Assembly: GCA_937775205.1 (NCBI GenBank) | Contig: CALKBX010000009.1 | Span: 1 to 64,000 of the forward strand | Length of the DNA: 64,000 nucleotides | Direction of reading: 5' to 3' | Source: an uncultured Verrucomicrobiae bacterium | Lineage (GTDB): Bacteria; Verrucomicrobiota; Verrucomicrobiia; Limisphaerales; UBA1100 | Shown here: positions 1-64,000 of the stretch, piece by piece | Layout of the letters: the number at the start of each line of letters is the position of its first letter | Numbering within the stretch: the first letter of the stretch is position 1 | Translations under genes and position numbers: made by a program | Notes under the pieces: generated by a model | Seen by the model: only the letters and a program-made list of their open reading frames with translations | Told to the model about the DNA's origin: nothing | Database searches by the model: none

Positions 1-750
1 TCACCATTATGTTTTTTGTTGGTGTATGCATAGTAATGATGGGGGTAGGGCTGCCAATGCCCACTGGGAAGTTCGCTCCAAGAGCCTCCCCACTGCCCAG
101 CATTGTTTTTCGTTTCGCCGAGGATGGTCTCGGGAGCGGTCGAGTCTCCTCCCAAGTGGATCCCGTAACTGCCAGCGTTCATATGGACCTTGTACGAGCC
201 GCCGACTCCACCGGTCGCCGCCCACTTGCCGCCATCAAGTTGACCCCCGCGTTGAGTCCCTCTGATTGTCAGCTTTTGACTGAGGATCACAAGGCGAGAG
301 AAGCGATTTGGAGTTATCCAAGGAGCGACGGATGCCCGGCACAGTGTAGATGTGTTCAATTTTGCCGATGTGCCATCCGCGGTGATAACGGAAGCCAGCC
401 GGCATCCGGTTGGCTGTGTTTCCCCGCTGGGATCCTGCGCGCCAGTCCGAGTAACCATCGTATGGCCAGGCGAAGAAGTGACTCGTTACCTGAGTTTTAT
501 CACGGTAATCTGAGGCGTATGCGTCAATTACCTCTCGATCCTGAAGGTTCCAGAGGAATTTTCCAGCATCACTTGCGAATCCAACATGTGCCTTAACCTG
601 TTGGCTAAGTTTGTTTGCACACTTTAAGCGGTTCGCTTTTTTCTTGGCCTTCGCCAAGGTGGGGAGAAGCATACTGGCCAAGATGCCTATAATGGCAATG
701 ACCACCAGCAATTCGATAAGGGTAAAGCCCTTTCTGATTTGTTTTTTCAT
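1..750 (-). pseudogene. Type II secretion/prepilin-type N-terminal cleavage/methylation protein (DUF1559-like), frameshifted and cut by the window edge
   Basis: [39 protein letters not shown] starts at 750. The frame stops at 235, but the +1 frame continues [80 protein letters not shown] to the window start. Confidence 0.85.
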
Positions 751-1266
751 GGTTTTCTGTTGGTTGGTTGTTTTCGGGTTATGCGTCCATCTCGGAGCGC
801 AGCCTATATACGGCGACATCCATCGCCTTTCTTTCATTCGTAAAGCTGTTCGCAGTTTCCATGCCAATTATTTAGGGCGAAAAAACCCCGTGAATTTGGG
901 TTGTTGAGAAAAACGAGCGTGGGTTTTCCGCATTGGGCGTGAAGCTCACGCAATCGGTTGTTACCGGCACCCAAAAACGGATGTTTTTTGGGGGTTTATC
1001 GCATTTTTAGCGGATTTTTGGCTTTCGGTTGGCGTCCAACGTAAGGCGGGGATGGGTGAAGCTGATTTTCATCCACGGATCTACGCGTCATTTTGCCTCT
1101 TTTGTCTCGAAGGCCGTGCGGTTTTCAGGCAGTGTCTCGCTTTAGTGGGGAGGAAATGGCGGGAATGTGGCCGCGATTTATTGAATCCTTTTGGCCGCCT
1201 TTTGCGTCTTTAAGGATGTCGCCAATGAGGATTGCCCATTTGTGTCAAAGAAGTGTCTGGTACAAC

Positions 1267-3425
1267 ATGTTTCGATTTGGATTTAGAATAAAACTGCTGC
1301 TGTCCATGCTGGCAGTGGTGACGCTGTGCACCGCGGTGATGCTGCGCGTGTCGCTGCGGCGCGTGGAAGCGGCGCATGATCAGCTCTTCCGCGATCGCGT
1401 GAATGAGCAGCTCACTTATCTGCCGCGCGAACAGGAGGCGCGGCTGAGTGTGGTGCGCCAAAAAGCTGCAGATTTTGCCGCCCGCCCACAGTTGCAATCC
1501 GCGCTGGAAGGCCGCGAAACCACGCGGCTCTATCAGCTCGCCCGGCATCAACTCCAACGGATGTTGGCCGAGGAATTCCGTAAACTAGCCGAGGAAATGG
1601 AGGCAAAAGAAAGCGTCGCCGCACGCCTCGCCATGAGCCGCCGCATGCGCGGTGCCATTGATCAATTTGCCAGCCAGCTTGATGATCCCAAACGCGGCAT
1701 GCGAAAATCCTTCGCGCCCTCGCCCCTGCGCACCGCGTTGGAAAAACAGCCGAGTGCCATGGCGCAAATTTATGATCGTGCCGTGGCTGAAACCCGCCGC
1801 GGCATTGCTGACCAATTGCGCAATTTTTCCGCCGGCATCCAACGCGCCGGCAACCTGCCGCGATCAGCCAGCCCGCTCGCAGCGGCTTCCTCGGCCGATG
1901 TGCCACCCGCCGCCCGCCACGCAATGGGCATTGACGGACGCGAACAGGCCCAAACGATCACTGCATCCTTCCTCGTTTTCCTCGGCGAACAAGGCGAACT
2001 GCTCCAGCCCGAGGCACGGTTTGGCGGGTTTTTTGACAACGCAAACCGCCGCCAGTTCCGCCAGCGTATCGAGGAATTTGAATGCCGCAACTGGTGATGC
2101 TGGAAAAACAGGGCGTGGGCTATCTCGCCCTGGAAGAAGATGGCGAAGGCGGTCTCATCGAGCTGGTTTGCACCCCCGTGGAACAAGCGGGCGGCGGCCG
2201 CAAAATCGGTACGCTCGTACTCGGCTTCCCCCTGAGCACTCGCGGCGAACAAACTCTCAGCGATATCAGCGATCTAATGACCGGCATGTGGGTGGACGGC
2301 CACTTGCACTCCCGCGCCATCACCGCCGATGCCGCCGCGCCCCTTACTACTTGGCTGCGCCGTAATGTGCGCGGCAAGCAACCCGAGGATCGCATCGACC
2401 TCGTCAACCTCAACGGCGTGCCCTATCGCGTTTTTTATTCGCAAATGAAAAATGACGCCGGGCTGCCCACCGCCTACAAAGTGGGCCTCTACTCGTGGGC
2501 CGCCCCGCTGGCGATGCGCGCGGAGTTGCGCGACCAAATCCTCCTCCTCGGCGGCCTGATGGGCCTGGCCACTATGGCGCTGAGCTGGATCATTTCGCTG
2601 GGCCTCTTCAAGCCCCTGCGCCGCCTCTATAAAGCCACCATGCGCCTGCGCGAAGGCGATTACGATGTGCGCATCCCTGTGCGAAGTAACGATGAATTTG
2701 GCAAATTAGCCCATGCATTCAACGAAACTGCGCAAGAGTTATCGTTAAAGAACAAGTATCGGGATTTGTTGAAAAAGGTGGCCGACAAGGAAGTGGTCGA
2801 TCGTTTGCTCGAGGGCAATGTGGCTCTGGGCGGCGAGACGCACGGGATGACGGTGCTCTTTTGCGACATCCGAAAATTCACCGAGCTCACCCAGCATATA
2901 TCGCCCGAGGAAACGGTCGCTCTGCTCAATGAACACATGACGGCGATGACGTGGGTGATCCACGAACACGGCGGCATGGTCGATAAATTTGTGGGTGATA
3001 TGATTATGGCCGTGTTCGGTGCCACCGACAAGGATCCCACCGCGCCCGAACGCGCCGTGGCCTGCGCGCGGCATATGTTGCAGGAACGCAAAGTGCTCAA
3101 CATGCTGCGCGGGCAGGACATCAACGTCGGCATCGGCATCGCCACCGGCGAAATGCTAGCGGGCTTTATGGGCTCGGAGGATCGGCTGAACTTCACCGTC
3201 ATCGGCCAAGGCGCCAACCTCGCCAGCCGCCTTTGTACTGTGGCCAGCCCGATGGATATTCTGGTCGACGAAGCCACCTGCGAAGCCGCCCGCGAAGGCC
3301 GCACCGCCGAGACCTTGCCGCCCATGGAAATCAAAGGCTTCAGCGACCTTCAAGCCGTGTACCGGATAAGCCCTGAACCGGCTCCCAAAAACGAGCCCGT
3401 GGATGCGCCGGTTCCCACGCCCTAA
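1267..3425 (+). CDS. Membrane sensor (dCache-like)-HAMP-class III adenylate/guanylate cyclase, split into two overlapping ORFs (1267-2097 and 2082-3425)
   Basis: First ORF has an N-terminal TM (IKLLLSMLAVVTLCTAVML) and extracytoplasmic helical region. Second ORF has the rest of the sensor, a TM, HAMP (LFKPLRRLYKATMRLREGDYDVRIPVRSNDEFGKL) and cyclase (MTVLFCDIRKFTELTQ...VDKFVGDMIMAVFGA). Confidence 0.85.
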
Positions 3426-3552
3426 CCCACCTCGGGAGGGCCAATTCAGCCCTAATTCATAAGGCGAAATTCTTATGACATTTTTTTCATTTCCACCTGA
3501 ATGATCGCCCAGCCCGAGGCGTCGAATTTCCAGCCAAGACAGGCTGTGAACT

Positions 3553-4902
3553 ATGATTACGATCACGGGTCAAAAATATCGGTTTTGCGACGGGGTAACA
3601 CGGCGTAGTTTTTTGCAAATTGGGGGCCTCGCGCTGGGCGGACTTTCGTTGCCGCAAATTCTTCAAGCCGAGCAGCAGCAGGGCATCAAGCGCGGGCACA
3701 AGGCCATCATCAATATTTTCCTGCCCGGCGGACCGCCGCATCAGGATATGTGGGACCTGAAGCCGAACGCGCCGAAGGAAATTCGCGGCGAGCTCAAGGA
3801 GATTTCTACCAATGTGCCGGGTATTCGTATCGGCGAATTGTTCCCACGCATGGCCAAGATGATGGACAAGTTTACCGTCATCCGCTCGATGGTCGGTGCG
3901 GGAGGCGGGCACGATGCGTGGCAATGCCAAACCGGCCGCAGCTCCAAGGGCAATCAACCCGCCGGCGGTTGGCCGAGTATGGGCGCGGTGCTTTCGAAAT
4001 TGCACGGGACAGTGAAGCCGGGCGTGCCGCCTTTTGTCGGCCTTGCGCCGAACTGTGGCCACAAGGAGTGGGGAGATCCGGGCACAGCGGGCTTCCTCGG
4101 GCCAGCACATAGTCCGTTTCTTTCCAACAAGGACGGAAATGCGAAGGAGGACATGAAGCTTAACGGGCTGACAATCGACCGCCTCGGCTCGCGCAAGAGT
4201 TTGTTCGACAGTTTCGACACGCTTCGCCGCGACGTGGACAACACCCGCGCTATCGAGGGCCTCGATGCGTTCAACCAACAGGCACTCGCGATGCTCACGA
4301 GCAGTCGCTTGGCCGAGGCGCTGAACCTCGACAAGGAAGACCCCAAGCTGCGCGAGCGGTACGGGCGCGGCACGGCCAAGAAGCAGTCGGACGGCTCGCA
4401 CAAGTTGCTCGATGATTTTCTGATGGCCCGTCGCCTCGTGGAGGCCGGCGCGCGCTGCGTCACGCTGGCGTTCAGCCGCTGGGATTGGCACAGCGGAAAT
4501 TTCAATCGCGCGCGGCAGGACATGCCGATGCTCGACCAAGCCCTCACCGCGCTCGTCGAGGATTTGCATCAACGCGGCATGAACAAAGATGTCAGCGTGG
4601 TCGTGTGGGGCGAGTTCGGCCGCACGCCCAAGGTCAACGCCAAAGCCGGGCGCGACCACTGGCCGAAACTTTCCACCGCCGTGCTCGCGTGCGGGCAGAT
4701 GAACCACGGCCAAGTCATCGGCGCCAGCGACAAGCACGCCGGCGAGGCTGTCGATCGGCCGGTGCGTTTCGGCGATGTGTTCGCCACGCTGTACACATCC
4801 ATGGGCATCAACGTCGAGACCGCCACCGTGCCCGACCTCTCCGGGCGCCCGCGCTACCTCGTCGACCACGGCCGCCGGCCGCTCAAGGAATTGATTAGTT
4901 AA
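3553..4902 (+). CDS. DUF1501 domain-containing protein
   Basis: [24 protein letters not shown] Tat-like signal; [37 protein letters not shown]; typical DUF1501 C-terminus. Confidence 0.93.
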
Positions 4903-4932
4903 AAAATATAAACCCAACTCAGGGATAAAATT

Positions 4933-6207
4933 ATGATAACGTTTAACGGCACCTCAACCGGAAGCACTTGCGACGGACTGTCACGGCGCAACTTTTTACA
5001 AGTTGGGTCGCTGGGCATTGCCGGTCTCACGCTTCCGAACCTCCTGCGCGCAAAGGAAACGGGCGCGGCGTTGAACAATAAATCCGTCATCTGGGTGTGG
5101 CTCGGTGGCGGGCCCACACACGTGGAAACCTTCGACCCCAAGATGGACGCGCCGCGCGAATACCGCAGCACCACCGGCGAATGCAAAACCACCATCCCCG
5201 GCGTGAGCATCGGCGGCACCTATCCCAAGCTCGCTAAGTGCATGGACAGCATGGCGCTCGTGCGCTCGTTCGCCCACGGCAATAGCAGCCACGGCACCGG
5301 CACCGCGTGGGTGATGACCGGCTACAACGACCGCACCAAGATGCGCCCCTCGATGGGCTCCATCATCGCCAAGGCCAAAGGCACCGCGCATCCGGACACC
5401 GGGCTGCCGTCCTACGTGCGCATCGGCAGCATCGGCAGCGACGGCCCGGGCTGGCTGGGCACGCGTTTTCAGGCGCTCAGCCCCAGCGGACAGGCGCGCA
5501 AGAACATGGAGCTCGCCGTGGATGCCAGCCGTTTCGGCGACCGGCGTGGCTTATTGAATAGCATCGACGTCATCAACCGCAAGGTCGACCGTTCCGGTCA
5601 AATGGCCGGTCTCGACGGCTTTGAGCAACAGGCCTTCGACCTCGTGCTCGGCAGCGCCAAGGACGCGTTTGACATTAAAAAGGAAGACCCGAAAGTGCGC
5701 GCGCGTTACGGCAAGGGATTGGGCGAACAACTCCTGCTTGCCCGCCGCCTCACCGCCGCCGGCAGTCGGTTCGTCAACATCCAATACGGCGGCTGGGACA
5801 TGCACGGCAAAATTCAGAACGCCATGAAAAGCCGCTCGCCACAAATGGACCAAGGCCTCTCCGCGCTCATCGAAGATCTCAAGGCCAGCGGCCAGCTCGA
5901 CGACACGTTGCTGGTCGTCACCGGCGAATTCGGCCGCACCCCGCGCGTGAACTCCAAAGGCGGCCGCGACCATTGGGGCCGCCTCTGCACATTGATGCTC
6001 GCCGGCGGCGGACTGGACATGGGCCAGGTCATCGGCAAATCCTCCCCCAAACTCGAGGACCCCGCCGAGCGCCACATCACCCCGCAGGATATGCTGGCCA
6101 CCGTGCTGCAAATGTTCGGCCTCGACCCCAAGCTCCAGTTCATGAACAACCAAGGCCGCCCCACCTACGTCGTCGAAAACGGCCGGCCGATTACCGAGCT
6201 GTTTTAA
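4933..6207 (+). CDS. DUF1501 domain-containing protein
   Basis: SRRNFLQVGSLGIAGLTLPNLLRA; WLGGGPTHVETFDPK; GEFGRTPRVNSKGGRDHWG; ends NGRPITELF. Confidence 0.93.
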   Translation: MITFNGTSTGSTCDGLSRRNFLQVGSLGIAGLTLPNLLRAKETGAALNNKSVIWVWLGGGPTHVETFDPKMDAPREYRSTTGECKTTIPGVSIGGTYPKLAKCMDSMALVRSFAHGNSSHGTGTAWVMTGYNDRTKMRPSMGSIIAKAKGTAHPDTGLPSYVRIGSIGSDGPGWLGTRFQALSPSGQARKNMELAVDASRFGDRRGLLNSIDVINRKVDRSGQMAGLDGFEQQAFDLVLGSAKDAFDIKKEDPKVRARYGKGLGEQLLLARRLTAAGSRFVNIQYGGWDMHGKIQNAMKSRSPQMDQGLSALIEDLKASGQLDDTLLVVTGEFGRTPRVNSKGGRDHWGRLCTLMLAGGGLDMGQVIGKSSPKLEDPAERHITPQDMLATVLQMFGLDPKLQFMNNQGRPTYVVENGRPITELF

Positions 6208-6301
6208 TTTAGGAAACGGATAATTGCTGAAAACAGGCGAACAAATCAAAAATCCGGCCGGTGGAACCTTTCGTCGGCCGGTGCACTATACATAATATAG
6301 G

Positions 6302-7660
6302 ATGATCAGAATCGAAGGACAGGCGCAACGGGGCTTTTGTGACGGGCTCGCTCGGCGGGATTTCCTGCGGATTGGCGCGTTTGGCGGGCTGGCTTTGCCG
6401 GAGCTTTTGCGGGCGGAGGCCGCGGCGGGCGTGGGCAAGAGCCACAAGGCGCTGATTATGGTTTACATGGCCGGCGCGCCGCCGCATCAGGATCTCATCG
6501 ACCCCAAGCCCAACGCGCCCAGGGAATATCGCGGCGACCTCGCGCCCATTCGCACCAACGTGCCGGGCATTCACGTGAGCGAATTGCTGCCGCGGATGGC
6601 GCGCATCATGGATAAGTGGACGGCGATCAGATCGATTATCGGCGCGCCCAATGGCAGTCACGATTCGTTCATGTGCTACTCCGGCCGCAAGGGTTCCACC
6701 TTTAACAACAAAGGACAGGCGGCCGGCGGCTGGCCGAGCATCGGCGCGACGCTCTCCAAGTTGCGCGGCGCCAACGTGCCGGGCATCCCGCCTTTCATCG
6801 GCCTTGCACCCAAGGCGGGCCATCCGCCGTACGGCGCGAGCGGCAAGCCGGGATTCCTCGGCGTGGGCCACGGGCCGTTTAAGCCAACGAATCACAGCCG
6901 CGGCGACATGACTTTGAATGACGTCAGCGTCGGCCGCTTCGGCGCTCGGCGCAGTCTGTTGCAGAGCTTCGACAGCTTCCGGCGCGAAGCCGATAGCTCC
7001 GGCGCGGTGCGCGGCATGGACGCATTCACGCAACAAGCGATGGGCGTGCTCACCAGCAGCAAACTCGCCGACGCAATGAACCTCGAAAAGGAAGACCCAA
7101 AAATTCGCGAGCGTTACGGCAAGGGTGTTGCGAAAAATTTCGGCGACGGTGCGCCGCGCGACAACACGCATTTCCTGATGGCCCGCCGCCTCGTCGAGGC
7201 CGGCGCGCGCTGCGTTACATTAAATTTCGGCCGCTGGGATTTTCACAGTAAAATTTACGACAAGACCAGCGGCGTCAACGGCCACGCCCCCATCTTCGAT
7301 CGCGGCCTCTCCGCCCTCATCGAGGACTTGCACGAGCGCGGCCTCGACAAGGATGTGACGGTCGTGGCGTGGGGCGAGTTCGGTCGCACACCAAAAATCA
7401 ACGCCAAAGGCGGCCGCGACCATTGGCCCAACGTCAGCTGCGCCTTCATGGCCGGCGGCGGCATGCGCCACGGGCAAGTCATCGGCGCGAGCGACAAACA
7501 CGCCGCCGAACCCGCCGACCGCCCCGTCCACATGGGCGAAGTCCACGCGACGGTTTACCAAGCCATGGGCCTCGACCCCAACGCCACAACCCTCCCCGAC
7601 CTCACCGGTCGCCCACAATATTTGGTCGACGGCTGGCAGCCAATGAAGGAGTTGATTTGA
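6302..7660 (+). CDS. DUF1501 domain-containing protein
   Basis: [66 protein letters not shown]. Confidence 0.93.
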   Translation: MIRIEGQAQRGFCDGLARRDFLRIGAFGGLALPELLRAEAAAGVGKSHKALIMVYMAGAPPHQDLIDPKPNAPREYRGDLAPIRTNVPGIHVSELLPRMARIMDKWTAIRSIIGAPNGSHDSFMCYSGRKGSTFNNKGQAAGGWPSIGATLSKLRGANVPGIPPFIGLAPKAGHPPYGASGKPGFLGVGHGPFKPTNHSRGDMTLNDVSVGRFGARRSLLQSFDSFRREADSSGAVRGMDAFTQQAMGVLTSSKLADAMNLEKEDPKIRERYGKGVAKNFGDGAPRDNTHFLMARRLVEAGARCVTLNFGRWDFHSKIYDKTSGVNGHAPIFDRGLSALIEDLHERGLDKDVTVVAWGEFGRTPKINAKGGRDHWPNVSCAFMAGGGMRHGQVIGASDKHAAEPADRPVHMGEVHATVYQAMGLDPNATTLPDLTGRPQYLVDGWQPMKELI

Positions 7661-7828
7661 ATGAGCTGCCGGCAGCACATTGGAGGGACGAGCCTGCGAG
7701 TCCGCTTTTATGAATTTCAAGCCGCGATAACCGTCGAAAATGGGCAGGCAAAATAGGAATTTTGCGCCTCGAAGCGGGGATTGCATCGGGGCCCTGGATT
7801 TGTGTAAACTAGAACAACTCACAAGCTT

Positions 7829-10528
7829 ATGAAGAATATTGGAACTTTGATGGCAGCGGCGGTGATGGTCGGTGCGTTGACCGTGGCGGCGAAACCGAGC
7901 GCGCTGGATTTATCGGCGCAGACGGGCAAGGGCGCGAAGGCGTTTTCGCTGAAGGGCAAGCACAGCCGGCAACAGCTCGTGGCCTCGGCTACGGACGCGG
8001 GGAAGTTGGCCGACGTGAGCGGCGCGGTGAAGTATTCCGCCACGCCAAAAAATATCGTGGCCATCAACGCCAATGGTATGGTCACGCCGCTGGGCGATGG
8101 CGAGGCGACCATCACGGCGACGCTCGCGGGCGGGTTGAAGTCGACGGTGAAGGTAACGGTCACGGAGTTTGGCGTCACGCAGCCAATTAATTTTGCGAAT
8201 GAAATTTCGCCCATCTTTACGAAGGCCGGCTGCAACTCGGGCGGTTGCCACGGCAAGAGCGGCGGGCAGAATGGGTTCCGGCTTTCGTTGCTCGGCTTCG
8301 AGCCGCAGGAGGATTATGAGTATCTCGTGAAGGAATCGCGCGGTCGGCGTTTGAGCCCGGCGGCACCGGAGAACAGTTTGTTGCTGCTCAAGGGCGCGGC
8401 TGTTTTGCCGCACGGCGGCGGCGCGCGGCTGGATCCGAAGAGCTACGATTACGCGCTGTTGGTGCGCTGGATAAAACAGGGCATGCCGCGCGGCAGCAAG
8501 GACGACCCGACGATTGTCGGGCTGGAGGCGTATCCCAAGCAGCGGTTGGTGAGTGCAAACGGGGCGCAACAGTTGACGGTGACGGCGATTTACAGCGATG
8601 GCCACACGGAGGACGCCACGCACATCGCGACTTACGAGGCGAACGACAAGGAGATTGCCGAGGTGGACAAAACCGGCCGCGTGACGTTCTTCGAGCAGCC
8701 GGGCGATGTGTCGGTGATGATTCGTTATCTCGGCCAGGTGAGCGTGTATCAGGCGAGCGTGCCATTGGGCGCGCCGGTGGCGAAGGTGCCGCAGCCCCGC
8801 AACTTCATCGACAATCTCGTGTTCGAAAAACTCAAGCGCGTCGGCATGCCGCCCTCGGCGGTTTGTGATGACACCACTTTCATTCGGCGCGTGAGCATCG
8901 ATATCGCCGGCCGTCTGCCGACCGACGCGGAGGCCGAGGCGTTTCTGGAAAGCACAGATCCCGCCAAGCGCGATAAGCTCATCGACCGGCTGCTCGCGGG
9001 CACCGATTACGCGGATTATTTCGCCAACAAATGGGGCGCACTGCTGCGCAACAAACGATCGAGCGCCGCGGCGTTACGCGGCAACTACGCTTTCCACGGA
9101 TGGATTCGCGACAGCCTCCACAAGAATATGCGCTACGACGAGTTCACGCGCAACGTGCTCGCCGCCTCGGGCGACATGGCGCGGAACCCCGGCGCAATTT
9201 GGTATCGCGAGGTGAAGACGATGCAAACGCAAATGGAGGACGCCGCACAGCTTTTCCTCGGCACCCGAATGCAATGCGCGCAGTGCCACCATCATCCCTT
9301 CGAGAAATGGAGCCAAAAAGATTACTATAGTTTCAGCGCATTCTTCTCAACCGTCGGCCGCAAAGCGGGGAGCAACCCCGGCGAGGAGGTCATTTACCAC
9401 ACCCGCAAGGTCGCGCAGACCGCCAATAAAAAAGACGGCGGCACCGTAAAAGCCACCGGTCTCGGCGATGAACCGCTGGACCTCACGGCTGATGACGACC
9501 CACGCCACGCGTTGGTCGATTGGCTGTCGAAGCCCACCAATCCGTTCTTTGCGCAAACACTGGTGAACCGATACTGGAAACATTTTTTCAGCCGCGGCCT
9601 CGTGGAGCCAGAGGATGACATGCGCGAGACGAACCCCGCCGTGAACCCCGAGTTGCTTGAGGCATTGGCGCAGTATTTTATCAAGAGTGGTTTTGATATG
9701 AAACAGCTCATCCGAACCATTTGCCAGTCGCGGACGTATCAGCTCAGCTCGATTCCCAATGACTTCAACGCGAAGGATAAAACTTACTTCAGTCGATATT
9801 ATCCAAAACGTCTGAACGCCGAGGTGCTCTATGACGCCATCAACCAAATGACCGGCTCGCAGCCGAGCTTCAGCGGGCTGCCCGTGGGCACGCGCGCGGT
9901 GCAGCTGCCGGACAACAGCTTCAACAGCCAGTCGTATTTCCTGACGGTGTTCGGCCGGCCGGATAGCTCCAGCTCCTGCGAGTGCGAGCGGTCGAGCGAC
10001 GCCAGTCTCGCGCAGAGTTTGCATCTGCTCAACTCCAAGGACATCCAAGGCAAACTCGCCAGCGCCAGCGGCCGCGCGGCGAATCTCTCCAAAGCCAAGA
10101 CACCCGCCGGCGAAGCGTTGGCCAAGGCGAAGGCCGAACAAGCTGCCGCCGACAAGGCGTTGGCTGCGGTGACCGCTCAAGTCGAAAAGGCAACGGCCAA
10201 CGCCAAGACCGATGTCCTCAAGAAAAAACTCGCCGCCCTCATCGACACCAAGCAAAAGCCCGCGCAAGCCAAGGCGGCTGCAGCGAAGGGAGTGTTTGAA
10301 AAAGCGCAGGTCGCCGCGTCGGTGGAGGAGGAGAAGCGCGTTCGCGGTCTGTTCCTGTTGGCGTTTGCCCGCGAGCCATCTGGCAGCGAGGTGTTGCTTG
10401 CCCGCGCGCATCTCGAGCGCGCCATCAAGGACAAGGACGGCAAAGAAAAACCCGCCGAGCGCAAGGCTTCCTACGAAGACATCATTTGGGCGCTCTTTAA
10501 CACAAAAGAGTTTCTCTTCAACCACTAA
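7829..10528 (+). CDS. DUF1549/DUF1553 domain protein with N-terminal Ig-like (BIG2) domain
   Basis: Signal peptide; FTKAGCNSGGCHGKSGGQNGFRLSLLGF; CDDTTFIRRVSIDIAGRLPT; MQCAQCHHHPFEKWSQKDYYSFSAFF; HLLNSKDIQGKL...VRGLFLLAFAREPS, interrupted by a K/A-rich insert. Confidence 0.92.
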   Translation: MKNIGTLMAAAVMVGALTVAAKPSALDLSAQTGKGAKAFSLKGKHSRQQLVASATDAGKLADVSGAVKYSATPKNIVAINANGMVTPLGDGEATITATLAGGLKSTVKVTVTEFGVTQPINFANEISPIFTKAGCNSGGCHGKSGGQNGFRLSLLGFEPQEDYEYLVKESRGRRLSPAAPENSLLLLKGAAVLPHGGGARLDPKSYDYALLVRWIKQGMPRGSKDDPTIVGLEAYPKQRLVSANGAQQLTVTAIYSDGHTEDATHIATYEANDKEIAEVDKTGRVTFFEQPGDVSVMIRYLGQVSVYQASVPLGAPVAKVPQPRNFIDNLVFEKLKRVGMPPSAVCDDTTFIRRVSIDIAGRLPTDAEAEAFLESTDPAKRDKLIDRLLAGTDYADYFANKWGALLRNKRSSAAALRGNYAFHGWIRDSLHKNMRYDEFTRNVLAASGDMARNPGAIWYREVKTMQTQMEDAAQLFLGTRMQCAQCHHHPFEKWSQKDYYSFSAFFSTVGRKAGSNPGEEVIYHTRKVAQTANKKDGGTVKATGLGDEPLDLTADDDPRHALVDWLSKPTNPFFAQTLVNRYWKHFFSRGLVEPEDDMRETNPAVNPELLEALAQYFIKSGFDMKQLIRTICQSRTYQLSSIPNDFNAKDKTYFSRYYPKRLNAEVLYDAINQMTGSQPSFSGLPVGTRAVQLPDNSFNSQSYFLTVFGRPDSSSSCECERSSDASLAQSLHLLNSKDIQGKLASASGRAANLSKAKTPAGEALAKAKAEQAAADKALAAVTAQVEKATANAKTDVLKKKLAALIDTKQKPAQAKAAAAKGVFEKAQVAASVEEEKRVRGLFLLAFAREPSGSEVLLARAHLERAIKDKDGKEKPAERKASYEDIIWALFNTKEFLFNH

Positions 10529-10632
10529 CTCGGAGGCTCGATGGGCGAAAGCGAACGGAGCAAACCGCATCGGATGCTGCTCTTTGGCAAACCGATTGAA
10601 GAATTGTTATAACTCCACCTAAATACATACAC

Positions 10633-13600
10633 ATGAAAAAGGCACTCCTCCTTGGATTTTTTGCGGCACTCGTGGCCGCGTTTGACGCTTCGGCGCAGCA
10701 GCTTCCGCGCGCGCGCATCACCAGCATTTTTCCCGCGGGCGGTCAGCAAGGCACTCGCGTGGACGTCACCATCACCGGAGGCGATCTTGATGGCGCAAAG
10801 CAGCTTTTCTTTTCGCACAAAGGCATCACCGCCGCGCAAAAGAAGGACGACAAAGGCAACGTCGTGGCCAACCAATACACCGTCGCCATCGCCAAGAATG
10901 TGACCGTGGGAATTTACGACGTGCAAGTCGGCGGCGGCCAATTTGGCATCTCGAATGTGCGCGCCTTCGCGGTCGGCGATTTGCCGGAGGAAAAATCCAC
11001 CGCCGGCACATCGGCAGACAAGGCGATGGAAGTGAAGCTCGGCACCACCATCAACGGCCAGACCATCTCGCGCAATTACAGCTATTTTAAAGTGACGCTG
11101 GAAAAGGGCCAGGGCATCCTCGTCGAGTGTCAAGCGGCGGACATCGATTCCAAGATGGCGCCGGTGCTCGTGCTCAAGGACGCTAATGGACTGGAACTCG
11201 AACGCAATCGCTTCGGCGAGCCACTCGATTTCACGCCGCTCAGCGATGGCGATTATTTCGTGGCTCTGCACGACTTCACCTACGGCGGCGGCGCGGAGCA
11301 CGTTTATCGGCTCACCATTTCGCAACGCCCGTACATCGACTTCATCATCCCACCCGTTGGCAAGCCCGGCAGCAACGGCAAATACACCGTGTACGGCCGC
11401 AACCTCCCCGGCGGACAGGATGCCGGAATTGCGCTCGGCGGCAAGCCGTTGCAGAAAAAAGGCGTGACCATAGCACTGCCCGGCGATGCGGCCTCGCGCC
11501 TGAAGATTTCCAGCAGCACACCGGTCGGCCCTGTGGCCGCGGGTTTTGACGGCATCGACTACCGCCTTCCCAGCCCCGCCGGCGCGTCGAATCCCGTCCG
11601 CATTCACTTCGCCGAGAGCGCCGTCATTGCCGAGGCCACTGCCGATAACAATCGGCCCGAGAGCGCTCAGAAAATTTCTGTGCCGTGCGAATACGTCGGC
11701 CAGTTTTACCCGCGGCGCGACCGCGACTGGGTGACTTTCGAAGCGAAGAAAGGCGACATCTATTGGGTGGAGATCATCAGCGAACGCCTCGGCGCGCCCA
11801 CGAATCCGTTCTTCCGAATTCAGCGCGTCACCAAGGACGACAAGGGCGTGGAAAAAGTCAGCACCGTCAAGGAGGTGCAGGACAGCCCAGTGAACATCGG
11901 CGGCTCCACGTTCAACACATCTTCCATCGACCCCTCCTTCCGCTTCGTCGCGCCGGATGACGGCACCTATCGCATTTTGCTATACGACCTTTACAGCCGC
12001 GGCAGCGCCGACAGCCTGTACCGCCTGTCCATCCACAAGGAGGTGCCCGACTTCCGTCTCGTGGCCATGCCCGAGGGCGCGCTCGCTATTGCGAACCAAC
12101 CCGTGCCCATGCCCACCGGCTTCCTCCGGCGCGGCCAGGTTTTGCCTATAAAAGTGATGGCATTTAAACGCGATAATTTTAACGAACCCATCGAGCTGTC
12201 CATCGCTGGTTTGCCCGCGCACCTCACCGCCAGCAAAGCCACCCTCGCCGCCGGCCAAAACAGCGCGCTCATTATGCTCAGCGCAAAGACCAACGCTCCC
12301 AACTGGTTCGGTAACATCACCATTATCGGCAAGTCTAAGATTGCCGACAAACCTGTCACTCGAACAGCGCGTAACGCTGGCGTGTCCAGCATTGTTTACG
12401 ACAGCACCTCAAAACGCAGCAATGTTCGCGCGCGCCTGACCAACACGTTGCAGTTGCAGGTCACCGACCAGGAAACCATCCCCGTCGCCATGGCCCCCAA
12501 GGAAAACAAGGTTTATGAGCACTCCGTCTTCGGTCAGTTGAAGATTCCGTTTACCATCAAGCAGGACGCCGCCTTCAAGGCCGTGGACAAGAAAGTGAAG
12601 TGCCTTGGCCATAGCTCGCTGTCAAAATTCAAGGATGTGACCTTTGCCAAAAACAAGGATGAGGGAACACTCGACCTGAATTTAAACACCTACAAGCTTC
12701 CGGTTGGGGAGCACGTGCTCTATCTGCGCACACAGGTGAAAGGCAAATACAGCCGCGTCCCGAAGGCGAAGATTGACGCTGCCAAAGAGGAGCAGAAGAA
12801 AGCTGACGCGGTTGCTGTCGAAGCCGACAAGGTGGCCAAGGCTGCCACAACTGAACTAAACACAGCCAAGACCGTCGCCACCAAGGCCGCCACCGACAAG
12901 ACCACTGCCGACAAGATGGTGATTGCCGCAAAGGCCGCGCAGGCGACCGCGCAAAAGGCGTTTGATGGCGCCACGGCTACTGCCAAGGCCTCCGTGACCG
13001 TTGCCGCGACCGCCAAGGTCAACGCCACCAAAATCGCGACTGCATTGACCACCGCGACCAAGGACGCCACCACCAAGCGTACTACCGCCACAACGACTAA
13101 GAAGGCCCACGATGGACTTATCACGACAAAACAAAAGCCCGCGCAAACCAAGGCGACCGCCGCCGCGACGGCACTGACCAAGGCGCAGACCGACAAGACC
13201 GCCGCTGACAAGGCGTTGACCACGGCGAATGCCGAGGTCGCCAAGGCCAAGACTACTTCAGACACCGCCGAGGTTGCCGCCAAGGCTGCTGAGGCTCTAT
13301 CCAAGAAAATCGCCGGCGACGCCAACAAGAAGAAGGAAGAAAAGGACAAGGTCGCCAAGGGCGCCGTCACCAAGCGCGCCGCCGTCACGACGGCGAAGAA
13401 GGTGCACGACGATCTCGTCACCACAAAACAAAACCCCGCGCAAACCAAGGCGAGCGCCGCCGCGACGGCGCTGACCAAGGAGCAGACCGACAAAACCGCC
13501 GCTGACAAGGCGTTGACCACGGTGAATGCCGAGGTCGCCAAGGCTAAGACTGCTTCGGACACCGCCGAGGTTGCCGCCAAGGCCGCTGAGACGGTTACGG

Positions 13601-14289
13601 CCACTGCCAAGACCACCGACGCCAAGGCCAAGGTCAACCAAACTGCCGCCGACAAGAAGGTGGTTGATACGAAGAATGCCACCACCACCGCCAAGACGGC
13701 TCTCGACAAGTCCGTTGCTGCTACAAAAGCCGGCGAGATCAAGGCCGCTGCTGTTGCCAAGGTTGCCACCGATACTAAGGTCAAGCAGGACGCCGCACAA
13801 AAGAAGAATGATGACCTCGCCGCAAAGAAAAAGGCTACCGATACCGCCAAGGCCGCCGCCGCCGCGAACACGAAGAAGCTCACCGATACTGGCAAGCCGA
13901 AGGACATCACTGCGACATTCTTCAGCACGCCAATTACCGTGAAGGTCACCGCCGCGCCCATTGATCTGAAGCCCGTCGCTGCCAGCCAAGTGAAGCAGGG
14001 TGCGAAGGTGGAGTTCACCGTGAATCTAGACCGCAAGTATGGCTTCGCTGACCCCGTCACCATCGGTGTCGCGCTGCCTAAGGGCACCGCCGGCCTATCC
14101 ATCAGCAAGCTGACCATTGCCAAGGATCAGAAGACCGGGAAGTTCACCATCACCGCCACCGACAAGGCTACAGTCGGCGATCTCGCGTTGAACATCGAGG
14201 CGACCATGAAATTGCAGAATCAAACCATCAAGGTAACCCAGTCGCTGAAGCTGAAGGTCATCGAGGTGAAAAAAACCGCAAAGAAATAA
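10633..14289 (+). CDS. Secreted pre-peptidase C-terminal (PPC)-domain-like protein with long Ala/Lys/Thr-rich helical region
   Basis: Signal peptide; ITSIFPAGGQQGTRVDVTITGGDLDGAKQLFFSHKGI; repeated PPC-like segments (YFKVTLEKGQGILVECQAADIDSKMAPVLVLKDANGLELERN); low-complexity KTAADKALTTANAEVAKAK region. Confidence 0.8.
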   Translation: MKKALLLGFFAALVAAFDASAQQLPRARITSIFPAGGQQGTRVDVTITGGDLDGAKQLFFSHKGITAAQKKDDKGNVVANQYTVAIAKNVTVGIYDVQVGGGQFGISNVRAFAVGDLPEEKSTAGTSADKAMEVKLGTTINGQTISRNYSYFKVTLEKGQGILVECQAADIDSKMAPVLVLKDANGLELERNRFGEPLDFTPLSDGDYFVALHDFTYGGGAEHVYRLTISQRPYIDFIIPPVGKPGSNGKYTVYGRNLPGGQDAGIALGGKPLQKKGVTIALPGDAASRLKISSSTPVGPVAAGFDGIDYRLPSPAGASNPVRIHFAESAVIAEATADNNRPESAQKISVPCEYVGQFYPRRDRDWVTFEAKKGDIYWVEIISERLGAPTNPFFRIQRVTKDDKGVEKVSTVKEVQDSPVNIGGSTFNTSSIDPSFRFVAPDDGTYRILLYDLYSRGSADSLYRLSIHKEVPDFRLVAMPEGALAIANQPVPMPTGFLRRGQVLPIKVMAFKRDNFNEPIELSIAGLPAHLTASKATLAAGQNSALIMLSAKTNAPNWFGNITIIGKSKIADKPVTRTARNAGVSSIVYDSTSKRSNVRARLTNTLQLQVTDQETIPVAMAPKENKVYEHSVFGQLKIPFTIKQDAAFKAVDKKVKCLGHSSLSKFKDVTFAKNKDEGTLDLNLNTYKLPVGEHVLYLRTQVKGKYSRVPKAKIDAAKEEQKKADAVAVEADKVAKAATTELNTAKTVATKAATDKTTADKMVIAAKAAQATAQKAFDGATATAKASVTVAATAKVNATKIATALTTATKDATTKRTTATTTKKAHDGLITTKQKPAQTKATAAATALTKAQTDKTAADKALTTANAEVAKAKTTSDTAEVAAKAAEALSKKIAGDANKKKEEKDKVAKGAVTKRAAVTTAKKVHDDLVTTKQNPAQTKASAAATALTKEQTDKTAADKALTTVNAEVAKAKTASDTAEVAAKAAETVTATAKTTDAKAKVNQTAADKKVVDTKNATTTAKTALDKSVAATKAGEIKAAAVAKVATDTKVKQDAAQKKNDDLAAKKKATDTAKAAAAANTKKLTDTGKPKDITATFFSTPITVKVTAAPIDLKPVAASQVKQGAKVEFTVNLDRKYGFADPVTIGVALPKGTAGLSISKLTIAKDQKTGKFTITATDKATVGDLALNIEATMKLQNQTIKVTQSLKLKVIEVKKTAKK
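13096..13600 (+). repeat. Degenerate direct repeat with 297-bp (99-codon) offset inside the PPC-like gene
   Basis: KQKPAQTKATAAATALTKAQTDKTAADKALTTANAEVAKAKTTSDTAEVAAKAAE is repeated 99 residues later as KQNPAQTKASAAATALTKEQTDKTAADKALTTVNAEVAKAKTASDTAEVAAKAAE; DNA is near-identical (gcgcaaacc at 13141 vs 13438). Confidence 0.9.
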
Positions 14290-14310
14290 CCGACAATTTA
14301 AAATAGAACC

Positions 14311-17300
14311 ATGAAACAGACCCGAATCCTCATAGTGGGGGCCGCGCTTGTCGCCGGCCTGTTGGCCAACAGCGCTGATGCCGCCAAGAAAGGCCCGCTG
14401 CCCGTCTCTGAAATCAAGCGCGCCAAGCCGGTCGATTTCCAAAGCGAAATCCTCCCCTTCCTCCGCGCCAACTGTCTCGCCTGCCATAACCAAACCAAAG
14501 CCAAAGCTGATCTCATCCTCGAGACGCCGCAGGACATCCTCGAAGCCGACGCCGTCGTTCCCGGCAAGCCGATGGAAAGCATCCTTTTCCAACTCGCCGC
14601 GCACCTCGACGACCCCCCCATGCCGCCGCCCGAAAACAAAGCCTCCGCCAAGTCGCTCAACCCCCAGCAGCTCGGCCTGCTCAAACTATGGATTGCCCAA
14701 GGCGCGAAGGGCGTCGTCAAGGCCACGCGAACCGTCAACTGGCAGCCGCTGCCCGAGGGCCTCAATCCCATTTACTCCGTCGCCATCACGCCCGACGGCC
14801 AATACGCCGCCGCCGGCCGCGCTAACCAAATCTTCATCTACCACGTCCCGACCAAAAAACTCATCACCCGCCTCACCGACCCCGAGCTGCTCAAGGACAA
14901 CAAATACAAAAACGGCGTTAGTCATCGCGACCTCGTCCACTCGCTCACCTTCAACCAAACCGGCGACCTCCTCGCCAGTGGCGGATACCGCGAAGTAAAA
15001 CTTTGGCGCCGTCAACCCGTCAAAGCCCTACGCAGCTTCCCGCTCAACACCGCCGACGCCATCATCGCGCTCAGTCCCGACGGCCAGTCACTCGCTGTTG
15101 CCGAGGCCAACAACATCCGCCTCATCAACCCCAACACCGGCGCCGCCATCAAGACCCTCGCCGGCCACAAGATGCCCGTCAGCTACGTCGCCTTCTCCCC
15201 CGACAACAAGCAACTCCTCTCCGGAGCCGCCGATGGCACCTACCACATTTGGACAATCGCCGATGGCAAATACATCGCGCCCAAGCTCCAGCTCGTCAAG
15301 CCTTCCAAAATCACCGCCGTCACCTGGACCACCGACGGCAAACTCCTCGTCACCGCCCACGAAGACAACCTCATCCGCTCATGGGATCTCGCCACCGCGA
15401 AAACCATTAACGCTACCGTCGCCCAAGCCCTTGTCGCCGCCAAAAAAACCGCGACTGACTCGCTCAAGCTCTTCACCGCCGCCGACCTAACCGTCAAAGC
15501 CGCCGTCATCAAAGCCGCCGCCGCAAAAGCTATCGCCACCAAAGCCGCCACCGCATTGACCGCCGCGACGAAGGACGCCGCCACCAAGAACACCGCCGCC
15601 ACGAATACGAAGAAGGCGTACGACACCGCGATTGCCCAAAAGCAAAAACCCGCCGAGACCAAGCTCGCGGCCGCCAAAATGGCAACCACCAGCGCCACCA
15701 CCGCAAAGACGAATGCAGACAAAGCGCTCACCACCGCGAAGGCCGCGACCGCCGACGCCAAGAAGCCGTTCGACATCGCCGATGCCGTCGCCAAGACCGC
15801 CGAAGCGAAAGCAAAAATAATCGCCGCCGACGCCAACAAAAACCCCGCCGAAAAACAAGCCGCCACGAAAACCGCCACCGACAAACGCAAACTTGCGAAC
15901 ATCGCCAAGACCGCATTGACACAAATACAGGCGAAGGAAAAAATCGCGCAAACCGCAGTGACCACCGGCGCCACAAAACTCACCCAAGCGCAAGCCGCGC
16001 AAAAGGTCACCGCGACCGCATTGACCAACGCGACCGTCGCTGTCGCCAAAGCCAAGACAACTTCCGACAACGCCGAGAAAGCTGCCAAGACCGCCGCGAC
16101 AACAGCGGCCACCACCAAGACCGCCGACACGAAAGCGAAGGCCGATGTGCTCACCACCGCCAAAGCCATCGTCGACACCAAGAAAATCGCCGCCGCTGCC
16201 AAGGTGGAATCGGACAAGACGAAGGCCACCGAGACCGCCGCCGCCAAGGCCGGCCTCAAGCCGCACAAGGAAATGAAAGGCCACAGCCAACCCATCCTCG
16301 CCCTCACGCGTTTGCCGAATCATCCCACGCAGATTCTCTCCGGCAGCCGCGACGGCACTGTCCGCCATTGGGACGCCAACACCGCGCAAGCCATCCGCAG
16401 TATGGCCCACGGCGCACCGGTTTTCGCCATCGCCATCAGCCCCGATGCCACCAAGTTTGCCTCCGCCAGCGAAAACAAAACCGCCAAAATCTGGACCGCC
16501 AGCAACGGCAAACAAATCGCCGAGCTGCGCGGCCAACGCGACCTAAAAATTGACCTCGCCAAAAAAGAACGTCACCTCGCCTTCGCCAAGCGCGAGGTCA
16601 CCTATCACACCAACAATCTCAAGGCAAAAACCACCGCGCGAACGAAGGCCGCCGAGCGGTTAAAGAAATCCGATGAAGCCAAGAAAAAAGCCGAGGGAAT
16701 GCCCATCGCCTCGAAGAAAAAAATTCTCGATGACGCTCTCGCCGAAAAGAAAAAGAACGAGGACGCTTACAACAAGCTCAAGGCCGACTACGACGCCGAG
16801 GTGAAAACCTTCCCCGAATTGGACACGGTGGCCAAGACCTCCGAAGCCGCCGCCGCCAAGGCAAAAACCGCCGCTGCCAAGCCTAACGCCGATAAGGCTA
16901 AGGTCGCGCAGGACGCCGCCGCGAAAATCGCCACCGACAAGCGCATGGTCGCCAACGATTCCAAGATCAAACGCGACAAGCTCAACAAAGACCAAGCCGC
17001 CGCGAAGAAGACGCTCGACGCCACCGCCAAAAAAGTTACCACCGCCGACACGGAATACAAAAAACTGGAGGAGCCGCGCGTGCAGGCCGTCAACGAATTC
17101 AACCTCGCCACCAAGGCCAAGGCAAAATCCGACACCGAGGTGGCCAAGGCCGACGCTGGCAAGAAGGCCGCCGACACCGATTCCAAGGCGCGCGAGACCG
17201 CCGTCACCACCACCAAGGGAACCGTAACCCAAGCCGAAAAACCCATCCGCGCGATTGCATTTTCCGCCGACAGCCAAATGGTTTTCACCGGCGGCGACGA

Positions 17301-18186
17301 TATGAAAATCCACACGTGGGCCGCCACCACCGGCCAGCCCCTCGAGTCTTTCAGCGGCCACACGGGCGCGGTGATGGCGCTAGTTTTTAATGGCGAGAAA
17401 TTCATCTCCGCCAGCGCCGACAAGACCGTCCGCGTCTGGAGCCCCGGCATCGAGTGGAAACTCGAGCGCACGCTCGGCATCGGCGACAACAACTCACCGC
17501 TCACCGACCGCGTGAACACCATCGATTTCAGTCCAGACGGTAAACAAATCGCCACCGGCAGCGGCGAGCCCAGTCGAGGCGGTGAAGTGCAAATCTGGAA
17601 CCTCGCTGACGGCAAGCTCATGAAAAACTTCGCCGAGGTTCACAGCGACAGCGTGCTCGGTCTCGAGTTTTCCAAGGACGGCAAATACATCGCCAGCGCC
17701 AGCGCGGACAAATTCGTGAAAGTCACCGACATCGCCACCGGCAAAGTGGTGCACAGCTTCGAGGGACACACCCACCACGCGCTGGGCGTCAGTTGGCTGC
17801 CGCACGGCCGCCAACTCGTCAGCGTCGGCGCAGACAAAAGCATCCGCCACTGGAACTTCGAGGCCGGCGAACGCATCCGCCAGCGCACCAATTTTGGCAA
17901 GGAAGTCACCTCCATCCACTACGTCGGCCTCAGCGAACAGGCGGTCGTCACCTCCGGTGACAAGACAGTGCGCCTCATCAACAGCAGCAACCTCAACGAC
18001 GCCCGCAGCTTCAGTGGCGGCACCGATTACATGTACGCCAGCGCCGCCACCCCCGACGGCAAAGTCATCCTAGCCGGCGGCCAAGACAGCACCCTCCGAA
18101 TCTGGAACCTAACCAACGGCCAATCCCTCGCCATCTTCGAAGCCCCGAAACCTCCGGTGGAGGAAGAGAAGGCGGAGAAAAAATAA
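14311..18186 (+). CDS. Planctomycete-type cytochrome (PSCyt1-like) + WD40 beta-propeller protein with two large helical inserts
   Basis: FQSEILPFLRANCLACHNQTKAKADLILET...PMPPPENK; WD40 motifs such as ITRLTDPELL...SLTFNQTGDLLASGGYREVKLW and VMALVFNGEKFISASADKTVRVWSP; K/A/T-rich blocks interrupt the WD40 series. Confidence 0.9.
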   Translation: MKQTRILIVGAALVAGLLANSADAAKKGPLPVSEIKRAKPVDFQSEILPFLRANCLACHNQTKAKADLILETPQDILEADAVVPGKPMESILFQLAAHLDDPPMPPPENKASAKSLNPQQLGLLKLWIAQGAKGVVKATRTVNWQPLPEGLNPIYSVAITPDGQYAAAGRANQIFIYHVPTKKLITRLTDPELLKDNKYKNGVSHRDLVHSLTFNQTGDLLASGGYREVKLWRRQPVKALRSFPLNTADAIIALSPDGQSLAVAEANNIRLINPNTGAAIKTLAGHKMPVSYVAFSPDNKQLLSGAADGTYHIWTIADGKYIAPKLQLVKPSKITAVTWTTDGKLLVTAHEDNLIRSWDLATAKTINATVAQALVAAKKTATDSLKLFTAADLTVKAAVIKAAAAKAIATKAATALTAATKDAATKNTAATNTKKAYDTAIAQKQKPAETKLAAAKMATTSATTAKTNADKALTTAKAATADAKKPFDIADAVAKTAEAKAKIIAADANKNPAEKQAATKTATDKRKLANIAKTALTQIQAKEKIAQTAVTTGATKLTQAQAAQKVTATALTNATVAVAKAKTTSDNAEKAAKTAATTAATTKTADTKAKADVLTTAKAIVDTKKIAAAAKVESDKTKATETAAAKAGLKPHKEMKGHSQPILALTRLPNHPTQILSGSRDGTVRHWDANTAQAIRSMAHGAPVFAIAISPDATKFASASENKTAKIWTASNGKQIAELRGQRDLKIDLAKKERHLAFAKREVTYHTNNLKAKTTARTKAAERLKKSDEAKKKAEGMPIASKKKILDDALAEKKKNEDAYNKLKADYDAEVKTFPELDTVAKTSEAAAAKAKTAAAKPNADKAKVAQDAAAKIATDKRMVANDSKIKRDKLNKDQAAAKKTLDATAKKVTTADTEYKKLEEPRVQAVNEFNLATKAKAKSDTEVAKADAGKKAADTDSKARETAVTTTKGTVTQAEKPIRAIAFSADSQMVFTGGDDMKIHTWAATTGQPLESFSGHTGAVMALVFNGEKFISASADKTVRVWSPGIEWKLERTLGIGDNNSPLTDRVNTIDFSPDGKQIATGSGEPSRGGEVQIWNLADGKLMKNFAEVHSDSVLGLEFSKDGKYIASASADKFVKVTDIATGKVVHSFEGHTHHALGVSWLPHGRQLVSVGADKSIRHWNFEAGERIRQRTNFGKEVTSIHYVGLSEQAVVTSGDKTVRLINSSNLNDARSFSGGTDYMYASAATPDGKVILAGGQDSTLRIWNLTNGQSLAIFEAPKPPVEEEKAEKK

Positions 18187-18279
18187 CCGCGCGCCTTGGA
18201 GTTGAAGGAGCAAAAAACTTTCGTAAGCGGAATTGAAGCGCGCGAAAAGGGAGAGCAAGCCCCAAGCCAAGTCCGGCGG

Positions 18280-18411
18280 CTAGATGACTTCGAACAATCT
18301 CAGCAGGATTACCACCTGCAAAATTAGCGTCATCACGCCCAGACACGTTCGCAGCAACTCCATCAGGTGATTGCACCGGTCCAAGCTATTCTCAATTTTC
18401 TTCAAGGTCAT
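18280..18411 (-). CDS. Candidate 43-aa small membrane protein
   Basis: Reads MTLKKIENSLDRCNHLMELLRTCLGVMTLILQVVILLRLFEVI*; upstream purine stretch AAAGGAAGG and a TATATTAT box on the minus strand. Below the ORF-track size cut-off. Confidence 0.35.
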   Translation of the reverse strand: MTLKKIENSLDRCNHLMELLRTCLGVMTLILQVVILLRLFEVI

Positions 18412-18699
18412 TTGAAGTCATCCTTCCTTTGATACGGTTCACACTATAATATACCAGCAATCTTAGGAAAAAGAAACCGGCACTTTTGGTAAAATTTATA
18501 GGAAAATACCGTTTATTCAACAATTGTGAAGATTTTATTCCCATGAGAAACTTTCCCGGATTTGGTTTAAAACCACACAAAAACAGTGCTTAACTGACGT
18601 CCGTCATTTTTGATCGTATCTTATTCGCACATTATCCACATGAAAATTGTATAAAAAAGGGAGCTTTTCCTGTTTTACCTCACCCGATAGACTCGGCCT

Positions 18700-19899
18700 A
18701 TGCGGCAACTTCTCGTTCTCCTCCTTTTGGCAAACTGCGCTCGTGCCGAGGATTGGCCGAACTGGCGCGGACCCCGGCACGATGGCATCTCGCGCGAGGC
18801 GTTGCCCAAGGCCGATTTTAGCAAAATTGCTTGGCGCGCGAAAATTGGCGTGGGGTTTTCCAGCATGGCCGTGGCCGATGGACGCGTGTTTGCGCTGGGC
18901 TGCACCGGCCAGCGCCGCGGCAATCTCGAAACCTTCGCTTGCCTCGATGCTGCCACCGGAAAAAAAATCTGGAGCGATACATATCCCGCCGCGCTTGTTG
19001 ACTACCTGCACGAAGGCGGCCCGTGTGCTTCGCCTACCGTGGATGGCAAACGTGTTTTTGGCCTCAGCAAATCCGGTCGGCTTGCTTGCTACAATGTGGC
19101 CGATGGCGAGAAACATTGGACTGTCGAACTGATGGCCAAGGCCGAACTGCCAAAGCCGCCCGAGTGGGGCTTCGCCGCTTCGCCGTTGGTGCTCGGCAAC
19201 ATGGTCATCGTTGAAGCCACCTTCACTTGCGCTTTGGACAAAACCACCGGCAAAGAAATCTGGCGCAGCAAAAAGTACAAACCCGCTTACGGCACGCCTG
19301 TCGCGTTTCAATTCAAGGACCGCTTATATATCGCCACGCTCAAGACCGACGGCCTCGTTATCCTCGATGCCCAAACCGGCAAGACTGTTGCCTTTCAGGA
19401 TTGGCGCACCTCCTTCCGCACTAACTCCACCACGCCCATCATCATTGGAAACAAAATTTTCATCTCCACCGGCTATCAGCGTGGCTGCGCGCTGTTCGAA
19501 TTCACCGGCAACGGACTGAAACAAATCTACACCAACAAACATCTCAGCAACCACATGAACAACTCCGTCGTGCTCGGCGATTTCATTTATGGCTTCGATG
19601 GCAATACCCACGGGCGTGTTCCCAAGCAAATCGTTTGCCTGCGCCTTGCCGATGGTGCCGTGCAATGGCGCAAGGACGGTTACCTCTGCGGCTCGCTGAT
19701 GGCTGTGCAAAACGAATTGCTCATCCTCGGCGAAAAAGGAAAACTCGCAATCGGCCCCGCCTCGCCCAAAGGCTTCACCCCCACCACCGAAGCCCAAATC
19801 CTTCAAGGCCGCTGCTGGACCGTCCCTGTTTTTTCCAACGGCCGCATCTACGCCCGCAACGCCGCCGGCACACTTGTTTGCGTGGACGCCCGCAAGTAG
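18700..19899 (+). CDS. PQQ-binding-like beta-propeller repeat protein
   Basis: Signal peptide; DWPNWRGPRHDGIS; repeated GLVILDAQTGK / ALDKTTGKEIWRSKK / GTLVCVDARK propeller motifs. Confidence 0.9.
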   Translation: MRQLLVLLLLANCARAEDWPNWRGPRHDGISREALPKADFSKIAWRAKIGVGFSSMAVADGRVFALGCTGQRRGNLETFACLDAATGKKIWSDTYPAALVDYLHEGGPCASPTVDGKRVFGLSKSGRLACYNVADGEKHWTVELMAKAELPKPPEWGFAASPLVLGNMVIVEATFTCALDKTTGKEIWRSKKYKPAYGTPVAFQFKDRLYIATLKTDGLVILDAQTGKTVAFQDWRTSFRTNSTTPIIIGNKIFISTGYQRGCALFEFTGNGLKQIYTNKHLSNHMNNSVVLGDFIYGFDGNTHGRVPKQIVCLRLADGAVQWRKDGYLCGSLMAVQNELLILGEKGKLAIGPASPKGFTPTTEAQILQGRCWTVPVFSNGRIYARNAAGTLVCVDARK

Positions 19900-20020
19900 A
19901 CTTTTAAATTTCTCCAATCTGCGTCGTAGGCTGGCGGGAAATTTGGGAGGGATAAAGGCGTTGGAGTGGAGTTTTTTGATCTTCTCTGGATCAGAATGGT
20001 GGGGTAATATTTTCTAGAAG

Positions 20021-23000
20021 ATGAAAGCACTGATTCCGTCAGAAAATATGAACCGTTTCTCCAGGTTTCATTTCATGTTGCTCCTCGTAATCCACTTTGT
20101 TTCCTCAGCCGACGCAGCAGTCCCAGCTGAGAAAAACGGAGCCACTTTTCTGAAGACCAATTGCGTGAAATGCCATAATGCAGAAAAGCACAAGGGCGAT
20201 ATTCGGCTGGATCAGCTTGATTTGCGTGTGACTGGCGACAATCACGAATTGTGGAAAGAGGTTGTACATAACATTCAGCGGGGCGACATGCCGCCCAAGG
20301 ATGCCAAGCACCCCACGCAGGATGAACGTCGGGCGTTTCTTTCTGAGGCAATTGGAGCATTAACGAGGTACGAGGCGGACGCGAAGGGGCTGCGGGATCC
20401 CTTGACGCGCCTGACTAATAATCAGATCGCACATAGTCTCCAGGATTTATTAAAAACTCATGAGCATATTGCGGACCAGCTCATTGGTGACCCAATCGAC
20501 AAGTACGGCTTTTCCCGACAGGCAGAACTCGATCTTTCGGGTTCATACCTCAAGCTCTATACAGATGCGCTCGAACAGATCATCGAGCGGGCGATGCCAC
20601 CCATCAATCCAGTTCGGCCGGATGTGTTTCGCATCACTGGCAACGATTGGGAAAAATGCCATTGGGCGGGTGACAACTATCTTTACCTGGGGCATCGGCG
20701 ATTGTACGAAGGGCCAAAGTGGATCGGTGATGATTTCGAGATCCCGATACCACCCAAGCACGAATACCGAATGTTCCTACGTGAAAACAGGAGCAAGGGC
20801 AGATTTCGGATCAAGTTAACCTTACGCAATGAGCCGCCAACCGATGGGTATGGAGAGCATTTTCTGATCAAACCTGGATTAGCTATAGCCAAAGCGGTTC
20901 CCGGTCAGGAGGTGTTAAAAAATTCAGCCAAGCCACGCACCGTCCAAATCCCGGAGGCGGGCATCTACCAGGTGGATGTTTTCTTAAACCCGCCGAGAAA
21001 GGTGGCGGTCACCGCGGATGCTTCAAAATTACGGGAGGGATTGGTGGGTGCCTGGCGTTTAAACGGTGACACGCAGAGTGAATCCAAGCGCAAGGAATTG
21101 ACGGGCAAACTCGTGGGCGGCGCACAGTACCTTGATTCACCAATTGGCAAGGAAGGGAAGGCAATTTCCTTAGATGGGCATGATGATGCGTTGGTGATCC
21201 CGCGCAACCCCTTGATGGATGTGGGAAAAGGAAATTTTACCGTTGCGGCGTGGATTAACCCGAGCCAATTGCGACAAGGAGGCATTGTTTGTCTGGGCCG
21301 TTACAACTTGGTTCACGGATGGTATCTGGATATGCTGGATAAGGGCGTGTTGCGGATTGAGACAGTCAGTCCCGCCAATAAATTCAATGGGACCGTAGCT
21401 TCGAAACCAGGTATCATCCGGGTGAATACTTGGCAGCACGTGGCGGCGGTGGTGCGACGTGGGGAAAATCAAACACGATTGTACGTCAACGGTTTTGAGG
21501 TCGCCTCCGGAACCGTTGCTCCCACTAATTTGGACAATCCGACGGTGGCTTTGCACATTGGCCGGATACAGGGCTCACGGCTTTTCAAGGGGCAGATTGA
21601 TGAGGTCTGTTTTTACAAGCGAGCTCTGGACGTGAAGGAAATTCAGGCCCTCTTGGAATCGGGAAAACAATTCGTACGGGAACCCCTGGAATCACCGGAG
21701 GAACTGACCTTGAATTTGGGCGGCCGCGAATTTATCGGAACTATTCATCAACCGGCATTTTTGGGAGTTCGCTTACCAGCGGGGCCACTGCAGGTGAGCG
21801 CTCGCTATGGAGACGACTTAACCCCTTACCGGATAGTCCTTACGCCAATGCCTGCGAAGAGTGACCTTGCTATTCGATATAGAAAATTTGAACAACGGGG
21901 GACCGCTCGCACGCCGCAAGAAATCGGCGTGTACCTCGATCAGTCCGGCAAGCATCCTTACAAGTTGGTGGAGCCGATCACCGTCCCCGTCAAAGAAGGC
22001 CCGCAGCAATTTGAATTATTCGGCACCCTGGAAGATCATCTCGGCGTCGTTTCCGACCCCATTGTAGCCGAAGATCGAAGCCCCGGCTACTGGCTGAAGT
22101 TCCGCACGCTAACTATTGTAAATCATAACAAGCTCAAAGGATTTAAACTGCCTGCGCGATTTAATTGGACTGAACCAATTTATCTTGTGCGGCCCGATGA
22201 ACAATGGATCAAGGCGTTTGGCCATACTCACGGTTTAATTCCTTCGGCAAATGGAAACAACGGCACACACGGCAATGAAGCAAAAGGCCCCGCGGTATAT
22301 CCCGAGGCGATGAAAACACATGGCTACGTGGTTATCGAAAAGGTGGAGTTTGAAACGCCGTTTTCTGAAAGTTGGCCACCTCCCTCCCTTCAGCCATTCT
22401 TAACAGAGGATAAGCTAGAGCGAAAAGATATGACGGGCAAGTTGAAGGCATTCGCCGCAAAGGCTTGGCGTGGGCCGCTGACCAAGTCCGACACGATACA
22501 TATAGATAAGATATGGGCGGAAGAAATTAAGGCTAGTAGCAGTGACCTTGAAGCCCTGCGAAGCTCAATCGTTACAATCCTTAGCGACCCACGGTTTCTG
22601 TACCTGCGACAATCAAACAATTACGACTTAGTCTCCCGCTTGTCTTACTTCCTTTGGAACGGGCCACCGGATACGTCGTTGACCACGTTGGCCGGTGAGC
22701 AGGAACATCTTGATGATTTTAAAATTGAACAGCAGGTGGATCGACTGCTTGCCGACAAACGTGCGCGCCGATTTATTGAAGATTTTGTTGCGCAATGGAT
22801 CGATTTCACCCGATTGGATCAGATCGCGGTAGATCCGAATTACTACCCTTCATTCAAAGACCGTGGCATGCGAATCAGGGAATACATGAAACTGGAATGT
22901 GTCGAATTCTTTGCGCGCGTTCTTCACAAGGATGTGAGTTGCCTCAGTTTTCTTGAATCTGATTTCGTGATGGTGAACGAAACAATGGCTGAGCATTATG

Positions 23001-23662
23001 GGATCACTGGCGTCTTCACGCCGAGATTTGTGCGCGTTGCTGCGCCCAATGATCGAGGTGGCGGCGTATTGGCGCAGGCTGCGGTCATGCTGGCCCAATC
23101 CAATGGGCAGGATGCCCACGCGGTAAACCGTGGGGTTTGGATTCGTTCGCGACTACTGGGTGATCCGCCGTCCGATCCGCCACCGGATGTGGCTTCATTG
23201 CCGGAACCCTCCAGCGATGCCAAAGCCAGGGTCCCAGTATCAATCAAGCAAAGACTGGATTTGCACCTCAAGACAGGCACAACGTGTTACGACTGCCACA
23301 AAGATATCGACCCGTGGGGCATTGCCACCGAAGGCCTCGATGCGGTGGGCCTACTGCGAAGGACAATTAAAAAAGCTGGCCCAGTTGTTAAGAAAGTCAC
23401 GATTGACGAACAAGAGATCGACGGCCTTTTGCCGTTGAAAAAATTCCTTGTCGAACAGCGCCACAAGCAATTCGCTTATGGCTTTACCCGTCACATGCTT
23501 TCCTATGCTCTGGGCAGAACGCTCACGTTTCGCGATGAGCAGACTGTCCTGGCGCTACAATCGGAGTTCGAAAAAAGCGGATACAAAATGCGGAGCCTGA
23601 TCAAAGCGATTGTTACTTCAAGCGTTTTTAGGCAAGGAGCTAAATTAAAGACACAAGAATGA
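20021..23662 (+). CDS. DUF1587/DUF1592/DUF1588/DUF1585-type cytochrome-like protein with internal LamG (ConA-like) domain
   Basis: FLKTNCVKCHNAEKHKGDIRLDQLDL; LGAW...GKAISLDGHDDALVIPRNPLMDVGKGNFTVAAWINPSQ (LamG); LVSRLSYFLWNGPPD; TTCYDCHKDIDPWGIATEGLDAVG; QFAYGFTRHMLSYALGRTLTFRDE. Confidence 0.9.
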   Translation: MKALIPSENMNRFSRFHFMLLLVIHFVSSADAAVPAEKNGATFLKTNCVKCHNAEKHKGDIRLDQLDLRVTGDNHELWKEVVHNIQRGDMPPKDAKHPTQDERRAFLSEAIGALTRYEADAKGLRDPLTRLTNNQIAHSLQDLLKTHEHIADQLIGDPIDKYGFSRQAELDLSGSYLKLYTDALEQIIERAMPPINPVRPDVFRITGNDWEKCHWAGDNYLYLGHRRLYEGPKWIGDDFEIPIPPKHEYRMFLRENRSKGRFRIKLTLRNEPPTDGYGEHFLIKPGLAIAKAVPGQEVLKNSAKPRTVQIPEAGIYQVDVFLNPPRKVAVTADASKLREGLVGAWRLNGDTQSESKRKELTGKLVGGAQYLDSPIGKEGKAISLDGHDDALVIPRNPLMDVGKGNFTVAAWINPSQLRQGGIVCLGRYNLVHGWYLDMLDKGVLRIETVSPANKFNGTVASKPGIIRVNTWQHVAAVVRRGENQTRLYVNGFEVASGTVAPTNLDNPTVALHIGRIQGSRLFKGQIDEVCFYKRALDVKEIQALLESGKQFVREPLESPEELTLNLGGREFIGTIHQPAFLGVRLPAGPLQVSARYGDDLTPYRIVLTPMPAKSDLAIRYRKFEQRGTARTPQEIGVYLDQSGKHPYKLVEPITVPVKEGPQQFELFGTLEDHLGVVSDPIVAEDRSPGYWLKFRTLTIVNHNKLKGFKLPARFNWTEPIYLVRPDEQWIKAFGHTHGLIPSANGNNGTHGNEAKGPAVYPEAMKTHGYVVIEKVEFETPFSESWPPPSLQPFLTEDKLERKDMTGKLKAFAAKAWRGPLTKSDTIHIDKIWAEEIKASSSDLEALRSSIVTILSDPRFLYLRQSNNYDLVSRLSYFLWNGPPDTSLTTLAGEQEHLDDFKIEQQVDRLLADKRARRFIEDFVAQWIDFTRLDQIAVDPNYYPSFKDRGMRIREYMKLECVEFFARVLHKDVSCLSFLESDFVMVNETMAEHYGITGVFTPRFVRVAAPNDRGGGVLAQAAVMLAQSNGQDAHAVNRGVWIRSRLLGDPPSDPPPDVASLPEPSSDAKARVPVSIKQRLDLHLKTGTTCYDCHKDIDPWGIATEGLDAVGLLRRTIKKAGPVVKKVTIDEQEIDGLLPLKKFLVEQRHKQFAYGFTRHMLSYALGRTLTFRDEQTVLALQSEFEKSGYKMRSLIKAIVTSSVFRQGAKLKTQE

Positions 23663-24966
23663 TGGCTAAGAGAATGAATATTAATCGACGTACATTTCTT
23701 CGCGGTGCTGGCGGTGTGGCCCTGAGTCTGCCGATTCTCGATTGCATGGCGTCCAATCCGGCAAGTGAAATGCCCAAGCGGCTCCTAGCGCTGTATGTGG
23801 GGCACGGATTCGCCCTGCATGGTGATTGGAGTTGGTACCCGAAATTGGTCGATGGCCAAATGCGCTTCGGCAAGTCAATGGAAGCCTTTAACCCGTTGGC
23901 TAAGCACGTTACCATTGTAAAAGGATTGGAGCATCCCCATTGCGTGAGTGCCGGCGGGCACAGTACCGCGGATTCATTCCTTACCGGCAGCAACCCCGCC
24001 GCAACGGTAAAAAGCTCGTCGTTGGACCAGGTTGCCGCGATGACCCACGGACATAAAACGCGTTACCCGAGTCTTGTGCTTGGGAATGAAGGAGGTTTGG
24101 GCGGCGAAGGGAGGTCGAACACGCTTTCTTACAATCAATTCGGCCGCGGCATTCCTTCCTCGAACAACTTGCGTGGATTGTATGACGGAATGTTTAATTC
24201 CGATCCGCAACTCCAAAAAGGGCAACGTTCGCGACTGGCATCCGACAAGCGTAGGCTCGATCGCGTTCTGGAGTCTTACCGCGAGATGAAACGCAAGCTC
24301 GGACGCGACGATTCGCAGAAGCTGGAGCACTACCTGCACGCATTGCGAGATGTGGAGAAAGAGATCGAGCGCATGGAGCGCTGGACGGCAACTCCCAAGC
24401 CAAAGGTGCCCACAGACGAGTTGGCCCTTAACGCCTCCGTGCAAGATCCGGCGGCTTTCATCCGCACGATGTACAACCTCATCTATCTGGCGTTCAAGAC
24501 AGATTCAACCCGTTATGCGACCTACATGCTGCAGAGCATGAACAGCAGCAAGTGGGACAACATTCCGATCGCTCTCGGGCTCGGAGTCACCCACCATCTG
24601 CTGGCCCACAACGCGCTACAAGGAGGTGGGAATCTGGTTAAACTTGGCAAGTACGACAAGTTCCAGGCAGACCTTCTGGCAGAGTTCATCACTAAGCTGG
24701 CGAACACACCTGAGGGTGAAGGAACGATGCTCGACAATACGGTTGTGCTCTACGGCAGCAGCAACAGCCAGACGCACGTCAACACCAACTATCCTATGAT
24801 GTTAGTGGGAGGCAAAAAACTTGGTCTCAAACAGGGTGCGTTTCATGGTTTTGGAAAAAAAGCACCGCCACTGTCCAACCTCTACCTAACGCTGATAAAA
24901 GCACTGGAAGTCCCCGCCCAGAAATTCTCCGACAGCAACGGAACCATTCGAGAAATCATCGCTTGA
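23659..24966 (+). CDS. DUF1552 domain-containing protein
   Basis: NINRRTFLRGAGGVALSLPILDCMA; GSNPAATVKSSSLDQVAAM; LYGSSNSQTHVNTNYPMMLVGG; overlaps the stop of the DUF1592-type gene (translational coupling). Confidence 0.92.
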   Translation: MMAKRMNINRRTFLRGAGGVALSLPILDCMASNPASEMPKRLLALYVGHGFALHGDWSWYPKLVDGQMRFGKSMEAFNPLAKHVTIVKGLEHPHCVSAGGHSTADSFLTGSNPAATVKSSSLDQVAAMTHGHKTRYPSLVLGNEGGLGGEGRSNTLSYNQFGRGIPSSNNLRGLYDGMFNSDPQLQKGQRSRLASDKRRLDRVLESYREMKRKLGRDDSQKLEHYLHALRDVEKEIERMERWTATPKPKVPTDELALNASVQDPAAFIRTMYNLIYLAFKTDSTRYATYMLQSMNSSKWDNIPIALGLGVTHHLLAHNALQGGGNLVKLGKYDKFQADLLAEFITKLANTPEGEGTMLDNTVVLYGSSNSQTHVNTNYPMMLVGGKKLGLKQGAFHGFGKKAPPLSNLYLTLIKALEVPAQKFSDSNGTIREIIA

Positions 24967-25009
24967 GCAGACTTCCCAAATCCAGCCCCCTGCGGCAAGA
25001 TGCCTCCGT

Positions 25010-25086
25010 GCTCCCGTAGCTCAGCTGGATAGAGCGAGGGTTTCCTAAACCTTAGGTCGAAGGTTCGAATCCTTCCGGGAGTGCCA
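25010..25086 (+). tRNA. tRNA-Arg (anticodon CCT), CCA encoded
   Basis: GCTCCCG TA GCTC AGCTGGATA GAGC G AGGGT TTCCTAA ACCTT AGGTC GAAGG TTCGAAT CCTTC CGGGAGT G CCA; full cloverleaf, loop TTCCTAA. Confidence 0.95.
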
Positions 25087-25141
25087 AATTTCTTACGCCA
25101 AAAAAACCTTGGCGGCTTTGCACCTTGGCGGTTCAAAGGCC

Positions 25142-26308
25142 CTACGCCATAAAGCGCAGCTCGCCGTCGAGCCAGACGCCTTTGACTTGGTAGCGGTTAT
25201 CGAACCATACGAGGTCGGCGCGTTTGCCGGCTTCGAGTGAACCGAATTCGTTGTCGCGGCCGAGTTGGCGGGCGGGGTTGAGGGTGGCCATTAGCACGGC
25301 GTCGACGAGCGGGACGTTGGCTTGTTCCACGGCGGTTTGCACGGCGCGAATCATCGTGAGCGTACTGCCAGCGAGGCCGCGGCCGTCCAATACTTCGGCG
25401 GTGGTGGTGGTGACTTTGGCTTTGATGCCGCACAGCTCGAACTGGGTGCCGGGCTTGAGACCGGCACCTTTGGTGGCGTCGGTGATGATGACCACTTGCT
25501 CGCGCGGCTTGGCATTGAAGAGCATGCGCATCAAAACCGGCGGCACGTGTTGGCCGTCGCTGATGATTTCGCAAACCAAATCGTCATCCGCCAGCCCAAA
25601 CTCGAGCATGCCCGCGGTGCGGTAAGGGCCTTTTTTGGTGAGGCTGCTCATGGCGTTGAAGGTGTGGGTGACTTGATTCAACCCAGCTTTGACCGCGGGG
25701 AAAAGTTCTTTCTCGGTGGCGTCGGTGTGGCCGGCGCTGGCGATAGTGCCGTTCTTGCGGAGGGCTTTGATGAGGTTGAGGGCGCGGGGCAGCTCGGGCG
25801 CGAGGGTCATTTGCGTGATGAGCTTGCCGTGTTTGAGGATGGGCTGCCATTCTTTGGCGGTGGGGGCGCGGCAGTATTCGGGGTTCTGCGCGCCGGCGCG
25901 TACTTTATTGATGAACGGCCCTTCCACGTGCACGCCCACGATGCGCGAGCCGCCGATGGATCGGTTGTGGATGGGGGCGATGGCGGCCAGCGTTTTTTCA
26001 ATGTCACTTTGCGGGGCGGCCAGCGTGGTGAGCGTCAGCGAGGTGGTGCCGCCTTTGAGATGGAAATCGGTGATTTCCTTAAACGCATCCAGCCGCGCTT
26101 CCATTGTGTCGCGCCCGAGCGCGCCGTGGATGTGGAGGTCAATAAACCCCGGCGCAAGAAAACCGCCGCGCAGGTCGAACACATTATCGCCGCCTTTGGC
26201 AGAGGGTTTGGCGTCCTTGGAGATTTTATGAATCTGCCCATCCCGCACGCTCAACGAGCCCCGCTGAATTTCATTCGGCAAAATGAGCCGTGCGTTGGTA
26301 AATTCCAT
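25142..26308 (-). CDS. nagA: N-acetylglucosamine-6-phosphate deacetylase
   Basis: LAPGFIDLHIHGALGRDTME; GVHVEGPFINKVRAGAQNPEY; SAGHTDA; THTFNAMSSL; IISDGQHVPP; ITDATKGAGL. Confidence 0.93.
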   Translation of the reverse strand: MEFTNARLILPNEIQRGSLSVRDGQIHKISKDAKPSAKGGDNVFDLRGGFLAPGFIDLHIHGALGRDTMEARLDAFKEITDFHLKGGTTSLTLTTLAAPQSDIEKTLAAIAPIHNRSIGGSRIVGVHVEGPFINKVRAGAQNPEYCRAPTAKEWQPILKHGKLITQMTLAPELPRALNLIKALRKNGTIASAGHTDATEKELFPAVKAGLNQVTHTFNAMSSLTKKGPYRTAGMLEFGLADDDLVCEIISDGQHVPPVLMRMLFNAKPREQVVIITDATKGAGLKPGTQFELCGIKAKVTTTTAEVLDGRGLAGSTLTMIRAVQTAVEQANVPLVDAVLMATLNPARQLGRDNEFGSLEAGKRADLVWFDNRYQVKGVWLDGELRFMA

Positions 26309-26340
26309 GGGCGGATGATGGGGTCAGCGGCTGGCGTGCG

Positions 26341-27681
26341 TCAATGGTTTTGGGATGAATCGGGCGAAGTGGAGGTCGCTCCTCCCGTGAGCACGGGTTT
26401 CAAGGCCCACACGATGAGGATGGTGACGGCCGAGGCGGCGGCGGTTTTCCAACCTTGAGCGATGGCGGACACAACCATCCAAATGGACAGGCCGAGAAAA
26501 ATAAGTGGTGTGACAGGATACAACGGCACGCGGAAGGGCCGCTCGGTTTTCGGCTCGCGTCGGCGCAGTACAAACACGCCGGTCACCGTCGCGCCCATAA
26601 TGAGCGTGAGCGGCAGGCCGATGTAATCGAGTATCGTGCCGACGCTGCCCACGGAGTTGGCGGCGAAAATGAAAATGAGAGTGAGCACGGCCTGCAGGAT
26701 GAGCGCGTTTTGTGGCGCGCGCGTGGGGCTGGGGCGGCCGAGCATGGCGGGCAGTTGGCCATCGCGCGCCATCGAGGCCACGAGGCGTGCGCCCACCATC
26801 AAGATGGTGCTGGTGGTGGAGATGAGCAAAACAACCACCATCCAGTTGAACCATTGGCTGGCGGCGGGGCCGAATAAAATTTTGGTGGCGTGCAGGCCGA
26901 TGCCTTCGATTTCACCGGTCATCGTGGAGGCCGATTGTGCGCGCAGAAAGACGGTGTTGAGCAGAAGATAAAGCACCGTGACAAACACCGTGCCGGCGAT
27001 GAGCGAGCGCGGCAGATTGCGTTTGGGGTCGCGGATGTCGCCGGCAATCCACGACGAAGTTTCCCAGCCGAGATAGGCGAAGCTCGCCGTGAGCATCGCG
27101 CTGGCGAAGGGCGCGGAAAAAACACCGGGATTGGCGGCGGCGGGATTCACCGTGGGTTCTACGTTCGCTTGAAAGCCGGCCACGATGAACGCGAGGATGA
27201 CGCCCACTTTGAAAATGGTAAAAAAATTGTTCACGTAATTTCCCTCGCGCAAGCCGATGCAGTGGATGAGCGTGAAAACCAAAATCACCGCCGAGGCCGT
27301 GGCGGCGGGTGGGATGCCGGGGATAATTTCCTGCACGTACACGCCGAGCAACAGCGTTATGAACGCCGCCGCGCCCACGAACGCGAGCAGGAAACTCAGC
27401 ACGCCGCTCAAGTAACCGGCGGTGTCGCCGTAAAGATGGCGGTTGTAAGTGTAGCAGCCGCCGCTGCGGGGCATCATCGCGCCGAGTTCGCCGAGGGAGA
27501 GTGCGCCGGTCAATGCGAGACCGCCGCAAAAGAGCCAGACGAGCAACACGTTGGTGTCCGTGCCCAGCTCGTGGGCGAAGCCGCCGGTGGCGCCAAAGAT
27601 GCCCGCGCCAATCATGGTGGCGATGACGGCCCCGGTGGCGGACCAAAAGCCCAGCGGGCGTTCGTGTGTTTTTTCGCTCAC
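26341..27681 (-). CDS. APC-family amino acid permease
   Basis: GFWSATGAVIATMIGAGIFGATG; GGLALTGALSLGELGAMMPRSGGCYTYNRHLYGDTAGYLSG; 12 TM-like segments. Confidence 0.9.
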   Translation of the reverse strand: MSEKTHERPLGFWSATGAVIATMIGAGIFGATGGFAHELGTDTNVLLVWLFCGGLALTGALSLGELGAMMPRSGGCYTYNRHLYGDTAGYLSGVLSFLLAFVGAAAFITLLLGVYVQEIIPGIPPAATASAVILVFTLIHCIGLREGNYVNNFFTIFKVGVILAFIVAGFQANVEPTVNPAAANPGVFSAPFASAMLTASFAYLGWETSSWIAGDIRDPKRNLPRSLIAGTVFVTVLYLLLNTVFLRAQSASTMTGEIEGIGLHATKILFGPAASQWFNWMVVVLLISTTSTILMVGARLVASMARDGQLPAMLGRPSPTRAPQNALILQAVLTLIFIFAANSVGSVGTILDYIGLPLTLIMGATVTGVFVLRRREPKTERPFRVPLYPVTPLIFLGLSIWMVVSAIAQGWKTAAASAVTILIVWALKPVLTGGATSTSPDSSQNH

Positions 27682-28990
27682 TTATTGGTTGGCGAAATGT
27701 ACGATGGTGCCGATGAGGGCGAGGACGAAAATCACGAGCAGCGTGATCTTGATCCAGCTGTACGGGCGTTCGCCCTGCACTTCGCCGGTGCGGGCGTTGA
27801 CGAGGAATTGAAAGTTGCGGTCTTTGAAACGATATGCGCTGATCCACACCGGCAGCAGGATATACTTGAACGTGATGTTTTGATAGTGGGAGGTCTTGCT
27901 GAGAATGCGTTGTTCGTCGCCACCGATGTCCCAGCGGATTTTGCTGTCGATGTCCGGCGCCATTTTTTCTTTGGCGAGGGCGAAGCCCGCGCGCAAGTCG
28001 GTGGTGTAGCTTTCGCTTTGGAAACCGCTGAGGTATTCGTCGGCGTACGGCGTGAGCTGCGGGAGATCCCACGGCTCCAATTCATCCACGTACTCGCGCG
28101 GGAGCGTGTCGCTTGCGGGGATGAGAATGTCATCGAAATCCACAAACACGCGACCGGTGGCGGGGTACCAATGGGTGTGCCGCACCTGCCGCGTTTGGCT
28201 GCGGCCTTCGCTGTCGGTGTAGTGTTCGGTCGTGTAATAATGCTCACCGCGTTGGCCCATATAATCTGTGGTGGTATCGCTGTCGTACGTCCAATGCGGA
28301 ATGTACAGGCCCTTGAGTTTGCTGATGTCGCGCGCGAATTGCTTGAGTTTGTTGGGCGCAAACCACAGGCCTTTGATCCATTCGCGAAAATGGCCGAGGC
28401 CTTCCTCGCGCGTGACGGCGAAGGGCAGCACCGCTTGCGGCCGCAGCACGTTGGCGGTTTGCGGTTGCTGGACAAATGGCGTGCCGCAGAAGGCGCACTC
28501 GCCGGAAGTTTGGTTGGCGTCGAGTTGGTTGTTCGCGCCGCAAGCATCGCAGTTCACCTCGGCCACCACGGTGGTGGTCGCGCCGGATTCCAGCGAGGCG
28601 AGCTGGCTCTCGAAATCGTGCTCCAACACTTCGCCCGTGGGCGCGGGGCAATCCACTTCCGCGCCGCAGTAGGGGCATTCCATCTTGGCCGCGCCGGGTT
28701 TGAACAACAGATCGCCGCCGCAACCGGTGCAAGGGAAAGTGGCCGGGCCGGATTTTTCCGGATCCTTGCTTTTGCCGACAGGTTCGTTGCCTAAAACAGG
28801 AGGGACATCGCTCGTCGCGCTTCCGTCTACGCGCAAGCCGGGCACGTCCTTCAACGGCAACCAATCCGCCGCGCCTTCGTAATGGGCGAGGTCGATTGTC
28901 CTGCAACGTGCCGTTGGCGAGCAATTCGCGGGCTTGCTCGATGGAATACGGGCCGTGATTGTCACCGGCGCGATTGATGGTAATTTGCAT
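27682..28990 (-). pseudogene. GYF_2 (DUF4339)-zinc-ribbon protein (YdjG-like, TM C-terminus), apparent frameshift near 28900
   Basis: N-terminal MQITINRAGDNHGPYSIEQARELLANGTLQ is in one frame and TIDLAHYEGAADWLPLKDVPGL in another; then CTGCGGDLLFKPGAAKMECPYCGAEV and CDACGANN...CAFCGTPF zinc ribbons and a C-terminal TM. Confidence 0.8.
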
Positions 28991-28998
28991 CGGGCTAT

Positions 28999-30162
28999 TT
29001 AAGGCAGCGGTGGCGGACCATCATCGGCAACACCCGGCAAGGGCGGCGGGCCGAATAAATCGGAAAGCTCCGGCACCTCGCCGGCCTTCGTCCAAGCGCC
29101 CATCCCTTTGGCCCACACGAGCATATCGGTTTTGAAGCTGCCGTCATCGGCCATCTTTTGGAGATGAGTTAAATTGTATGGGCCGTATTTTTCGTCATTG
29201 ATGGCCACGGTATATTCTGTGCCCGTCGCGGCGGCCGCGCCGGGGAGAGGCGGGGCGGCTTGGGTTGCAGCCGGTTGAGTTGCGCTCGTTGCGGCGGCGC
29301 CCATTTGGTTGCCCATCATCATGCCCATTCCCATTCCCATACCCGCACCGGCAACGCCACCCGCACCGGGGTTGTTTGCCAAATCACCCATCGCGCGGCT
29401 GGCGCGGAGGGCGGTGAGGTTTTGCATCGCATTAGGATCGGCATTGGCGAGCTTGCCCGCGCTGAGGCGGCTCATCTCCATCAGCTCCTTGCGCACATCG
29501 TCCGGCATCGAAATGCTGCCCACGCGGAAGCGCGTAATCTCAAGGCCGAGCGTCCCGAAATATTCCTGCAATGGCGCTTGCAGATCCTCGGAGATGTCCT
29601 TCATCTTGCCGGTGAGCTTGGCGGGGTTCAGCTCCATCTCGCCCAGATGATCGCTGACGTTCATCAGGATTTCCTCGCGTAGATCGTTGGAAATTTCGTC
29701 CACCTCAAAATTGCCGTCCGTGCCCACCTTCTCCGTCAAAAACTTCGCCGGATCCGCAATCTGGATCACGTAGCTGCCATTGGCGCGCAGGTCGAACATC
29801 CCATACCCCGCGCACTCCACTGTGATCGGCGCGCGCGTGCCCCACTTGAGATCTGTGAATTTTGTGGTCTTGAAAAAATAAACCTCCGCCTTGAACGGAC
29901 TTTCGAAGCCATGCTTCCAGCCCATCAACGTGGAAAGAATCGGCAGGTTCGCCGTGGTCAGCTCGTGCGTGCCCGGCTCGAACACATCCGCCACGCTCGT
30001 GCTCCCCTCGTTCACAAACACCGCCGCCTGCCCGGGCCGTACCACGAGCTTCGCGCCATTTTTGATTTCGTTATTATGCCGCTCGAAGCGGTACACCATC
30101 GTGTCCTGCCCGTCATCGAGCCACTCGATAATGTCAATGAATTGTCCAGATAACCATCCCAT
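28999..30162 (-). CDS. SPFH/virion-core-like (YdjI-like) protein with C-terminal GYF_2 domain
   Basis: MGWLSGQFIDIIEWLDDGQDTMVYRFERHNNEIKNGAKLVVRPGQAAVFVNEG...; C-terminal YTVAINDEKYGPYNLTHLQKMADDGSFKTDMLVWAKGMGAWTKAGEVPEL. Confidence 0.88.
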   Translation of the reverse strand: MGWLSGQFIDIIEWLDDGQDTMVYRFERHNNEIKNGAKLVVRPGQAAVFVNEGSTSVADVFEPGTHELTTANLPILSTLMGWKHGFESPFKAEVYFFKTTKFTDLKWGTRAPITVECAGYGMFDLRANGSYVIQIADPAKFLTEKVGTDGNFEVDEISNDLREEILMNVSDHLGEMELNPAKLTGKMKDISEDLQAPLQEYFGTLGLEITRFRVGSISMPDDVRKELMEMSRLSAGKLANADPNAMQNLTALRASRAMGDLANNPGAGGVAGAGMGMGMGMMMGNQMGAAATSATQPAATQAAPPLPGAAAATGTEYTVAINDEKYGPYNLTHLQKMADDGSFKTDMLVWAKGMGAWTKAGEVPELSDLFGPPPLPGVADDGPPPLP

Positions 30163-30291
30163 GATAATGCCTTTCAGTTTGGGTTGCTGCGTTGGTGCGG
30201 GAAGTATCCCCAACCACCATCGATTCGCAACCCTCGTGTTGGGTGCGGGTTCTACCGAAGGTGGTGGCGTTATTCGATGGAGAGGATGGGA

Positions 30292-30380
30292 GGGGCAAGT
30301 TCCGCCTTGCCCCAAATTGTTTTTGAAATGGGACGAGGTGGAGCTCGTCCCTCCCGGCAGGGACACGCTCCCGCGTGTCC
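30292..30380. repeat. Cluster of three consecutive hairpins in the divergent intergenic region
   Basis: GGGGCAAG-ttccgc-CTTGCCCC (30292-30313); GGGACGAG-gtggag-CTCGTCCC (30330-30351); GGACACGC-tccc-GCGTGTCC (30361-30380). All have 8-bp perfect stems. Confidence 0.9.
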
Positions 30381-30461
30381 TCACCATTGAGGGCGCGCTG
30401 GGGTTCATCGATTTTATCGATTTCCACTCGTGGGCTTCTTGCGGTAGAGTCTCGCCCACGG

Positions 30462-32617
30462 ATGAATATTTGGGCTAACCGATTGTTTCTGAAACTGATG
30501 CGTTGCGGGCTACGGGTGTGGTTTCGTTTTCGCGCCATCAACGAGGAGGCCACGCGCGGCGAGGGGCCGATATTGCTGATCCCCAACCACCTTTCGTGGA
30601 TTGATTGGTTGTTCGTGGGGCTGTGCCTGGATCCGGATTGGAAGTTCGCGGCGTCTGAGATGCCCGCGCGCACCAGCAAACTCCACGCGTGGGTGCTCGG
30701 CAATCCGCGCATCATTTTGATTGGCGCGGATCCAGCGGCGTCACTCAAGCGAATGGCGTCGCATCTCGCTGGCGGCGGCAAGCTGGTTCTGTTTGCCGAG
30801 GGGAGAATGAGCCGCACGGGAAGTTTGCAGCGGCTCTTTGATGGCACGGGGTTTCTCATCCAAAAAACAAATGCGAAAGTGATCACCTGTTATTTGCGCG
30901 GCGCGGCGCGGGTGTTGGCGAGCCCGCACGGCGGTTGGACGAAATGGTTCCCGAAGGTAACGGCGCATTTCAGCGACCCCATCGAGCCGCCGCAGTACGA
31001 GGGCAAACCGGCGGTGCAACGGGCGAAGCTCAATCAATGGCTGCGCGACCGGATGGTGAATCAGCAGTTTGAAACAGAGATGGAGCACGGCCCGCAAACG
31101 ATCATCACCGCGCTCGCCGCGTTGGCCAAACACATCCCGCATCAAGTGGCGCTGGAGGATACGACGTTTCAAACGCTGACCTATCGGCGGCTGCTCATCG
31201 GCACGGATTTGTTGGCGGCGCAATGGGAGCGGTTGCTGGATAAACAAGCCGAGCGCGTGGGGGTGCTGTTGCCCAATGTGAATGGCAAGGTCGCCACGCT
31301 CACCAGCTTGTGGGCGGCAGGCAAGGTGCCGGCGATTTTGAATTACACAGCCGGCGCGGCCACGATGCTGCAGTGTTCGGAGCTGGCGGGGGTTAAACAA
31401 ATTGTCACGTCCAAGGCATTTCTCGAAAAAGCCAAGCTGGAGGCGGAACCGTTTGAGGCAGCGGGCGTGGAGTTGATTTATCTGGAGGACGTGCGCGAAA
31501 ATATTTCCGGCCTCAGCAAATTGGGCGCGTTATTGAATCACAAGTTCAACCCGCTCGCGGGACATTACACGCCGTTTACCGACACGGCGGTGGTCCTCTT
31601 CACCAGCGGCTCCGAGGGCGTGCCCAAGGGTGTGGAGCTGACGCATCGCAATCTACTCGCCAACGCGCGCCAGTGCGCCTCGGTGATTGACCTCAAAGAA
31701 TCCGACCGATTCTTCACTTGCCTGCCGCTCTTCCACAGCTTCGGGCTCACGGCGGGTTTGTTGCTGCCGCTGTTGCGCGGCAATTTTGTTTATCTGTTTC
31801 CATCGCCGCTGATGTACCGGCAAATTCCGGCGGTGTTTTATGATCGCGGCTGCACGGTGATGCTGGCCACCAATACGTTTCTCAATGGCTACGCGCGCTT
31901 TGGCCAGCCGTCGGATTTCGCCGAACTGCGCTACGTGATTTGCGGGGCGGAAAAAATTCAGGAAGCCACGCGCGACACGTGGGCGCGGAAGTTTGGCGTG
32001 AGCTTGATGGAAGGCTACGGCGCCACCGAAACCGGTCCCGTGCTCAGCACCAGCACCATTCTCGAAAGCCGCGAAGGCGCGGTGGGTCGGCTTGTTCCCC
32101 GGCGTCGATTATCGGCTGGAGAAAGTCGATGGCGTGGACGAAGGCGGCAAGTTATTGGTCAAAGGCCCGAACATTATGAAGGGCTACCTCAACCCCGAGC
32201 CCAACGCGGAATTTCAAAAACTCGGCGGCTGGTACGACACCGGCGACATCGTCACCGTGGACGAGGATCGCTACATCACCATCAAAGGCCGCGCCAAGCG
32301 CTTTGCAAAAATCAGTGGCGAAATGGTCAGCCTCACCGCCGTGGAAAATGCACTCGGCCGGAGCCTTCCCGCAACACGGCGAAGACTGCGCCATCGCCGT
32401 CGTGGCCCGTCCCGATGCCGACAAAGGCGAGCAACTCATCGCCGCCACCAACAAATCCGCGCTTGAGTTGGGCGAAATTCGCGAAGCCATCACCGCCGCC
32501 GGTTTGCCGAACCTCGCCGCCCCGCGCGAAATCAAAGTGCTCGAAGAAATCCCCGTGCTCGGCTCCGGTAAAACCAATTATCCGGAGTTGAACAAATTGG
32601 TGGTCAGGGCTAGGTAG
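30462..32617 (+). pseudogene. Bifunctional acyltransferase/acyl-ACP(AMP)-ligase (Aas-like), two apparent frameshifts (about 32097 and about 32358)
   Basis: PNHLSWIDWLFVGL and FAEGRMSRTGSLQ (PlsC-like); VLFTSGSEGVPKGVELTHRNLLAN and [13 protein letters not shown] (AMP-binding). The C-terminus continues in two other frames: [13 protein letters not shown]...TAVENALG and [27 protein letters not shown]. Confidence 0.88.
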
Positions 32618-32666
32618 GGCGGTTTCTCCGAAACCGCCGTGGCGCGCTCGGAGAGCACGCCCTACC
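32613..32666. repeat. 54-bp repeat element with 9-bp terminal inverted repeats (GGTAGGGCG...CGCCCTACC)
   Basis: ggtagggcggtttctccgaaaccgccgtggcgcgctcggagagcacgccctacc; related copy in opposite orientation at 37081-37113. Confidence 0.85.
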
Positions 32667-32709
32667 CTCCTCTGTGTTCTCTGTGGTGAAAGATCACCCT
32701 TCCAACTTT

Positions 32710-34529
32710 TCAAAACCTCTCTTCGATGAACGTCGTGTTTTGGATTCGCGCCAGCTTGGCGTAGAGGCCGTTTTGGGCCAGGAAGGTTTCGTGCGTGCCG
32801 CGTTCGATGATTTCGCCGTTCTTTGAGAACCAGAGATTTGGTTGGCTTTGCGGATGGTGCTGAGGCGGTGGGCGATGACGAAACTGGTGCGGCCTTCCAT
32901 TAGGTGTTCGAGGGCTTCCTGAATGAGTCGCTCGGTGGCGGTGTCCACGCTGGCGGTGGCTTCGTCGAGGATGAGGAGCGGGGCGTCGGCCAGCAGCGCG
33001 CGGGCGACGCTGACGCGTTGCTTTTCGCCGACGCTGAGTTTCACGCCGCGTTCGCCCACGCGGGCATCGTAGCCTTCGGGCAGTGCGGTTATGAAGTCGT
33101 GGCAATTGGCGGCCTTGGAGGAGGCGATGAGTTCGTCCTCGGTGGCATCGAGTTTGCCGTACTGGATGTTCTCGCGGATGGTGCCGTTGAAGAGAAACGG
33201 TTCCTGACTGACAATGGCGATGTGTTGACGCAATGAAGCGAGCGACGTGTCGGCCACGCTTTGGCCGTCGATGGTGACGCGGCCGGAACTGATTTCGTAA
33301 AACGCCGGCAACAAATTCACGAGCGTGCTCTTGCCCGCGCCGGTGGGGCCGACGAGTGCGATCATCTCGCCGGGCTTGGCGTGCAGCGAAATGTTTTTCA
33401 AAATGGGCCGGTCGGTATCGTATTCAAAACCCACGTCTTCATAAATCACTTCGCCGCGCACGGGTTCGGGCAGTTCGGTTTTGCACGTTTCGTCGCGTTC
33501 GGTGTCGTGATCGAGAATGTCGAACACTCGCTCGCCTGCGGCGCGGGCGCTTTGGAGCATTTGGTTTAGCCCGTGCAAGCGTGCCACGGGCTCATAAAAC
33601 AGCATCAGATAAAAAAGAAACCCGACCAATTCGCCCGTGGTCATTTCGCCCGCCATCACTTCCTGTCCGCCAAACCACAGCACGAGCACGATGCCCAGCG
33701 CTGCGAAAAAATTCATCGCGGGGTTATAGTTCGCCCACGCGCGCATGATGCCGAGGTTGCCTTGGCGCAGCGCATCGGCGCGGTCGGCGAAGCGTGCGTC
33801 CTCGTGGTCTTGTCGGCCGTACGCTTTGATTTGCCGGATGCCCTGCAGGTCGTCCATCAACAGCGCGTTCATCGCGCTGGCGGCCTCGCGTTGACGGCGG
33901 TAGCGGCGGTGTGCGGTGAGCGTGTACCACAACGCGCCCGCCGCCAGCAGCGGCAGCGGCGACAAAGCGACGGCGGCCAAAAATGGATTGGTGTAAAACA
34001 AAATGCCGCTGATGCCGCCGATGCAAAGGACGGCGACGGTGCCTTGTTCGGTGCCGTCGATGAGCACGCGCTCGACGTTGTTGATGTCTTCCACCACGCG
34101 CGTCATCAGATCGCCGCTGGCGCGTTTGTCGAAATAGTTTACCGGCAAGCGCTGCAGTTTGCCGAACACTTCGCGGCGCATATCGAAGATAACGTTTTGT
34201 TCAAAATGATTGTTGATGCGAATGCGCAGGCTGTTGAACAAATCGCGCAGCAGAAACGCAGCCGCCATTGCGAGCACCGCCCATTTGAGGCGTTGGGTGC
34301 CGCCGTCTTTTTCGATGATGCCGTCGATGATGTATTCGGTGAGCTTCGGATACGTGAGCGCGCACAGCAGCGACAGCACGGCGCAGCTGACGGTGGCCAG
34401 CGCGAGGCGTTTGTAGGGCAACAGATATTTCCACACGCGCCCGAGCACTTCCATCGTGGAACGCTTGCGCGCGGTGAACGTGGGGTCGCCCGCGGGGGCG
34501 GAGTGGTCAGCGTGGCTGTGACTGGACAT
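32710..34529 (-). pseudogene. ABC transporter, fused permease/ATPase (MsbA-like), apparent frameshift near 32835
   Basis: IALVGPTGAGKSTLVNLLPAFYE; VGERGVKLSVGEKQRVSVARALLADAPLLILDEATASVDTATE; HRLSTIRKANQI. The conserved tail KNGEIIERGTHETFLAQNGLYAKLARIQNTTF is in a different frame. Confidence 0.88.
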
Positions 34530-34589
34530 GCGCGGGAATGGAACCGCCAAGACGCCAAGACGCCAAGGTAATAATTGAAATGGGACCGG

Positions 34590-34937
34590 CTAAATTGGCA
34601 CGCCGTCTTTATCCCAATGTTGGGCTTGGGCGCATTCGCCGTTGGTGATGAAAAATTCTTCGCGCTTTTGGCCGTTGTCGTACCAACGCGTCCAATGGCC
34701 TTCGGGGCGGCCTTCGTGAAAGTAGCCCTCGGCGGTCACGTGCCCGCGGAAATCCACTGCCTGCGCGCGACCGGTGTAGGCGGTGCGTTCGTTTTGGAAA
34801 TAGGAAAGGCAGTCGAAGAAATCTTGTGAGGTAGGCAAATCCTGCACGGCGCCGATCACATCGCGCAATTCCAAGTCCGCAAAGCGAACCAAACGCACGC
34901 AGCGTGGTGTGAATGTGTGATGTCGCGAATTCGGCAT
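34590..34937 (-). CDS. MORN-like repeat protein
   Basis: AVDFRGHVTAEGYFHEGRPEGHWTRWYDNGQKREEFFITNGE. Confidence 0.55.
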   Translation of the reverse strand: MPNSRHHTFTPRCVRLVRFADLELRDVIGAVQDLPTSQDFFDCLSYFQNERTAYTGRAQAVDFRGHVTAEGYFHEGRPEGHWTRWYDNGQKREEFFITNGECAQAQHWDKDGVPI

Positions 34938-35045
34938 AACCTCCTCTGGCGCGAAAGATATCTCGCCGTCCTTCGTTGGCCCACGAAAACTTATCAACCA
35001 ATTTCAGCCTTCTGCCTTTTGCCTGCAACCATTAGCGTAGCCCGC

Positions 35046-37067
35046 GTGCCACGGGAGTACACTTTACAGCCTTATCGCGATTCGGTTGATTTGCAAATCG
35101 ACTACAAGGCGGAGCTGAACGAATCGCAGCGCGCGGCCGTCACCGCATTGCCGGGGCCGGCGTTGGTGATTGCCGGCGCGGGCTCAGGCAAGACGCGCAC
35201 GCTCACTTATCGCGTGGCGTATTTGCTGGAACAAGGCGTGCCGGCGGATCGCATTTTGCTGCTGACGTTTACCAACAAAGCCGCCAAGGAAATGATGGGG
35301 CGCGTGACCGATTTGATTGGGCGCGATATGAGCGCGCTGTGGGGCGGCACGTTTCATTCCATCGGCCATCGCGTGCTGCGGCGGCACGCGGAGGCGCTGG
35401 GGTTCACGCCGTCGTTCACCATTCAAGATCGCGAGGACGCCAAGGGGCTGATCACGGCCTGTATCGCCGAGGCGGACATCGACGTGAAAGCCACGCGCTT
35501 CCCCAAGCCGGATTTGGTGGGCGACATCGGTTCGCTGGCGATTAACAAGCAAGTGCCGGTGACCGAAATTATTGAGGATCGTTACCCGTGGTTCGAGCCG
35601 TTGACGGAGCAAATCACCGACGTGCTCGGCCGCTACACCAAACGCAAGCTCGCCAATGGCTTGATGGATTTTGATGATTTGCTGGTGCTGTGGCTGCGGG
35701 TGATGAAGGAGCACGAGGACGTGCGCGAGCTGTATCAGCAACGGTTTCAGTTTGTGTTGGTGGACGAATATCAGGACACGAATTTGCTGCAGGCGGAGTT
35801 GATCGATTTGCTCGGCGCGCGCTACAAAAACGTAATGGTGGTGGGCGATGATTCTCAGAGCATCTACTCGTGGCGTGGCGCTAATTACGCGAACATCATG
35901 GAGTTTCCCAAGCGTTATCCCGGCGCGTCGGTGTACAAAATTGAAACGAACTACCGCAGCACACCGGAGATTCTCAACCTCGCCAACGCCGCCATCGCCG
36001 CCAACACGCGGCAGTTCGCCAAGGAACTGGCCCCGTGTCGCGACTCGGGCGAGAAGCCGGCGAAAGTGGTGTGCAGCGCCGCCGACGAACAAGCGGCCTT
36101 CGTCGCCCAACGCGCGCTGGAGCTGCGCGAGGAAGGCATCGAGCTTGACGACATGGCGGTGCTGTATCGCTCGCATTTTCACGCGCTCGAATTGCAGCTG
36201 GAATTGACGCGGCGCAACATTCCGTTTTCGATTACCAGTGGCGTCCGGTTTTTTGAACAAGCGCACATCAAAGACATCACGTCGCACCTCAAGTGGCTGG
36301 CCAATCCGCGAGATGAGCAGGCGTTCAAGCGGCTTGCACTGATGCTGCCCGGCGTGGGCGGCAAAACCGCGCTGAAGTTGTGGGGCCAATTCCTAACTGC
36401 TCACGCGGGCGTACGGCCATTAGCTAAGGCAGTGCAGCTCTGCGCCGGTGTGCCCAAGAAAGCCAAGGTGCCGTGGGCGCAATTTTCCGCAACCGTTGCC
36501 CAACTGGAAACCAAACCGGTGGCGGGCGATGCGGGTGCAATGATTTCACTGATTTTGGAGGCGGGCTATTCAGATTACGTGGAGGCGAATTACGATAAAG
36601 CACCGCAGCGGAAAGATGACATCGAGCAACTCAGCGTGTTCGCGCGCCAATACGAATCGCTGGAAAATTTTCTGGCCGAGCTGGCACTGCTCACCAACGT
36701 GGAGGCCGAACAGGAACGATCCGAAAATGAGGACGACGAGAAACTCCGCCTCACAACCATTCACCAAGCCAAGGGGCTAGAGTTCAAAGTGGTGTTTGTC
36801 ATTATGTTGTGCGACGGGATGTTCCCGAGTAATCGCTCGCTCGATTCGCTGGACGGCGAGGAGGAAGAGCGCCGTCTCTTTTACGTCGCGATCACGCGCG
36901 CGATGGACGAGTTGTACCTGTGCTATCCACTCATCCGCACCGTCGCCGCCGGCAGCAGCGATGATATGATCCAACTCCCATCGCGTTTCCTCAAGGAATT
37001 GCCCGATGAATTAATCGACGAATGGAAGATTGGATCGTTTGATCCCTATCAACAGGGAGCGTTTTAA
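35046..37067 (+). CDS. UvrD/PcrA/Rep-family ATP-dependent DNA helicase
   Basis: LNESQRAAVTALPGPALVIAGAGSGKTRTLTYRVAYLL; TFTNKAAKEM; FVLVDEYQDTN; VVGDDSQSIYSWRGA; TIHQAKGLEFKVVFV; RRLFYVAITRA. Start codon (GTG) inferred. Confidence 0.93.
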   Translation: MPREYTLQPYRDSVDLQIDYKAELNESQRAAVTALPGPALVIAGAGSGKTRTLTYRVAYLLEQGVPADRILLLTFTNKAAKEMMGRVTDLIGRDMSALWGGTFHSIGHRVLRRHAEALGFTPSFTIQDREDAKGLITACIAEADIDVKATRFPKPDLVGDIGSLAINKQVPVTEIIEDRYPWFEPLTEQITDVLGRYTKRKLANGLMDFDDLLVLWLRVMKEHEDVRELYQQRFQFVLVDEYQDTNLLQAELIDLLGARYKNVMVVGDDSQSIYSWRGANYANIMEFPKRYPGASVYKIETNYRSTPEILNLANAAIAANTRQFAKELAPCRDSGEKPAKVVCSAADEQAAFVAQRALELREEGIELDDMAVLYRSHFHALELQLELTRRNIPFSITSGVRFFEQAHIKDITSHLKWLANPRDEQAFKRLALMLPGVGGKTALKLWGQFLTAHAGVRPLAKAVQLCAGVPKKAKVPWAQFSATVAQLETKPVAGDAGAMISLILEAGYSDYVEANYDKAPQRKDDIEQLSVFARQYESLENFLAELALLTNVEAEQERSENEDDEKLRLTTIHQAKGLEFKVVFVIMLCDGMFPSNRSLDSLDGEEEERRLFYVAITRAMDELYLCYPLIRTVAAGSSDDMIQLPSRFLKELPDELIDEWKIGSFDPYQQGAF

Positions 37068-37080
37068 AGACCGTTACACA

Positions 37081-37113
37081 GGCAGGGCGTGCTCTCGGAG
37101 AAACCGCCCTACC
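37081..37113. repeat. 33-bp short copy of the GGYAGGGCG...CGCCCTACC repeat
   Basis: ggcagggcgtgctctcggagaaaccgccctacc equals the reverse complement of 32613-32666 with a 21-bp internal deletion. Confidence 0.8.
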
Positions 37114-37972
37114 TTAAAACCCGCATCCCCTTCGGCACTTCCAACGCCGGCTCCACCAAAAACGCAGTCGCCCACGCGTCGCTTTCGGTGGCGGATTCGC
37201 ACACCACCGCCGCCACGCGCGCGGCTTGGGTGGGGTGGCCGGTGCGAGGATCGATGACGTGGCCTTGCTCGTTGCCAGCCGCATCGATAAAGGATTTGCC
37301 GCCGATGCCGGAGACGGACAGCGATTCATTTTGCAAATCAATAATTTGCAGCGGCGGTTGGTTTGCGTCGGGATGTTCCACCGCCACACGCCACGGCGTG
37401 CCATCGGCTTGGGCGCCGTGCGCGAAGACGGTGCTGGTGCCGCCGTGGATGAGGAAATTTTCAAATTCATTTTCGCGCAACAACGCGGCGGCTTGTTCCA
37501 GCGCGTAGCCTTTGCCGATAGAGCCGAGGTCGAGCATCACGCCTTCGCGGGCGAATTGCACGGTGGTGTCGGTGAGGTTGAGTTGGAGGTGTTGCGTTCC
37601 AGTGCAAGCGAGAGCCTTGGCGATGGCTTCGTCGGTGGGCTCCGCGCCGGTGTCGTTCATAAACCGCCAGCATTTCATCAACGGCGCGAGGGTGATGTCA
37701 AAAGCGCCGTGGGTTTGTTGGCTCAATTTCACGCAGCGTTCGAGCAGCGTGAAGACTTCGTTTGATACACGCACGGGCTCGTGGGCGGCACGTTGGTTGA
37801 GGTGGGCGATTTCGCTGGTGGGTTGGTAAAGGCTGAGGATGCCTTCGAGCCGCGCGATTTCCGCCAGAGCCTCTTCCGCCGCCGCGCGCAAAGTGGCTTC
37901 GGGCGCGCTGTGCAGAGCGACCTCAAAGCGAGTGGCCATCGCCTCGGCGGCGACGGTGAGAGTTTCAGGCAT
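37109..37972 (-). CDS. apbE: FAD:protein FMN transferase (ApbE family)
   Basis: ATRFEVALHS; GAFDITLAPLMKCW; LDLGSIGKGYALEQAAALL; FLIHGGTSTVFAHG; HVIDPRTGHPTQAARVAAVV. Confidence 0.9.
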   Translation of the reverse strand: MPETLTVAAEAMATRFEVALHSAPEATLRAAAEEALAEIARLEGILSLYQPTSEIAHLNQRAAHEPVRVSNEVFTLLERCVKLSQQTHGAFDITLAPLMKCWRFMNDTGAEPTDEAIAKALACTGTQHLQLNLTDTTVQFAREGVMLDLGSIGKGYALEQAAALLRENEFENFLIHGGTSTVFAHGAQADGTPWRVAVEHPDANQPPLQIIDLQNESLSVSGIGGKSFIDAAGNEQGHVIDPRTGHPTQAARVAAVVCESATESDAWATAFLVEPALEVPKGMRVLR

Positions 37973-37978
37973 AGCTAC

Positions 37979-38008
37979 AAAAAAGGCTCCACGGTTGCCC
38001 GCAGAGCC
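37979..38008 (-). terminator. Rho-independent terminator downstream of the Gfo/Idh/MocA gene
   Basis: Minus strand GGCTCTGCGG-GCAA-CCGTGGAGCC followed by TTTTTT. Confidence 0.85.
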
Positions 38009-38026
38009 GGTGATTGTTTAATCGGA

Positions 38027-39442
38027 TCAGCTGCCGATTTCCCTGATGGGACCGTACGGGCCGTGGTCGAGCCTGGCTTCCTCTGCGTAATCGTAGGCCT
38101 TGATCTCGCGGCCGGAGCCGTCGGTGATCTTGCGGGTCTTGGGATCGAAATGCGCCATCGTGCCACGCCGGTCTGCGATTTCCGCGAGGGAAATCACGGC
38201 CTGCACTCGGATGGCGAGGTCGATGCCGGCCACAGGTTCGTCGCCGTTGCGGATGCAGTCGAGCCAGTTTTTGTGGTGCTGCGGGGTGGTGTTTCCGCTC
38301 GGCTTTAAATTGGTAAAGGTCTCTGGGTCAAAATCTTCGGCTAAATGTTTTTCAGGTTTATATTCTAGAGTATCACCGGTTGAACTAAGGGCTATTGTTC
38401 CATGATGGCCGCGGATTAACTCATTGAAGCCTGCTCCATGAATTGAAGAACTTGTGACCATTAAGGTTCCTCCGCTCGGAAACTCTGCCATGACTTGGGT
38501 ATTGTCACTCACATCACGGTCGGGTGTGACATGACGGGAACCGAAGCATGCTACTCTGCTTGGAAATTCCGGCTTGCCAAGGGCTCTCATTAGCGGGAAT
38601 AGACGGTGAGGAACAAGGTCACCCAGTAGGCCCGCGCAATACGGGAGATACTTGCGCCAGCGGAAGTAGTGGTCGGCGTTGAAGTCCCTTTGCTTCATGT
38701 CCTCGCGGAGCCAGCCAATCTTGCCTTTCTCGGTGGTCCATTGGATGTCGCCCTTTGTGGCCCAAGGTTGCAGGCGGTAGTTCCATTCGCCCTTTGGGTT
38801 GTTGCGCATGTACGAACCTTGAGCGAGCACGAGCGGGCCCAACTTGCCTTGGGCGATCAACTCGGCGGCCTTGGCGAAGTTTCCGCAACTGGTAATCTGC
38901 GAACCCACCTGCACCTTGCGCTTGGTGCGCTTCACGGCATCATAGAACTTGAACGCTTCGCCGAGGTAACGCGTCATCGGTTTCTCAACATAAATATCCT
39001 TGCCGGTCTCCATCGCCTCAATGCAAATGCGCGTGTGCCAGTGATCCACCGTGGCGCACACCACCGCGTCGATGTCCTTGCGCTCGATCACTTTGCGGTA
39101 ATCGGTGTACGCTTCCACTTTGTCCTTGGAATTTTTGGCGACAAAATCCTTCGCCGCATTGGCGCGGTGTTTGGACACATCGCACATCGCCGCCTGCGCG
39201 ATGTTGTTGCCCTCGGCGTGTTGGCGCATTTGGCGCACGTGCGCGCCGAAGCCGCGCCCGCCCACGCCGATAAAGCCGATCACAATTTTTTCGTTCGCGC
39301 CCTTCACATTAGCCGAGGGCGCTTTGTTGCCGGCGTACACCGGCACCTTAAACGCAGCGGCCGCAGCGGCGACTGTGCCGGTGGTTTTGAGGAATTTGCG
39401 GCGGGTTTCGCCGGCCTTGGGGGAGTGTTTTTTTGTGCTCAT
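38027..39442 (-). CDS. Gfo/Idh/MocA family oxidoreductase (Tat signal)
   Basis: RRKFLKTTGTVAAAAAAFKVPVYA; IVIGFIGVGGRGFGAHVRQM; DIDAVVCATVDHWHTRICIEAMETGKDIYVEKPMT. Confidence 0.92.
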   Translation of the reverse strand: MSTKKHSPKAGETRRKFLKTTGTVAAAAAAFKVPVYAGNKAPSANVKGANEKIVIGFIGVGGRGFGAHVRQMRQHAEGNNIAQAAMCDVSKHRANAAKDFVAKNSKDKVEAYTDYRKVIERKDIDAVVCATVDHWHTRICIEAMETGKDIYVEKPMTRYLGEAFKFYDAVKRTKRKVQVGSQITSCGNFAKAAELIAQGKLGPLVLAQGSYMRNNPKGEWNYRLQPWATKGDIQWTTEKGKIGWLREDMKQRDFNADHYFRWRKYLPYCAGLLGDLVPHRLFPLMRALGKPEFPSRVACFGSRHVTPDRDVSDNTQVMAEFPSGGTLMVTSSSIHGAGFNELIRGHHGTIALSSTGDTLEYKPEKHLAEDFDPETFTNLKPSGNTTPQHHKNWLDCIRNGDEPVAGIDLAIRVQAVISLAEIADRRGTMAHFDPKTRKITDGSGREIKAYDYAEEARLDHGPYGPIREIGS

Positions 39443-39584
39443 AAATCGCCTTTGTTTTTGTTGTCCAATTGGAGTTTTAGAGGATAGCTCCAAGCGAGCG
39501 AGCGTCAACCCTGAATCTCCCTAGTTTTGCGGACTGTGAATTGGATTTGATTGCCCTTGCCCGCTGCCTCCGGACAATGCCCCG

Positions 39585-41060
39585 ATGCTTGCTGCTGCGC
39601 CGCCAATTTCCTCAATTGATTGGGCGGTCATCTTTGTTTACCTCATCGGCATCATCGCGCTGGGCGTTTGGCTCGGGCGCGGCCAAAAAACCACACGCGA
39701 TTATTTTCTCGGCGGACGCGAGCTGCCGTGGTGGGCGGTGGCGTTTTCCATCGTGGCCACCGAGACCAGCGCGCTGACTTTCATCGGCGTGCCCGCGATG
39801 GCGTATGGCGGCAATTTGATGTTCATCCAAATCGTGATCGGCTACGTGATTGGCCGCATCGTGTTGGCGGTGGTGATGGTGCCGTTGTATTTCAAAAAAG
39901 AAATCTACTCGCCCTACGCGCTCATCGGCAACGCCTTCGGCGGCGGCGCGCACAAGACGGCGGCCGTAATGTTTCTCATCGTCGGCACGTTGGCCGCCGG
40001 CGTGCGCGTGTTTGTCACCTGCATCCCCTTGCAGCTGATGCTCGATTGGCCCGTGTTGCCGGCCATCCTGCTCTTTGTCGGCCTTTCGCTGGTGTACACT
40101 TATGTGGGCGGATTGAAAGCCGTGGTGTGGACCGATGCCGCGCAATTCATTTTGTTTGTGGCCGGCGGATTGTTCGCGCTGTTTTACATCCCAACGCTTA
40201 TCGACGGCGGCTGGAGCGGCGCGATGGAAACCGCCCGCGCCGAAGGCAAACTCGAATGGCTCAACACCCAATTCACCCTCGCCGCGCCGTACAATCTTTG
40301 GATGGGCATTCTTGGCGCGGGTGTGTTTGTGCTGTTCACGCATGGCGTGGATCAACTGGTGGCGCAGCGCGTGCTCGCCTGCCGCACCATCGCCGATGGC
40401 CGCAAGGCGTTGGTGTTTTGCGCCGCCGTGATTTTGCCGATGATGCTGCTTTTCCTAATGGTCGGCGTGTTGCTGTGGGTGCTTTATCAGCAAACGCCCA
40501 TCCCCATCGACATCCCCGAAAATTCGTTTGGCAAAAAACAAACCGACTTTGTGTTCCCCATCTTCATGCTCACCCAAGCGCCGGTGGGCGTGAAGGGCTT
40601 GCTGCTCGTCGGCATCTTCGCCGCCGCGATGTCGTCGGTGAGTTCCGCCCTCAGCGCGTTGTCGTCCGTCACCGTGATGGATCTCGGCTTCGCAAAAAAG
40701 GAAGCGAGCGACAGCCACAAACTCAAACTCAGCCGTTGGACAACTTTGTTTTGGGGGGCGATGCTCATCGTGGTGGCCTTCGCCAGCCGCGAAGTGGAAT
40801 CGGTAATGAACGCCGCCTTCAGCCTCGTGGGCCTCGCCAGCGGCGGCTTGCTCGGCGGCGTGCTGTTGGCGCTCACTATAAAGAAGGGCCGCGGCACGCC
40901 CATCATCCTCGGAATGGCAGTTTCGTTGATGGCCATGCTTGCCATCAAGTACGGTTTGAAAGATGCCATTCACTGGCCGTGGTACACGATGATTGGCTGC
41001 GGGATCACACTGGTGGTGACAATGTTGGCCAATGCCTTCTATGGGGCACGGGAAAACTAG
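39585..41060 (+). CDS. Sodium:solute symporter family protein
   Basis: SIDWAVIFVYLIGIIALGVWLGRGQKTTRDYFLGGRELPWWAVAFSIVATETSALTFIGVPAMAYGGN; SSVSSALSALSSVTVMDL. Confidence 0.93.
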   Translation: MLAAAPPISSIDWAVIFVYLIGIIALGVWLGRGQKTTRDYFLGGRELPWWAVAFSIVATETSALTFIGVPAMAYGGNLMFIQIVIGYVIGRIVLAVVMVPLYFKKEIYSPYALIGNAFGGGAHKTAAVMFLIVGTLAAGVRVFVTCIPLQLMLDWPVLPAILLFVGLSLVYTYVGGLKAVVWTDAAQFILFVAGGLFALFYIPTLIDGGWSGAMETARAEGKLEWLNTQFTLAAPYNLWMGILGAGVFVLFTHGVDQLVAQRVLACRTIADGRKALVFCAAVILPMMLLFLMVGVLLWVLYQQTPIPIDIPENSFGKKQTDFVFPIFMLTQAPVGVKGLLLVGIFAAAMSSVSSALSALSSVTVMDLGFAKKEASDSHKLKLSRWTTLFWGAMLIVVAFASREVESVMNAAFSLVGLASGGLLGGVLLALTIKKGRGTPIILGMAVSLMAMLAIKYGLKDAIHWPWYTMIGCGITLVVTMLANAFYGAREN

Positions 41061-41203
41061 GTGGGTTTGTCATTGCCGAGTCGTTCCAACCCTTGGTGCG
41101 CGACTGATAATGGCAACGGCTCTCACCAGCCAACAAGGTGGCCGCTGGCAAATGGGATAATGATGTTGGCAGTTAACCTAATTTCAAAAATAAACTAACC
41201 CGC

Positions 41204-42247
41204 TCAGTCCTTCCTGGGGAAGGGCCTCAGACCCAGAAGCATTTCAGATTTTTCGGTGAGCGGTTTGGCGGCGAAGCTCTTATCAGTGAACTCAGCGAGG
41301 CTGCTTCCGACTTGGGCATAGACAGTCTGGCGGTCCTGACTGGTGTCGATTTCAACACACAGGTTTTTGCTCCTGAAGAGCTCGACGGTGGGCAGTGTCT
41401 CTGACTTGAAAGTGTCGAATCTCAGTTTGATGCTCTCAACATTATCGTCACTTCTGCCGGTAAAGTTGGCGCGGCCCAAAATGCGCTGCTCGAGAACGGC
41501 GTAGGGGCACTCAAGGTAAAGCATTTTTGGGAGTTCAGTTTCCCGGCCGAAGATCTCATACCATCCTTCAAGATTGGTCAGGGAGCGGGGAAAGCCGTCG
41601 AGGAGAAAGTTGGTCTTTCCCGTGGTTCGGGTGGCGGTTTCCATCGCGTTTTTGAGCAGAGTCACAACGATTTCGTTGGGCGCCAGCTTTCCAGCTGCGA
41701 GGCATTCTTCGATGATGTTGGCACTCGGCCCGCCCGCCTGACGCTCGGCGCGGAGCAGTTCTCCGGTGGAGAGGTGTATCCAGCCGAGTTGAGTCTCGGC
41801 AAGCTCGCACATGGTTCCTTTCCCGGTGCCGGGTCCTCCTAGAACAAAGACGACATTGGGCTTTGGGCAGGGTTGTCTCGGGTCACAGTGGTGGAGTACG
41901 ACCTTGGGGGCGGGCGCCACTCCCATTTTGTAGACGTTCCACTCCCGGTCCGTCGGCGGCAGCTCGTCCTCGCAGGTGGTTTCGTAGGCGAGATGACCGT
42001 CCAAACGGGAGATTCTCCAGGATTGGTAACTGTTGGAGTATGAGAGAGAGGGGCTTCTGGCCGCGGCGCCATCGGCGCGATCCCACGCCATCTTGCCGTT
42101 CCAGTAGCCGGAACTCGACACGGTTCCTGATTCAGATTTGGCGGGAGGCGCCGTTGAGGGGACGAAGAGTCCGTCAACTTCGGGAAGACCGGATCCCGAT
42201 ACTTCGATAAAGAGGGTGTTGGGTCTGAGTTCGTTTGTTTCGGTCAT
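41204..42247 (-). CDS. Eukaryotic-type UMP-CMP/adenylate kinase with N-terminal extra domain
   Basis: VVFVLGGPGTGKGTMCELAETQLGWIHLSTGELLRAER; NFLLDGFPRSLTNLEGW; GRSDDNVESIKLRFDTFKSETLPTVELFRSKN. N-terminal VSGSGLPEVDGLFVPS...SWRISRLDGHLAYE...LPPTDREWNVYKMGVAPAPKV. Confidence 0.85.
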   Translation of the reverse strand: MTETNELRPNTLFIEVSGSGLPEVDGLFVPSTAPPAKSESGTVSSSGYWNGKMAWDRADGAAARSPSLSYSNSYQSWRISRLDGHLAYETTCEDELPPTDREWNVYKMGVAPAPKVVLHHCDPRQPCPKPNVVFVLGGPGTGKGTMCELAETQLGWIHLSTGELLRAERQAGGPSANIIEECLAAGKLAPNEIVVTLLKNAMETATRTTGKTNFLLDGFPRSLTNLEGWYEIFGRETELPKMLYLECPYAVLEQRILGRANFTGRSDDNVESIKLRFDTFKSETLPTVELFRSKNLCVEIDTSQDRQTVYAQVGSSLAEFTDKSFAAKPLTEKSEMLLGLRPFPRKD

Positions 42248-42305
42248 GATTTTTTCCTGATAACTGACTGTTTTGGAGATGGCATCAAATGAGCGGGGAA
42301 TTAAC

Positions 42306-43193
42306 TTACAAACTCAAGTGCCCGAGCGCAAGCAGGCCGTAAAATGTATATTCGCAATCCAGATAATCATCCGACCAATGGCCGTGGAAACCGCCGGTGG
42401 CGTTCCAGAGGGTGTCCACAAAATCCAAACAGCGCTCGGTTTCTTCCTCGGAGAGCCGCACATCCAACGCGGCCAGCGCGTGGAGGGTGGTGGCGGTGGA
42501 GAGGAGGTCAGGTATCGGTGCTCCGGGTACGGCGACGAAGCCGCCTTGCGGATGCAACCGATCGCGCAGCCATTGGCCGACTTCGGCGTTGATGGGCAGG
42601 TGTAGATTATTGAGAAGCACCACCGCGCCAGCGGTGGGGTTGGTGGAGCCGATGGGGAGGTTGGGATGATTGTTCCACGCGTGATCGGGCGTCTCCAGTT
42701 TTTTCAGGCTCTGCAAAATGCGCAGCGGTTTGGGCGGCAGCTTGCCCATATCCTGATACGCACCGAGTGCGAGGAAGGAACCGTACGCCGTACCGTGTTC
42801 GCGTTTCAGATTATTGTCCCAACCGCCGCACGGTTTGCGGAATGCTTCGAGCCGCTTGAGCAGCGCCGCGCGCAAGCCCTTCGGCATTCGGTCTTTTCCA
42901 AGCGAACCCCAACAGCGCGTGAGGCAACTGAGGTGCACAAGGTCCAGCCCATCGCCATCAGCAAAGGTGGCCAGAAATTTTTCAACCGCATCGAGATCCG
43001 GCTCCGCCTGAAACACCGCCAACGCATCCAGCCCGAACACAGTATAATAAAGGTCACTCTGCCCCGCGCGATCCTTGAAGCCACCATCGGCATTTTGCTG
43101 CCCCCGAAGAAATTCCTGAACCAACTCCGCCGCTTCCCCCAAAACCGTCGGCGCCACCCGCGCCACTTGCAGCATTTCCAGACGAAGGCTCAT
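42306..43193 (-). CDS. Prenyltransferase/squalene-oxidase-repeat (geranylgeranyl-transferase beta-like) protein
   Basis: QQNADGGFKDRAGQSDLYYTVFGLDAL; KPCGGWDNN; HPQGGFVAVPGAPIPDLLSTATTLHALAAL; NATGGFHGHWSDDYLDCEYTFYGLLALGHL. Confidence 0.82.
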   Translation of the reverse strand: MSLRLEMLQVARVAPTVLGEAAELVQEFLRGQQNADGGFKDRAGQSDLYYTVFGLDALAVFQAEPDLDAVEKFLATFADGDGLDLVHLSCLTRCWGSLGKDRMPKGLRAALLKRLEAFRKPCGGWDNNLKREHGTAYGSFLALGAYQDMGKLPPKPLRILQSLKKLETPDHAWNNHPNLPIGSTNPTAGAVVLLNNLHLPINAEVGQWLRDRLHPQGGFVAVPGAPIPDLLSTATTLHALAALDVRLSEEETERCLDFVDTLWNATGGFHGHWSDDYLDCEYTFYGLLALGHLSL

Positions 43194-43376
43194 TCACTGC
43201 GCCAACTTTTTGAAGAGACCGTCGTATTGGGCAATAGTTTCTTCGGCCATCTTTTCCATTTCTTGAGAAATCTCATCGCCAACAGGTTCGGGTAGCTTGC
43301 GCAAATACTCAGCGACAGTCGCCTGTTCTATGGCGGCAAGAGTCTTAATTACCTCGATTACTTCGCTTGCAGTCAT
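43194..43376 (-). CDS. Small conserved-type hypothetical protein (60 aa)
   Basis: MTASEVIEVIKTLAAIEQATVAEYLRKLPEPVGDEISQEMEKMAEETIAQYDGLFKKLAQ; packed between two operon genes. Confidence 0.5.
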   Translation of the reverse strand: MTASEVIEVIKTLAAIEQATVAEYLRKLPEPVGDEISQEMEKMAEETIAQYDGLFKKLAQ

Positions 43377-43417
43377 TGGGGGAAGATAGCGAGGAATGGT
43401 GGAAAAACAAGCCGCTC

Positions 43418-45169
43418 TTAGCGTGCCACTTCCGTGCCGTTGCTGTTTTGGGCGCGGACTTTTTCTAGCTCGCTGATTTCCTGGACTTCGCTGCACCAGC
43501 CTTTGACGACGGTGTCGTTGAAAATTTTGCCGATGACGCGGCGGAGGAGGCCTTTGAGGTTGGCGTTTTCCAAATCGGTCAGCGAGCGGATGGCGAGTTC
43601 TTTATAAGTGAGCTGCAAATCCTCGGCGCGTTTGACGGCTTTGAGGTCGAGGTACCATTGCTCGATTTGCGCGAAGGTGACGCCTTCGGGCAATCGCCGC
43701 CGCCAAACTTCGGCGAGCTGTTCCTTTTGCTCGCCCTTGGCTTTTTCGTGCGCGATGGCGAGCAGCAGCGTGGGGCGCAGGCCGGCGAGGTCGTTGGTGT
43801 CGCCTTCCTCGCCGAGGTCGGAGAGGTCGTCGCGAATTTGATAGGCGATGCCGAGGTTTTTGCTGTACTCGCCGAGCACTTCGGAAACTTCCTCGTACTT
43901 GCCGAGGTCGGCGGAAATGGAGCCGAGCCGCAGGGCGACCTCGAATGCGGGCGCGGTTTTTTGCCGGAAAATATCGAGCACCTGCACGGACTTGAGCGGC
44001 GCGGGGTTGCGCTGCCAAACCAGCTCCGCGCCTTGGCCGCGGCAGAGGTGGCGCTGGCCATTTGCTGCTACTTGCAGCATCGCGGCGCGTTGTTCGGCGG
44101 AGAGGGTCGTTTCGCCGAGGAGGCGATAGCCTTCGCCGATAAGGAGGTCGCCGACGTTGAGCGCCACGCCGAGGCCGTGTTCTTCGTGCAAAGTTTTTTC
44201 ACCGTAACGCTCGGCGTCTTCGTCCTCGATGTCGTCGTGGATGAGTGAGGCTTTGTGGAAACACTCGACGGCGACGGCGACTTTTTTGAGGTCGTCGGGA
44301 ACGGCTTCCGTGGCATCATCGCGCAGCGCTTGATACGCCGCCACGCTGAGGAAGGGCCGCCAGCGTTTGCCGGCGCGCGCGAGCCAAGCGCGGCCGATGG
44401 CTTCGGTTTCGCCTTCGCCTTCGCCCATGATTTCCTCAAGTGACTCGGGCTTGAACCAAGTTTCCACTTCGTCGTGCAGCCCGCTCAAATCCAAGCGGCG
44501 CGTGTGGTCGTCGCTGGTGAGATAAATATAATCCCAAACCCAATCTTCATCGACGGCGGTGTCGATGCAATCATCCTGCAGCAACGGAATCGCCACGCCC
44601 GGCACGGCCGCCGCTTCCATGTACGGGAAGGCGCGCTCGAGCACGGGGATGCACGCCACGCCGACGATGGCATCAATCTTGCCGGTTTGGATGAGGCTCA
44701 TCACGATTGCACTGCCCTCGGCGACGAGCGCCGCGTAGCCGAGTTTCTCCGCCTCGTATTCCAAATCCTGAATGCTGCACAGGCCGCAACTTTTGCAAAG
44801 CAAACCAAACTCATCAAACGGTGCGGGGCACTTGGCCTCCACGCGGAGACATTTGGGGACCATTAACAGGCGGCGCTCGAAGGGCACGGCGGCGAGCGTT
44901 TCGCGCCAAAGTTCGTTGTTGATGAGAATGCCGATGTAGTCGCGGTAAATTTCCTTGGTGCCGAGCGCGGCGACCAATTCGTCCGCGTGCACTTTGAGGT
45001 CGTCCATCGGCACCGGCGGCACGAGGGTTTGCTCGGCCACATAATGCCGCACCTCGCGCAGAATGGTTTCGCGCTCTTCGCGGGTTTGCGGAATATTCTC
45101 GCGCGGCGTCCGCGGCTTGCGCTGCGGAACAACTCGTGGAATTTTCAATGGCGCGCTGGCAGTGGTCAT
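43418..45169 (-). CDS. DUF116 domain fused to polyprenyl (trans-isoprenyl) diphosphate synthase
   Basis: DUF116-like KCPAPFDEFGLLCKSCGLCSIQDLEYEAEKLGYAALVAEGSAIVMSLIQTGKIDAIVGVACIPVLERAFP. Synthase motifs GKRWRPFL, LIHDDIEDED, AYQIRDDLSDLGEEGD. Confidence 0.88.
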   Translation of the reverse strand: MTTASAPLKIPRVVPQRKPRTPRENIPQTREERETILREVRHYVAEQTLVPPVPMDDLKVHADELVAALGTKEIYRDYIGILINNELWRETLAAVPFERRLLMVPKCLRVEAKCPAPFDEFGLLCKSCGLCSIQDLEYEAEKLGYAALVAEGSAIVMSLIQTGKIDAIVGVACIPVLERAFPYMEAAAVPGVAIPLLQDDCIDTAVDEDWVWDYIYLTSDDHTRRLDLSGLHDEVETWFKPESLEEIMGEGEGETEAIGRAWLARAGKRWRPFLSVAAYQALRDDATEAVPDDLKKVAVAVECFHKASLIHDDIEDEDAERYGEKTLHEEHGLGVALNVGDLLIGEGYRLLGETTLSAEQRAAMLQVAANGQRHLCRGQGAELVWQRNPAPLKSVQVLDIFRQKTAPAFEVALRLGSISADLGKYEEVSEVLGEYSKNLGIAYQIRDDLSDLGEEGDTNDLAGLRPTLLLAIAHEKAKGEQKEQLAEVWRRRLPEGVTFAQIEQWYLDLKAVKRAEDLQLTYKELAIRSLTDLENANLKGLLRRVIGKIFNDTVVKGWCSEVQEISELEKVRAQNSNGTEVAR

Positions 45170-45259
45170 GCAAATAAATACCGGTGAAACCGGCGGTGTT
45201 GTGCGTGCGGCAGTTTCGCGAATGTGAGACGCCAATGCGAGCGGAATGTTTCAAGCAAG

Positions 45260-46120
45260 TTAACCGGACTGCCGCGCATCCAGCACCGCTTGGGCTCTGG
45301 CGTTGGCGGCGGCGGCTTTTTGGGCAATCTCATCGGCGCCGGGGAGGCTTTGTAAAACTTCGATCGGGATGTCGATGTCAGCTTCGGCGGCGAGTTTGGT
45401 GAGGCATTTGGTGCGTTCGCCCAGCGCTTTGTCCGAACTGCGTTCCTTGGAAAAACGGCTGCGCGAGCGTTGACTGCGGTCGCGGAGCATTTGATACACA
45501 TCACCGCCAAGCAGCGCCGAGATGTCGATTTTCATTTTCTCCCGATTCAGTTCACCATCGCTCACCACGTCGCCATTGATGGGGCCGCTTTTGTATTTCG
45601 GAAACATGATGGCCGCCTCTGGGCACACGCGGCTGCAGGCGGGGCAGTTGGTTTTGCAGTTGTCGTTGTTCTGCACCTGGATTCCCTGATCGTCATCCGT
45701 GCCGTACACATCAAACAAACAAAACGAAAGACACTGCATACAGTTCGTGCAGCGGTCGTAATCAATCACCGGAAACCACGGTTTCCATTCGCCGTGCTGT
45801 GCGGCATTGGAGGACTCGCGTTCCGTCTCCACTAACGCCGTGATGCCCTCCGAGTCGAGCCCATCAATATCGCGAAACCGAATCGCAACTTTGCCATTGG
45901 CATCCTCGGCCTCCGGCGCTTGGCCATTTTCAAAACGCCCGAGCACCAACAGCGCGCTGTCATCCGCCGGCGCCACTGCGCCTTCGCCGGCGCACGTCAC
46001 CGCGTAGCCCTTTTCCAAAAGTGTCGTCAACGTGGAGACACGCTCCGCCGCATCCAAAGTCGCCGCGCCCTCGCCCTCGTAAAGGACGACGCGCAAAGTG
46101 GTTTCGTCAGCAATAGCCAT
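45260..46120 (-). CDS. 4Fe-4S dicluster ferredoxin-like protein
   Basis: PVIDYDRCTNCMQCLSFCLFDVYG...NCKTNCPACSRVCPEAAIMFPKY. Confidence 0.85.
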   Translation of the reverse strand: MAIADETTLRVVLYEGEGAATLDAAERVSTLTTLLEKGYAVTCAGEGAVAPADDSALLVLGRFENGQAPEAEDANGKVAIRFRDIDGLDSEGITALVETERESSNAAQHGEWKPWFPVIDYDRCTNCMQCLSFCLFDVYGTDDDQGIQVQNNDNCKTNCPACSRVCPEAAIMFPKYKSGPINGDVVSDGELNREKMKIDISALLGGDVYQMLRDRSQRSRSRFSKERSSDKALGERTKCLTKLAAEADIDIPIEVLQSLPGADEIAQKAAAANARAQAVLDARQSG

Positions 46121-46122
46121 CG

Positions 46123-46518
46123 TTAAATTTTTTTCTCCCCTTCCACCGCCGCCACCGAGCCATCCTCTGGCAAATTGGGCGTTACTGATTCATCTAGCAT
46201 CGCGGCCGCTGCGTCCACGGCGGACAGTTCGCGCATATTCACCACCTCCGTGTGCGCGGCATTCAGTGGAGCTTGGCAGCCGCCGAAGAGCCATTTCACC
46301 GCGCGCGGATAACAAGCCGCAATTTTCACCGGCTCCTCCCCCGCCGCCAATCGTTTGAGCGCGGGGTCGCGTCGAGCCGCCATTTCGCACAAATCCGCCA
46401 CCGCCTCAAAGGCTTGGCCCGATTTGCACAACGATTTCAACACCCCTGCCTTCACCTCCTCCGGCACCACTTTAGCGTAGTTGCAATGGCAAAAAAGAAT
46501 GCGCGGTTTGTCGGCCAT
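46123..46518 (-). CDS. Small Cys-containing hypothetical protein, possibly distantly HdrA/electron-bifurcation related
   Basis: MADKPRILFCHCNYAKVVPEEVKAGVLKSLC...AACYPRAVKWLFGGCQAPL. Confidence 0.6.
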   Translation of the reverse strand: MADKPRILFCHCNYAKVVPEEVKAGVLKSLCKSGQAFEAVADLCEMAARRDPALKRLAAGEEPVKIAACYPRAVKWLFGGCQAPLNAAHTEVVNMRELSAVDAAAAMLDESVTPNLPEDGSVAAVEGEKKI

Positions 46519-46565
46519 GAATGCGGGGAGAGTAAGGGGATGCAGTGGTTTTGCCAATGCGAAAG

Positions 46566-47675
46566 TCAGGCGAGGTCGGTCACGCGATGCGTTGGCTCGG
46601 GTTTTCCGGGGCGGAAGTGTTCGAGATGGTCGAGGGTGGCGGTTAGGTTTTTTGGCGCGTTGGCGAGGGCGGTTTCGACGGCGGTTTTTAATGTATTGGG
46701 GTCGGCTTCTGCGCGGAGGTTTATAATGAGTTGGGCGTTGTCGATAGGGGCGTCGAGGTCGGCGGAGAGCTCGGGGATGAAATCGTTTCGGACGAGGTTG
46801 ATGATGGCGACTTGGCCATCGAGGCTGGCATCGGGGCTGAGCGTCATTTTGAGGTGGGCGATTTCGGCGGAGGCTTTGTTGAGTTGTGTTTGGATGTCAG
46901 TGGCGAACTGTTGCAGCACGAGCTGGGCTTCGAAGGGGTCGGCGGCGCGGAGTTGCACGGTGGCGTTGAGCCAGCCGAGGAGGGCTTCGCCCTCGGCGTA
47001 GAGTTCGTAGTCTACTTCCATCACGGCGCGGGCGATTTGCTCGGCATCGGTGATGCGGGCGAACCATTCCTCCAAGCCCTTGCCGTTACGGGCGGAGATT
47101 TGGAGAACTTCGGAGTTGGGGAATTCTTCGGTGAGTTTTTTGTTGAGCGCAGCGAGTGTGTTGGACTCGAGCATATCAGTTTTGTTGATGACGATAAGGT
47201 CGGCTTCCTCGAGTTGTTTGCGGTAAATGTAAGTGACTTTATCGGAAAACTGGCCGCCTTCGGTGAGGCCAAAAATGCGCGTAGCGCGGATGGGGTCGAC
47301 GAGCACACTAAGCGGAGCGATGCTGAATTCATCGCCATAAATGCGCCGCAACGGATAAGTGACCGTGGCGACGAGGTCGGTGCAACTGCCGACGGGCTCG
47401 GCGATGAACACATCCGGCCGCGATTGTTCAGTGAGTTTGTTGGCGGCCTCGACGAGTGAATTGAATCGGCAACAAAAACAGCCACCGGGAATTTCCTCCG
47501 TGGCAAAGCCCTTGGCGCGGAGCATGGCGGTATCCACCAACTCGCGCCCTTGATCGTTGGTGATGAGCCCGACGGTGCGCCCGACATCAGTTAAATGCTG
47601 TGCCAAAGCGGCCACGCAAGTCGTTTTCCCCGCGCCGAGGAAGCCGCCAATCATAATGTAGCGTGCGCGGCTCAT
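46566..47675 (-). CDS. CobW/P47K-family GTP-binding protein
   Basis: MIGGFLGAGKTTCVAAL (Walker A); IPGGCFCCRFNSL (CxCC motif); DLIVINKTDML; ATGA overlap with the upstream gene. Confidence 0.9.
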   Translation of the reverse strand: MSRARYIMIGGFLGAGKTTCVAALAQHLTDVGRTVGLITNDQGRELVDTAMLRAKGFATEEIPGGCFCCRFNSLVEAANKLTEQSRPDVFIAEPVGSCTDLVATVTYPLRRIYGDEFSIAPLSVLVDPIRATRIFGLTEGGQFSDKVTYIYRKQLEEADLIVINKTDMLESNTLAALNKKLTEEFPNSEVLQISARNGKGLEEWFARITDAEQIARAVMEVDYELYAEGEALLGWLNATVQLRAADPFEAQLVLQQFATDIQTQLNKASAEIAHLKMTLSPDASLDGQVAIINLVRNDFIPELSADLDAPIDNAQLIINLRAEADPNTLKTAVETALANAPKNLTATLDHLEHFRPGKPEPTHRVTDLA

Positions 47676-48136
47676 TCCTGTGCTTTTTGTTGCTCGAGCA
47701 TTTTGTCGATGGTTTGGTTGAGGATAGCGGCGTAGCCCTCGGCGTCTACGCATTTGTCATCGAGCGTGCCGCGCGCCTCGTAAAGCCAGCCGTCGCCGTA
47801 AGGTTTCTTGTTGATGAGGGTGATGTTCTTTTGCAGTTCCGGGTTTACGCCGAGAAATTCCCCGGCGCAAAATCCATACACATCCGAGATCGCCTTGAAG
47901 CCCTCGACCCATCCGAGAATCTGCCCCGGCGCAATCGACGCACCGGCCTTCACCTCGAAACCGTGGTCGACCATGTCACCGAGCATCCGCGTGGCAAATT
48001 TTGTGAATCCTACGCGCCACACGCCCTCATCCAATTCGCGTGCCCAAAAATGCGAGGGGCTGTAAACGCAGTCTACCGGCAACCGCGTCGCGAAATGGAC
48101 GCGCTTGAATAGCAGCGTTTTGTTGCCTGATGCCAT
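47672..48136 (-). CDS. Glycine cleavage system H-like (lipoyl-carrier) protein
   Basis: CVYSPSHFWARELDEGVWRVGFTKFATRMLGDMV...GQILGWVEGFKAISDVYGFCAGEFLGVNPEL: H-protein fold with a candidate lipoylated Lys in GFKAISD. Confidence 0.85.
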   Translation of the reverse strand: MASGNKTLLFKRVHFATRLPVDCVYSPSHFWARELDEGVWRVGFTKFATRMLGDMVDHGFEVKAGASIAPGQILGWVEGFKAISDVYGFCAGEFLGVNPELQKNITLINKKPYGDGWLYEARGTLDDKCVDAEGYAAILNQTIDKMLEQQKAQE

Positions 48137-48225
48137 CGGTGCCGTGAAGGTTTCTGAAACTATCGTGTGAAGCAAGCCACAAAAAACTCGAAAGCCAACG
48201 GTCGGTGAGTATCCTGCCCATCCGC

Positions 48226-49344
48226 ATGATTTATTTCGACCACAATGCCACTACGCCACTGAGCGCGGCCGCGCGGGAGGCGTGGCTGGATGCAAGCGGG
48301 CGATTGGTGGGGAATCCTTCGAGCCCGCATCGGTTGGGGGCGCGGGCCGATAAGGCGCTGGCGGATGCGCGGGAGGAGTTGGCCGGGCTTTTGGGGTGCG
48401 GGGCGTTGGATATTGTTTGGACTTCGGGTGCGACAGAATCGAGCAATTTGGTGATGCATCACTTTGCGGCGGCATTGGCGGCGGAGGCGGAGGTTTGGGT
48501 TTCAGCGATTGAGCATCCGTGTGTGTTGGAAACGGCGCGTTTGCATTTTGGGGAACGCTTGAAAACATTGCCGGTGACAGACGGTGGCGTTTTGGATTTG
48601 AATGTGTTGCGCGAACGATTGGTGAAGCAGCGGCCGGGGCTCATCGCGGTGATGGCGGTGAATAATGAAACCGGCGTGCTGCAGCCATGGCGCGTGGTGC
48701 GGGAGTTATGCGCGGAGCACGACATTCCATTTTTTTGTGACGCGGCACAGTGGATTGGGAAATTGCCGTCGGCGGGATTGGGCAAGTGCGATTTCGTGAG
48801 CGGCTGCGCGCATAAATTTGGCGGGCCGACGGGGGTTGGTTTTTTGAAGTGCCCGGCGCAGGGCGCACTGCGGGCGCAAATGGTCGGCGGGCCGCAGGAG
48901 GAAGGGCGGCGCGCGGGAACGGAAAACGTCGCCGGGGTGCTCTCGATGATGGCGGCGCTGGCGGAACGTGAGGCTGTTTTAGCGGGGGACACTATTATAG
49001 AGAGGGAAGCTTGGCGGAATGCGTTTGCGATGAGCCTTGGAGACGCGCGGATTTTGGGCGCGGGCGAGGGGCGGTTGTGGAACACGGTGTCCGTATTGCT
49101 TCCGGGGGATTGCCGGGCGCGCTGGGTGGTGAAGCTCGATAAAGCGGGTTTCGCCGTTTCCACCGGCAGTGCCTGCGCCAGCGGCAAGGAAGCTCCGAGC
49201 CATGTCCTAAAGGCAATGGGCGTGGCCGATGACGAAACTGATCGTGTGGTGCGCTTCAGCAGCGGCTGGGAAACCACAGCGGAAGACTGGCAGGCGCTTT
49301 CAAAAGGCGTCGCCAAAGTCACAGCGGAATTTACCCGCGACTAA
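48226..49344 (+). CDS. Cysteine desulfurase (NifS/IscS-like)
   Basis: MIYFDHNATTPLSAAAREAW; VNNETGVLQP; SGCAHKFGGPTGVGFL; RRAGTENVAGV; STGSACASGKEAPSHVLKAMG. Confidence 0.93.
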   Translation: MIYFDHNATTPLSAAAREAWLDASGRLVGNPSSPHRLGARADKALADAREELAGLLGCGALDIVWTSGATESSNLVMHHFAAALAAEAEVWVSAIEHPCVLETARLHFGERLKTLPVTDGGVLDLNVLRERLVKQRPGLIAVMAVNNETGVLQPWRVVRELCAEHDIPFFCDAAQWIGKLPSAGLGKCDFVSGCAHKFGGPTGVGFLKCPAQGALRAQMVGGPQEEGRRAGTENVAGVLSMMAALAEREAVLAGDTIIEREAWRNAFAMSLGDARILGAGEGRLWNTVSVLLPGDCRARWVVKLDKAGFAVSTGSACASGKEAPSHVLKAMGVADDETDRVVRFSSGWETTAEDWQALSKGVAKVTAEFTRD

Positions 49345-49916
49345 TCGCCTTCTTTTTCCGGCGGCGCAATGGAGCCGCCGATGCCACCCCCGATTCCGCC
49401 GGGCGGGAGTATTGAGTTTGTGCCCTCTCCGCCGTCGGGGATGCCGGGCAAGTACGATTCGAGCGGGGTATCCGGATGAAACGGATTCGGCTTGGTAACT
49501 TTTTTCTGGCTGAACCACAAAATCACGCACGGCAGCAGCACCCCCAAGGCCAACGAAATATAAACAGGCCGTTTGTCTTTGGTGGTGCGGATGGCCAGCA
49601 CGATGCCCAGTGCCATGGTGGCCACGGCGCCGATAACCATAATGTAAATCAGAATTTTGAACGCCCGTGTGTTCGCTTCCCAATCGGTGATGGTGCGCGG
49701 TTGGATTTCCGCCTCGAGATCCAGCGGCGCGGTGGTGCGGGGGTATTCCTGCGCGGTGTGCACCCACCAAATTTTTTGCAGGAAGGTCTGCGCCTCGCCA
49801 TCATCCTTTTGCCGCGCGGGCTTCAGCACAAAATAAAATCCCGACAGCAAATAGAGCAGCAACAGCGGCGTGAAAAAGCAGCCGAGAAACAGGTGGATGC
49901 GGCGGATGAGCTTCAC
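49341..49916 (-). CDS. Membrane protein with PepSY-type TM architecture
   Basis: MKLIRRIHLFLGCFFTPLLLLYLLSGFYFVLKP; further TM segments. Confidence 0.65.
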   Translation of the reverse strand: MKLIRRIHLFLGCFFTPLLLLYLLSGFYFVLKPARQKDDGEAQTFLQKIWWVHTAQEYPRTTAPLDLEAEIQPRTITDWEANTRAFKILIYIMVIGAVATMALGIVLAIRTTKDKRPVYISLALGVLLPCVILWFSQKKVTKPNPFHPDTPLESYLPGIPDGGEGTNSILPPGGIGGGIGGSIAPPEKEGD

Positions 49917-50615
49917 CTACTTGATTTCCCCGGGCAGTGGGATCTTGATTTTTTGGCCGATCAATAATCGATTCGGCTTGAGGCCGGGGTTGGCCTTGAG
50001 CACCTGGCTTTGGGTCACAGTGCCGAGGCCCTCCTCTTTATAGGCGTGGTTGTAGGCGATGATGATGGTGCCGAGAAATTCACCCGTCTCTACCTTGTGC
50101 GTGTTGAATTTAAAATCCTGTGCTACGATGCGCGGGTTGGGTTCCACCGGTTGGGCGGCGACTTTTTGTTGGGCGACTTTCGCAATGAGCTTGCCGAGAT
50201 CGGCGAGGGCTTTCTGGACAATGTCGCGATCCTGAAGCCGGTTGGCATCCATTTCTTTCAACGCCGCGCGCACGGCCCCCATCTCTTCTGCGGTAGCAAA
50301 CTTGCCCGCGAGGCGGCGATTGAGTTTCCGGTTTTCATCCGTCAGTTCTTTGACCTCCGTTTTCAGTTTGTCGGTCTGCTGCTGTTGCAGTGCGTGGGCG
50401 CCCTTGAGTTCATCAATCTCCCCGCGCAACCGCCGGAATTGCTCGGCATAAAAACGCGCTTGTGCACTGATCGGCGTGGCGACGGGTGCGGGCTTGATTT
50501 CCTGTGCTGGCTCTTTGGCTGGCGGTGCTGGAATGGGCGCGGGCGGGTCTTGGGCAAACGCAAAAACTGCGACGGCGCCCAGCATCAAAATGGAAAAACG
50601 AATATCATTCCTCAT
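49917..50615 (-). CDS. LysM-domain coiled-coil protein
   Basis: Signal peptide; coiled coil; C-terminal HKVETGEFLGTIIIAYNHAYKEEGLGTVTQSQVLKANPGLKPNRLLIGQKIKIP (LysM). Confidence 0.8.
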   Translation of the reverse strand: MRNDIRFSILMLGAVAVFAFAQDPPAPIPAPPAKEPAQEIKPAPVATPISAQARFYAEQFRRLRGEIDELKGAHALQQQQTDKLKTEVKELTDENRKLNRRLAGKFATAEEMGAVRAALKEMDANRLQDRDIVQKALADLGKLIAKVAQQKVAAQPVEPNPRIVAQDFKFNTHKVETGEFLGTIIIAYNHAYKEEGLGTVTQSQVLKANPGLKPNRLLIGQKIKIPLPGEIK

Positions 50616-50714
50616 GGCGGCAAAATAACGTCTCGGGGCCGATTATTCAAGCCTCAAGCGCGGATTGGACGGTTTTGGGCTTGCGCCGCTTCAGTGAATT
50701 TTCAAGCATACGCC

Positions 50715-51569
50715 ATGACCACTGCCGAGGCATTGCAAACCGCCACCGCCACACTGGCCGCTGCGGGCGTGGACGCGCCGCGCGTGGATGCCGAGTGGCT
50801 GCTCGCCCACGTGCTGGACTGCCCGCGGGCGGAGCTGGCGCTGCGGTCCAAGGAACCGCTCACCGAGGCGCAACAGGCCGAATGGGATTTGCTGATCTCC
50901 CGCCGCGCCGCGCGCATTCCATTGCAGCATCTTTTGGGCACGGCGGTTTTTTGCGGCTTGGAAATGGAGGTGAACCGCCACGTGCTGGTGCCGCGTCCGG
51001 AAACAGAATTGCTGGCCGAACAAGCGTGGGGATTTGCCGGCGGATTGCTCGCGCCCGTGATTTTGGATTTCGGCACGGGCAGCGGTTGCCTCGCGATTGT
51101 GGTGGCGGCGCATTGTCCGGATGCGCGGGTGATGGCGCTGGATGTTTCACCGGAAGCGCTGACGGTGGCGCGCGCGAATGCCGAGCGCCACGGCGTGGCG
51201 GCGCACATAGATTTTCACGAAGGCGATGGCCGCGAGGGATTGCCCGGCGATGAGGCGTTTGATTTGGTGCTGTCCAATCCGCCGTACATTCCCACCGACG
51301 ATTTGCCCTCGCTGCAAACGGAAGTGCGCGAGCACGACCCCGCGCTGGCGCTGGATGGCGGCGCGGATGGGCTGGGGTTTTACCGCGCCCTCGCGAAATT
51401 GGCTTTGCCGCGCCTGAAACCAACCGGCCGGCTGATGCTCGAGGTGGGTGATGGCCAGGCCGAGCCGGTGGCGGCGTTGCTCGCCGAAGCCGGCTGGGGC
51501 GAATGTGAATTGCTGCCCGATCTGAATAAGGTTTTGCGGATCATGATTGCCTCCCCCGCCAATCCGTGA
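50715..51569 (+). CDS. prmC: Peptide chain release factor N5-glutamine methyltransferase
   Basis: VLVPRPETELL; ILDFGTGSGCLAIVVAA; DLVLSNPPYIP. Confidence 0.95.
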   Translation: MTTAEALQTATATLAAAGVDAPRVDAEWLLAHVLDCPRAELALRSKEPLTEAQQAEWDLLISRRAARIPLQHLLGTAVFCGLEMEVNRHVLVPRPETELLAEQAWGFAGGLLAPVILDFGTGSGCLAIVVAAHCPDARVMALDVSPEALTVARANAERHGVAAHIDFHEGDGREGLPGDEAFDLVLSNPPYIPTDDLPSLQTEVREHDPALALDGGADGLGFYRALAKLALPRLKPTGRLMLEVGDGQAEPVAALLAEAGWGECELLPDLNKVLRIMIASPANP

Positions 51570-51600
51570 ACAATGCGCCCAAGGAGTTTCCCCCAAGCAA

Positions 51601-52857
51601 ATGGATAGTTTAGAAATCAAAGGAGGCGCCCCGCTGCATGGTGAGGTGGAAATCAGTGGTGCAAAAAACGCCGTGCTGCCGATCCTTGCCGCCACGCTGC
51701 TCACCCGCGAACCGTGCGTCATTCATCGCGTGCCGGATTTGGCCGACGTTAAAACAATGTGCCAGATTTTGGAAAGCCTCGGTGCCAAAACAAAAATCGA
51801 GGGCGACACCGTCACCGTGCGCGCGGAGAAGGTGCGGGATTTCGTGGATTACGAGCTGGTGCGAAAAATGCGCGGCTCCATTTGTGTGCTCGGACCTCTG
51901 CTGGCGCGTTTGAAAAAAGCCACCGTGTCGTTGCCCGGCGGCTGTGCGATTGGCACGCGCCCGGTGGATCTTCATCGCAAGGCGATGGAAGCGCTCGGCG
52001 CCAAAGTGAAAATCGAAAACGGCTACATCATCGCCAAAGCACGCAAGCTCGTCGGCGGCGAAATGTTCCTCGGCGGCCGCGCCGGACCCACGGTGCTTGG
52101 CACGGCCAACGCAATGATGGCCGCCACTTTGGCCGAGGGCATCACCGTCATTGAACACGCCGCGTGCGAACCGGAGGTGGTGGACCTCGGCAAGTTTCTC
52201 AATAGCATCGGCGCGCAAATCCAAGGGCTCGGTTCGCCCACGCTCACCATCACCGGTGTCAAGGAGCTGGGCGGCGCAGAGCACGAAGTCATCCCCGATC
52301 GCATCGAGGCCGCCACTTACGCCATCGCCGGCGTGGCGACGAAAGGCGAGGTAACCCTTAAAGGCGCACGGCCCGATCACATGAAAGCCGTGATTGAAAA
52401 GCTCCGCGAGAGTGGCGTGAAGGTCGAGCAATCCAAAGGCAAACTCACCTTCAAGCGCGGGCGCGGCTTGAAGAGCGTTCACATCACCACCCTGCCCCAC
52501 CCCGGTTTTCCCACCGATGTGCAGGCGCAGATGATGGCCTTCATGACGCAAACGCCCGGCATCAGCATCATCACCGAGCGCATTTTTGAAAGCCGCTTCA
52601 TGCACGTGCAGGAATTGGAACGGCTCGGCGCGGAGATTTCCATCGAAGGCCCCAGCGCCATTGTGCACGGCGTGCAGGAACTTTCCGGCGCGGCAATCAT
52701 GGCCACCGATTTGCGCGCCAGCGCGGCGCTCGTCATTGCCGGAATGGTGGCCAAAGGCACCACGCGCATCAATCGCATTTACCATCTCGACCGCGGCTAC
52801 GAACGCATGGACGCCAAGCTCAAAAAACTCGGCGGCAAAGTTCGGCGCGTAAAGTAG
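51601..52857 (+). CDS. murA: UDP-N-acetylglucosamine 1-carboxyvinyltransferase
   Basis: MDSLEIKGGAPLHGEVEISGAKNAVLPILAATLLT; RKMRGSICVLGPLLARL; GCAIGTRPVDLH; GFPTDVQAQMMAFMTQ. Confidence 0.97.
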   Translation: MDSLEIKGGAPLHGEVEISGAKNAVLPILAATLLTREPCVIHRVPDLADVKTMCQILESLGAKTKIEGDTVTVRAEKVRDFVDYELVRKMRGSICVLGPLLARLKKATVSLPGGCAIGTRPVDLHRKAMEALGAKVKIENGYIIAKARKLVGGEMFLGGRAGPTVLGTANAMMAATLAEGITVIEHAACEPEVVDLGKFLNSIGAQIQGLGSPTLTITGVKELGGAEHEVIPDRIEAATYAIAGVATKGEVTLKGARPDHMKAVIEKLRESGVKVEQSKGKLTFKRGRGLKSVHITTLPHPGFPTDVQAQMMAFMTQTPGISIITERIFESRFMHVQELERLGAEISIEGPSAIVHGVQELSGAAIMATDLRASAALVIAGMVAKGTTRINRIYHLDRGYERMDAKLKKLGGKVRRVK

Positions 52858-52918
52858 GGTATAAAAGCTGGCCTCTGGCGGGCGCGTGAATTAGCGTGAC
52901 GGAGGTGATTGGCCGACT

Positions 52919-53536
52919 ATGAAACACGAAAACCCTAGCTTCGCCAACGGCATGTTCAAGTTCAGCTGCCCCCATTGCAAGGGCGAGATTGAAATCGACG
53001 CTGAACAACTTTCGCAGGTGAACACCGGTTACGCAGGCGAATACCCGTGCCCGCTTGAGAATTGTGGTCAGGTAATTTTATTTCCCACTGCTGAAGAAGC
53101 CGAGGCATTGCATGCCGCCGCCAGTGCGCTCGCCGCGCCTCCGATGGGAGGTGCCGCGCCTGCACCGCCGCCCCAAGGTAATCCCGCTGCCACACCCACC
53201 GCCGCGCAACCCTCCGGGGCGGCTGCCTCTGCCGTTGCGCCACCTGCGCCAAAAGTTGCGTCGCAGGACATTGTATTGGGTTTTCACGGCAGCAACATGG
53301 CATCGCTCGAACGCGAGGCGATGTCCGCCCATCGGTTGTGCGTGAAAACCATTTTGCATGGCGATTGTGTGAAGGATAAAAAAGACAATTTCGACGACAC
53401 GGTTTCAGGATTTCTCAGTTCCCTCGAGGAAAACAATCTCATCGGCGTGCATCCCGTGCAGTACGTGGCCGATGAAAAGAAGGGAACGGATTTCGGTGTG
53501 CTGGTGGTGTACCGAACCACGCCGGAGGAGGAATAG
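52919..53536 (+). CDS. Hypothetical protein: N-terminal zinc-ribbon-like motif, Ala/Pro linker, orphan C-terminal domain
   Basis: FSCPHCKGEIEIDAEQLSQ...YPCPLENCGQ; APPPQGNPAATPTAAQ linker; C-terminal VLGFHGSNMASLEREAMSAHRLCVKTIL. Confidence 0.75.
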   Translation: MKHENPSFANGMFKFSCPHCKGEIEIDAEQLSQVNTGYAGEYPCPLENCGQVILFPTAEEAEALHAAASALAAPPMGGAAPAPPPQGNPAATPTAAQPSGAAASAVAPPAPKVASQDIVLGFHGSNMASLEREAMSAHRLCVKTILHGDCVKDKKDNFDDTVSGFLSSLEENNLIGVHPVQYVADEKKGTDFGVLVVYRTTPEEE

Positions 53537-53542
53537 GATTCA

Positions 53543-53572
53543 AAAGTAAAAGGGCGCGCCTTTTTACTTTTC
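53543..53572. terminator. Bidirectional terminator between convergent genes
   Basis: AAAAGTAAAAGGGC-gc-GCCTTTTTACTTTT near-perfect inverted repeat between stop codons of two convergent CDSs. Confidence 0.75.
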
Positions 53573-56128
53573 ACTTTGCGCATCAAACAAATCCAATTGC
53601 GGTGATGGCGTGAGGTCGCGCAGTTTTTTTCGTTCGGCTTTGGGGTTGGTCGTTCCCTTGGTGCCACCGGCGGCGGTGAGGTCGGTTTCTTCAAGGTTGG
53701 CAAGAATCTCCTTGGCGCGGGCCAGCACCGGCTGCGGCACGCCGGCGAGGCGCGCGACTTGGATGCCGTAACTTTGATCCGCCGCGCCGTCGACAATCTG
53801 CCGCAGGAAGACGACTTGCTCGTTGTATTCTTTCACCGCCACGTTGAGGTTGAACACGCGCGCCAGTCGCTGCGACAATTCGGTGAGTTCGTGATAGTGC
53901 GTAGCGAATAGCGTCTTCGCGCCGAGCTGTTGATGGAGATGCTCGACGATGGACCACGCGAGGCTGAGGCCATCGAAGGTGCTTGTGCCGCGTCCAATCT
54001 CGTCGAGGATCACAAGACTGCGATCGGTGGCGTGATGCAAAATGTTAGCCGTCTCGCTCATCTCCACCATGAACGTGGACTGCCCGCGCGCAAGATTGTC
54101 GCTGGCGCCGATGCGCGTGAAGATGCGATCCAGCAAATCCACTCGCGCCGCCGCCGCCGGCACAAAGCTGCCGGTGTGCGCGAGCAACGCGATCAGCGCC
54201 ACTTGCCTTATATAAGTACTCTTGCCCGCCATGTTGGGGCCGGTGATGAGGGCGACCTGTTTTTCGCCGCTCAATTCCGTTCGATTGGGTACGAACCGCT
54301 CGTCCAGCAGCGTTTGTTCCAGCACCGGATGCCGCCCTTCGCGAATTTCCATCGCGCCCTCGCTGCCCACGTGCGGGCGACAATAGCCGTGTAAACGGGC
54401 GGTTTCGGCAAATCCGGCCAGCACATCCAGCTGCGCCAGCGCGGCGGCGGCAGTTTGGATGGCGCGCAAATGCTTCAGCACCGCCTCGCGCACTTGGAGG
54501 TATAGCTCGTACTCAAGCTTCTCGCTGCGTTCCTGCGCGCCGAGCACTTTATCCTCCATCTGCTTCAGCTCATCGGTGATGTACCGCTCGGCGTTGGCGA
54601 CAGTTTGTTTGCGGACGTAATGCGCGGGCACTTTTTCGAGATGCGTTTTGGTGACCTCGATGAAGTAGCCGAACACATTGTTGAACCGCACCTTGAGCGA
54701 CGGGATGCCGGTGTTTTCAATTTCGCGTTGTTGCAGTTGCGCGATCCATTCCTTGCCTTCGGTGGTGCCGCCGCGCAGTTCGTCCAACTCCGCGCTAAAT
54801 TTTTCACGAATGATTCCGCCCTCACGCAATGCCAATGGCGGTTCATCCACAATCGCGCGCGCGATGAGCGCCACCACTTCCGGTAGCTCCTTCAACTGCG
54901 CGGCCAGTTGTGTGAGCAACGGCACGTCGTCCGCGTCGTGCAATTCTAGTTCGCCCGCCTCGCCGTGCGCTTCGTCGATGAGCGAACGCAAGCCGGGAAA
55001 CTGTTCAATCGCAAAACGCAGGTTCAACAAATCGCGTCCATTGCCGGTGCCGACGGAAAGGCGGGTGAGCGTACGTTCCAAGTCGCGCACTTCGCGCAGG
55101 CGATTGCGGAGCTGCTCCAAGCGCGCGCCGTCTTCGACCCACGTTTGCACCGCGAGCTGTCGCGCGTGGATGGCGGGCGCGATGGCGAGCGGTTGCGTGA
55201 GCCAATCGCGCAACCGCCGCGCGCCCATCGGTGTCACGGTTTGGTTTACCGCGTGATAAAGGCAAGCGGCATTCGGCGCATCGCGCGTGAGCGGTTCGAG
55301 GATTTCCAGGTTGCGCAGCGTCGTGGAATCGAGCGTGAGGAAGTCGTGGTCTTCATAAAAAGTTAGCTGCCGCAAATGCGCCACATCGCGCCGCAGCGTG
55401 TTTACTAAATAATGCAACGCGCCACCGGCGGCACCCGTGGCGGCGGTGCGATTTTTGAGGCCAAATCCATCAAGTGATTGCACGCCGAAATGGTCGCGCA
55501 AAGTGTACCCCGCCGAGTCGCTGGCGAAGACCCAGCCCTCGTGTTCATTGATGACCGCGCGGCTGCCGGCGATGGCCGCGACGAGGCTCGAATCGCCCTC
55601 CGGATGCACGATTTCCGAGGGTTTCAGGCGTTCTAGCTCCGTTTGTAGCGCGGCGGTGTCGGCCATTTCCGTGGCTTTGAAATCGCCCGTGGTGAGGTCA
55701 ATGACCGCCAATCCAAAGGCTTTGCCTTCACGACTGAGCGCGGCGAGAAAGTTGTTCCGTTCGGCCGTGAGCATTTTCTCATCGAAGTGCGTTCCGGGGC
55801 TGAGAATTTGGGTTACTTCGCGGTTGACCAGTTTGCCGGGAACGGCCTCTTCCGTCTGTTCGCACATCGCCACCTTGCGACCGGCGGCGAGGAGTTTGCC
55901 GATGTAATTTTCCGCTGCGTGATGGGGGATGCCGCACATCGGCGTGGCGCCGCGTTGAGTGAGCGTGATGTTCAAAATCTCTGCGCACACTTTCGCGTCG
56001 TCAAAAAACATTTCATAAAAATCGCCAAGCCGAAACAACAACACCGCGCCCTCGGGCAGATCGCTTTTCAAGCGATGGTACTGCGCCATCATCGGCGTCT
56101 GTTTTGTTTTCGCGATCTTCGCGGTCAT
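53564..56128 (-). CDS. mutS: DNA mismatch repair protein MutS
   Basis: TPMMAQYHRLKSDLPEGAVLLFRLGDFYEMFFDDA; ITGPNMAGKSTYIRQVALIALLA; STFMVEMSETANILHHATDRSLVILDEIGRGTSTFDGLSLAW. Confidence 0.98.
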   Translation of the reverse strand: MTAKIAKTKQTPMMAQYHRLKSDLPEGAVLLFRLGDFYEMFFDDAKVCAEILNITLTQRGATPMCGIPHHAAENYIGKLLAAGRKVAMCEQTEEAVPGKLVNREVTQILSPGTHFDEKMLTAERNNFLAALSREGKAFGLAVIDLTTGDFKATEMADTAALQTELERLKPSEIVHPEGDSSLVAAIAGSRAVINEHEGWVFASDSAGYTLRDHFGVQSLDGFGLKNRTAATGAAGGALHYLVNTLRRDVAHLRQLTFYEDHDFLTLDSTTLRNLEILEPLTRDAPNAACLYHAVNQTVTPMGARRLRDWLTQPLAIAPAIHARQLAVQTWVEDGARLEQLRNRLREVRDLERTLTRLSVGTGNGRDLLNLRFAIEQFPGLRSLIDEAHGEAGELELHDADDVPLLTQLAAQLKELPEVVALIARAIVDEPPLALREGGIIREKFSAELDELRGGTTEGKEWIAQLQQREIENTGIPSLKVRFNNVFGYFIEVTKTHLEKVPAHYVRKQTVANAERYITDELKQMEDKVLGAQERSEKLEYELYLQVREAVLKHLRAIQTAAAALAQLDVLAGFAETARLHGYCRPHVGSEGAMEIREGRHPVLEQTLLDERFVPNRTELSGEKQVALITGPNMAGKSTYIRQVALIALLAHTGSFVPAAAARVDLLDRIFTRIGASDNLARGQSTFMVEMSETANILHHATDRSLVILDEIGRGTSTFDGLSLAWSIVEHLHQQLGAKTLFATHYHELTELSQRLARVFNLNVAVKEYNEQVVFLRQIVDGAADQSYGIQVARLAGVPQPVLARAKEILANLEETDLTAAGGTKGTTNPKAERKKLRDLTPSPQLDLFDAQSEK

Positions 56129-56315
56129 CGCGCTGACGCTAACTGAAAAAAAAATTTAGGCGAAGGGAAATTTTTTAGCGCGCGCGTCGGGTAAGGTGTG
56201 AATACTTTTTTCAATTCGTTGAAAAAAATGCTATGCAAACAGGGTGAAACTGTTGTATACAAAAAACCGAATCGCTTGCGGTTCCCTACAATAACCACTG
56301 AAGGAGGTAAGCTTC

Positions 56316-56603
56316 ATGGCCAAGAAAAAAGCTAAGAAAAAAGCAGTGAAGAAAAAAGTTGCCAAGAAAAAGGTAGCGAAGAAGAAGCCGGCGAAGAAGA
56401 AGGTTGCTAAGAAAAAGGTAGCTAAGAAGAAGCCAGCAAAGAAAAAGAAGGCTGCCAAGAAAAAGCCAGCGAAGAAGAAGGCTGCTAAGAAAAAGCCGGC
56501 GAAGAAGAAGGCTGCTAAGAAAAAGCCGGCGAAGAAGAAGGCTGCTAAGAAAAAGCCTGCCAAAAAGAAAAAGGCGGCTAAGAAAAAAGCTAAGAAGAAG
56601 TAG
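56316..56603 (+). CDS. Lysine/alanine/proline-repeat histone H1-like DNA-binding protein
   Basis: 95 aa containing only K, A, V and P after Met; tandem AAKKKPAKKK units; SD GGAGGT upstream; terminator downstream. Confidence 0.85.
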   Translation: MAKKKAKKKAVKKKVAKKKVAKKKPAKKKVAKKKVAKKKPAKKKKAAKKKPAKKKAAKKKPAKKKAAKKKPAKKKAAKKKPAKKKKAAKKKAKKK

Positions 56604-56632
56604 TCTCTTTCAACCGAGAACTATTTCCACAC

Positions 56633-56663
56633 GATGGCGGACGCAAGTCCGCCATCTTTTTTT
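56633..56663 (+). terminator. Rho-independent terminator
   Basis: GATGGCGGAC-gcaa-GTCCGCCATC followed by TTTTTTT. Confidence 0.95.
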
Positions 56664-56742
56664 GTGCACTTTTACGGTGATTTTCGGGTGTTTCTCCGGT
56701 TTGGGAATTGCTTCTTCGGGCTGGCTGTTCCACCTTGGCGGC

Positions 56743-57456
56743 ATGTCCTGCCTTGTCTTTGATATCGAAACCTCTGCCCTTCCCAAGGAACAACTGGACG
56801 AGGGCCGACTCGAATACCTGTTTCGGCCCGCGGAAAAAATGCTCGATGAAGCGGCCAAAGCGCAGAAGCGCGAAGAGATCGATATGCAGTTCAACCTCTG
56901 GCCGTTCACCGCCCAGTGTGTTTGCATCTGCCTCATGAACGCTGACACCGGCCGGGGGAAGGTGCTGTATATTTCCGATGACTTCGAGGAGCCAAGTGAT
57001 GGCCCCGTGGAATTCGTGGCGTGCATTGACGAGAGCGAGTTGCTCGATCAATTCTGGAAACTGTCCACCAAGTACGACAAGATTTGCACATTCAACGGGC
57101 GATCTTTCGACGTGCCTTTTCTTTATCTTCGCTCCGCTTTGCTCAATGTGCCCATCTCGCGCAAGGATTGGCTGGGCTATCGTTTTCAAGTCGAACCGCA
57201 TTGCGACCTTGCGGAGCAGTTTACTTTTTACAACGTCAGCGGCTGGACCGGCGCGGCGCGGCGCTTCAATCTGGATTTCTATTGCAAAGCTTTTGGCATC
57301 GATTCCCCTAAGGCCGAAGGCGTCACGGGGATGGATGTGAACGATCTAATGGCCGAGGGCCGCTACCGCGAGATTGCCGAGTACTGCGTGCGCGACGTGG
57401 TGGCCACCACGCGGCTGTACGAAATTTGGCGCGAACGGCTGGCTGGCATCCGTTAG
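56743..57456 (+). CDS. RNase H-like/PolB-type 3'-5' exonuclease
   Basis: MSCLVFDIETSALP (ExoI DxE); TFNGRSFDVPFLYLRS (ExoII-like); EIAEYCVRDVVATTRLYEIW (ExoIII YxxxD). Confidence 0.85.
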   Translation: MSCLVFDIETSALPKEQLDEGRLEYLFRPAEKMLDEAAKAQKREEIDMQFNLWPFTAQCVCICLMNADTGRGKVLYISDDFEEPSDGPVEFVACIDESELLDQFWKLSTKYDKICTFNGRSFDVPFLYLRSALLNVPISRKDWLGYRFQVEPHCDLAEQFTFYNVSGWTGAARRFNLDFYCKAFGIDSPKAEGVTGMDVNDLMAEGRYREIAEYCVRDVVATTRLYEIWRERLAGIR

Positions 57457-57561
57457 CACTCGTTTAAAAAAAAAGTTTGGCACGTGAAAGTTCCGCTTGA
57501 GCTTGGCGGGAAATTGTGGTTTATTGATGGCGAACCAGCCGTTCCTGTTGTCGGCTGCGCC

Positions 57562-58557
57562 ATGGCTACGTCACACGACAAACAAGGCGAGTGGGTGGAC
57601 TCGCAGCAATGGTCGCTCAAGCTGCCCAACCGTTGGCACGTGCTGCCGCACGAAGTGGTGTTCGCGCTCTTCCTCGGCGCAGTGTGGTTGCGGCTCGGCA
57701 CAGTCGTCGGCTTCGCTCATTCCAGCACGCTCATTTACGGGCTCTATCTTCTCTCACTCATTATGGTGGTGGCGTGGACGCAGTCGCGGCCTTCGCCGTA
57801 TCGTTGGCGGGTGCGGATGTTGTTCACGCTCACCGTCAGCGTGCTCTCGTATTTTTCGCTAACCACCGCCGTGCCACTGATGCACAACCCGCACGGGCTC
57901 GCCCTCGCCTGGCATCAGGATGCCGCGCTGAGCCAATGGGATGTGGCGCTGTTTGGCGACCTGCCACGCGCGCTGATGGCATCCCAACCGGCGGCGTGGG
58001 TGACGGATCTGTTTATGGGGTGTTACCTGTTTTTCTTTTACTATCTCGTGGGCGGGCTGTTGTTTTATTTCATCACTAATCTGAACAAATTCCGCGTGTG
58101 TCTCGTGGGCTTTTGCACGCTGTACGCGTTGGGGTACGTGGGCTATATGCTGCTGCCGGCTGCGGGGCCGGTTGCGGAAATGGGCGCGCGCACCGGCGGC
58201 TGGCTCACTAACGTGGGCGGCAGCGTCATCGCCCAGAGGACGAATGGCGTGGACGTTTTTCCAAGCATTCACATGGCGGCTTCGTTATTTCTGTTGCTCT
58301 TCGATTGGGAACATCGCCGCAAACATTTCTGGTGGGTGCTCGCGCCGGTGGTGGGGCTGTGGATTTCCACGGTGTTTCTGCGCTACCATTATGGCATCGA
58401 TCTCGTGGCCGGCATCGCACTGGCGCTGGGCTGCATTTGGCTGACGCGGTGGTATGCCCAAAGCCAACTCTGCGACGAGGTGGAAGCTGAATGCGCCGCG
58501 CACGGCAAACAAGCGGTGGTCGCACATGAGTCACTCGATTCGCAAGAATCGGTTTAG
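57562..58557 (+). CDS. PAP2-superfamily (AUR1/inositolphosphotransferase-like) membrane phosphatase
   Basis: Multiple TM; VDVFPSIHMAASLFLLL and RYHYGIDLVAGIALAL motifs. Confidence 0.85.
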   Translation: MATSHDKQGEWVDSQQWSLKLPNRWHVLPHEVVFALFLGAVWLRLGTVVGFAHSSTLIYGLYLLSLIMVVAWTQSRPSPYRWRVRMLFTLTVSVLSYFSLTTAVPLMHNPHGLALAWHQDAALSQWDVALFGDLPRALMASQPAAWVTDLFMGCYLFFFYYLVGGLLFYFITNLNKFRVCLVGFCTLYALGYVGYMLLPAAGPVAEMGARTGGWLTNVGGSVIAQRTNGVDVFPSIHMAASLFLLLFDWEHRRKHFWWVLAPVVGLWISTVFLRYHYGIDLVAGIALALGCIWLTRWYAQSQLCDEVEAECAAHGKQAVVAHESLDSQESV

Positions 58558-58605
58558 GACACATTGGGCATTGGACACGCCGCATTTTGCCGCTAGCTTC
58601 CGCCA

Positions 58606-59706
58606 ATGATTATTGGCGTCCCCTGCGAAGTAAAAGCCGAAGAGCACCGTGTGGGTTTGCTGCCGTCCGCCGCGTACCAACTCACCCAGCGCGGCCATCG
58701 CGTGCTGGTGGAAACCGGCGCGGGTGCGGGCAGCGGCTATCCCGATATCAACTACACCGAAGCCGGCGCGGAAATTTGCGACACGCACGAGGGCGTGTTT
58801 GCCGCCGCAGATCTCATTGTAAAAGTAAAAGAACCGCAGCCGGAAGAAACCCCGATGCTGCGCGAAGGCCAAATCCTGTTCACTTACCTCCACCTCGCTC
58901 CGGCGCCCGAGTTGACCCAAGCATTGGCCGCGAGCAAGTGCACGGCCATTGCCTACGAAACCATTGAGGTCAACGGCCGCCTGCCGTTGCTCGAGCCGAT
59001 GAGCGAAATCGCCGGGCGCATGTCCGTCATTGTTGGCGGCTATTATCTCGCCAAACATTTCACCGGCAGCGGCACGTTGCTCGGCGGCGTGCCCGGAGTG
59101 TTGCCCGGTAAAGTGGTGGTGCTCGGCGGCGGCGTCAGTGGCGTGAACGCCGCCCGAATGGCCACCGGCCTCGGCGCGGATGTCACCATCCTCGAGGTGG
59201 ACGTCGAGCGGATGCGGTTTCTCGACATCACGTTGCACACCGCCCACACACTTTACTCCGACCCCGCGCATCTTATGGAGCTGCTCCCCAACGTCGATCT
59301 CCTCATCGGTGCCGTGCTCGTCCCCGGCGCCAAAGCCCCCAAGCTCATCACGCGCGAAATGCTCCGCGTCATGCGGCCTGGCAGTGTGGTGGTGGATATC
59401 GCCATCGACCAAGGCGGCTGCGCCGAGACCAGTCGGCCCACCACCCACAACGATCCCGTGTACACCGAGGAAGGTGTCATCCATTATTGCGTTGCCAATA
59501 TGCCCGGCGCTTATGCGCGCACCGCCACCCAAGCGCTCGCCAACGTCACTTTCCCTTACGTGGATATCATCGCCAACCGCGGCCTCGCCGAAGCCGCCGC
59601 CGCCAAGCCCGAACTACTCGGCGGCATCAACGTGATGGGCGGCCAAGTCACCTGCCCCGCCGTCGCCGAAGCCCACGGGATGGAGTGCGGCGAAGTAGTA
59701 TTGTAG
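58606..59706 (+). CDS. ald: Alanine dehydrogenase
   Basis: [94 protein letters not shown]. Confidence 0.96.
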
Positions 59707-59720
59707 TTCTCCCGGCGGCA

Positions 59721-60593
59721 TCACTTCGCTTCGCGCACAAACGCGCGCAACAACTTTTCCTGTTGTTCATTTCCCAAGGCTAATTCTGGATGCCATTGCA
59801 CGGCTACTAGCCACGGGTCACCCGGCGCATTGCCTTCGATGGCCTCGATGACTCCGCTCCGGTCGGTGGCGGTGATGCGCAGGTTGCGGCCCAATTTCAA
59901 AACCGCTTGCCGGTGGTAACTGCCCACGTTGGCGAGGCGTTGGGTTTCGGCAATGTTCGCCAATCGGCTGCCTTCGGCGAGGGACACGGGATGGCCGTCG
60001 GAATTGAAATGGAGGTCGGCCAGTGTTTTATTGTCGTCGAGATTGCGCAGCGTGCCGCCCCGGGCGACGTTCAAGATTTGGCAGCCGCGGCAAATTCCCA
60101 AAATGGGCAACTGCTTTTTCACGGCGGCTTGGATGAGTGCGATTTCAAAATCATCGCGCTGGCGATTCACCTCCGCGCCTTCGGCGGGATTGCCGCCGTA
60201 CAATCGCGGATCCACATCGCCGCCGCCGCCGAGGATGATGCCGCCGATATTATTTTTTTCCAGCCACGCCTCAATACGTGCGGAGTCCGCGCCGGTTTGT
60301 TCTGGATGAAAAGGAACCAATCGGCCACCGGCGCGAGTTATGGAAATTTTGTAGGCTTCGTTGATGCCCAGCTCGCGCAGCCAAGTGTCGTTGGGCGAGA
60401 AGGCGATGTTCGGCGCATCGGCGGGCAATCTGCTTTCCGCCCATTGATCCAGCGCGAAGGGGAACACGATGCGATAGCCGAGGCACGCCAGCACCATCAG
60501 CCCCGCGCCAATTGCCACTCGCCGCGGCCAACGCCGGGGTTTGGGGGCGGCGACTTCGGCTTCGGTGTTAGTCTTTTTGGGGGTCTCCATCAT
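59721..60593 (-). CDS. Gamma-glutamyl-gamma-aminobutyrate hydrolase family (peptidase C26) protein with TM anchor
   Basis: IILGGGGDVDPRLYGG; LPILGICRGCQILNVARGGTL; VQWHPELALGNEQQEKLLRAFV. Confidence 0.9.
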   Translation of the reverse strand: MMETPKKTNTEAEVAAPKPRRWPRRVAIGAGLMVLACLGYRIVFPFALDQWAESRLPADAPNIAFSPNDTWLRELGINEAYKISITRAGGRLVPFHPEQTGADSARIEAWLEKNNIGGIILGGGGDVDPRLYGGNPAEGAEVNRQRDDFEIALIQAAVKKQLPILGICRGCQILNVARGGTLRNLDDNKTLADLHFNSDGHPVSLAEGSRLANIAETQRLANVGSYHRQAVLKLGRNLRITATDRSGVIEAIEGNAPGDPWLVAVQWHPELALGNEQQEKLLRAFVREAK

Positions 60594-61950
60594 CCGTGCT
60601 GGGCGCGCCCTCGCCGGTGATGAGGTCGAGGTTCACCTTGCCGTGTTTCAGAAATACCGCGAGCGGGAAAAAGATGCCGAGCGCGGGGCCGGGGTCTTCC
60701 TTGGAAAAAATATCGTACACATTGTGTTTGTGATCGCCGAGCACGCGGCGGGCTTCGGCGAGGCGCGCTTTGGGGTCGAGGCCGGTTTTTAATCCGCGCA
60801 ACAATGCCTTAAGTCCGGCGCGTTTGGAGCCATCGCGGAATTCGGATTTGGCGGTTTCCCAGCCGGATTTCAGCGCGGCGTGGCCGGCCTCGCTGTGGGA
60901 GAGTTCGTTGAGCGTGGCGAGGAAGGCGAGGATTGGGATTTCGGTTTTCACATCCATTCGCCGCTCGGCATCGAGGTCGACCTTGCCGGTGGAGGCGAGT
61001 TGAAACGTGAGCCACGGATAATCCCAGCCGGACTCGACGGCTTGGATGAGCCCGCCCCAGAAGCGGGGGTTTACTTCGATGAGATGCGGCGCGGAATCAG
61101 GCTGGCCGTCCCACCGAAAATCCAGTTCGGCCACCCCATGCCAATCGAGCGGGCCGAGCACTTCACCGGCGATTTTTTCCATCGCAGGCGCTTCGACCGT
61201 TTCGCGCATTGCGCCCGGGCCGGTCTTGGCGGGAAAAATGCGGAGGTTGCGGTAGGTCATGCACGCCTCGAGCTTGCCGCGATTGAAAAGTGTGGTGACG
61301 CAATAATCATCGCCGGGGACGAGCGCCTGAATGATCGGCAAATCGCCGGGCGCCAAATTGAATTGGTCCACGAACTGCAGAAATGTTTTTTCCAATTCGT
61401 CGCGCGTATCAATTTTGGCGATGCCCACGCCCGAGGACGACTCGCGGATTTTCAGGAACGCCGGCACCGCCATTTCGCCGAGCTGCGCGTGAAAGTCCGC
61501 CACCGTTTCTGGAATCCAGGTGGCCGGCATCGGCAAGCCGCGCTCCTGCGCGTACGCCGCGATCGTGCCCTTGTTGTGCACTTGCATGATTTCGTCGATG
61601 CCCGGTAGCGCCAGCGAAATGTGCGGCTCGAACCGCTCGCGATGTTGCGCGATGAGGTAGCTCTCCTTGTGAATGGGCAACAGAACGTACGGCCGGTCGT
61701 CGTCCGGTTTGTGTTCGATCACCACCGCCTCCAGCGCATCGAGGAAGCCCTCGGGATCCCGATCGGGATCGGGATACTTGAATTTCGCCGTGCAGTATTT
61801 CGACAGCGACCCTGGCGTCATCGAATAATGATCGCCTGCCACCACCTCCACCCCGCGCCGCCCGAGGCTGCGCACGGCCACCAACGTCTGCCAGCCGCGC
61901 GCGAAAGTGACGATCGCCCGTCCCGCCGATTGTTCAGATTGTTTACTCAT
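60568..61950 (-). CDS. ATP-grasp domain protein (carboxylate-amine ligase-like)
   Basis: VVAGDHYSMTPGSLSKYCTAKFKYPDPDRDPEGFLDAL; VPAFLKIRESSSGVGIAKI; GVAELDFRWDGQPDSAPHLIEVNPRFWGG. Confidence 0.88.
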   Translation of the reverse strand: MSKQSEQSAGRAIVTFARGWQTLVAVRSLGRRGVEVVAGDHYSMTPGSLSKYCTAKFKYPDPDRDPEGFLDALEAVVIEHKPDDDRPYVLLPIHKESYLIAQHRERFEPHISLALPGIDEIMQVHNKGTIAAYAQERGLPMPATWIPETVADFHAQLGEMAVPAFLKIRESSSGVGIAKIDTRDELEKTFLQFVDQFNLAPGDLPIIQALVPGDDYCVTTLFNRGKLEACMTYRNLRIFPAKTGPGAMRETVEAPAMEKIAGEVLGPLDWHGVAELDFRWDGQPDSAPHLIEVNPRFWGGLIQAVESGWDYPWLTFQLASTGKVDLDAERRMDVKTEIPILAFLATLNELSHSEAGHAALKSGWETAKSEFRDGSKRAGLKALLRGLKTGLDPKARLAEARRVLGDHKHNVYDIFSKEDPGPALGIFFPLAVFLKHGKVNLDLITGEGAPSTDDGDPQKD

Positions 61951-62576
61951 CGATCCAGTCCGTGATTGTAAACCCGTTCCAGTTGCGTCGCCCGTGAAAG
62001 CTCAACCGGGCTGATTATTTTTCGATCCGGCGGCATCGGCCCGCCGTTGTATTTCTCGATCGTCGCCAAAAACGGTTTCCAGTTCAAGTCACCAAGCGCC
62101 GTGAGCTTGCCCATTTCCCGCCCCGTCGTTTTGTTCCACGCGTGAAAAACCAGCTCCGAACAATACAGATTTTCCTGCCCCAACTCGTATTTGAAATCGT
62201 ACGGCTTCCCCGCGTGCGGATGCAGGTTCGCCAAAAATTTTGGCAGATGCTCCCGATGCGCCGTCTTCACGCGAAACGCCGCCCACCGTCCATCGCGGCT
62301 CACCGATTTCCATTTTTCAAACGGCGTATAAATTACCCCCGCGCCCGTCGCCTCGATCACTGTCCACGCCCCGTCGCGTTTGTGCAGCACGCCCACGTGC
62401 GAGTAATTCGATTCCGTGACGCCTTCGATGGCCACCACCAAATCCCCCTCCAATGACAGCGCCTGAAAAACCAAATCCCCCTCTTGCGGCGAGTAAGTCC
62501 GCGATTGTTCGAGGCCCGCACAGCCCGAGAGGCTAGCGGCTAATGCAATGGTTCCAAATACGTTTGCGATCTTCAT
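61947..62576 (-). CDS. YiiX/YebB-like NlpC/P60-superfamily lipoprotein
   Basis: Lipobox LSGCAG; EGDLVFQALS; NYSHVGVLHKRDGAWTVIEA; LYCSELVFHAW. Confidence 0.85.
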   Translation of the reverse strand: MKIANVFGTIALAASLSGCAGLEQSRTYSPQEGDLVFQALSLEGDLVVAIEGVTESNYSHVGVLHKRDGAWTVIEATGAGVIYTPFEKWKSVSRDGRWAAFRVKTAHREHLPKFLANLHPHAGKPYDFKYELGQENLYCSELVFHAWNKTTGREMGKLTALGDLNWKPFLATIEKYNGGPMPPDRKIISPVELSRATQLERVYNHGLDR

Positions 62577-62667
62577 TGTGTGGGAAAGGTAACATCGCGC
62601 CGCATAAAGCGTTAATTGAAACGACGCGGCCGACCATCGACTGAGTCGATGTAGCCCGGGCTACATT

Positions 62668-64000
62668 TCACGTCCAAATCTGGCGGTCGAGGCTGCGGTA
62701 TTGGATGGCTTCGGAGACGTGTTCGGCTTGGATAGATTCGGTGCCGGCGAGGTCGGCCATGGTGCGGGAGACTTTTAGGATGCGGTCGTAGGCGCGGGCG
62801 CTGAGGTCGAGCTCTTCCATCGCGGCGCGCAGGAGGTCGCGCGTGGGATCGTCGAGGGCGCAGTGTTTTTGGAGGTGGCGCGATTGCATTCGGGCGTTGC
62901 AGCTGGGCTTGCCGCGCCAGCGGCGGTATTGGGCGCGGCGGGCTTCGAGCACGCGTTCGCGGATGGTGGCGCTGGATTCGCCGCCGGATTGCGAATCCAT
63001 TTCGCGGAACTTCACCGGCGGCACTTCCACGTGCAAATCGATGCGGTCGAGCAACGGCCCGGAAATGCGGCCGAGGTAGTTTTGAATTTCGCGCGGGCTG
63101 CTGCGGCTTTCGGCGGGCATCTTGCCGTCGGGCGTGGGGTTCATTGCGGCGACGAGCATGAACTCCGCCGGGAACGTCATCGTGCCCGCCGCGCGGCTGA
63201 TGGTGACGTGGCCGTCCTCGAGCGGTTGACGCATGGTTTCCAAAACGCTGCGGCGGAATTCGGGCAGTTCGTCCAAAAACAAAACGCCGTGATGGGCCAA
63301 CGAAATTTCGCCGGGCGATGGGTTGATGTTGCCGCCGAGCAATCCTGCATCGCTTGCCGTGTGATGCGGCGCGCGGAAGGGGCGCTGCGTGACGAGCGCT
63401 TGCTTGGCCTCGAGCAATCCGGCGACGCTATGGATGCGGGTGGTCTCGAGCGCTTCATCCAAAGTAAGCGGCGGCAGGATGGTACCCAGCCGTTTGGCGA
63501 TCATACTTTTGCCCGTGCCCGGCGGGCCGATGAGAATCAAATTGTGCCCGCCCGCGGCAGCGATTTCCAGCGCACGCTTCACGGTTTCCTGCCCCTTCAC
63601 TTCGGCGAGGTCGTACTCGCCATTGGCTTGATGTTCAAACAGCGATTTTGTGTCCACATACGTGGGCGAGATGGGCGCGGTGCCGGCGATGAAGCTTGCC
63701 GCCTCGCGCAGATTTTTCACGGGGATGACCTCCAGGCCTTCAACGACCGCTGCCTCGGCCGCGTTATCCGGCGGCACCAGCAAACCGCGTCGCCCTTCCG
63801 CGCGCGCGCTGAGCGCCACGGGCAACACACCCTTCACGCGCCGCACTTTTCCGGTGAGCGCCAGCTCACCGATGATTGTGTAGTCCGCCGCGTCGCCGAT
63901 GCTCGATTGTTCGCTGGCCATCAGCCATGCGATCCCGATTGCCAAATCAAAGCTCGGCCCTTCCTTGCGCAGATCGGCGGGGGCGAGGTTGATGGTCGTT
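62668..64000 (-). CDS. comM: YifB/ComM family Mg-chelatase-like AAA ATPase (N-terminus beyond the window)
   Basis: INLAPADLRKEGPSFDLAIGIAWLMAS continues to the window end in frame; NLILIGPPGTGKSMIAKRL; GNINPSPGEISLAHHGVLFLDELPEF; ARAYDRILKVSRTMADLAG. Confidence 0.93.
   Translation of the reverse strand, partial: TTINLAPADLRKEGPSFDLAIGIAWLMASEQSSIGDAADYTIIGELALTGKVRRVKGVLPVALSARAEGRRGLLVPPDNAAEAAVVEGLEVIPVKNLREAASFIAGTAPISPTYVDTKSLFEHQANGEYDLAEVKGQETVKRALEIAAAGGHNLILIGPPGTGKSMIAKRLGTILPPLTLDEALETTRIHSVAGLLEAKQALVTQRPFRAPHHTASDAGLLGGNINPSPGEISLAHHGVLFLDELPEFRRSVLETMRQPLEDGHVTISRAAGTMTFPAEFMLVAAMNPTPDGKMPAESRSSPREIQNYLGRISGPLLDRIDLHVEVPPVKFREMDSQSGGESSATIRERVLEARRAQYRRWRGKPSCNARMQSRHLQKHCALDDPTRDLLRAAMEELDLSARAYDRILKVSRTMADLAGTESIQAEHVSEAIQYRSLDRQIWT

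Follow-up and report, generated by a model that had tools for sequence, protein, structure and literature searches.

We identified a recurrent Ala/Lys/Thr-rich helical module in three adjacent genes of an uncultured Verrucomicrobiae bacterium, whose products are otherwise unrelated, and in an unlinked gene of the same genome. Judged from its sequence, the shared element is a heptad-based coiled-coil repeat of ~66-99 residues bearing the motif KQKPA. The module is probably an arm-lengthening coil that unlike hosts gained in frame via ectopic recombination or gene conversion. The window analysed is a stretch of 64,000 nt, and copies from the genome it belongs to are referred to as own copies, while G001, G002, G004, G005, G009 and similar labels denote the genomes of relatives. 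The genomes searched are mostly metagenome-assembled, and such draft assemblies may mishandle repeats.

The operon in the window comprises three DUF1501 genes followed by genes for a DUF1549/DUF1553 protein, a PPC-domain protein and a cytochrome-c-like protein with WD40 repeats. The first of these hosts (P0001, 7829..10528, forward strand, 899 aa; Pfam PSCyt2 6e-47, PSD1 2.7e-43) carries copy D, the second (P0002, 10633..14289, forward strand, 1218 aa; Pfam PPC 8.5e-07 and orthologues) carries coil B and the third (P0003, 14311..18186, forward strand, 1291 aa; Pfam WD40 2.5e-81) carries coils W1 and W2. The N-termini are signal-peptide-like by eye. Pfam domains and the conserved neighbourhood place the operon in the PSCyt2/PSD1 (DUF1549/DUF1553) type, which occurs in Verrucomicrobiota and Planctomycetota. 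An adjacent PSCyt/PSD cluster at 20021-24966 of the window, encoding a Laminin_G_3 and then a DUF1552 protein, is apparently a second PSCyt-type operon. The planctomycete-specific cytochrome (PSCyt/PSD) gene clusters of He et al. (2017, PMC5615132) are of the same kind as the host operon; in the sections of that text considered here their function is called unknown and a role in carbohydrate metabolism is suggested, coil insertions are not described and the word 'coiled' is absent. Our literature search returned no paper combining DUF1501 and DUF1553.

Stretches rich in Ala, Lys and Thr cover aa 735-838 of P0001, aa 699-1117 of P0002 and aa 352-667 and 746-990 of P0003. The peptides that a preliminary description of this DNA had assigned to the three proteins are all encoded where it placed them, with KQKPAQAK at aa 808 (nt 10250) of P0001, KQKPAQTK at aa 833 (nt 13129) and KQNPAQTK at aa 932 (nt 13426) of P0002, and KQKPAETK at aa 444 (nt 15640) of P0003. 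A full unit spans about 14 heptads, or 98-99 residues, around the core AKxxLDxLIAxKQKPAQTKxxAAxxxxTxAxxAKxxADKALxxAxAEV. Ala and hydrophobic residues recur with a period of 3.52 residues in B (power 16.5) and W1 (12.9) and of 3.50 in the W2 coil of G005 (13.3); neither own W2 nor D is dominated by the heptad period. Searches against Pfam gave no match at curated thresholds (only PUMA_CC, at 13.3 and 17.5 against a cut-off of 30.1 bits) and a PDB profile search with the module gave none at E<=1, so that assignment to a known coil family was rejected. A phage origin was likewise rejected, as a tblastn search of phage records gave no match.

Coils are ubiquitous in these proteins, which favours convergence, the reading in which independent low-complexity A/K/T helices came to look alike under shared compositional and heptad constraint. 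We built test profiles without any sequence of the source genus and scored them against dipeptide-, heptad- and hendecad-preserving shuffles, the heptad-phase shuffles being added because dipeptide shuffles lose coiled-coil periodicity. With an other-genera profile, coil B scored 95.9 bits (dipeptide-shuffle maximum 8.6, phase-shuffle maximum 5.8), W1 82.5 bits (16.1 and 7.6) and D 16.4 bits (9.0 and 10.2), and with the other-genera profile out2 all of these and the C26-type copy C296, from the unlinked gene, outscored the shuffles of all three kinds without exception. The local score of the PPC against the WD40 coil was 567, where heptad-preserving shuffles reached at most 276; a separate comparison gave Z about 25. 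Thus the composition-corrected comparison, which the preliminary description had named as a possible refutation of its claim of one homologous helical module in three otherwise unrelated proteins, bears that claim out for B and W1 strongly and for D weakly. On the side of convergence, the score of the G010 PPC coil does not exceed those of its shuffles, own W2 is borderline and 4 of 300 heptad shuffles equalled the pairwise score of D against W1. However, the silent codons common to unit B1 and C296 and the empty orthologous sites described below add to the profile scores against it; convergence is very unlikely as a general account and is refuted as regards coils B and W1 and the C26-type copy.

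Copy D is an insert within PSD1 (aa ~754-832; 10088..10324, forward strand, with KQKPAQAK at 10250-10273), delimited by alignment to orthologues with an empty site and assessed by profile and codon-shuffle tests. Filled sites were found only in the source genome, G004, G005 and G009, the last being labelled as another genus and carrying the insert on a partial contig. The DUF1553 alignment has the insert in own, G004 and G005 and lacks it in ten operon orthologues of other genera, and when the comparison was widened to 36 parsed orthologues it was present only in L138 (the G005 record), the remaining 35 being empty. The site is also empty in G001 (RAAKLSTDKREDDTKIRELF), which belongs to the same genus as the source, and orthologues without the insert, as sought in the preliminary description, are therefore in hand for DUF1553. 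Short or weak copies such as D and own W2 are less certain, and D alone is marginal in pairwise protein tests (Z 3-4). We take D as homologous, with less confidence, because its G009 orthologue reached 23.5 bits against a shuffle maximum of 15.1 and because its DNA scored 55 against B where codon shuffles reached at most 42 (0/300 attaining the observed score). On these alignments D is a clean gain, shared by four species within one small clade.

The whole PPC coil (aa 699-1117; 12727..13983, forward strand) was delimited from AlphaFold helices and orthologue comparison. A coil, mostly of ~90-400 aa, is present in most Verrucomicrobiota and Planctomycetota orthologues. Within the own coil lies an insertion specific to the source genome (aa ~806-990; 13048..13602, forward strand), made up of two 99-aa units between two long helices and absent from G001, G004 and G005 in the orthologue alignment. 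Unit B1 (13058..13354, forward strand, 297 nt, KQKPAQTK) is 88 % identical in DNA to unit B2 (13355..13651, forward strand, KQNPAQTK), the similarity in the DNA repeat comparison being clear over 13355-13590 of B2, and 82 % identical to the copy on contig C26; identity of the PPC units to the WD40 copy is 66-68 %. The AlphaFold model (mean pLDDT 77.9) has helices of 103 and 109 residues at aa 711-813 and 978-1086, which exit one beta strand and return to the next with the insert between them. By the topology of this predicted model the flanking helices would pair antiparallel, and the newest addition appears to lengthen a helical arm that existed before it. The insert is modelled poorly (low pLDDT at model residues 787-957, <50 at 787-939), so we only infer that it continues the arm. 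Foldseek with the PPC model gave low-TM matches only (TM of query length <=0.12 among the 50 listed).

Coil W1 of the WD40 protein (aa 359-656; 15385..16278, forward strand) lies between WD repeats, as placed by composition, orthologues and AlphaFold. The model (mean pLDDT 81.5), with which Foldseek matched WD40 propellers, gives it four long helices of 53, 81, 87 and 42 residues with a break at ADANKNPAEK (15826-15858, forward strand; model residues 415-421). The module copy within it (aa 416-541; 15556..15933, forward strand, KQKPAETK at 15640) scores 142.7 bits. Among the aligned orthologues W1 is a coil in g1 and g2 members only. The site of coil W2 (aa 770-987; 16618..17271, forward strand) is, by orthologue comparison, conserved as a coil order-wide, and W2 of G005, G004, G001, G012, G007 and others are clear module copies, unlike own W2, which scores 2.2 to 10 bits and is borderline against shuffles. 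KQKPA, described earlier as the anchor of the module, is thus present in D, the PPC coil and W1 and missing from own W2, where the KQKPA unit has been lost. Own W2 lacks ~192 residues found in the W2 of G005 and the junction falls inside an AAKPIAD repeat, an arrangement consistent with deletion between AAKPIAD repeats. Copies of the module are common in two paralogous WD40 proteins of the source family. The WD40 protein of a paralogous operon on contig C29 (L013, 8252-11725, forward strand) has a ~650-aa C-terminal coil with several KQKPA-type units.

A search of the source genome located a further module copy, the one 82 % identical in DNA to B1, at C26:34311-34532. The gene is intact in G001, where the module lies within a 428-aa ORF, and its orthologue in G002 has no insert and an empty site (FDGPVDTADQRKKVKNADLLNKLK), so the gene carries the module in two species (own and G001). 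The own gene (L005, minus strand) is frameshifted relative to that of G001, with loss of a single base and of a longer segment inside the module. Compared with G001 (C26 versus C296) the C26 copy has lost a stretch near CTGACCG repeats. No obvious target-site duplication and no distinct insertion ends were seen in the alignment of the C26-type gene, whose flanks have diverged.

The preliminary description had proposed copying within the operon among the three adjacent genes, and possibly a zippering together of the DUF1553, PPC and WD40 proteins through their like coils. B and W1 are clearly homologous, which would fit such copying. However, where B1 and W1 carry the same amino acid, 60 % of codons are identical against 46 % expected (p 0.10), whereas for B1 and C296 the figure is 73 % against 44 % (p 0.0005); B1 and B2 agree at 86 % against 50 %. 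In a tree of 61 rows and 70 columns, many forks of which are poorly resolved, the own PPC copies, C296 and D group with the WD40 copies of the paralogous operon, apart from own W1, which joins G005 W1 and the WD40 W2 copies. Support for the branch between the two groups is moderate (91/93). On these codon identities and this tree, the neighbouring WD40 gene is not demonstrated as the recent partner of the PPC units. Copying is therefore real, the silent sites and the tree tying those units to the unlinked gene, and the claim that it was recent and within the operon is not supported. The closest pair between genes is 82 % identical in DNA, so no near-identical transfer was caught.

For a zippered complex speak the conservation of the operon in Verrucomicrobiota and Planctomycetota and the usual presence of coils in both the PPC and WD40 proteins. 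Yet the length of the PPC coil shows no correlation with that of the WD40 coil (rho -0.20, p 0.22, n=41 operons, kinship uncorrected), in the Chthoniobacter-type loci L170, L183 and L188 the PPC coil measures 0, 0 and 42 aa beside WD40 coils of 231, 242 and 218 aa, and the DUF1553 coil is confined to one small clade. We regard copying among the three genes with zippering of their products as unlikely, and length-matched PPC/WD40 zippering was rejected for want of a coil-length correlation.

In-frame presence in several unrelated hosts, together with insertion into an unlinked gene whose G002 site is empty, would also be expected of a mobile coding element in its own right, self-inserting in frame and akin to the Rickettsia palindromic element or PARCEL. 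Such an element is highly improbable here, given that the module has no dyad symmetry, only imperfect inverted repeats of 10-14 nt (DNA folding z -0.53 and -1.09), no defined ends, copies that vary in length and phase, no obvious target-site duplication at the C26-type site with its diverged flanks, and only three loci found by profile in the source genome (contigs C9, C26 and C29). A mobile palindromic element was rejected on the lack of dyad symmetry.

A profile of ten module copies matched 18 of 20 genomes of the family, and a search of 113 genomes of the class with it gave matches in the source genome and G007 and weak ones in three genomes that belong to another family. The two hosts inspected in that family are ~1700-aa DUF1549/DUF1553-type proteins (L269, 1490-6739, minus strand; L270, 4379-9478, plus strand) with a ~1100-aa N-terminal A/K/Q coil of 98- and 87-residue repeats. 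Repeat homology across the class is tentative, because the f49-family repeat profile matches B (28.8 bits) and W1 (32.7 bits) and gives no match to D. Further coil proteins, ~1230-1250 aa long, occur in G007 and G011 (L267, 3768-7523, minus strand; L268, 2101-5787, minus strand), that of L267 with a PA14 domain by Pfam.

Gain of an arm-lengthening coil by unlike hosts thus remains our preferred account. Empty and filled orthologous sites show that DUF1553, PPC and the unlinked gene each gained copies in frame, each time in a single clade or species. The copies probably arrived when repetitive GCC-AAG-ACC codon tracts underwent ectopic recombination or gene conversion with one another. Losses may have come about by recombination between short direct repeats, which the AAKPIAD (W2) and CTGACCG (C26) junctions fit. 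The function is likely to be mechanical, in that a unit would extend a helical spacer or arm in an exported protein and leave the beta domains undisturbed; that a unit would lengthen the arm follows from the two ~100-residue PPC helices flanking the inserted units. More speculatively, and in our view rather doubtfully, the coiled-coil unit may be an interchangeable length cassette, recombined repeatedly among non-homologous exported proteins and retuning arm lengths across a surface or periplasmic apparatus within species. It is rare to find both the empty and the filled site when a protein has acquired a long helical insert from an unrelated gene. The present case offers two such genes and, in a third, an expansion specific to the species, and the operon concerned is conserved in two phyla. 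A hypothesis open to test is that in PSCyt/PSD operons the length of the coil serves as an adjustable spacer.

Several known systems resemble the module in part. PARCEL (2010, PMC2996958) is an amphipathic repeat-coding sequence whose 25-residue units show dyad symmetry at the DNA level and are scattered across taxa. Different numbers of its units occur in proteins that are unlike in other respects, many of them targeted to membranes, and intra-genomic shuffling has been proposed for it. The module likewise varies in number among unlike proteins and may also share the amphipathic character and the membrane-targeted or exported hosts, given the heptad period of 3.52 in B and W1 and the signal-peptide-like N-termini. 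The module differs in its unit of ~66-99 residues rather than 25 (99 aa in PPC; 98 and 87 aa in the f49 repeats), in being non-palindromic and almost confined to one family, and in its documented empty orthologous sites. Rickettsia palindromic elements are palindromic and insert in frame into unrelated protein genes. The module too sits in frame in unrelated genes, DUF1553 and the C26-type gene, for which orthologues with an empty site exist, but it is not palindromic, lacks constant ends and repeats internally. Tandem repeat units of bacterial coiled-coil and surface proteins are gained and lost by recombination, altering the length of a stalk or arm. Units of the module are also gained and lost, but unlike those of such tandem arrays they have moved between non-homologous genes, one of them unlinked.

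Follow-up and report, generated by a model that had tools for sequence, protein, structure and literature searches.

The kinase gene and its surroundings

An intact open reading frame with an ATG start lies on the minus strand at 41204..42247 of the window, by which we mean the whole 64,000-nucleotide stretch of DNA analysed here, and encodes a protein of 347 amino acids (the coordinates include the stop codon). Its extent is supported by full-length homologues as well as by the reading frame, and every motif that an earlier note on this DNA had quoted is present in the translation. The protein falls into three parts: an N-terminal all-beta domain (residues 1-125, 41873..42247), a UMP-CMP-type NMP kinase domain (residues 130-317, 41297..41860) and a C-terminal tail (residues 318-347, 41207..41296), all on the minus strand. 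The tail, which carries an LLGLRPxP motif, is the least conserved region of the family alignment. The codon usage of the gene is ordinary for the window. Its GC3 stands at 0.671 where the window averages 0.695 (SD 0.077), and its codon likelihood ranks eighth lowest among 37 window ORFs, so that the less biased codon usage noticed earlier is a weak signal at best.

The neighbours are ordinary as well. A sodium:solute symporter gene (39585-41060, plus strand) stands on one flank and a prenyltransferase-like gene (42306-43193, minus strand) on the other, and a polyprenyl synthetase with DUF116 and a ferredoxin-like gene are also nearby. The polyprenyl synthetase and DUF116 occupy a single 605-aa ORF (43421-45235) that adjoins the prenyltransferase-like and ferredoxin-like genes. 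Elsewhere in the window, positions 12001-18000 show a strong AT skew (0.33-0.41) together with a negative GC skew, and contain two very long ORFs of 1218 and 1291 aa. PADLOC found no match to the kinase protein and none of note among its window neighbours. We considered an operon or defence-island context and set it aside, there being no recurrent neighbours and no PADLOC match to the protein; with no operon context, the neighbours point to no pathway. As adk, pyrH and cmk are all encoded elsewhere in the host genome, the kinase of the window is accessory in this organism.

Comparison of synteny within the genus of the window places a gain/loss site at 41014..42308. The kinase gene is found at this same site in three genomes of the genus (G000, G005 and, as a partial copy at a contig end, G006). 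In the sister species (G001-G004) both flanking genes are kept and the kinase gene is absent, with about 70-460 bp of unrelated intergenic sequence instead. No flanking repeat was seen at the site in this genus. The site is thus a clean single-gene gain or a repeated loss, and the gene appears to have reached the genus as a ready-made bacterial gene. Contamination or a chimeric contig, for which the earlier note had asked that contig continuity be checked, is ruled out by the occurrence of the gene at the identical site in separate genomes of the genus, G005 and G006 among them, and by a contig of 193,654 bp.

The kinase domain

Residues 130-317 constitute a complete P-loop NMP kinase. The Pfam family ADK (PF00406) matches residues 135-295 with 120.4 bits, well above its gathering cut-off of 26.8. 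The best NCBIfam model is UMP-CMP kinase (TIGR01359), with 180.2 bits over residues 132-317; this falls short of the curated threshold, 207.6 bits, and family members in the Planctomycetota score 178-197 bits to the same model. The adenylate kinase models of NCBIfam give at most 135 bits, the bacterial (d)CMP kinase model TIGR00017 gives only 13 bits, and the PyrH model TIGR02075 has no match at all. The best sequence matches in the PDB are the UMP/CMP kinases of Dictyostelium (1qf9), yeast (1uky) and human (1tev), at 138-148 bits, followed at lower scores by AK1 (121 bits) and bacterial Adk (86 bits or less). In the full-length predicted model (mean pLDDT 86), a Foldseek search ranks the yeast and Dictyostelium UMP kinases first, with TM scores of 0.88-0.91 to 1uky and 2ukd over the kinase. 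The earlier assignment of the core to the eukaryotic UMP-CMP type, rather than to bacterial Cmk or Adk, thus holds, and the sequence comparisons make the eukaryotic type of this kinase well supported.

The active site is intact. It comprises the P-loop GGPGTGKGT, Arg166, Arg221, Asn225, Arg259, Arg265, Asp267/268 and Arg276, and in an alignment to 1qf9, 1uky and 1tev the P-loop pattern GGPGxGKGT and the catalytic arginines and aspartates are all conserved. Asn225 is invariant across the family and is likewise asparagine in the Dictyostelium and human UMPKs, while AK1, yeast Ura6 and all 18 bacterial Adks compared have glutamine at the equivalent position. In UMPK structures this is the position that selects the base, and asparagine is the pyrimidine-type residue there.

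With the eukaryotic UMP-CMP kinases (Dictyostelium UmpK, yeast Ura6 and human CMPK1), the window kinase has in common the fold, the short lid, the P-loop and the catalytic arginines, at 38-41% identity, whereas the family to which it belongs has bacterial hosts, an extra N-terminal domain of 125 residues, a tail of about 30 residues and a TIGR01359 score under the cut-off. The bacterial short-lid adenylate kinases (PF00406) are of the same superfamily and fold, but they have glutamine in place of Asn225, show 24-29% identity to the window kinase in the bacterial structures listed, and fall on another branch of the tree. Bacterial Cmk and PyrH would overlap with the window kinase in the reactions presumed for it, the phosphorylation of CMP and UMP, but they have no detectable sequence similarity to it, and the host encodes both separately.

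The N-terminal domain

The N-terminal domain is more strongly conserved than the catalytic one, with a mean column identity of 85% over 53 sequences compared with 81% for the kinase. In a comparison with one close relative, dN/dS is about 0.06 for the N-terminal domain and about 0.13 for the kinase, and dN itself is also lower in the former. These values bear out the reality of the domain, which seems to matter for function independently of the kinase.

Searches for described relatives of the domain returned little. The window sequence has no Pfam family, and the N-terminal domains of other members gave weak, scattered Pfam matches at E 0.04 or worse. No PDB sequence matched at E<=10. As a stand-alone structure the domain is modelled with middling confidence (pLDDT 67), with the same order of beta-strands as in the full-length model, and with a model of this mid-range confidence a fold search of the PDB and a viral structure library found nothing below E 0.8. 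Matches to the CPAP G-box and to a radial spoke fold were non-significant (E 0.8 or worse) and were dropped. The earlier note had likened this region to a W-rich repeat of algal and protist proteins; in Pfam, the PDB and the viral structure library, the region has no sequence or fold match to any domain already described.

The domain also occurs as a free-standing protein. Two gammaproteobacterial genomes, Nitrincola sp. A-D6 and G917, have ORFs of 124-128 aa consisting of the N-terminal domain only (L165:5203-5577, minus strand, 124 aa, in Nitrincola; L164:1504-1887, minus strand, in G917), each a paralogue beside a full-length kinase in the same genome. Both proteins stop where the domain ends, with the residues SDPR followed by the stop codon. 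They are each other's closest relatives (support 99/95) and form a separate lineage, and the full-length copy of G917 groups with Marinobacter. The pair is 86% identical in protein sequence, with a dN of 0.09 and saturated dS, which argues for a maintained free-standing protein and not a random truncation. The presence of such proteins alongside the full-length gene suggests that the N-terminal domain probably acts alone.

Distribution of the two-domain family

A genome scan recovered 80 loci, nearly all full-length matches, at 71-93% identity; the peptide patterns used in the scan favour close relatives, and the lower bound is partly a product of the method. Among the 77 aligned rows are 36 from Planctomycetota, 17 from Verrucomicrobiota, 17 from Pseudomonadota and three from Myxococcota, with one each from Hydrogenedentota, Acidobacteriota, Thermodesulfobacteriota and Bdellovibrionota. 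The phyla interleave on the family tree, with 16 changes of phylum label where the minimum is seven. The carriers include many MAGs and also isolates of Halomonas, Marinobacter, Rhodopirellula, Stieleria and Adhaeretor, and a copy in Comamonas is borne on a plasmid. The family is scarce, being present in two of 390 genomes of the phylum of the window, eight of 394 Planctomycetota genomes and two of 394 genomes in the order to which Nitrincola belongs. Over about 70 family loci we found no recurrent neighbour gene, and outside the coding ends no k-mer is common to many loci, as a flanking repeat or insertion signature would be. On this evidence the gene is one of a rare, patchy family that is passed from bacterium to bacterium across eight or more phyla. 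Literature searches found no published account of the two-domain family.

Some copies are degraded. In G405, a genome from the class of the window, a frameshifted and truncated copy (L169:3323-4152) has the appearance of a decaying gene. Adhaeretor mobilis has a 31-residue remnant of the start of the gene (L167:4425-4517) about 450 bp upstream of an intact copy; a small ORF of unrelated sequence separates the two.

A precedent for a mobile kinase of this general sort is the dNMP kinase of Pseudomonas putida and phage T4, which has been placed with the T4-like dNMP kinases and is likewise a nucleotide kinase that has moved horizontally between bacteria (PMC10653934). That enzyme belongs to another kinase group, and it replaced an essential gene (PMC10653934), whereas the host of the window keeps its housekeeping enzymes.

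Possible functions of the fused protein

We would give odds of roughly two in three that the protein is an accessory kinase for pyrimidine NMPs, eukaryotic UMP-CMP in type, with a conserved beta domain as its fusion partner. The most likely function, as far as sequence can indicate one, is that of an auxiliary UMP/CMP kinase whose N-terminal domain would bind a ligand or partner. The kinase would move phosphate from ATP onto UMP or CMP, and perhaps dCMP, and could in this way provide a bypass or salvage route outside the control of PyrH. The N-terminal domain may bind a ligand or a partner and thereby recruit or gate the kinase, and it could carry out this binding on its own. The whole two-domain unit would travel as one gene, mostly among marine and saline bacteria.

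The weight might instead lie at the other end of the protein, with the main function (sensing, binding or conflict, for example) in the N-terminal domain, the kinase serving for output or energy coupling, and the gene behaving as a defence-like or selfish accessory. The greater conservation and lower dN of the N-terminal domain, its free-standing occurrence alongside the full-length gene, and the patchy gain and loss with decayed copies (the G405 frameshift and the Adhaeretor remnant) are all in keeping with this arrangement. We think it rather unlikely, however, as PADLOC recognises neither the protein nor, to any notable extent, the genes around it in the window, the roughly 70 loci have no recurrent neighbours, and purifying selection acts strongly on the kinase too, whose active site is intact.

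Origin of the kinase half

The kinase tree was built from 26 family members, 18 bacterial Adk-type proteins and four eukaryotic PDB sequences, only three of them UMPKs. The two-domain family forms a single clade (support 100/100) on a long stem of 1.6 changes per column. The family and the eukaryotic UMPKs group together (99/95) to the exclusion of AK1 and the bacterial Adks, and in the best tree the family is nested inside the eukaryotic UMPKs. AU tests on a thinned set reject neither a tree that puts the family beside the bacterial Adks (p 0.28) nor monophyly of the eukaryotic UMPKs (p 0.10), and for this reason we regard eukaryotic descent as likely but unproven, well supported as the eukaryotic type of the kinase is. 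An ancient eukaryotic source for the kinase core is plausible; the kinase half was probably taken once from a eukaryote, long before the lineage of the window gained the gene. A phage collection yielded weak matches to the kinase half, at 23-32% identity, and no N-terminal domain.

The non-rejecting AU tests and the sample of three eukaryotic UMPKs leave some room for a family that arose in bacteria long ago, or that is a kinase of UMP-CMP type which branched off early, and whose likeness to the UMPKs would reflect common ancestry or convergence on pyrimidine specificity and not transfer from eukaryotes. We consider this unlikely, given the nesting of the family in the best tree and the support for its grouping with the UMPKs, and given that 394 Planctomycetota genomes contain no stand-alone UMPK-type kinase with a bridging score, between 178 and 149 bits.

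The earlier note had the kinase type right in proposing eukaryote-to-bacterium transfer, but the transfer into this aquatic lineage does not stand, as both domains nest deep in one bacterial two-domain family, an outcome that the note itself had named as refuting its proposal. A direct and fairly recent gene transfer from an alga or protist is therefore very improbable and already contradicted for the lineage of the window, despite the eukaryotic type of the kinase, the single-gene insertion within the genus and the long stem above the family, as the nearest relatives recovered all come from bacteria, eight or more phyla of them, with 71-93% identity across the two domains, and codon usage is ordinary.

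Implications

A kinase type usually regarded as eukaryotic circulates in bacteria as a single-gene unit, across eight phyla or more, and in the host examined here it does so despite the presence of the host's own UMP and CMP kinases. It is joined to an N-terminal domain that lies outside every described family, is steadier than the catalytic domain and stands alone in some genomes. Taken furthest, these features might describe a mobile gene for regulation, sensing or conflict that has spread across phyla, made of an undescribed, self-acting N-terminal domain and a eukaryote-derived UMP-CMP kinase, with free-standing paralogues that modulate the full-length enzyme; we hold this to be quite doubtful.

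An accessory pyrimidine kinase with a conserved partner domain would add to current domain libraries an N-terminal domain that they lack, and it would offer a clean case in which to ask what makes bacteria gain a redundant nucleotide kinase time and again.
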